Position numbers and translations under genes: made by a program
Notes under the pieces: model-generated
What the model was told of the DNA's origin: nothing
Seen by the model: the letters and a program-made list of their open reading frames with translations, nothing else
Database searches by the model: none
Shown: one piece after another, positions 1 through 26,211 of the stretch
How positions within the stretch are numbered: position 1 is the first letter of the stretch
Layout: each line of letters starts with the position of its first letter
IMG/VR virus record: IMGVR_UViG_3300023184_000462
Location: 1-26,211 of that record
DNA length: 26,211 nucleotides
Strand: one strand, 5' to 3'
Origin: a virus

Positions 1-80
1 TTAACACCTGATGATACACCAGCAGTAACGATAACTGGTGTAATTGAGTTTGCTCTTAATGATTTTAAACTTGTTGCCAT
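1..80 (-). CDS. Partial CDS, N-terminus of a small virion-type protein (runs off left edge)
   Basis: The reading frame opens at an ATG whose A overlaps the TAA stop of the preceding fibre gene (TAATG arrangement) and stays open for 26 codons to the window edge. The visible product begins MATSLKSLRANSITPVIVTA. The start, A/T/S-rich composition and position suggest a small beta-rich virion protein, loosely like the 108-residue protein encoded at 7399-7725, which also begins M-A-(N/T)-(T/S). That similarity is weak. The stop/start overlap suggests translation coupled to the upstream fibre gene. The function is unknown and most of the gene lies outside the window. Confidence 0.7.
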   Translation of the reverse strand, partial: MATSLKSLRANSITPVIVTAGVSSGV

Positions 81-2053
81 TATAGTTCCAGTACCTTCCA
101 TCCATATGTAGTGTTACTATAAACTAAACCAAAACTGGTTTGATCCACATCTATTGTTAAGTCAGCAGCAATACCTTGAATCTTGTGACTGTTTCTTGCA
201 ACAGTTAAATTGTTTGCACTGAATGTTCCGGCCAAATCATTGAAACGAATTGTATCACCTAATGTTGCCGTTGCAGGCAACGTCATTGTTTTTGGACCCG
301 TTGAAGTATCAACAAAATAACCACTGCTTGCAACCATGGTTGTATTTGCGTTTGCAATATACCATGTTAATGAATTACCACCACTAACAGTAACCAATTC
401 ACGCACTTGAATATCAACACCAGTGGCAGGTGCAGTTGCAAATACTACGTTTGCACCAGATACTGTATAGTCTGTAGTTGGTCTTTGTAAAATACCATTT
501 TCTGCAACCAGTAAATTGTTAGAACTAATACCAGAAGTAACAGTAAAGTTTGTTGCAGTATTATTACCTGTATATCCTCTGTAAACTAAACTACCTGAAA
601 CCACAGAAGTGGCAGTTAAGGTTGTGACTTCAATATAAGAAGTATTTGGTGGAATAGAATCAAATGATAAAACATTTCCAGATAAACTATAAGAAGTTTT
701 AGGTTGTATTACACCTTGTATGGAAACAAAAGTTAAATTTTCATTTGATGGTGTTGTTGATAATGTGAATGATGAATTTGATCCGTCACCTGTAAATGCA
801 TCAACATAACCTATCAGTGCTGCGCTGCTGACGTTGTTTGCAGCAGTATAGGCCGCATTTGCTTGTGCTCTGGCCCAAGTGTCTGCACCACCTGCCGTAT
901 TGGCTGTTGTAAAGGCTGCGTTAGCTGTATTATATGCATTGTTGGCTTGATTTCTAACCCAAGTATCAGTAGCATTATTGGCCGCATTAAAGGCCGCATT
1001 AGCAGTTACAAAGGCACCGTTAGCAAAAGATGCTGTGGTATTTTGTGATGCATAAGAAGCGTTTGCGGTTATAAAGGCACCGTTGGCAAATGAACCTGCG
1101 GAGTTGGCCTTATCAAATGCATTGTTTACATAAGGTAATAAATCTATACCTTTAAGTGTAATCGTTGTTGATTTTAAATTTGCATTGAGTGTTGCAACAG
1201 AAAATGATGCATGATTGATATCAATATTATTGTTAGCACCAACTTCTGGAGTATAACCTTCAAACAAATACCATTCATCAACACCAGAATCTCTTATCAA
1301 ACCGGTATGAGCATTTGTTCCGTTATTGTAGTGTGATGCAAAACCAATATCTAATACATCACCACTATAGTTTCCAATACCCATTATAAACAAGGTATCG
1401 TTAGCAACAATTTGCGTTGCACTTGTAATGAAACTGTTTCCAACAACTGATAAATTACCTGTGATATTAACATCACCAGATATTGTACCACCTGAAGTAT
1501 TAAATTTTAGATTTGCTGCCGCAAAGGCACCATTAGCAAAACTTGCGGCAGAGTTGGCTACAATAAAAGAACCATTAGCAAATGAACCTGCTGAGTTAGC
1601 TGTATTATATGCATTGTTGGCTTGATTTCTAACCCAAGTATCTGTCGCATTATTGGCAGCATTGAAAGCTGCGTTAGCAGTTACAAAGGCACCATTAGCA
1701 AAACTGGATGCTGAGTTTGCGGTGTTATATGCATTGTTTGCCTGAGTTCTAACCCATGTGTCAGTAGAATTATTGGCAGCCGTGAACGCCGCATTTGCGG
1801 TATTGTATGCGTTGTTAGCCTGTGTTCTAACCCATGTGTCAGTAGAATTATTGGCAGCCGTGAAGGCCGCATTTGCAGTATTGTATGCGTTGTTAGCTTG
1901 AGTTCTAACCCATGTATCTGTGGAATTATTTGCTTGTGTAAATGCGGAGTTTGCTTGAACGAAAGCCGCATTTGCTTTACCAAAAGCAGATGTAACCAAA
2001 GAAGAAAAATCTTTGGTTGAATCTAATCTTGATGGCGTTATTTTTGTTGGCAT
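80..2053 (-). CDS. Repeat-rich tail fibre protein with C-terminal beta domain (657 aa)
   Basis: I see a short N-terminus (MPTKITPSRLDSTKDF) that shares T-K-I-T-P-S with the 330-residue fibre at 12123-13115. Alanine/asparagine repeats follow at about residues 25-181, including three near-identical 26-residue units with the motif TDTWVRTQAN. A D-I-G-F module lies at about 205-295 (VLDIGFASHYNNGT, then GLIRDSG and WYLFEGY), then more repeats at 310-407. Two beta domains of the F-T-G-x-G/T-x-Y-x-V-S-G type sit at about 417-480 and 490-553. The last 95 residues (GYFVDTS, TLPATATLGD, GLVYSNTTYGW) resemble the C-terminal domain of many marine phage fibres. No Shine-Dalgarno is visible before the start, so it may depend on translation from the 121-residue gene nine bases upstream. 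It is most likely a trimeric fibre with a distal beta tip; its receptor is unknown. Confidence 0.88.
   Translation of the reverse strand: MPTKITPSRLDSTKDFSSLVTSAFGKANAAFVQANSAFTQANNSTDTWVRTQANNAYNTANAAFTAANNSTDTWVRTQANNAYNTANAAFTAANNSTDTWVRTQANNAYNTANSASSFANGAFVTANAAFNAANNATDTWVRNQANNAYNTANSAGSFANGSFIVANSAASFANGAFAAANLKFNTSGGTISGDVNITGNLSVVGNSFITSATQIVANDTLFIMGIGNYSGDVLDIGFASHYNNGTNAHTGLIRDSGVDEWYLFEGYTPEVGANNNIDINHASFSVATLNANLKSTTITLKGIDLLPYVNNAFDKANSAGSFANGAFITANASYASQNTTASFANGAFVTANAAFNAANNATDTWVRNQANNAYNTANAAFTTANTAGGADTWARAQANAAYTAANNVSSAALIGYVDAFTGDGSNSSFTLSTTPSNENLTFVSIQGVIQPKTSYSLSGNVLSFDSIPPNTSYIEVTTLTATSVVSGSLVYRGYTGNNTATNFTVTSGISSNNLLVAENGILQRPTTDYTVSGANVVFATAPATGVDIQVRELVTVSGGNSLTWYIANANTTMVASSGYFVDTSTGPKTMTLPATATLGDTIRFNDLAGTFSANNLTVARNSHKIQGIAADLTIDVDQTSFGLVYSNTTYGWKVLEL
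920..967. repeat. 48-bp direct repeat, copy 1 (within the 657-aa fibre gene)
   Basis: Positions 920-967 are identical base for base to 1595-1642. Both copies encode A-N-x-A-Y-N-T-A-N and T-D-T-W-V-R-N-Q segments of the repeat shaft. Identity without synonymous drift suggests recent duplication or gene conversion. Confidence 0.9.
1595..1642. repeat. 48-bp direct repeat, copy 2; 38 bp also shared with the 853-aa gene
   Basis: This copy is identical to 920-967. In addition, 1608-1645 is identical to 6022-6059 in the separate 853-residue fibre gene. The same DNA therefore occurs in two genes about 4.4 kb apart, in the same orientation and reading frame, which could support recombination between them. 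Confidence 0.88.
1715..1942 (-). repeat. Tandem 78-bp (26-residue) repeats in the 657-aa fibre
   Basis: The string gttctaaccc recurs at 1746, 1824 and 1902, an exact 78-base period. The neighbouring units differ at only a few bases. The protein unit is V-R-T-Q-A-N-N-A-Y-N-T-A-N-A-A-F-T-A-A-N-N-S-T-D-T-W, at about residues 38-113. The period is a multiple of three, so gain or loss of a unit would keep the frame and only change shaft length. Confidence 0.9.
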
Positions 2054-2062
2054 TTTTAATAT

Positions 2063-2428
2063 TTATGACATGTACCAGTATTGAGAAGAAGGTGCAGCAG
2101 GTGCCCCAAATGGATCGGGTGCTGTTTGTATAAATGTACTCATTCTAGTAACAGATGTTACTGTTGCAACATAAAAACCACCTTGTGTAGGTAAATTACT
2201 ATTAGATAAAGAAAAAGATTCAGAATTCGATATTTGATTTATAGATGTATTAGATACAAGTATAGAATTTACGGTTGGAACATTAAATCCACCATTAATC
2301 GGAGAAAAACCATTGCCTGAAAAATTTATTGTACCAGAAGGTATATCACCAAACAGAACTGTAAATGTGTTTGTTGATGATATTGTGGGTGTGTAAAAAC
2401 CACCTATACTTATAGTGGTATTTGCCAT
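2063..2428 (-). CDS. Small protein with three 37-residue repeats, unknown function (121 aa)
   Basis: I do not recognise this family. The GGF motif recurs at residues 9-11, 46-48 and 83-85, an exact 37-residue spacing. Each GGF is followed by a similar strand: FYTPTISS, FNVPTVNS and FYVATVTS. The first two units also share a later S-x-x-x-F-S segment ending in proline. This implies three copies of a beta unit, though whether they form a prism, a solenoid or a trimer surface cannot be told. The C-terminus is proline- and alanine-rich and ends QYWYMS. There is no signal peptide or membrane segment. It starts three bases after the stop of the 419-residue gene with only a weak ribosome-binding site, so it is probably translationally coupled. 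Its position among fibre genes suggests a virion or adhesin accessory role; this is inference. Confidence 0.78.
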   Translation of the reverse strand: MANTTISIGGFYTPTISSTNTFTVLFGDIPSGTINFSGNGFSPINGGFNVPTVNSILVSNTSINQISNSESFSLSNSNLPTQGGFYVATVTSVTRMSTFIQTAPDPFGAPAAPSSQYWYMS

Positions 2429-2431
2429 GGT

Positions 2432-3691
2432 TTAAGCTTTTCGGATAAACCATAAGTCTGGTGTATTGGGTGCTGCACCTGTTCTTACAGGAATCCAACT
2501 TTCACCATTTATAGTATATTCACTTGCAGTTACATAATAATCCAATCCTGCTTTTGTCATGTGTGGTCCACGCATAATACCATAGGCCGTTCCCTGAACA
2601 CCACTATAATTGCCAGTATTGAATCCACTAAACACTATTGGATATGCTGCTGGTACGGATAAACCAGTTATAGGATCGCTCATTGGTGGTTCCCAATTAG
2701 TAAAATAGTTATAACTAGCTTGTGATTGATTTGATAGTAAGTAGTTTGGTATAATTGGTCTTAAATAATTATAAGTTATCGAACCTTCTCGTACATATCC
2801 ATAACTAGGTACGTTTGGCCAACCATAATAAGATGCTCCTCCCATTTGCCATGTCAATTGACAAGGATAATTATAATTATTATAACCAGTTCCACCCCAA
2901 GTAGTTGAGTATGCTACAGGAAAAGTTCCGTCTTGTTTAATTCCTGTTCCAAACATAACAGCTGTGTCTTGATGGTAATAATTGTTTACAGTCCAATTGA
3001 CTGTATCTGTTCCTCTACCGTAACAAAAATGGACCCAAGGAACATTATCTGTTTTTGTTAATTCCCATCCAGAAACTGTTCTTAAACCAAAATAAAATAA
3101 CGCCTTAGGAGTTACAATAATAATATAATTTGCTGTAACAGCAATAGTATAAGTCATTGATGCTTCATCAAATCTAAATGCACCATGATTATAGGATGTG
3201 ATACTTCCAGGATCACGAACACCACAAACTGGTGTACTGTTCCAAATATCAGTACTTGTTATTGCAATTGATGTTGGATTGTTGGCTGAACAACCTGCGG
3301 CCCATTCTATACGTGGATAACTAGTGAAAGAACTGCTATACGGATAATTATAATTTCCAAAAGCTGCACGTAAATATGGAAAAGTTGTTTTACCTGTACC
3401 TGTCTGATACAAATCCACCCATGTTGAACCAGAAGATGAACTATATGCTGTGTTTGCAAAAGTTGTTGTACTAACTCCGTTTGACCAACCACCAGCTTCT
3501 GAATTACTAACAACAGTTATACAATTATAACTACCATTAAGTGTACCTCCTGATGTGTTTACTGGATTGACAACAGGTGTACTACCTGCATTTGCTGTTG
3601 CTACTGCATGTAAACAACGCAACATATTAAAGTTTCTACTTTTTGCATCGGTGGAAACACCACCAATTTCTGGATTAACTGTGACTATCAT
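2432..3691 (-). CDS. Aromatic-rich putative adhesin or virion surface protein (419 aa)
   Basis: I cannot assign a named family. The protein is exceptionally rich in Tyr, Trp, Asn, Ser and Gly (for example NYNYPYSSSF and TGYNNYNYPCQLTWQMGG) and has several cysteines. A central segment, NYIIIVTPKALFYFGL (about residues 188-203), resembles NIVITSKCLYFSSL in the 273-residue product of the gene just before it in the operon. The two may therefore be distant paralogues. The last 35 residues (ASEYTINGESWIPVRTG through PDLWFIRKA) look like the end of a virion surface protein, with a short aromatic-hydrophobic terminus. The start has a good GGAG ribosome-binding site, ACGGAGTAAAAAATG, which overlaps the end of the upstream gene. 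There is no signal peptide. An aromatic-rich surface between repeat fibre genes suggests sugar or receptor binding; this is inference only. Confidence 0.82.
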   Translation of the reverse strand: MIVTVNPEIGGVSTDAKSRNFNMLRCLHAVATANAGSTPVVNPVNTSGGTLNGSYNCITVVSNSEAGGWSNGVSTTTFANTAYSSSSGSTWVDLYQTGTGKTTFPYLRAAFGNYNYPYSSSFTSYPRIEWAAGCSANNPTSIAITSTDIWNSTPVCGVRDPGSITSYNHGAFRFDEASMTYTIAVTANYIIIVTPKALFYFGLRTVSGWELTKTDNVPWVHFCYGRGTDTVNWTVNNYYHQDTAVMFGTGIKQDGTFPVAYSTTWGGTGYNNYNYPCQLTWQMGGASYYGWPNVPSYGYVREGSITYNYLRPIIPNYLLSNQSQASYNYFTNWEPPMSDPITGLSVPAAYPIVFSGFNTGNYSGVQGTAYGIMRGPHMTKAGLDYYVTASEYTINGESWIPVRTGAAPNTPDLWFIRKA

Positions 3692-3694
3692 TTT

Positions 3695-4516
3695 TTACTC
3701 CGTAATTATTGCATAATTATTTGCGGCCAATCTGGATGTTCCCGATGTATTGTATACCGAATCTATTACATAACCGTAATCAGGAATTCTCATTAGATTG
3801 TTTACACCAAATGCTTGATAACCTTGTGTGTTTGCTGCAATAAATGCTGGATTTTCAACTACAACTAAACTGCCGGTTGCATTACTTGCAAATGTAGGTG
3901 GAACATAAGTTGTCCATAAATTACCCGAAATGCTTGAGTAACCGCTTGCTGCACCTTGTAGGTTGTATGCATAAGGAACATTGAATGTTCCATTGGTTAA
4001 TTTAATATATGCCATCTTCATCTGAGATGCATAAGTTGATGTGATACCATTGTTACCTAAATCAAATAAACCAAATCCTATACCACTAGTTAAACTGGAA
4101 AAATATAAACACTTGCTTGTAATGACAATGTTTAATCCTTTAGGAAATTGTTCTGAACCATTGTATGTATTTGGTGTAACGTTGACTGTTTGTGCAACAC
4201 TGTTTAATAAAGTATCTGTGCCTGATGTATAACTTTGAGCCAAAGTGAAGGTTGTCATCTTGGATGAATCATATGTCAATCTAAAATAGTGTGTATAACC
4301 ACTATCTGTACCATGAATTTTACTAAATGTATTTGAACTGTCGTTTACTTTTGTGTATATGCCTGCTGGATATGTACCTGTCATGGTAGTGTTTGCTTTA
4401 TCGCAACCAGCACTTAGACCACTAACACTAGTGATGGTACCATCAATCAAACCTTTAATGTCAGAACTAAAGGTTGTGATAGTTGTATTTGCATACATTC
4501 TATATTTGATTAACAT
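3695..4516 (-). CDS. Putative virion surface protein, possible paralogue of the 419-aa protein (273 aa)
   Basis: No family is recognised. The protein is rich in Ser, Thr, Asn, Gly and Tyr and probably all-beta. The segment NIVITSKCLYFSSL (about residues 130-143), followed by G-F-G-L-F-D-L-G-N, parallels the core segment of the neighbouring 419-residue protein. The C-terminal third contains PDYGYVIDSVYNTSG and ends NNYAIITE. I kept the first ATG although a second Met lies at residue 7. GAAGGA sits upstream at good spacing (AGAAGGAACCCAATAATG), and the first ATG overlaps the stop of the 102-residue gene (TAATG), a coupled start. It probably works together with the 419-residue protein as part of the same fibre tip or decoration, judged only by adjacency and the shared motif. 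Confidence 0.8.
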   Translation of the reverse strand: MLIKYRMYANTTITTFSSDIKGLIDGTITSVSGLSAGCDKANTTMTGTYPAGIYTKVNDSSNTFSKIHGTDSGYTHYFRLTYDSSKMTTFTLAQSYTSGTDTLLNSVAQTVNVTPNTYNGSEQFPKGLNIVITSKCLYFSSLTSGIGFGLFDLGNNGITSTYASQMKMAYIKLTNGTFNVPYAYNLQGAASGYSSISGNLWTTYVPPTFASNATGSLVVVENPAFIAANTQGYQAFGVNNLMRIPDYGYVIDSVYNTSGTSRLAANNYAIITE

Positions 4517-4824
4517 TATTGGGTTCCTTCTGAAGGTGTTTCTTCCTCTACCACAACAGGATCTGGTTCAGGTGGTAAAGGTAAAGGTAAATCAACAACA
4601 AATATGAAATTACTATCTTCTATGTTGTAATCGTCCTTTGTGTAAACGAAATATGTTCCTTTTAATTGAGTGACAACACAACTAACCAAATTAGTACCTG
4701 CAGCGTCTGCAAATTTAAGGGTTATATTTTCAACTTGTGAATCACCAGCAACCAATTCACCAGCATAAATGTATATTTTTGCTGGTTCTGTTCCAAATAA
4801 TTGTTGTAATAAATCGTGCGTCAT
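4516..4824 (-). CDS. Small protein with Pro/Glu-rich tail, unknown function (102 aa)
   Basis: The first 75 residues look like a small beta domain (KIYIYAGELVAGDSQ, ENITLKF, GTYFVYTKDDYNIED, NFIFVV). The last 25 are a low-complexity acidic, proline-rich tail, LPLPLPPEPDPVVVEEE and onward, likely unstructured. Such a tail could be a linker or docking segment, but nothing in the sequence proves it. The ribosome-binding site is clear (AGGAATAGAA before the ATG). The gene follows the 853-residue fibre by 11 bases, and its stop overlaps the start of the 273-residue gene, so these genes are probably made together. I do not recognise a homologue. Confidence 0.75.
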   Translation of the reverse strand: MTHDLLQQLFGTEPAKIYIYAGELVAGDSQVENITLKFADAAGTNLVSCVVTQLKGTYFVYTKDDYNIEDSNFIFVVDLPLPLPPEPDPVVVEEETPSEGTQ

Positions 4825-4835
4825 TTCTATTCCTA

Positions 4836-7397
4836 TTATGAATATTCTAGGTCTACTTTTAAGTCTGTGGCACCAGTGCCTGTAGTTATATTTATCGTCA
4901 AATAATCTGACGATGTGAGACTTATACTTGCGGCCGTTGCACCCATTCTATATGTTCCGGCTGACATGGTGTATGTACCAACAGTAGAACCATTCTTTTT
5001 CAGTACAAATGTGAATGTATCTGAAGATGCTGTACCTAAACTCGCATAAACATTACTAATGGTACAGTTGGCTGTTGGATAACTTCTTGCAGTTCCAGTA
5101 ACTGGTGTGGAGATAGAACCTGTTTGTATAAAAGTAAAGTATTTCTTTGATGTTGCAACAGTAACGTTTGCACCTTGTAATACCGAAGTAACCTCTATCA
5201 AGGCACCATTTTCAAATGTTGAATCAAAAGTAATTACACCGTTTGCAACAGTATATGAGTTTCTATATTGAACGGTACCATCCACAATAGCAGTAATAAA
5301 ATCTTCTGTTGATGGAACCACACTCAAAGTAAATGTGGTAGTATTTCCGTTTGCAGTAAAGTTGTCTGTAGTTACTGCAATACCAGAACTTGAACCACCA
5401 CTTGTATTGGCTGCATTAAACGCTGCATTGGCTTGTGCAAAGGCCGCACTAGCTAAACTTGCGGCTGTATTGGCTTGTGTAAAAGCACCATTTGCAAATG
5501 AAGCTCCCGAATTGGCCACTCCATAACCAGAGTTTGCCCTCAAGAAAGCACCATTAGCAAATGAAGCCGCAGAATTAGATGTTACAAAGGAACCATTTGC
5601 AAAACTTGCAGCTGAATTGGCAGTTACGAAGGCACCATTAGCAAATGATGCACCAGTGTTCGCAACACCGTAACCAGAATTTGCTCGGTCAAAAGCACCA
5701 TTGGCAAAAGATGCTGCTGCGTTAGCAGTTACGAAGGCACCATTAGCAAATGACGATGCACTATTAGCTTGTGTGAAAGCACCATTAGCAAATGAAGCCG
5801 CAGAGTTGGCTGCATTATATGCTGTATTTGCCTGAGTTCTTACCCATGTATCTGTAGAATTATTTGCAGCAGTAAAGGCTGCATTGGCTCTATCAAATGC
5901 ACCGTTAGCAAAGCTGGCACCAGAATTAGCGGTTAAAAATGCACCGTTAGCAAAGCTGGCTGCCGAGTTCGCTGTTGTAAATGCACCATTAGCAAAACTA
6001 CCTGATGAATTGGCCGTATTGTATGCATTGTTGGCTTGATTTCTAACCCAAGTATCTGTTGCATTATTGGCTGCATTATAAGCTGCGTTGGCTCTATCAA
6101 ATGCACCATTAGCAAAAGATGCTGTAGTATTCTGTGAATTATAAGATGAATTTGCAGTAAGAAAAGCGGCATTTGCCGTGCTTCTTGCATATGAATCTGT
6201 ACTACTGGTGTTGGCTGCATTATAAGCTGCATTGGCATGTGCATAAGCCGAGTTTGCAAAAGATGCACCAGAGTTTGCCTTGTCGTATGAACTGTTGGCT
6301 TGACCCCTTACCCAACTATCAGTAGAATTATTGGCAGCTGTAAACGCAGCATTTGCTGTTGCATATGCAGAATTTGCTCTATCAAATGCTGAATTGGAGT
6401 TGTCTGTAATAACTGGAATGTTACTTAATAACTCACGTACTTGAATTATTGATCCATTTGCCGGAGCTTCCACAAAAGTAATAGTGTTTCCACTTACACT
6501 ATAGTCTGTTAATGGATTTTGTGTAATACCATTATCAAAAACTAGAATACTATTTGCGGATGTATTAGAAGAAATAGTAAAGGTGTTTGTGTTACCATTA
6601 CCAGTAAAGTTTCTTGTTATATAATACAAAGCAGCTGTATTGCTGGCTGTAAAAATTGTATTGTATGCCAAATTGGCTGTAATAAAGGCTGCATTAGCAG
6701 TTCCTCTGGCCCAAGAATCTGAACTTCCTGTATTCGCTGCATTGTAGGCTGCGTTAGCATGTGCAAAGGCACCGTTAGCAAATGAACCAGATGAGTTGGC
6801 CGCATTAAATGCACTGTTGGCTTGCGTTCTAACCCAAGTATCTGTTGAATTGTTGGCAGCTGTAAAGGCTGCATTTGCGGTAGCATAAGCAGTGTTGGCC
6901 TGTGTTCTAACCCATGAATCCACAGGGTCAGTGTTTGCTTTATTGAAGGCCGCATTTGCTTGAATGAAGGCTGCCGTAGATAAATCGACAGCAGTATTTG
7001 CCTGAGTGAAAGCACCATTTGCAAATGAAGCACCACTGTTTGCAACACCATATCCAGAGTTTGCTCTTAAGAAAGCACCATTAGCAAATGATGATGTAGA
7101 GTTGGCTGTAACAAAGGCACCGTTAGCAAATGATGCACTAGAATTTGCAACTTCGTAACCTGAATTTGCACGTTGAAAGGATGCATTAGAAAAAATTGCA
7201 GTAGTGTTTTGCGAAAGATATGATGCATTAGCAGTTACAAATGCACCATTAGCAAATGACGCACCAGAGTTGGCTGTAACAAAGGCACCGTTAGCAAATG
7301 ACGCACCACTATTAGCAGTTACAAATGCACCATTAGCAAATGAACCGGCTAACCTTACATCCTTTTTATCTTGGTTGCCAATGTAACTAAATTCCAT
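4836..7397 (-). CDS. Long repeat-shaft tail fibre with C-terminal beta tip (853 aa)
   Basis: After about 17 N-terminal residues the protein is mostly an Ala/Asn repeat. Its 14-residue units of the form F-A-N-G-A-F-V-T-A-N-S-G-A-S mix with the longer T-D-T-W-V-R-T-Q-A-N unit. The repeats fill about residues 18-250 and 333-677. A beta domain interrupts them at about 262-324 (NFTGNGNTNTFTIS, FDNGITQNPLTDYSVSG, IIQVREL), and a second one follows the repeats at 678-742. The final 100 residues (KYFTFIQTGSIS, YASLGTASSDTFTFVLKKNG, DYLTINITTGTG, DLKVDLEYS) resemble a beta-sandwich tip found at the end of many marine phage fibres. A homotrimeric shaft with a receptor-binding head is likely. The start is one base after the 108-residue gene's stop, with only a weak GGA upstream. 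Other-frame ORFs over this gene are caused by the repeats. Confidence 0.9.
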   Translation of the reverse strand: MEFSYIGNQDKKDVRLAGSFANGAFVTANSGASFANGAFVTANSGASFANGAFVTANASYLSQNTTAIFSNASFQRANSGYEVANSSASFANGAFVTANSTSSFANGAFLRANSGYGVANSGASFANGAFTQANTAVDLSTAAFIQANAAFNKANTDPVDSWVRTQANTAYATANAAFTAANNSTDTWVRTQANSAFNAANSSGSFANGAFAHANAAYNAANTGSSDSWARGTANAAFITANLAYNTIFTASNTAALYYITRNFTGNGNTNTFTISSNTSANSILVFDNGITQNPLTDYSVSGNTITFVEAPANGSIIQVRELLSNIPVITDNSNSAFDRANSAYATANAAFTAANNSTDSWVRGQANSSYDKANSGASFANSAYAHANAAYNAANTSSTDSYARSTANAAFLTANSSYNSQNTTASFANGAFDRANAAYNAANNATDTWVRNQANNAYNTANSSGSFANGAFTTANSAASFANGAFLTANSGASFANGAFDRANAAFTAANNSTDTWVRTQANTAYNAANSAASFANGAFTQANSASSFANGAFVTANAAASFANGAFDRANSGYGVANTGASFANGAFVTANSAASFANGSFVTSNSAASFANGAFLRANSGYGVANSGASFANGAFTQANTAASLASAAFAQANAAFNAANTSGGSSSGIAVTTDNFTANGNTTTFTLSVVPSTEDFITAIVDGTVQYRNSYTVANGVITFDSTFENGALIEVTSVLQGANVTVATSKKYFTFIQTGSISTPVTGTARSYPTANCTISNVYASLGTASSDTFTFVLKKNGSTVGTYTMSAGTYRMGATAASISLTSSDYLTINITTGTGATDLKVDLEYS
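5367..7346 (-). repeat. Ala/Asn-rich 7/14-residue repeat region of the 853-aa fibre
   Basis: Heptad-like units x-A-N-x-A-x-x run through residues 18-677, broken by a beta domain at about 262-324 (roughly 6426-6614). Strings such as gcaccattagcaaa recur many times in the + strand text with mostly third-position differences. The protein pattern is therefore better conserved than the DNA, which argues for selection on structure. Confidence 0.85.
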
Positions 7398-7398
7398 G

Positions 7399-7725
7399 TT
7401 ATGTTATTTCCAATAAACTCAAAATAACATCTGCTGCTGAAGCATTACTTGTTGAAACTTTGAGAGCATCGTTGGCTCTCATTATTAATTTCTGTTCACC
7501 ACCAATTGTAATCAAAGAATTACCTGGATCAATTACAGCCATCTTAACCATATAATAATCCGACCCACCGGAAGTTAAGATAACGTTTGCGGTTATTGAT
7601 GTGTTTAATATGTTTGCAATCGTCATGCCAATGACTGTCGTTGATACATTGGCACCAGCTGTATAGATTGTGGTAGGTGATGTTCCGACTGCTGCTTGTA
7701 GTTGATTTTTAAAAGTATTTGCCAT
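7399..7725 (-). CDS. Small conserved virion-type protein (108 aa)
   Basis: The product contains segments typical of a small beta protein often found beside fibre genes in marine T4-like phages: TIYTAGANVSTTVIGMTIAN, then DYYMVKMAVIDPGNSL, then a strand ending DVILSLLEIT. I recall this pattern from pelagiphage and cyanophage structural clusters, but the exact role is not established. There are no membrane segments. The ribosome-binding site is good (AAGGAAATTTAAATG). A 29-base gap separates it from the 159-residue gene and contains a possible late-promoter element. It ends one base before the 853-residue fibre gene, so it may be expressed as a pair with that fibre. Confidence 0.8.
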   Translation of the reverse strand: MANTFKNQLQAAVGTSPTTIYTAGANVSTTVIGMTIANILNTSITANVILTSGGSDYYMVKMAVIDPGNSLITIGGEQKLIMRANDALKVSTSNASAADVILSLLEIT

Positions 7726-7743
7726 TTAAATTTCCTTATCCTT

Positions 7744-7751
7744 TATTTATT
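7744..7751 (-). promoter_or_regulatory. Candidate T4-type late promoter (AATAAATA)
   Basis: The minus strand reads AATAAATA, one base from the T4 late consensus TATAAATA. It lies in the 29-base gap 18 bases before the ATG of the 108-residue gene. It is short and AT-rich, so chance occurrence is possible. Confidence 0.3.
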
Positions 7752-7754
7752 ACA

Positions 7755-8234
7755 TCAACTAAAGGCGATAGTGAAAGCAACAATGTCTGAGTTGGTGTCT
7801 AGTGCGGTTGTTCCTGTGTTTGCCTTATTGAAGGCTGCATTAGCGTGAATAAAGGCTGCATTAGCAAATATAGCCGTGGTATTTTGTGCTGCATAGGCCG
7901 CATTTGCACGGTCAAACGCAGGACCAGGATCACTTCCTCCTGATACCGATGCATTGATTGTGATTGTTTTTGTGGTTGTGTTGGTGCTAATGGTAACATT
8001 ATTACCAGCAACGAAAGACAAGGTGTCTGAACCACTTCCCGCAAATATTAGGGAGTTGTTTGAGTTGATTGTGTCAAACGAGAATTGGTTGGAGATGTAT
8101 GATGTTCCACCAAGACTGTTTTTATAAAACAGTTTTCCATCGGCGTAGTTAAGAGCGACCTCACCAAATGCAAGACCTGATGGTGTGTTTCCTGTTACGC
8201 CTGATTTTTTTAACTGTATTGCTGTGTTTGACAT
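7755..8234 (-). CDS. Short fibre-like protein: Mtd-like N-terminal module plus Ala/Asn repeat (159 aa)
   Basis: Residues 1-45 (IQLKKSGVTGNTPSGLAFGE, then VALNYADGKLFYKNS) match the N-terminal module seen at the start of many phage fibres and related to the major tropism determinant N-terminal domain. The 76- and 637-residue proteins in this window start with related modules. A beta segment with N-N-V-T-I-S-T-N-T-T follows. Residues 105-143 carry the same F-D-R-A-N-A-A-Y and F-A-N-A-A-F repeats as the large fibres. The C-terminus ends DIVAFTIAFS. It lacks a tip domain, so it may be an adaptor or a shortened fibre. The ribosome-binding site is weak and the start is four bases after the coiled-coil gene's stop. 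Confidence 0.82.
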   Translation of the reverse strand: MSNTAIQLKKSGVTGNTPSGLAFGEVALNYADGKLFYKNSLGGTSYISNQFSFDTINSNNSLIFAGSGSDTLSFVAGNNVTISTNTTTKTITINASVSGGSDPGPAFDRANAAYAAQNTTAIFANAAFIHANAAFNKANTGTTALDTNSDIVAFTIAFS

Positions 8235-8238
8235 TTAC

Positions 8239-8964
8239 TTAAAACGATCCGCCATCCTTGAGTTCGCCATCAGCACCAACTAAACTTGTTATAGCAGTTG
8301 GTGCCACTTCTTTATTCAGCTGTTCTTCAATTTTTTTTCGTTTGGCAGGAGGTAGTTGTAAGTATTCAATCTTTTCAGTTAATGATTTAATCGTATCATT
8401 TAAATTACTTTTTTCAGTTTCATGTTTCTGAATCAACAGTTTAACATTCTTTTCATTTTCTTCATTAATGCCATTAATTTTTCCAGTATTTTCGGCATTA
8501 ATAGAGTTGATTCTATTGTCAAGTTCTGTACGAACTCTATTAGTTTCTTCTCTGGCTCGAATCAATTCACCTTTAAACGTTTCAACATGTGTTGCTTGAT
8601 TCTTAACACTTTCATAGTCTCTAAACTTTGTGTTTAATTCTTCAAGTTCAACACGATGTTTATTGGTCAATTCATTAATGTCGGTACTTTGTTTAGAAAC
8701 AAGTTTTTCGGTTTCGGCTAACTTGTTTTTTAAATCTTGTATAACATTATTTTCATTTGATGCATTGGTTAATTTTAATTCTTGAACAGTTTCTTGCAGT
8801 TCTTCGTTTAAATTAATCAACGCTTCAATTTTTTCACTTTGTTCTTTTACAACCTCATCAGTAATTTTTTGGTTCGCTTGCATTGAAACATTTCGGACAA
8901 CACAGTCTGTCATTGTTGCCGTTAATGTTTCAATATAATAATTTAAATACTTTTCATTTGCCAT
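8239..8964 (-). CDS. Coiled-coil protein with D-x-G-x-F C-terminus (241 aa)
   Basis: From about residue 30 to 210 the sequence is charged, rich in Glu, Lys, Asn and Leu, and almost free of Gly and Pro. Heptads are evident (for example KIEALINLNEELQETVQELK and NDTIKSLTEKIEYLQ), which strongly predicts a long coiled coil. This contrasts with the beta/repeat proteins around it. The basic stretch PPAKRKKIEE follows, then a less charged tail ending GELKDGGSF. That ending matches the D-x-G-x-F terminus of the three genes transcribed just before it. The ribosome-binding site is the strongest in the cluster (AGGAGTTTGATATG), and a 46-base gap precedes the gene. It could be a fibrous whisker-like component, an assembly scaffold or a fibre chaperone; the sequence does not decide. 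It has a single cysteine near residue 21. Confidence 0.85.
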   Translation of the reverse strand: MANEKYLNYYIETLTATMTDCVVRNVSMQANQKITDEVVKEQSEKIEALINLNEELQETVQELKLTNASNENNVIQDLKNKLAETEKLVSKQSTDINELTNKHRVELEELNTKFRDYESVKNQATHVETFKGELIRAREETNRVRTELDNRINSINAENTGKINGINEENEKNVKLLIQKHETEKSNLNDTIKSLTEKIEYLQLPPAKRKKIEEQLNKEVAPTAITSLVGADGELKDGGSF

Positions 8965-9010
8965 ATCAAACTCCTATCATAAAAAAAATCTATTACATTA
9001 TATAGTCAGC

Positions 9011-10924
9011 TTAGAATTGACCTCCATCCAAAGCGGATGACCAAATAGGAACACCTGCATTGGTTACTGTAAGAATTTGATTAGACCATGTTTGGTCGGA
9101 TGAACCTGCAGCAGCAGTAACAGCTAGTGCATTTGAACCATCGCCGTATACGATACCCTTTGATGTAAATGTAGAAGCACCAGTACCGCCTTGTGTTACA
9201 GTCAGACCAGAAATATCAGCAGCAGTCGCAGCACTTACACGGCCGTATGCATCAACAGTCAATGATGTGATTGTTTTAGCAGCACCTAGTGTACCAGTCA
9301 ATGCATACGTTACGTTAGCGATTGCTTGAATTGCACCGTTGCCATTACCAACCAACATTCTACCAGCGGTGAATGTCGATGCACCTGTACCGCCTTGTGG
9401 AACTGATAGACCAGAAATTTCTTGTTGTGTGAATCCTGTTACACGACCATATACGTCTGTTGTAATGTTGTTAACTGTGTTTGATGTTGCAACGTTTACG
9501 TTTACAACAGAAACGTTTGCTTGTGATACTAGACCACCTGTGCCGTTACCAAGAACAACCTGACCTGCGTTGAATGTACTTTGTCCTGTACCACCTTGGC
9601 CAACTGTTAGACCAGAAATCTGACTGAATGTTGCAGCGGTTGTTCTACCATATGCATCAACAGTTACAGAAGTAATGGTGTTATTTTGTGCGCCAGTACC
9701 TGTTTCGGTATATGTACTATTAGCAAGTAGTTTTAATGAGTTTGAACCATCACCAACAAGGATAGAACCAGCAGTGAATGAACTTGCGCCAGTACCACCG
9801 TTAGATACTGTTAGGTCATCAGTTAATGTTAATGATTTTAGTGATGTTGCACCAGCAACTGTTAGTGTACCAACTTGTAATACTGTTGTGTTTGCCCATG
9901 CAGCAACTAAGTTTGATTTCAAGTTTGCTTGGCGGAAGGTTCCTGATGAAACGTTGATTACGTTACTTGATGGATCACCTGTATAATTGTCGAATAGGTA
10001 ATATGCACCATCACCAGCATGACGAATCAAACCAGCAGAACGAGCCGTACCATCATTGTATGAACCAACAAAACCAATATCAACTGCATCGCCTGCATTA
10101 TTTGCCGCAAGAACAATCAATGCATCTTCAGTTGACAATGTTGTTACATCATATTTTGTAACATCACCTAAAACAGCAAGATTACCGCTGATAGTAATAT
10201 TACCATCAATCGTTTGATTCATTGATGCAGTATTTGAACGAACAACTGTAGTGTCTACACTAAAAGAAACTGCATTGTCTGTTACTACTGATGTGATGCC
10301 TTCACCACCAATGAAGGTCAATGTGTTATTTGCAAGGTGTACTGTATCTGTACCAGTATCACCAGCAATACTCAATGCTGTGGCGATACTTGTATTAGCA
10401 ATGGACATGATACGACCATTTGCAGCAACAGTAACAACTGGTATGTTAGATGTACCACCATAAACACCAGCGCTTAGACCAGCAACAGAGTTAAGTGATG
10501 CACTTAATGTTGCATTTGCAGTACCATTAAACAACTGTGCAGACGCAGTAATGTCACCACCAGTAACATTAATAAATCTGTCTGTTTGGAATTGTGTTGC
10601 AGAGTTTGCGTTACCTGAGAAAGCACCAGTACTTAATGTTCCACCATCAGAGAAACTAATACTTCTGACGTTTGCGTGGCCAACAAAAATGTTACCAGCA
10701 GCATCACGTTTAACTATGGTGCTTACAGTATTTGAACTGGTAGCTGCATCAATCTGTGAGGTATAGTATTGACCACCAACATTAACAACACCTGTACCAG
10801 ATGGTGAACCAATGAAAATGGTATTTGAAAGGTATGAATAACCAAGTTCACCGGCTTGTAGGCTTACTGGTGTGCCTAGTGTGGTGGAACGCTTGATTAG
10901 AATTGAGGTGTTTCCGATGGCCAT
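9011..10924 (-). CDS. Tail fibre with Mtd-like N-terminus and GGTG repeats (637 aa)
   Basis: Residues 1-45 form the Mtd-like N-terminal module (ILIKRSTTLGTPVSLQAGEL, then YLSNTIFIGS). A linker contains VKRDAAGNIFVGHANVRSIS, a familiar phage fibre motif. One G-L-S-A-G-V-Y-G / A-A-N-G-R-I repeat lies at about 149-175. A D-I-G-F module covers about 245-340 (AVDIGFVGSYNDGT, GLIRHAGDG, YYLFDNYTGD). From about 370 there are four GGTG units (375, 444, 510, 578), spaced about 66-69 residues, with the pattern V-x-Q-G-G-T-G-A-S-T-F and D-A-Y-G-R-V. The C-terminus is SSALDGGQF. The start has AAAGGA at good spacing. No S74 chaperone or collar domain is present, so its trimerisation may rely on a partner. 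It is probably a fibre shaft or connector. Confidence 0.88.
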   Translation of the reverse strand: MAIGNTSILIKRSTTLGTPVSLQAGELGYSYLSNTIFIGSPSGTGVVNVGGQYYTSQIDAATSSNTVSTIVKRDAAGNIFVGHANVRSISFSDGGTLSTGAFSGNANSATQFQTDRFINVTGGDITASAQLFNGTANATLSASLNSVAGLSAGVYGGTSNIPVVTVAANGRIMSIANTSIATALSIAGDTGTDTVHLANNTLTFIGGEGITSVVTDNAVSFSVDTTVVRSNTASMNQTIDGNITISGNLAVLGDVTKYDVTTLSTEDALIVLAANNAGDAVDIGFVGSYNDGTARSAGLIRHAGDGAYYLFDNYTGDPSSNVINVSSGTFRQANLKSNLVAAWANTTVLQVGTLTVAGATSLKSLTLTDDLTVSNGGTGASSFTAGSILVGDGSNSLKLLANSTYTETGTGAQNNTITSVTVDAYGRTTAATFSQISGLTVGQGGTGQSTFNAGQVVLGNGTGGLVSQANVSVVNVNVATSNTVNNITTDVYGRVTGFTQQEISGLSVPQGGTGASTFTAGRMLVGNGNGAIQAIANVTYALTGTLGAAKTITSLTVDAYGRVSAATAADISGLTVTQGGTGASTFTSKGIVYGDGSNALAVTAAAGSSDQTWSNQILTVTNAGVPIWSSALDGGQF

Positions 10925-10966
10925 TATTATTATCCTTTTTGATTAGTTGGATTTAAATCCTATATC

Positions 10967-10974
10967 TATTTATG
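10967..10974 (-). promoter_or_regulatory. Candidate T4-type late promoter (CATAAATA)
   Basis: The minus strand reads CATAAATA across the end of the 76-residue gene, 42 bases upstream of the 637-residue fibre's ATG. That gives a reasonable leader length with a good AAAGGA ribosome-binding site. It differs from TATAAATA by one base. The 45-base gap it abuts is among the longest in the window. Confidence 0.35.
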
Positions 10975-11200
10975 AAAAATTGCCTGCATCAATTATACTA
11001 AGTGCATTAGCAATGTACTCCGGTCCAGCAATACTGACTATATTGTTGGTCCATAATTGAGTTTCCACATTTAATGTGGTACTACCAATAAAAAGTGTGT
11101 TGGAAAGAAAAGAAAATGCTAATTCTCCGTCAGCCAAGTTGCTTGGTGCAGTGTTCGCATAGGAACGCAGTATTTGTATTGTTGTATTTGATCCTGCCAT
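10970..11200 (-). CDS. Stand-alone Mtd-like N-terminal module with D-x-G-x-F end (76 aa)
   Basis: Nearly the whole protein is the module that begins the 637-residue fibre: IQILRSYANTAPSNLADGEL and FSFLSNTLFIGS align with ILIKRSTTLGTPVSLQAGEL and YSYLSNTIFIGS. The C-terminus SIIDAGNFS carries the same terminal D-x-G-x-F pattern as its neighbours. It therefore looks like a miniature fibre, with the N-terminal attachment module joined directly to the terminal motif and no shaft. It may be a cap or adaptor occupying the same attachment sites as the long fibres, or the remnant of a deletion. Both termini are intact, so I call it a gene, not a pseudogene. The ribosome-binding site is weak; the start is eight bases after the stop of the 177-residue gene. 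Confidence 0.78.
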   Translation of the reverse strand: MAGSNTTIQILRSYANTAPSNLADGELAFSFLSNTLFIGSTTLNVETQLWTNNIVSIAGPEYIANALSIIDAGNFS

Positions 11201-11208
11201 AATTTATC

Positions 11209-11742
11209 TCAAAAGAAACCCATATCAACACCCTGGAATGCCAAATAAGTTATTGAGTTTGCCACTGCTCGTTGAATTGCATCTTCTGGAATCACACCAG
11301 CAATGGTTTGTACTGGTGTAAGACCACCAACCGGTGATACAACAAGCGCAATCGGATTAGGATTTGCTGCTGTTGGTGCAGCTGAAAATGAAAGCGCACC
11401 AGTTGTTGCTTCAGATTTAATGACTGTACCATCCAAATCAATAGTGTTACCACTTAGGTAAAGACTTCGAAACTTTCTTGTTCTACTACCAAGGTCAAAT
11501 GTTCTTGATTCTGTTGGTAATAAATTACCATGAACTGGTGTATCGGTACCAAGGCCTTTGGCACTAAATGTTTTAGTATCTGAATTATAAACTATCACAT
11601 CACCGGTGTTTGCACCAGTTAAAGATAAGTCTGTTAAACTTCTGAGTGTTTTTGTACCATAAGATAGAGTTTGAACCTTTGACTTTTGTCCTTCTATTCT
11701 TACCCTAACGGTTGCTGGTTGTCTGACTGTTACTGTTGGCAT
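11209..11742 (-). CDS. Virion structural protein with L-G-S / L-Y-L-S-G-N-T motif (177 aa)
   Basis: The segment TFDLGSRTRKFRSLYLSGNT (about residues 82-101), followed by I-D-L-D-G-T-V-I-K, is a recurrent element of structural proteins in marine phages. The N-terminus is basic and beta-like (TVTVRQPATVRVRIEGQKSK). The segment LTGANTGDVIVYNSDTKTF (about residues 38-56) is a typical fibre-associated strand pair. The C-terminus GVDMGFF fits the D-x-G-x-F pattern of the next three genes. AAAGGA before the ATG supports the start. It is probably a baseplate or fibre-connector component, given its place between the S74/330-residue fibres and the 637-residue fibre. The exact role is not known to me. 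Confidence 0.82.
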   Translation of the reverse strand: MPTVTVRQPATVRVRIEGQKSKVQTLSYGTKTLRSLTDLSLTGANTGDVIVYNSDTKTFSAKGLGTDTPVHGNLLPTESRTFDLGSRTRKFRSLYLSGNTIDLDGTVIKSEATTGALSFSAAPTAANPNPIALVVSPVGGLTPVQTIAGVIPEDAIQRAVANSITYLAFQGVDMGFF

Positions 11743-11751
11743 GATGTTCCT

Positions 11752-12093
11752 TTAAAATACAGTAACTTGAGGCAATACGTTCACAATTCCTTCTAAAACT
11801 CTTGTAACATTGTTAGAAGAATCTTTTATAACAACATCATATACGTATCTACCAGCAGAAATATTTGCTGTGTTTGCATATGGTAAAGACATAATCATAA
11901 TGCCTTCAGTTGGATCATTGATAGTTATAACGAATTGCGCTGTTGTGTTACTTGAATAATAAGATTTTTTCATCACAGCTTTAATTTGGCAATTAACTAA
12001 TTGAAAAGGTGTACCATCGGCCTCATCTAATGCTACTGATGTATTGAAGTTTGAACCTTGTTCTAAAAATAATTCTTGATAACCTGCTGGCAT
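11752..12093 (-). CDS. Small beta-sandwich virion protein (113 aa)
   Basis: The sequence follows a pattern found in many tailed phages of aquatic bacteria: a start with Q-G-S-N-F-N-T-S-V, then C-Q-I-K-A-V-M-K-K-S-Y, FVITINDPTEGIMIMSLP, and finally GRYVYDVVIKDSSNNVTRVL-E-G-I-V-N-V-L-P. Alternating hydrophobic strands and the late G-R-Y-V-Y-D motif suggest an immunoglobulin-like sandwich, similar in style to BppU-type N-terminal domains of baseplate proteins. That comparison is by pattern only. A strong AAAGGGG ribosome-binding site precedes the ATG, and a possible late promoter lies in the 29-base gap upstream. It is probably a small baseplate or fibre-attachment component. Confidence 0.8.
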   Translation of the reverse strand: MPAGYQELFLEQGSNFNTSVALDEADGTPFQLVNCQIKAVMKKSYYSSNTTAQFVITINDPTEGIMIMSLPYANTANISAGRYVYDVVIKDSSNNVTRVLEGIVNVLPQVTVF

Positions 12094-12112
12094 TTTTTAA
12101 CCCCTTTAGAGG

Positions 12113-12120
12113 TATTTATC
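12113..12120 (-). promoter_or_regulatory. Candidate T4-type late promoter (GATAAATA)
   Basis: The minus strand reads GATAAATA 19 bases before the ATG of the 113-residue gene, inside a 29-base gap. One mismatch to TATAAATA. GATAAATA also occurs inside coding sequence in this window (for example at 24112-24119), so the signal is weak on its own. Confidence 0.3.
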
Positions 12121-12122
12121 AG

Positions 12123-13115
12123 TTATTCGGTTCGCATCCAAACATATAATGGATCAATGTCTGGTGTCGTATTGGCTGTGCCAAAGGCTGTGTTGGTAAC
12201 TGCTACCCAGGTACCAAAACCAAACAATGTATTCGGATTAGCACTGTTCAATCCGTTCATGTAAATTGAACCAATCGGATAACCAGTGGTTAATGTATTT
12301 ATTGTGGTAGGAATAGAAGGTTTATCTGATAAATCAAAGTAAGAACCTGATGTGGCCACTGAAGCTAAACCTGCAACAGCTGATGCATTAATTAAAATTG
12401 CGATATTGTTTGCTGAAGTAAGTCTACCTCTGTTATCAACGGTGAATCTTGGCACAAAAGATTGTGACCCATATGAACCAGCCGTTACACCTGTTATAGT
12501 TAGTCTAGCTGATGGTAAAAAACCTGCGTTTATATTAGCTGCATCTGTTGTGTCTGTCGTTGCTGACGTGGCCAAACCAGTAACTTGTGAAGATGATATT
12601 GATATTGTAACGTTAGCTGCTGATGTAATTCTACCATAAGAATCGACCACAAATCTTGAATATGCGGAACCAGCTGCGGAACCGTATGTACCAATTGTTA
12701 CTGCTGTTGTTGGTAATCTAGTCGCAGGTAAGGTACCTGATGTAATGTTATCAGCAACTGTAGTATCCGTGGTTGCTGATGCAGCAAAGGTTGGATAACC
12801 AGTAATCTGTGAAGTTGCTATTTGAATTGCAGTGTTAACCACACTAGTGATTCTGCCTTTTGCATCCACATTAAACTTTGGAACAGAATTTGCTGTACCA
12901 TAACCTGTTGCAGATACGCCAGTATTAATGAATCTAGCATCAACAAATGTACCTGATGTTACTTGACTTGTAGTTATTGCAACAGCCTGTTGTGACGCTG
13001 ATGTAATTCTACCTTGAGCATCAGTTACAATTGTTGGTATTTGTGTGGCATCACCATAGGTACCAGCAGTCACTGCTGTGTTTGCTAGTACTGATGGCGT
13101 TATCTTTGTTGTCAT
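12123..13115 (-). CDS. Fibre protein with D-x-x-G-R repeats and collar-like C-terminus (330 aa)
   Basis: Four copies of a fibre repeat with G-T-Y-G or similar followed by D-x-x-G-R-(I/L)-T-S occur, with the D-x-x-G-R at about residues 32, 84, 158 and 227. The familiar module TSGSYFDLSDKPSIPT follows at 255-270. The C-terminus, YPIGSIYMNGLNSANP and LFGFGTWVAV, ending LYVWMRTE, resembles the tail-collar or gp10-type C-terminal domain of marine phage fibres, but shortened. The N-terminus MTTKITPS is shared with the 657-residue fibre. The ATG overlaps the stop of the 1410-residue gene (ATGA), and AAAAGGA precedes it, so the two are translationally coupled. The 1410-residue protein carries the same D-x-x-G-R repeats, so the two probably form parts of one fibre or alternatives in it. 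Confidence 0.87.
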   Translation of the reverse strand: MTTKITPSVLANTAVTAGTYGDATQIPTIVTDAQGRITSASQQAVAITTSQVTSGTFVDARFINTGVSATGYGTANSVPKFNVDAKGRITSVVNTAIQIATSQITGYPTFAASATTDTTVADNITSGTLPATRLPTTAVTIGTYGSAAGSAYSRFVVDSYGRITSAANVTISISSSQVTGLATSATTDTTDAANINAGFLPSARLTITGVTAGSYGSQSFVPRFTVDNRGRLTSANNIAILINASAVAGLASVATSGSYFDLSDKPSIPTTINTLTTGYPIGSIYMNGLNSANPNTLFGFGTWVAVTNTAFGTANTTPDIDPLYVWMRTE

Positions 13116-16100
13116 TTATTCTGTCCTTTTAATACTTCAATTTCTGCTTTAAGTTCTTTAATGGCTTCAATCAAAACACCAACAATATTACCATAAGATA
13201 CTGACATAAATTCATCATCACTTGAGGCATCCATAACAACTTCAGGTAATACTTCTTTCATTTCTTGTGCAATCACACCAACACCCTTTGTGCCTGAATC
13301 AATTCTTTCATAAGTAACACCACGCATTTTCGATACAGTGTCTAAAGCATTTGTAATTGTTTCAACATTTGTTTTTAATCTTGCATCAGAATAAGCAGTA
13401 ACGTTGTTTCTAAATACTGCATTACCAACAGTATCTAATGTCATTCTAAAGGTATTTAAACCATCAGACCATCCACCAATTCTAAAGATATTATCATTAT
13501 CTAGACCCATATTAATTGCATATCCACTTGGTCTATGGAATGACATGGTTGCATGGTTGGTACCAGAACTTGAACTATTTCCATAAGCAACTAGTGTACC
13601 TGCTTGACTAGCAGTACCTACAGAAGCAGAAGAAGTATAATTACGTGTTCCTGTGATATTAAAGGAGTCAGTTGTATTTAAAACATTTGATCCATTAACT
13701 TCTAGACCTTGACCATTCAAATAGTATTTTGTACCATCGTTGTAAAGATATCTGGTACCTGCACTGTTTAGGAAAATAGCACCAGAAGTGCCACCACTCC
13801 TGAAAGCTTTTATATCACCATTTGTTCCTAGACTAATTGTACCTGTTCCAGCTGATATACTTACATCTCCAGTGAATGTTGCACCACTTAACTTAGCATA
13901 AGAATAAGGCAGTCTTGCTTCAGCAAGAGTGCCTGCGTTAATGTTAGAAGCATCTCTTGTGTCAACTGCAACCCATGCACCAAATGTTGGAAAATCTGAT
14001 ACTTGAGATTTAGTAATTGATATTTGACTATCTGATGCTGCAGTTATAACACCTTTTGAATTAACGGTAAATGTACCAACTTTATTTCCAGCACCATATG
14101 TACCAGAACTTAATCCTGATTGTGTTGTTAGTCTGTCATTACCCAATGTACCTGAAATAATATTGGTTGCATTTGTTGTATCAACAGCTGCTGGTAAATC
14201 AATAATTTGTGAACTACGAATTAAAATGGCAGTATTAGTTACATCAGTAATTCTACCCTTAGCATCAACAGTAAATCTTGGAATAGTATTTGCATTACCG
14301 TGAGTGGCTGCAGTTACACCACTATTAATCAAATTAATATCAGCAATAGTACCATCAATCTTTGTATTTGCAATACTTGTTATCCATGATGGATTAGCAT
14401 ATGAACTACTTGAATACAATCCATTTGTTACTGTGCCTGCATTACCAGTAATACTATGCATGAAAGTATAACTAGAGTTAGCAAAATTATTTACAAATGC
14501 AGTTGTTGCAAAGACTGTGTTTGATGTTGTTGTTGGCATTGTAAGACCATCTACACGGCCTGTGAATGTTCCACCAATCTTTGGCATCTTCCTAGTTTCT
14601 AGGTTGTCAATCGCCTCTTGAATCGTGTTAGCAACCATACTACCTGATACAGGACCGTAAGCAATGTTGTTTGCAAAGTATTCATACACTGCATAACCAT
14701 CAACCTCAACCAATATTTTATCACCTGTTACTGGTGCGCTTGTGAACTGAACAATTGAGTTTGAAGTGAATGCAAAATATTCGGATTCTAATTGACGCAC
14801 ACCGTTAATGTATGTTCTTAGTTGTGTACCAACACTAAATGTTGGTGTAGTAAATTTGGTTGTAAGGCTGTCACCAGTATATGACAAACGTGATGATGAA
14901 ATTCTAGAACCTGGTTGTGTGCCACCTCCACCTTCACCTGTGCCACCGGTTACCCAAGAATAACCACCTGCACCATCTGTACCCAAAACTTTTCCTGCGG
15001 CACCTGAACCTGCTGCAGCAGTGACAGTCAAACCAAATAATGATGCGTAGGATGATGTTCCTGTACCGCCTTGGCCAACCTGTAGTGGTGTTGTCAGTGA
15101 TAGTGCAGCAAAGGTTGGTGAACCTGTTGTGGTTAGGTCTTGTGATGTGCTAATTGACAAGGTGTTACCAGTACCATTATCGTTTGTGGCAAATATGACA
15201 ATACCATTGTTACTCTTTAGTGTAATACCAGCACCATTTGCAGTAGCAGAACCTGTTGTTCCTTTAATTGTTGCAACAGTCGTATTAGCTTTATCAAATG
15301 CAGCATTCGCATGTGCAAATGATGGTGCAACCTGAGGTGCCACATTGTTTGCCGCTTCAAATGCAGCATTTGCATGTCTGAACGCCGCATTAGCAAAAGA
15401 TGCAGTTGTATTTTGTGAAGTGTAAGATGAATTGGCTCTTACAAATGCTGCGTTTGCAAACTTATCTGATGAATCAATTCGACCTTGTAAGAATGTATTT
15501 GCAGTTGTAATTTTAGTATTCAACGTATTGGCTGCTGTGGAAGAAGCGGCCTGTGCGGCTGTTTGGTCTAATGCATCACTAACATATTGATCCGTTATTA
15601 TTCTATAATAATTGCCGTTAGTTACATTTAATATATCAAAGTTTTTATTTGTTTCGTTCCAACGAAGACTTGCATTTGCACCAGTAACACCTCTATTAAT
15701 ATCAATTGAACTAATTAATCCTTCATTTGATCCTGCGTTCAAGGTAAATACATTTGAGTTGTATATTGTTGTGCCATTAATAACAAAATTACCACCAACC
15801 GATAGTTGTCCTACAGTTTGTAAATTATTAACAAACACTGATGCGTTATTAGCATCAATTTTTTGTGTCACACTCATTGTTGCAGTGTTTACAGAAATGT
15901 TTGATTGTAATCTATTTGTAAATGTATTACCTGTTACATTTAATAATGGTGTATATACAATACTATTTGCTTCTAATCTATTTGCAAATGCTGTTGTTGA
16001 TACACTTAAAATTTGCGTGTTAACGGATGTATTTGCCTGTACTTGGTCAATCAATGCACGCTGAGTCACAGATAAAGTTTCTGTATTGGCTGATGTATTG

Positions 16101-17344
16101 GCTTGTAAAGTATTGGTATGAGTTTTACCTGTTACAGCTATAGCTGCAGTGGTAATTAATGTGTTCGCAATTAAATTTTTTGTCCAACTGGTGTTAACAA
16201 CACTTGAGTTGGATGTATTCGTTGAAGAATTTGCTTGTAAATCATTTACAAAAGATGTTCCAACAACATTAATTGTTGGTGTTATTATATTAATATTTGC
16301 TGTTAATGTATTAGCTAATACATTTGTTGAAATCACTTGGCTTGTTATTACGTTAGACGTTGAATTCAATGAGTTTGTAAAAATTGTACCATAATTTATA
16401 ATATTTCCTTGAATATTAGCTGTATTGGCATTTAACCTATCGGTTCCAATTAAATCTAAAGCGGTAAATGTATTTGAAGTTACTGATGTGTTTGCAATTA
16501 TTATATTTGTTATTAGAGTATTAGATAATACACTATCAGATCCCGAAATTAAAGTATTAGAAACAAGTCTATTTGTAAAAATTGTGTTAACAACGGATAT
16601 ATTTGAAGTGTTTACGGATGAATTGGCTTGCAATCTATTTGTATGTAATGTGTGTACAATAGATGCATTAGATGTGTTGACACTGGAGTTGGCTTGTACT
16701 GAGTTGCCGAAGATACCAGTTGTTATAGAAATAGTTGCAGCGTTAATGACAGTATTAGCCTGTATTGCTGTTGTAGTTATAAAAGTGTTTGCTTGTAAAC
16801 GACTTGTGTATATGTTACTGTTTGCAGTAAGTGCTTCTGTGACAACTTGATTATTTGATTGTAGTTTACTGGTGTATGATGTACCGGTAACAGATAAAGT
16901 TTCCGTATTAACCTTTTGGCGTGCTTCAAGTACATTTAAATCTAGGTTTCCACCAACATATAAATCACCACCAACTCTTGCATTATTTGCAACCCTTAAA
17001 CCAAAACCGGAACCTAATACATTCAATACGTTTGCAATGTTTGCGCTACCCGATGTGGATAAACTCAATTCGGTATTTGTAAATAACCCTTGGCGTTGTA
17101 CAGTCAAATCATTCTGTATTGTTGCGGAAGAACCGACACCTTGCACACTCAAAACTTTTTGTATAATAACATTACCGTTTGACTGTAAAGCGTTTAACGT
17201 TCCTTCTGAAAGATAAATTGTACCAGAATCTTTTACATAATTGTCTTTGGCCAATGTATTATTTTCAGCAATCAATGCACTGGTTGCATTTAACCAATGT
17301 CCGAATGTATTGGCATAACTTAATGTGGTAACTGTATTAGCCAT
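13112..17344 (-). CDS. Long tail fibre with S74 self-cleaving intramolecular chaperone (1410 aa)
   Basis: Domains in order: an N-terminal beta region (1-143) with V-G-G-D-L-Y-V-G-G-N-L; about sixteen degenerate 22-residue repeats (144-506); the module VGGNFVINGTTIYNSNVFTL and following (517-585); Ala/Asn repeats (628-690); a G-Q-G-G-T-G unit (about 757); a beta domain (820-884) with Y-I-N-G-V-R-Q; and fibre repeats with D-A-K-G-R-I-T. The end is a Peptidase_S74 domain (1318-1410). There S1319 and K1324 in YSDARLKTN have the five-residue spacing of the catalytic Ser-Lys pair described for endosialidase-type chaperones. A-Q-E-M and the final E-A-I-K-E-L-K helix are also typical. This domain drives trimer folding and is then cut off before the serine. 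AAGG precedes the ATG, which is one base after the 73-residue gene's stop. It is the longest fibre of the set. Confidence 0.93.
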   Translation of the reverse strand: MANTVTTLSYANTFGHWLNATSALIAENNTLAKDNYVKDSGTIYLSEGTLNALQSNGNVIIQKVLSVQGVGSSATIQNDLTVQRQGLFTNTELSLSTSGSANIANVLNVLGSGFGLRVANNARVGGDLYVGGNLDLNVLEARQKVNTETLSVTGTSYTSKLQSNNQVVTEALTANSNIYTSRLQANTFITTTAIQANTVINAATISITTGIFGNSVQANSSVNTSNASIVHTLHTNRLQANSSVNTSNISVVNTIFTNRLVSNTLISGSDSVLSNTLITNIIIANTSVTSNTFTALDLIGTDRLNANTANIQGNIINYGTIFTNSLNSTSNVITSQVISTNVLANTLTANINIITPTINVVGTSFVNDLQANSSTNTSNSSVVNTSWTKNLIANTLITTAAIAVTGKTHTNTLQANTSANTETLSVTQRALIDQVQANTSVNTQILSVSTTAFANRLEANSIVYTPLLNVTGNTFTNRLQSNISVNTATMSVTQKIDANNASVFVNNLQTVGQLSVGGNFVINGTTIYNSNVFTLNAGSNEGLISSIDINRGVTGANASLRWNETNKNFDILNVTNGNYYRIITDQYVSDALDQTAAQAASSTAANTLNTKITTANTFLQGRIDSSDKFANAAFVRANSSYTSQNTTASFANAAFRHANAAFEAANNVAPQVAPSFAHANAAFDKANTTVATIKGTTGSATANGAGITLKSNNGIVIFATNDNGTGNTLSISTSQDLTTTGSPTFAALSLTTPLQVGQGGTGTSSYASLFGLTVTAAAGSGAAGKVLGTDGAGGYSWVTGGTGEGGGGTQPGSRISSSRLSYTGDSLTTKFTTPTFSVGTQLRTYINGVRQLESEYFAFTSNSIVQFTSAPVTGDKILVEVDGYAVYEYFANNIAYGPVSGSMVANTIQEAIDNLETRKMPKIGGTFTGRVDGLTMPTTTSNTVFATTAFVNNFANSSYTFMHSITGNAGTVTNGLYSSSSYANPSWITSIANTKIDGTIADINLINSGVTAATHGNANTIPRFTVDAKGRITDVTNTAILIRSSQIIDLPAAVDTTNATNIISGTLGNDRLTTQSGLSSGTYGAGNKVGTFTVNSKGVITAASDSQISITKSQVSDFPTFGAWVAVDTRDASNINAGTLAEARLPYSYAKLSGATFTGDVSISAGTGTISLGTNGDIKAFRSGGTSGAIFLNSAGTRYLYNDGTKYYLNGQGLEVNGSNVLNTTDSFNITGTRNYTSSASVGTASQAGTLVAYGNSSSSGTNHATMSFHRPSGYAINMGLDNDNIFRIGGWSDGLNTFRMTLDTVGNAVFRNNVTAYSDARLKTNVETITNALDTVSKMRGVTYERIDSGTKGVGVIAQEMKEVLPEVVMDASSDDEFMSVSYGNIVGVLIEAIKELKAEIEVLKGQNK
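13115..13393 (-). other. Peptidase_S74 (intramolecular chaperone) domain; predicted cleavage before S1319
   Basis: This segment encodes residues 1318-1410 of the 1410-residue fibre. The predicted nucleophile codon is at 13388-13390. By analogy with endosialidase and L-alanyl fibre chaperones, cleavage would release a fragment of about 92 residues from the mature fibre. The conserved S-D-x-R-x-K motif and the G-V-I-A-Q-E segment support the family call. Confidence 0.85.
15827..16915 (-). repeat. About sixteen tandem 22-residue repeats in the 1410-aa fibre
   Basis: Units such as SVNTSNISVVNTIFTNRLVSNT recur with 22-residue spacing across residues 144-506. The rough consensus is S-V-N-T-x-x-L-S-V-T-x-x-x-x-T-N-R-L-Q-A-N-T. 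One extra 11-residue half unit (FITTTAIQANT) occurs, and one unit is a residue short. The units diverge in sequence, so the repeat is old compared with the tandem repeat at 1715-1942. Confidence 0.85.
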
Positions 17345-17345
17345 T

Positions 17346-17567
17346 TTAACCTTTTTCTAATAGTTTTAGTAACAAACTTTTTATTTCTGTCATGTCTTGT
17401 TTCATTTCTGTGATATCAGACTTTACTTTATTTATTTCTTCTTTTTGAGACTCCATACCACGGCGTCTAGCTAGATAATCATCTAGTCCTGTTTTATCTT
17501 GGTTGATAATGGCACCACTCCTAGGATCCCTCACTAGTTTGGTGCCTTGTACCTTCAGTAAATGCAT
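17346..17567 (-). CDS. Small conserved protein with C-terminal coiled coil (73 aa)
   Basis: The N-terminal half (KLVRDPRSGAIINQDKTGLD, then YLARRRG) is a pattern I associate with small proteins between structural genes of T4-like cyanophages and pelagiphages. The C-terminal 33 residues (KEEINKVKSDITEMKQDMTE and IKSLLLKLLEK) show clear heptads, so a coiled coil is expected, perhaps trimeric. There is no membrane segment. The gene is tightly packed, two bases after the DUF4815 gene and one base before the S74 fibre gene, with no obvious ribosome-binding site, which suggests coupling to the gene upstream. It may link the DUF4815 protein to the fibre or act in assembly; its function is not established. 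Confidence 0.82.
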   Translation of the reverse strand: MHLLKVQGTKLVRDPRSGAIINQDKTGLDDYLARRRGMESQKEEINKVKSDITEMKQDMTEIKSLLLKLLEKG

Positions 17568-17569
17568 AA

Positions 17570-20500
17570 TTAGAATATGGTATTAGTATTTGAAGGCAAA
17601 GCAATAGTTCTCATATCAGATAAATGTGGAACAATAGTTTTGTCTGTTGTTGTTAACACAATCTTGATAGCAAACTGACTGAATGTATAATATGTCTGAC
17701 CGTTGTTACTTAGATAAGAAATAAATCCTTGTTCTTTACCTAAAGTTCCTGGTGCAAATGTGTATTCGTATAATTCTTCTCTTGTTTGTGAGAAAGTTCC
17801 ATCACAACTGTTTGTTTTTGTCATCAACTGCCAGTATCCCTCATCAAATGTCTGTGTGTCGTTTCTACTCAAAACTTTATAGTATACATTGATATCTGTA
17901 CCAACTGGACGATATGCGGATAGATAAACATTCAAGTCGCCTGAATCAAATCCACCATCCAATACAACTTTCTTGGTGACGTAACGTGTTGCTGCTGGAC
18001 CACCTTTCACTGATGTTTCACCAGCAATAATTGCTGTTGCACCTGTTCCTGGTGTATTGTTTGCATCAACTATTGTAACGGTTGGTGTCTGAATGTATCC
18101 AGCACCTGGTGTTGTAACATAAATCGCATCAATAACACCACCAACTATATTGGCTGTTGCGTATGCTTGTTCACCATTTTTACCAGTTGGTGTAGAAATA
18201 CTAACTGTTGTTGTTTGTACGTTATAACCGCTGCCGCCATTAGTGACTGTTATTAAACTATTAGCCAAAGGACAATTATTAATATCATATTGAATGGTAA
18301 ATAATGTTGTGCCTGCATCAGAAATAATCGGTGATACTGCATCATCTCTAGATTCTAGATACCCATACATTGAAAATGATGTGGTAGAATTTGCCTTGAT
18401 TATTCTTTCACCTTTATTATCATTCAGGTAAATATGTTCGTACATAGTTGTACCGTATTTACCTGGATTAATATTAACCTCTGTTGTATCTGCACCACTT
18501 TGTAGTGTCGATGAATATGTATATGTAATTGCTGTTGCAGAAGGAACAAAATCGGTTGTTGTTAGATTAAAGGCATCAACTAATAAATCTTCATTAGATG
18601 TTGTATTAACATTATTTACCATAGTGTTTGCGTTGGTAAAGTAGTCAATTTTATTTTCAACTAATGCTCTTTGTGGCATCTTCTTAGGAACAACCATTCT
18701 AATTGAAGGTGTTTTTGTGATATCAAACTTAGCACGTTCAATTGTAAACATTAAACTTTGGTTTTGATCCGCAGTCCATGTTTGTGAATTTTGTGATAAG
18801 AATAAAGAACCAACATATGGCGCAGTAGCAATTTTGGTAATTGAACTTGGATATGGATCAGTCGGTAGATTTTTTACTGTTGAAGGTAATGCTAGGTCTC
18901 CATTTGAAGCCGTATATAATGTGTATTCATTTGATGTTGATTTTACAATAATCGAATACATTGTATCTGCTTGAATATAAACAGGTGATTTGAAAACAAA
19001 TTCTGTGTATGCGGTTGAGTCTAAGTATTGTGGTGAAGCAGATGTTTTTATCTGATATGGAGGTAGACTAACAATAGAATTATCTAATGTTGTTCCGTTT
19101 GGATAACCATTTAATGTACCAACAATATACAGTGACACTGGTGCAGTATCACTGGTTGGTTTAGTTGCAAAAAATAACCTAACTGATGTAATATATGCGC
19201 CGTTAGGGAAATTTTCTTTGTCGATAATAAAAGTTTGAGCAACCGGATCATGTTTGGTATACCAATATTGATTGGTTACACCAACAGTTGTACTACGAGA
19301 AATTACATCTCTATTTTTTGATTGTAAGAATGTGTCTTTTGCGCCAGCTGGTGATGCACCAAAATCTATATTTTGTTTGTTAATCTGCAAACCTGATGCA
19401 TAGAAAGTACCTTCAGCGAATGTTGTTATGGTTGATTCATTTCCATTAAATCGGTTGTCTATACGTAACACTCTTGTTCCTGTGTGGAAAGTGTTTGAAG
19501 GAACAACGAATACACCAAAGAAACTACCTTGTTCATCTGTAATAAAAGAACCGATAGAATATAAATCATTAACTGAACAAGATATTGTTGTAGCCAACGT
19601 CAGAACTTTTGTTGCACCATTGTAACCGGTAATCAAAGCAGATTGTCCTTGGCCATTACCTGCGGTAATATACAATTTACTACCAATATAATCTGTGCTT
19701 GTTGATGATGCTAGACTTGACAATGTTATTGAAGTTGAACTGACAATAGATTGAACCAAACCACCATTGTGTGTTTGACTACTAAAAGTACCTTGAGCGG
19801 TGCTGGATTGATATACGCCTTCAGCATTAAAGAAAGCATTTTGCAATGCAAGACCGCCGTGATAAGATGTTGTTCTACCATCACCTGTTACATACAATCT
19901 CATGTTATTTGAATTTGGATAATCATATATGCCAACAATTATACCAGTTGGTACAAATGTGCCTGATGTATAGTAACCAATAATATCATTTTCATTGAAT
20001 ACTCCAACAACATCAGTTAATTCAATTATATTGGCTTTTTTAATGTAGTTGTCAATATCAATAGTATCAAAAAAACCATGTACCAAGGTTTTATACAACA
20101 TGTTTTCGGCTCTAACCACAATTTCTTGTGGTCTCATCCATGGAAGAATACTAATATCATTGATATAACCATTATTTAATGAATATGTGTTATCTATTTT
20201 GCTGTAAGCACCAAGTACATCTGTACCAGTTTGTTGTGTAACTGTTTTGTATTGTGATGTTGTTGTTGTTTGTGTAACGTGTTCAAGTGTTCTACTATCA
20301 ACCCATCTTGTATCCCAAGTTTTTGATGTTGATGATTGAGATTCTAATGTGGTTGTACCAGAAACTGATTGCCAGTCACCTGAAACCAAGGTGTTCACAG
20401 TGTTGGAACTCTGCCAAATATGAAGATTTGGATCAACAATCAATAATGATGGTGAGTATGTCGTGTCTACCCAAGTGTCAACGTTAGGTGATAGTGACAA

Positions 20501-23500
20501 TATTCCTTTTGAATATGTTACAGCGAATGGATTAATATTTACAGTTCTACTACCTAGTCTTTGTGCAACAATGTTTGTTGTTGTGTATGGTAGTGAAAAA
20601 TAATTCGTATAACCATCAGAAGTTCTTGCATAGTTTAATGCTGCAATAGCACTACTTGTTGGTCGTTCCATATTATATGCTAACGCCAAACTTTTTAGTG
20701 GGAAATTTTTCACAGTTTGTTTTGCAGTCATTCTTCTTGTTCTACGGTTAATAGAAGCCGCAAAGTCCAACACACCAGCATCGGCCGCAGAATAACCAGA
20801 GAAATCATCTACCATAATACCATTTTTAAATCTATTCAAACCATATGCATCTGAAATTTGCAATGAGTTTGCATTTTGTTCCAATGCATTTAATGCGGTA
20901 TAGTATTCGATACGGTTAATTCTCGTATCTAAACCTGCAATGTCAGACATTGTGTAACGGCGGTGTTGAACAGATTCAACAGACAAATCGGAAAGTCCGT
21001 TTGGAATTTCTGTTGGAACATAACCAGTATAAGGTTTATGTGTAATGTTGGCCAACACTAATGCTCCATCAGGTTCATTAGGTGATAATGGATTGATTGA
21101 TGGAGAACCTTCAATAATTTCAATTGATTTGTCTTTGGTAATTACCAACTTGTCTTTACGTCCAAGATAGTAAGAGTAATCACATATAAAGGTTGATAGG
21201 TCCGCAGGTTGCAATGTACCCAATCTAGTTGAAGATGGATTTGCATAACGATAAACAAATTCAGTTTGTGCGTTGAGTCTTGCTGGTCTAAAGTCTAAAC
21301 AATCTCTCAAAGCATATGTTATACCATGATTACTTGTGTAGGTTGGTATTTCATTATAGTTTTCTGGTGAACTTGAGTTATCAATGTATGACATTTTACT
21401 AAAGTAACCATCACCACCACTATGTTTGTAATAGTCTATGATTATGAGCAAATTGCCAGCTGGTTTTTCTGCGCCAGGTCTTAAAGATATTGATGCGTGG
21501 TCATAATAATTATCTCTTTGGCCATTATCGAATATGTAACGGTTAGTAACATCATATGAAGGATTTGTCAACATAGCCACAGTTGGTAAAATGTTTGTCT
21601 TTGTATCTATAATTTTTAATACATTTTTAACGTCAGACAAATATAAAGATTGTTGACCTGTTGAAAGAACACCATTTTGTCTAATATAAACATGACCTTT
21701 TGAACTTACTGAATCATCAACGAATGTGTTTGTTGCCACAGTGGTCATATAACCAGAAGCATTACTCGATACAGCTGTTGTGTTACCTGTTACTAGATTT
21801 TTAATTCTGAGTACATGACTTGTATTTGTTCCATCAACAACAAATACTTTTGCAATAATCGTTGCAGTAAATGCTGTAAGGTCTGATGTTAAAGTTGCGA
21901 ATGTTGCAACAGAACCATCGTTGTTTAGAGTAACACTTCGGCCATTAATTGTCCATGGAATAACTTGGCCGTTTGTTAATGTACTATTAGATTGTCTGTC
22001 TGTAACAATGATGGTATAACATTGTTCAACAACATCACCTGATAGTGTGGTGCCTTCGTTACCCAAATGTTTAATAACACCAGCATAACTTCCAGTAAAA
22101 GACATTTGTGCAGACAATGTGCTACCAGAAACGTTGAACGCCACACCTTTCAATTCTTGGTATGTTGTGTATGATGGTGAAGAAATACTTGAAACATATG
22201 GGTTACCTATTGGGTAAATCATTTCAGGTATATTTGGATTAAAGAACTCCGTATCACCTGAGGCCAAGTTGCCTACTTTACCTGTGTTATCAATCTTTGT
22301 ACTTGCATATCTAACTCTTGGATATGTACCATCACTGTTTGTAAACACCATAGATTCAATATCTGGTGTGTCAAAGTTTAAAACATAAACTGATGAACTA
22401 TCTGGTGTAACACTCCACGATTGACTTACTGTTGCAACTCTTGATGTGCCGTTGTAGTTGGAGATTGTTCTGGTTTCACCAGCGTTTGTGCCTTGAGTGA
22501 TTGTAACATCAACACCAACATATGCACCATCAACACTAGATGTTTTACCATTAATAAATGGAAGTGTAATTGATGTTGAGTTAGCTGAAACAACATTGGC
22601 TGAAATTGATTTGTTTACAACATCATATACATGTGCTTTGTAAACAAATGTACTAGCATCACTATTATTTGGACTGCTTTGAAATTGAAGTCCACGAATG
22701 TATGCTGTTGCAACTAATGTTGAATTATATGTTGTTGCGTTTGCGGTATTGATATTGGTATTTGCAACGCAATGGAAGTCTACTGTGTTTGCTGTTGTAA
22801 CCGGAAAGGTAGTTGTACCTGAACCAGCAACGTTACTGACCAAGAAATAACTACCAAAATCTATAAAAGATGGTTCATTATTTTGTGAAGCAATTGTTCT
22901 CGCACGGTTGGAAATAATATTGATTGGAGATGGATTCTCTACACGATATCCATGCACATATGCCAAACCTTTACCAACATTTAGTGTATATTTGGATGAA
23001 TCATCATCATATTTTTTTGGTGTTAGTTTGAAATCATTGATAACATAGTCACCATTGGTTTCATAATCTCTTTTGGCAAAGTAGTCATCAATGGTTGCAT
23101 AAACAGAACCATCAACCATTTTGTATACACTGCCTTCTTCTACACGAACCAATTCAATAAACAAGGAGTCATCACCAAAATATAATGGTCTAGATGATAA
23201 TTGTAAACTGATTACATAACGGTCTGCACCTGGGGCTTGATAGTTGGACGCACCAACTGCTGGATCCAATAGAGAATTATCATTTGCATAATCATAAATT
23301 GTTTCACTAATCTCCAAACCAACACGTTTTGACGGAGTGTTACCGTATTTGTCTAACAGTATGGTTTGAGGAACAACTTGTACAAAGTTACCTAATACAT
23401 AGAAAACACCTTGTGAGATGGATGCAATTGAAGATGAACCCGTTGATTCACTTGGCATAGCCTGACAAGTTAGATTAGAATCAGCATCATATATGATATC

Positions 23501-23914
23501 ATTGTCTGTGAAATGTGTACCAGTTTTATATGAAACAATTAATGTTAATGGGTCACCTTCACCTGCGGTGCCTGTTGCAACTGCTGTTGTCAATACTCTT
23601 GCGACAACTGTACCTGTTGCATTTCTAATTAGTTTATCCTGGAATTGTTCAATATCAATTGATATTCCTTCATATGTAGATTGAACTTTAATGTATTGTA
23701 CATCAAAATTGGTTGTAACCTGGCCACCTGTAACAGGAGAATTTTGTTTAAAAATGTTGTCCGCAAAACTGGTGATTTGGTTTTGTAATATTGTTTGCGC
23801 TTGTGTTAATTCTCTTGCTTGTACAGCAACACCAGGTTTAAATAATATACGATGAAAGTTTTTTGTTCCATCGAAATCGTCATAATATGGATCAACGTTA
23901 AAATTTAAAGCCAT
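17570..23914 (-). CDS. Very large DUF4815-type virion structural protein (2114 aa)
   Basis: The N-terminus, FNVDPYYDDFDGTKNFHRIL then F-K-P-G-V-A-V-Q-A-R-E-L-T-Q and LQNQITSFADNIFK, is the hallmark of DUF4815 proteins, large structural proteins common in marine T4-like phages. Further matches to that group as I know it are RYTMSDIAGLDTRINRIEYY (986-1005), the MRPQEIVVRAE region with a nearby FFD (1260-1283), FGVFVVPSNTFHTGT (1466-1480) and DPVAQTFIID (1556-1565). Two similar inserts occur at about 470-513 and 1412-1455 (G-x-x-x-G-E/Q-x-R/A-x-I-x-x-Y-N-G). A GGSGY beta module lies at about 1892-1966. The ribosome-binding site AAGGG overlaps the stop of gp8. Following gp8 directly, it probably belongs to the baseplate periphery, in the place of T4 gp9/gp10, but no direct homology to those is visible. 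Confidence 0.9.
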   Translation of the reverse strand: MALNFNVDPYYDDFDGTKNFHRILFKPGVAVQARELTQAQTILQNQITSFADNIFKQNSPVTGGQVTTNFDVQYIKVQSTYEGISIDIEQFQDKLIRNATGTVVARVLTTAVATGTAGEGDPLTLIVSYKTGTHFTDNDIIYDADSNLTCQAMPSESTGSSSIASISQGVFYVLGNFVQVVPQTILLDKYGNTPSKRVGLEISETIYDYANDNSLLDPAVGASNYQAPGADRYVISLQLSSRPLYFGDDSLFIELVRVEEGSVYKMVDGSVYATIDDYFAKRDYETNGDYVINDFKLTPKKYDDDSSKYTLNVGKGLAYVHGYRVENPSPINIISNRARTIASQNNEPSFIDFGSYFLVSNVAGSGTTTFPVTTANTVDFHCVANTNINTANATTYNSTLVATAYIRGLQFQSSPNNSDASTFVYKAHVYDVVNKSISANVVSANSTSITLPFINGKTSSVDGAYVGVDVTITQGTNAGETRTISNYNGTSRVATVSQSWSVTPDSSSVYVLNFDTPDIESMVFTNSDGTYPRVRYASTKIDNTGKVGNLASGDTEFFNPNIPEMIYPIGNPYVSSISSPSYTTYQELKGVAFNVSGSTLSAQMSFTGSYAGVIKHLGNEGTTLSGDVVEQCYTIIVTDRQSNSTLTNGQVIPWTINGRSVTLNNDGSVATFATLTSDLTAFTATIIAKVFVVDGTNTSHVLRIKNLVTGNTTAVSSNASGYMTTVATNTFVDDSVSSKGHVYIRQNGVLSTGQQSLYLSDVKNVLKIIDTKTNILPTVAMLTNPSYDVTNRYIFDNGQRDNYYDHASISLRPGAEKPAGNLLIIIDYYKHSGGDGYFSKMSYIDNSSSPENYNEIPTYTSNHGITYALRDCLDFRPARLNAQTEFVYRYANPSSTRLGTLQPADLSTFICDYSYYLGRKDKLVITKDKSIEIIEGSPSINPLSPNEPDGALVLANITHKPYTGYVPTEIPNGLSDLSVESVQHRRYTMSDIAGLDTRINRIEYYTALNALEQNANSLQISDAYGLNRFKNGIMVDDFSGYSAADAGVLDFAASINRRTRRMTAKQTVKNFPLKSLALAYNMERPTSSAIAALNYARTSDGYTNYFSLPYTTTNIVAQRLGSRTVNINPFAVTYSKGILSLSPNVDTWVDTTYSPSLLIVDPNLHIWQSSNTVNTLVSGDWQSVSGTTTLESQSSTSKTWDTRWVDSRTLEHVTQTTTTSQYKTVTQQTGTDVLGAYSKIDNTYSLNNGYINDISILPWMRPQEIVVRAENMLYKTLVHGFFDTIDIDNYIKKANIIELTDVVGVFNENDIIGYYTSGTFVPTGIIVGIYDYPNSNNMRLYVTGDGRTTSYHGGLALQNAFFNAEGVYQSSTAQGTFSSQTHNGGLVQSIVSSTSITLSSLASSTSTDYIGSKLYITAGNGQGQSALITGYNGATKVLTLATTISCSVNDLYSIGSFITDEQGSFFGVFVVPSNTFHTGTRVLRIDNRFNGNESTITTFAEGTFYASGLQINKQNIDFGASPAGAKDTFLQSKNRDVISRSTTVGVTNQYWYTKHDPVAQTFIIDKENFPNGAYITSVRLFFATKPTSDTAPVSLYIVGTLNGYPNGTTLDNSIVSLPPYQIKTSASPQYLDSTAYTEFVFKSPVYIQADTMYSIIVKSTSNEYTLYTASNGDLALPSTVKNLPTDPYPSSITKIATAPYVGSLFLSQNSQTWTADQNQSLMFTIERAKFDITKTPSIRMVVPKKMPQRALVENKIDYFTNANTMVNNVNTTSNEDLLVDAFNLTTTDFVPSATAITYTYSSTLQSGADTTEVNINPGKYGTTMYEHIYLNDNKGERIIKANSTTSFSMYGYLESRDDAVSPIISDAGTTLFTIQYDINNCPLANSLITVTNGGSGYNVQTTTVSISTPTGKNGEQAYATANIVGGVIDAIYVTTPGAGYIQTPTVTIVDANNTPGTGATAIIAGETSVKGGPAATRYVTKKVVLDGGFDSGDLNVYLSAYRPVGTDINVYYKVLSRNDTQTFDEGYWQLMTKTNSCDGTFSQTREELYEYTFAPGTLGKEQGFISYLSNNGQTYYTFSQFAIKIVLTTTDKTIVPHLSDMRTIALPSNTNTIF

Positions 23915-23923
23915 TTTTTTCCC

Positions 23924-25303
23924 TTAGAAACCTAATACGAATCTGAATTGTTCTATGCCATCAGTACTTCTTTGAACACCGGACCTATTCTGTACATAAA
24001 TCATATAACCAGAATGAACTGCAAAATTTGGAGTACTGTATGACAATAATGTTCTTGTTGTCTTTGAATCTTGCCCAAATATTGGACTGTTATTTGCTGG
24101 AGTGCCTGTTGTATTTATCAGCTTAATCAGGTTGGAATCACCATCAAAACTCAAAACGTTTGCGTAAAATGATGGATTGGCCAAAGTACCTTGATATACA
24201 AACTCATCAGCTGTATAACCTGCATCTGAACCTGGAGCCACGACAATGTTTGTTGTTGTGCTGTAGATAATACCATTGGCTGGGTTTGGATTGAATTGTT
24301 TTGTAGTTGGATTCACCAAGATACCAACTTGGTGATAGTCAATATCTGTTGGTACAAAACCATTTTCATCACCATCAAACTCAGCGGTCAACATAACATG
24401 TTCACAACCTAATTCAGAAATAGGATCAAACCCGTGGCCACCAATTGGTGATGTTGCCCATGTGACGTTGGCATTACTACCTATTGTGGAAGTCACTGCG
24501 ATATTGGCATAGGTATAGTTGCTACCTGGATTTACCACAATAATATCTCTAACTGAACCACCAGAAGCCAATGATTGCACGTTTGCGGATGCGGTTGCAC
24601 CTGTGCCGTCACCTGTGATAGTAACATACACAACCGCATTGACCGTGTCGTATCCTGACCCACCATTTATGACGTTGATAACATCTATACTACCTGCACC
24701 TGCACTGGTAACCAATGGATTAGGAGTGTTTGAACCCACCTGTACAGGCATCCACTCTTTGTCCATAAACTTAAGTTTTAGGCCAGTGTCGATGGTGTAC
24801 ATAAATTTCCATTTATAACCATCGTCACTTTGGAAGATTCTGTTAGCTGAGTATGTACCAGGTTCAAAATACGGTTCTCTTGTTGATGCACCAGCGTTGT
24901 TGTTCCACAAACACTTGAAGACTTGGTCATATTTGTTTTTGACGTAGAATGTTTTGGTTATAAAACCGTTTGCATCTTTGGCCAACATATCAACATCATC
25001 ACGGAAATAATCATACACTGTGCCTGTAGTCCAATTTATTCGTTGAATGACTGGTGAAATATCACTGGTCTTAATTTGTTTTGCAACAAAGATGTTCTTT
25101 TGAATTTGTTTCATTGACTTTAAGTCACCTGTTGGTGTAACAGGATTATTATTGTCTGCCCATGGAGTTGGCTTGGCCAGAAAACAATAGTAAGAATGAA
25201 TTGGTATTGTAATTGCAGGTGGTACTACTGCAACTGGTGCATAATACAACAGGTCTATCTGAGAAACCTTTGATGCGCTTGTGAGTATGTTTTTATTTGC
25301 CAT
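23924..25303 (-). CDS. gp8: Baseplate wedge protein, T4 gp8 homologue with an inserted beta module (459 aa)
   Basis: T4 gp8 is a wedge component that dimerises and binds gp10, gp7 and gp6. Matching features here are the N-terminal aromatic/proline block (SYYCFLAKPTPWADNNNPVT, compare the F-G-R-S-E-P-W-S region of T4), V-F-K-C-L-W-N-N-N (128-136, T4 V-Y-R-C-L), EPGTY and GYKWKFMYTI (147-170, T4 G-Y-V-W-E-Y-L-F-E-I), and the end HSGYMIYVQNR, ending FRFVLGF (T4 H-S-G-E-M-I-Y-M-E-N-R and I-L-F-T-F). It is about 125 residues longer than T4's 334. Much of the excess is a GGSGY insertion at about 203-282, which also occurs in the DUF4815 protein. The start lies ten bases after the 285-residue gene's stop; the ribosome-binding site is weak (AAGG far upstream). 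Confidence 0.92.
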   Translation of the reverse strand: MANKNILTSASKVSQIDLLYYAPVAVVPPAITIPIHSYYCFLAKPTPWADNNNPVTPTGDLKSMKQIQKNIFVAKQIKTSDISPVIQRINWTTGTVYDYFRDDVDMLAKDANGFITKTFYVKNKYDQVFKCLWNNNAGASTREPYFEPGTYSANRIFQSDDGYKWKFMYTIDTGLKLKFMDKEWMPVQVGSNTPNPLVTSAGAGSIDVINVINGGSGYDTVNAVVYVTITGDGTGATASANVQSLASGGSVRDIIVVNPGSNYTYANIAVTSTIGSNANVTWATSPIGGHGFDPISELGCEHVMLTAEFDGDENGFVPTDIDYHQVGILVNPTTKQFNPNPANGIIYSTTTNIVVAPGSDAGYTADEFVYQGTLANPSFYANVLSFDGDSNLIKLINTTGTPANNSPIFGQDSKTTRTLLSYSTPNFAVHSGYMIYVQNRSGVQRSTDGIEQFRFVLGF

Positions 25304-25313
25304 GATTTATTTA

Positions 25314-26171
25314 TTATGCCTTTGTAATAGCTACAAAAGTATTTTGTGTCGTTCCGTCAATACTCATGTATCTTGCCAAAATGGTTGTTGTTGCCGGTAT
25401 TGTATATGTTGTTGTATTAATTGTTGAATTTAATGCAGAAACTCCGTGTGTAAACACTTGACTTGTTGCAGCAGTATTTGTAATCCATGCAACAACTTCT
25501 TTACCTGTTAACAAATTAGATAGTGTAACTACCAATCCAGTGGCAGTCTGAGCACGAACCAATGATTGTGTTGTCATATTAATTGTGATTGCAGTCTGAA
25601 CACCAGCTAAAACTGTCGGTGTATAAACGAAACCGTTTTTTGGTTCAATTGATCCGGTGGTAATCAGGCTACCATCAAGTGTGCCACTTGCATTTGCTAA
25701 TGCATTGTTTGCTTTGGTGAAGGCACCATTAGCGAATGATGCGGCACTATTAGCCTGTGCATAACCAGAGTTGGCTCTTATGAAGGCCGCATTGGCAAAT
25801 GATGCTGTGGTATTTTGAGATGTATACGAGGCATTAGCAGTTACAAAGGCACCATTAGCGAACGATGCGGTAGTATTCTGTGCAACATAAGAAGCATTGG
25901 CTGTAATGAATGATGCATTGGCAAATAATGCACCAGAGTTGGCTGCAAGAAATGCACTGTTGGCAAAAACACCAGCAGAATTTGCAACACTAGATGGTGT
26001 ATTTGCTTTTAAGAAAGCAGCCTGTGCATATGCATCAGACGTTTCAAAAATTTGTCCTAATGTATATGAACCAGTTGCACTTGTTTCCAAGTTCACACCA
26101 ACAAAAATTGTATTGGCTTTGTTGGTTGTTGTACTACCCTGTGTTAATTGCGAAATTTTTACTGTTGACAT
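25314..26171 (-). CDS. Fibre-like protein with K-I-S-Q-L-T start and Ala/Asn repeats (285 aa)
   Basis: The N-terminus (VKISQLTQGSTTTNKANTIF, then T-L-G-Q-I-F) is a common opening of marine phage fibre proteins. Residues 45-160 are the same Ala/Asn repeats as in the 853- and 657-residue fibres (FANGAFVTANASYTSQNTTA and variants). The C-terminal 110 residues (FVYTPTVLAGVQTAITINMT, VVTLSNLLTGKEVVAWITN, RYMSIDGTTQNTFVAITKA) form a beta domain probably acting as a tip or trimer cap. It lies directly before gp8, so in transcription order it is the first fibre-type gene, separated from the others by gp8 and the DUF4815 gene. Upstream, GGGG overlaps the previous stop as a possible ribosome-binding site. 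Confidence 0.85.
   Translation of the reverse strand: MSTVKISQLTQGSTTTNKANTIFVGVNLETSATGSYTLGQIFETSDAYAQAAFLKANTPSSVANSAGVFANSAFLAANSGALFANASFITANASYVAQNTTASFANGAFVTANASYTSQNTTASFANAAFIRANSGYAQANSAASFANGAFTKANNALANASGTLDGSLITTGSIEPKNGFVYTPTVLAGVQTAITINMTTQSLVRAQTATGLVVTLSNLLTGKEVVAWITNTAATSQVFTHGVSALNSTINTTTYTIPATTTILARYMSIDGTTQNTFVAITKA
25692..26039 (-). repeat. Ala/Asn repeats of the 285-aa protein
   Basis: Residues 45-160 contain repeated F-A-N-(G/A/S)-(A/S)-F and A-N-A-S-Y-x-x-Q-N-T-T-A units. The motif N-A-S-Y-x-x-Q-N-T-T-A also occurs in the 853-residue and 657-residue fibres, and a close S-S-Y variant in the 1410-residue fibre. Confidence 0.85.
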
Positions 26172-26174
26172 TGT

Positions 26175-26211
26175 TTACCCCAATAGGATTGTTTTTCCAT
26201 CTTCTGTTATT
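26175..26211 (-). CDS. Partial CDS, last codons of an upstream gene
   Basis: Reading from the right edge, an open frame gives ITEDGKTILLG and then TAA, ending three bases before the ATG of the 285-residue gene. The tight spacing matches the rest of the operon, so this is probably the end of another structural gene. Too little is visible to name it; in T4-like phages a baseplate gene such as gp6 would not be surprising here. Confidence 0.45.
   Translation of the reverse strand, partial: ITEDGKTILLG

Follow-up and report, generated by a model that had tools for sequence, protein, structure and literature searches.

The question raised by this locus is what two adjacent, aromatic-rich proteins of 419 and 273 residues do behind a long tail fibre gene. 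The window, by which we mean the whole stretch of DNA analysed here, is a virus record of 26,211 bases with its main genes all on the minus strand, in a series of a 285-aa fibre-like protein, gp8, a 2114-aa protein and then fibres and small genes. The gp8-type baseplate wedge protein matched phrog_438 (1.6e-84), the 2114-aa protein belongs to phrog_358 (named VrlC in some cyanophage records), and both had about 30% identity to homologues of cyanophages, Rhizobium phages and others. Because of these matches the virus is classed, on its sequence, as a T4-like myovirus; it is probably a freshwater virus, judging by the sample sources of related IMG/VR records.

Gene layout, composition and pairing

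Both open reading frames were present side by side on the minus strand, as the initial annotation described them (Table 1), with a gap of 3 nt between them and a 1-nt overlap of the 273-aa frame with that of a 102-aa protein; the three genes are called the trio below. The pair does lie between two large fibres, although two small ORFs, of 102 and 121 aa, intervene. The 853-aa fibre varies in its shaft between relatives, and the family of the 121-aa ORF has five distinct members (the window, L095, L098, L099 and L103). Elsewhere in the window, at 11752-12093, a 113-aa protein matched phrog_1084 and phrog_3304 (L-shaped tail fibre assembly) and was 97-99% identical in the related records G007, G009 and G029.

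Table 1. Features around the 419-aa and 273-aa genes, in window coordinates
Feature	Position	Strand	Basis
853-aa fibre gene with SFANGAF-type repeats, directly upstream of the trio	4836..7397	-	PHROGs tail fibre matches
C-terminal ~105 residues of this fibre, a domain common to genes preceding the trio; proposed docking domain	4839..5153	-	
102-aa small protein with acidic proline-rich tail; proposed adaptor or chaperone	4516..4824	-	
273-aa protein, putative structural counterpart of JBD30 gp47, first partner	3695..4516	-	Model and 8rk3_K match
Segment NIVITSKCLYFSSL of the initial annotation, residues 129-142 of the 273-aa protein	4091..4132	-	
419-aa protein, putative structural counterpart of JBD30 gp48; the fast-changing second partner	2432..3691	-	Model and 8rk3_G match
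Segment IIIVTPKALFYFGL of the initial annotation, residues 190-203 of the 419-aa protein	3083..3124	-	
Candidate receptor-facing loops, residues 267-325 of the 419-aa protein, variable in the family, mostly pLDDT < 50	2717..2893	-	
121-aa ORF behind the pair	2063..2428	-	Same-place relatives in few loci
Second flanking fibre, beyond the 121-aa ORF	80-2053		

The 419-aa protein was the most aromatic of the 19 window proteins (Tyr 8.1%, Trp 3.1%, aromatic residues 15.0%), which bears out the unusual Tyr and Trp content ascribed to it, and the 273-aa protein was second (12.5% aromatic). Glycine made up 10.0% and 9.2% of the two proteins, and long glycine runs were not seen in the translations. 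The pair had also been said to lack the modules of the large fibres, and indeed, when all window proteins were compared by BLASTP, the fibres matched one another and the pair was absent from the best 60 matches.

Moreover, the two proteins had been proposed to share a core segment, IIIVTPKALFYFGL in the 419-aa protein and NIVITSKCLYFSSL in the 273-aa protein. The former lies inside the conserved core of the 419-like family (invariant T186, Y189, G202 and N216). The two segments have 5 identities and a BLOSUM62 score of 28, and the best 14-mers scored at least 28 in 172 of 200 composition-preserving shuffle pairs, so that the likeness is at chance level and does not speak for homology; when other window proteins were set against the 419-aa protein, their best 14-mers scored 21-44. 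BLASTP of the 419-aa against the 273-aa protein gave no match below E 0.6, and profile-profile comparison of the two families, the check that the initial annotation had suggested, revealed no significant homology (P 0.05, 0.17 and 0.37). The best weak alignments of two of these runs (P 0.17 and 0.37) fell at the region of the two segments with the register displaced by roughly 12 residues, and this placement also agrees with the predicted strand-strand-strand-helix pattern.

Neither protein matched PHROGs (E <= 1), and in Pfam the pair had no match above the cut-off, with DUF5730 (E 0.14) below it. Nothing was found by tblastn in phages (both proteins) and plasmids (the 419-aa protein), or by single-protein scans of viral contigs with either protein, and sequence searches of the PDB with the pair gave nothing meaningful. 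A scan of genome contigs for a host or prophage copy returned 20 pattern matches, none of which encodes a relative, and Rfam had no match in the window.

The gp8 search of viral contigs gave 327 related loci, of which 80 were kept; of the 50 longer records among these, 3 (G007, G009 and G029) had both genes of the pair, next to each other and in one order throughout, and many of the remaining 47 gp8-bearing records are fragments. Additional loci were recruited with alignments from these three records, and HMM families drawn from every ORF in the collected loci comprised 34 distinct 419-like, 34 273-like (32 of them used, two fragments having been dropped before alignment) and 28 102-like members, without overlap between the 419-like and 273-like families. 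A 273-like gene stood 1-12 nt upstream of 33 of the 34 distinct 419-like genes, the sole unpaired one being the second tandem copy in L115. Since the two families were searched for separately, this pairing is a result and not a selection. Two copies of the 273-419 pair were seen in L126 (984-3255 and 6001-8205), with a 745-aa protein between them. Some 273-like proteins were enlarged: those of L101:4142-5995, L104:4174-5997 and L136:2021-3877 have 607-618 aa, with inserted repeats (GTxLTVxxxVTGxFxxGMxxTGTGV) at loop positions, and G007-like 273-like proteins have an insert of ~128 residues after about residue 107.

Predicted folds and the gp47-gp48 pair of JBD30

AlphaFold2 models of both proteins were built from the family alignments, with pLDDT 92.1 and pTM 0.90 for the 273-aa protein and pLDDT 72.9 and pTM 0.81 for the 419-aa protein. 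When VIA-align 2 was run on chains ranked by Foldseek, the 273-aa model matched 8rk3_K (Z 16.8, rmsd 3.0, 227 of 273 residues aligned over the whole length, 9% identity) and the 419-aa model matched 8rk3_G (Z 16.5, rmsd 3.7, 261 residues aligned across 1..419, 10% identity), and the next-best structures had Z 2.8 and 3.4, respectively. Entry 8rk3 is the baseplate of Pseudomonas siphophage JBD30 and includes the sequences of both gp47 (318 aa) and gp48 (307 aa), which are encoded by adjacent genes in the order seen in the window. From the lengths (chain ranges 2-318 and 2-306), chain K would be gp47 and chain G would be gp48. Presumably each model matched both proteins, because each run counted two chains at Z >= 8, with one chain, the best, listed for each entry. 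In the Foldseek search of the 419-aa model against the PDB, 8rk3 was absent from the best 50 matches and nothing was found at E <= 0.001. In BFVD, both models matched A0A8S5S435, A0A858WHP8 and A0A7T3PGW6 (E 5e-5 to 0.4), and the 273-aa model also matched proteins of KL1, MAR10 and AH2, which by length are gp47- or gp48-position genes; the BFVD matches A7KUT3 and A7KUT4 (adjacent accessions) may be proteins of Bacillus phage 0305phi8-36.

As a positive control, hhalign of gp47 against gp48 gave E 5e-14, but gp47 and gp48 against the window families were not significant (best P 0.019), and 0 of 34 419-like and 0 of 32 273-like members matched phrog_687 at E <= 0.01. Because profiles detect gp47 against gp48 but neither of them against the window families, the link of the window pair to the JBD30 pair is, as judged from the models, structural only.

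In JBD30, gp47 and gp48 are reported to have similar folds and to form three tail fibres of three gp47-gp48 heterodimers each, which clasp the type IV pilus (PMC11445458). The initial annotation had suggested that the two window proteins are divergent paralogues, and the models argue that this idea was right, because both match similar-fold partners of one JBD30 complex; the predicted folds are not unrelated, although the motif offered for the relationship does not support it. The all-beta makeup proposed for the two proteins was nearly right, except that both models start with a strand followed by an N-terminal helix (16-31; 13-25). If the two were instead unrelated beta-rich proteins that are adjacent by chance, the lack of sequence similarity between them would be expected. 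This explanation is disfavoured by the match of both models to one two-protein complex far above background and by the co-occurrence in fixed order in all but one of the distinct cases, and we regard it as very improbable.

The pair could also be enzymatic on the cell surface, since gp47 of JBD30 has been assigned to the nitrilase superfamily and an enzymatic role at that place has been suggested for it (PMC11445458). Pfam, however, had no match for gp47 or gp48 of JBD30 at E <= 1 and, as noted, none above the cut-off for the window pair, and no obvious conserved catalytic set was seen by eye among the invariant residues of either family; we therefore give this explanation very little credence.

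Divergence and exchange between lineages

The pair was expected to diverge faster than gp8, and this is what we found. Between the window and G007, gp8 was 97% identical and identity was 81-99% in the genes as far as the 108-aa one, whereas the pair was 31% and 40% identical, far from the conservation of a core baseplate protein. The cassette, which comprises a fibre with the common C-terminal domain and 102-like, 273-like and 419-like genes, occurred in phages of two capsid lineages. The pairs closest to that of the window belong to G051 (364.5 kb) and G059 (186 kb), with 47% and 53-61% identity; the major capsid protein of these two records shares 33-35% identity with the one of G007, and a gp8 relative was found in neither. 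Of the 38 records with the trio that were searched, 6 had a gp8 match, and three of these were near-identical. In the second lineage, the capsid proteins were 77-91% identical, the 419-like proteins 31-47% and the 273-like proteins 38-60%.

Five of nine additional stretches (G011, G012, G030, G038 and G013) reach past the 108-aa gene. In the first four of these, genes for other proteins, of 1354-2282 aa, come behind the fibre, with a 119-aa gene between in three of the four, and in G013 there was no complete ORF behind the fibre in the stretch. Behind the trio in L095:7665-12474 (G051) and L098:7661-12473 (G054), glycosyltransferase-like genes were noted by eye, together with sugar-kinase or nucleotidyltransferase-like (heptose synthesis) genes.

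When G029 was compared with G009, 8-22% of bases differed in the genes from the 73-aa one through the 638-aa one, and these were followed by a near-identical block of 5.4 kb upstream of the 419-like gene, with 2 mismatches in 5424 nt (by gene, up to the 273-like gene, 0/1629, 0/327, 1/2172, 0/324 and 1/894; gap columns are not counted in any of these comparisons). The 419-like gene had 33 mismatches in 1449 nt (Fisher p 1.4e-20 against the block), the next gene 3 in 417 and the sequence beyond 0 in 1441. Among the 25 changed codons of the 419-like gene 23 were non-synonymous (binomial p 0.04 for the excess, against an assumed synonymous share of 24%), and the changes were arranged in patches (codons 129-145, 184-215, 288-314, 339-340 and 378-389), with one early change and one codon insertion outside them. 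In G007, G061, G063 and G069, dN/dS was below 1 for all three genes, and the 419-like gene was mostly the least conserved. A diversity-generating retroelement was considered because the changes cluster in the 419-like gene. It was not supported: a search for reverse transcriptase (PF00078) was negative in all 16 records, the majority of which, including G009 and G029, are fragments, and some third-position changes do not fit such an element.

These observations bear on another explanation, in which the two proteins are structural fibre decoration or collar proteins that use the JBD30-like fold as a scaffold, and contact with the host is left to a different gene of the array. Function does not follow from a shared fold, several additional fibre and tip cassettes are present in the window and its relatives, and the 273-like partner is relatively well conserved and has acquired repeat domains as inserts in some phages (L101, L104 and L136), all of which would suit such a scaffold. 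Exchange between lineages, replacement by other tips in close relatives and a mostly non-synonymous hotspot in the 419-like gene would nevertheless be unusual for scaffold proteins, and we consider this explanation unlikely.

A putative exchangeable tip on a long fibre

The genes that precede the distinct 102-family genes share a C-terminal domain of ~100 residues in all cases (28/28) but have different shafts, and the copy in the window fibre matches all 27 others at E <= 4e-13. Its HMM recognised 44 of 1537 distinct ORFs, C-terminally in every case, and 37 of the 44 were followed by the trio or the pair, a share that is biased upward because most loci had been selected for carrying the trio. 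Among the 37, 30 stood before a 102-family gene, 2 directly before a 273-like gene, 4 before a divergent 102-like gene and 1 before a 93-aa gene, the last five each followed by the pair. Six ORFs preceded other genes (5 a different 94-aa gene and 1 a 315-aa protein) and one was left unsorted, the smaller groups being judged from gene listings. In L092:18246-19178 and L101:12151-13227 the domain precedes a 94-aa protein (MRFEEIQNIFQ...), perhaps of another tip system.

Taken with the folds, we consider it quite probable that the pair is a two-subunit, exchangeable receptor-binding fibre tip with the fold of JBD30 gp47-gp48, carried on a long T4-like fibre, and such a tip is its likely function. 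The initial annotation had supposed tips or adhesins that set host range, which would fit the role of the JBD30 relatives and the context of the pair (directly behind exchangeable fibres, mobile, and a hotspot of amino-acid change); a tip that is detachable found no support. We infer that the similarly folded 273-aa and 419-aa subunits would pair one to one into a heterodimeric tip, held by the common end domain of the fibre and perhaps helped by the 102-residue protein, in which conservation would be higher in the 273-aa subunit and the variable, host-touching loops would belong to the 419-aa subunit. The whole cassette, fibre-102-273-419, is exchanged among phages, and close relatives carry other tips in its stead; such exchange or replacement would change host range. 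The pair may therefore be a determinant of which bacteria are infected, and by analogy with JBD30 a type IV pilus is a possible receptor. A point against the tip is that sequence homology is detectable neither to the JBD30 pair nor between the two window proteins. Further points against it are the Foldseek result for the 419-aa model, the poor modelling of its residues 267-325, the dN/dS values below 1 in the G007, G061, G063 and G069 group and the occurrence of the common fibre domain before other genes.

The comparison with JBD30 (PDB 8rk3 and 8rk5; phrog_687) shows likeness in the folds of the partners and in the arrangement of two adjacent similar-fold genes with the gp47-like one first. 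The differences are that JBD30 is a siphophage and the window virus a T4-like myovirus, that the window pair has no phrog_687 or profile match, that the 419-aa partner is more than 100 residues longer than its JBD30 counterpart, and that the pair lies behind the tape measure there but behind a long repeat fibre and the 102-aa gene here. In JBD30 and 9 annotated relatives the pair stands between the tape measure and a tail gene, for which the annotations are distal tail, tail assembly, virion structural or hypothetical. As neither sequence homology nor gene position agrees, we regard the window pair as a structural relative of the JBD30 pair in a new setting and not as a member of that family. 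The mounting must also differ, because the pair follows a long fibre whereas the known pairs sit behind the tape measure and belong to the baseplate. Further, we tentatively suggest, as a picture that is still rather doubtful, that a pilus-gripping heterodimer of the JBD30 type might be traded as a plug-in long-fibre tip through a common socket among T4-like and jumbo phages from freshwater that belong to two capsid lineages, one subunit staying constant and the other being diversified locally, at the resolution of a single gene, by selection, gene conversion or targeted mutation.

Model-inferred gp47/gp48-like pairs have been proposed to form JBD30-like pilus-binding fibres both in siphophage Lydia (PMC11946847) and in Mu-like Vibrio harveyi siphophages (PMC12482185). 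These pairs resemble that of the window in being two similar-fold proteins, but belong to siphophages, and the passages on Lydia (PMC11946847) and the Vibrio harveyi phages (PMC12482185) describe no exchangeable long-fibre cassette. Among the titles and passages searched, we found no description of a JBD30-type pair behind long fibres of T4-like or jumbo phages with a common fibre-end domain, although one may exist elsewhere in print.

The pair is nameless in PHROGs and Pfam, yet it is an apparent receptor-binding module of large freshwater myophages, the solved relatives of which (JBD30) grip type IV pili. If this is true, it would offer a structural way into the question of how uncultured lake phages recognise their hosts, one fold would serve both siphophage baseplates and T4-like long fibres, and the fibre-end domain would be a flag for exchangeable tips in metagenomes.

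The gp38 protein of the T2/S16 type is a single glycine-rich, exchangeable adhesin that caps the long tail fibres of T4-like phages. The window pair would be like it in its role as exchangeable adhesin and is like it in its place downstream of a fibre gene in a T4-like phage, but differs in comprising two apparently paralogous proteins with 9-10% glycine and another fold, and the glycine-rich motifs of a single tip protein were not found in it. Additional cassettes of G007, each with a fibre, a protein of ~109-118 aa and a glycine-rich protein of ~300 aa (L092:1088-1417, 1417-2382, 4174-4503, 4503-5396, 7135-7491, 7493-8446 and 16942-17271), resemble, by eye, alternative gp38-like tips beside the trio.
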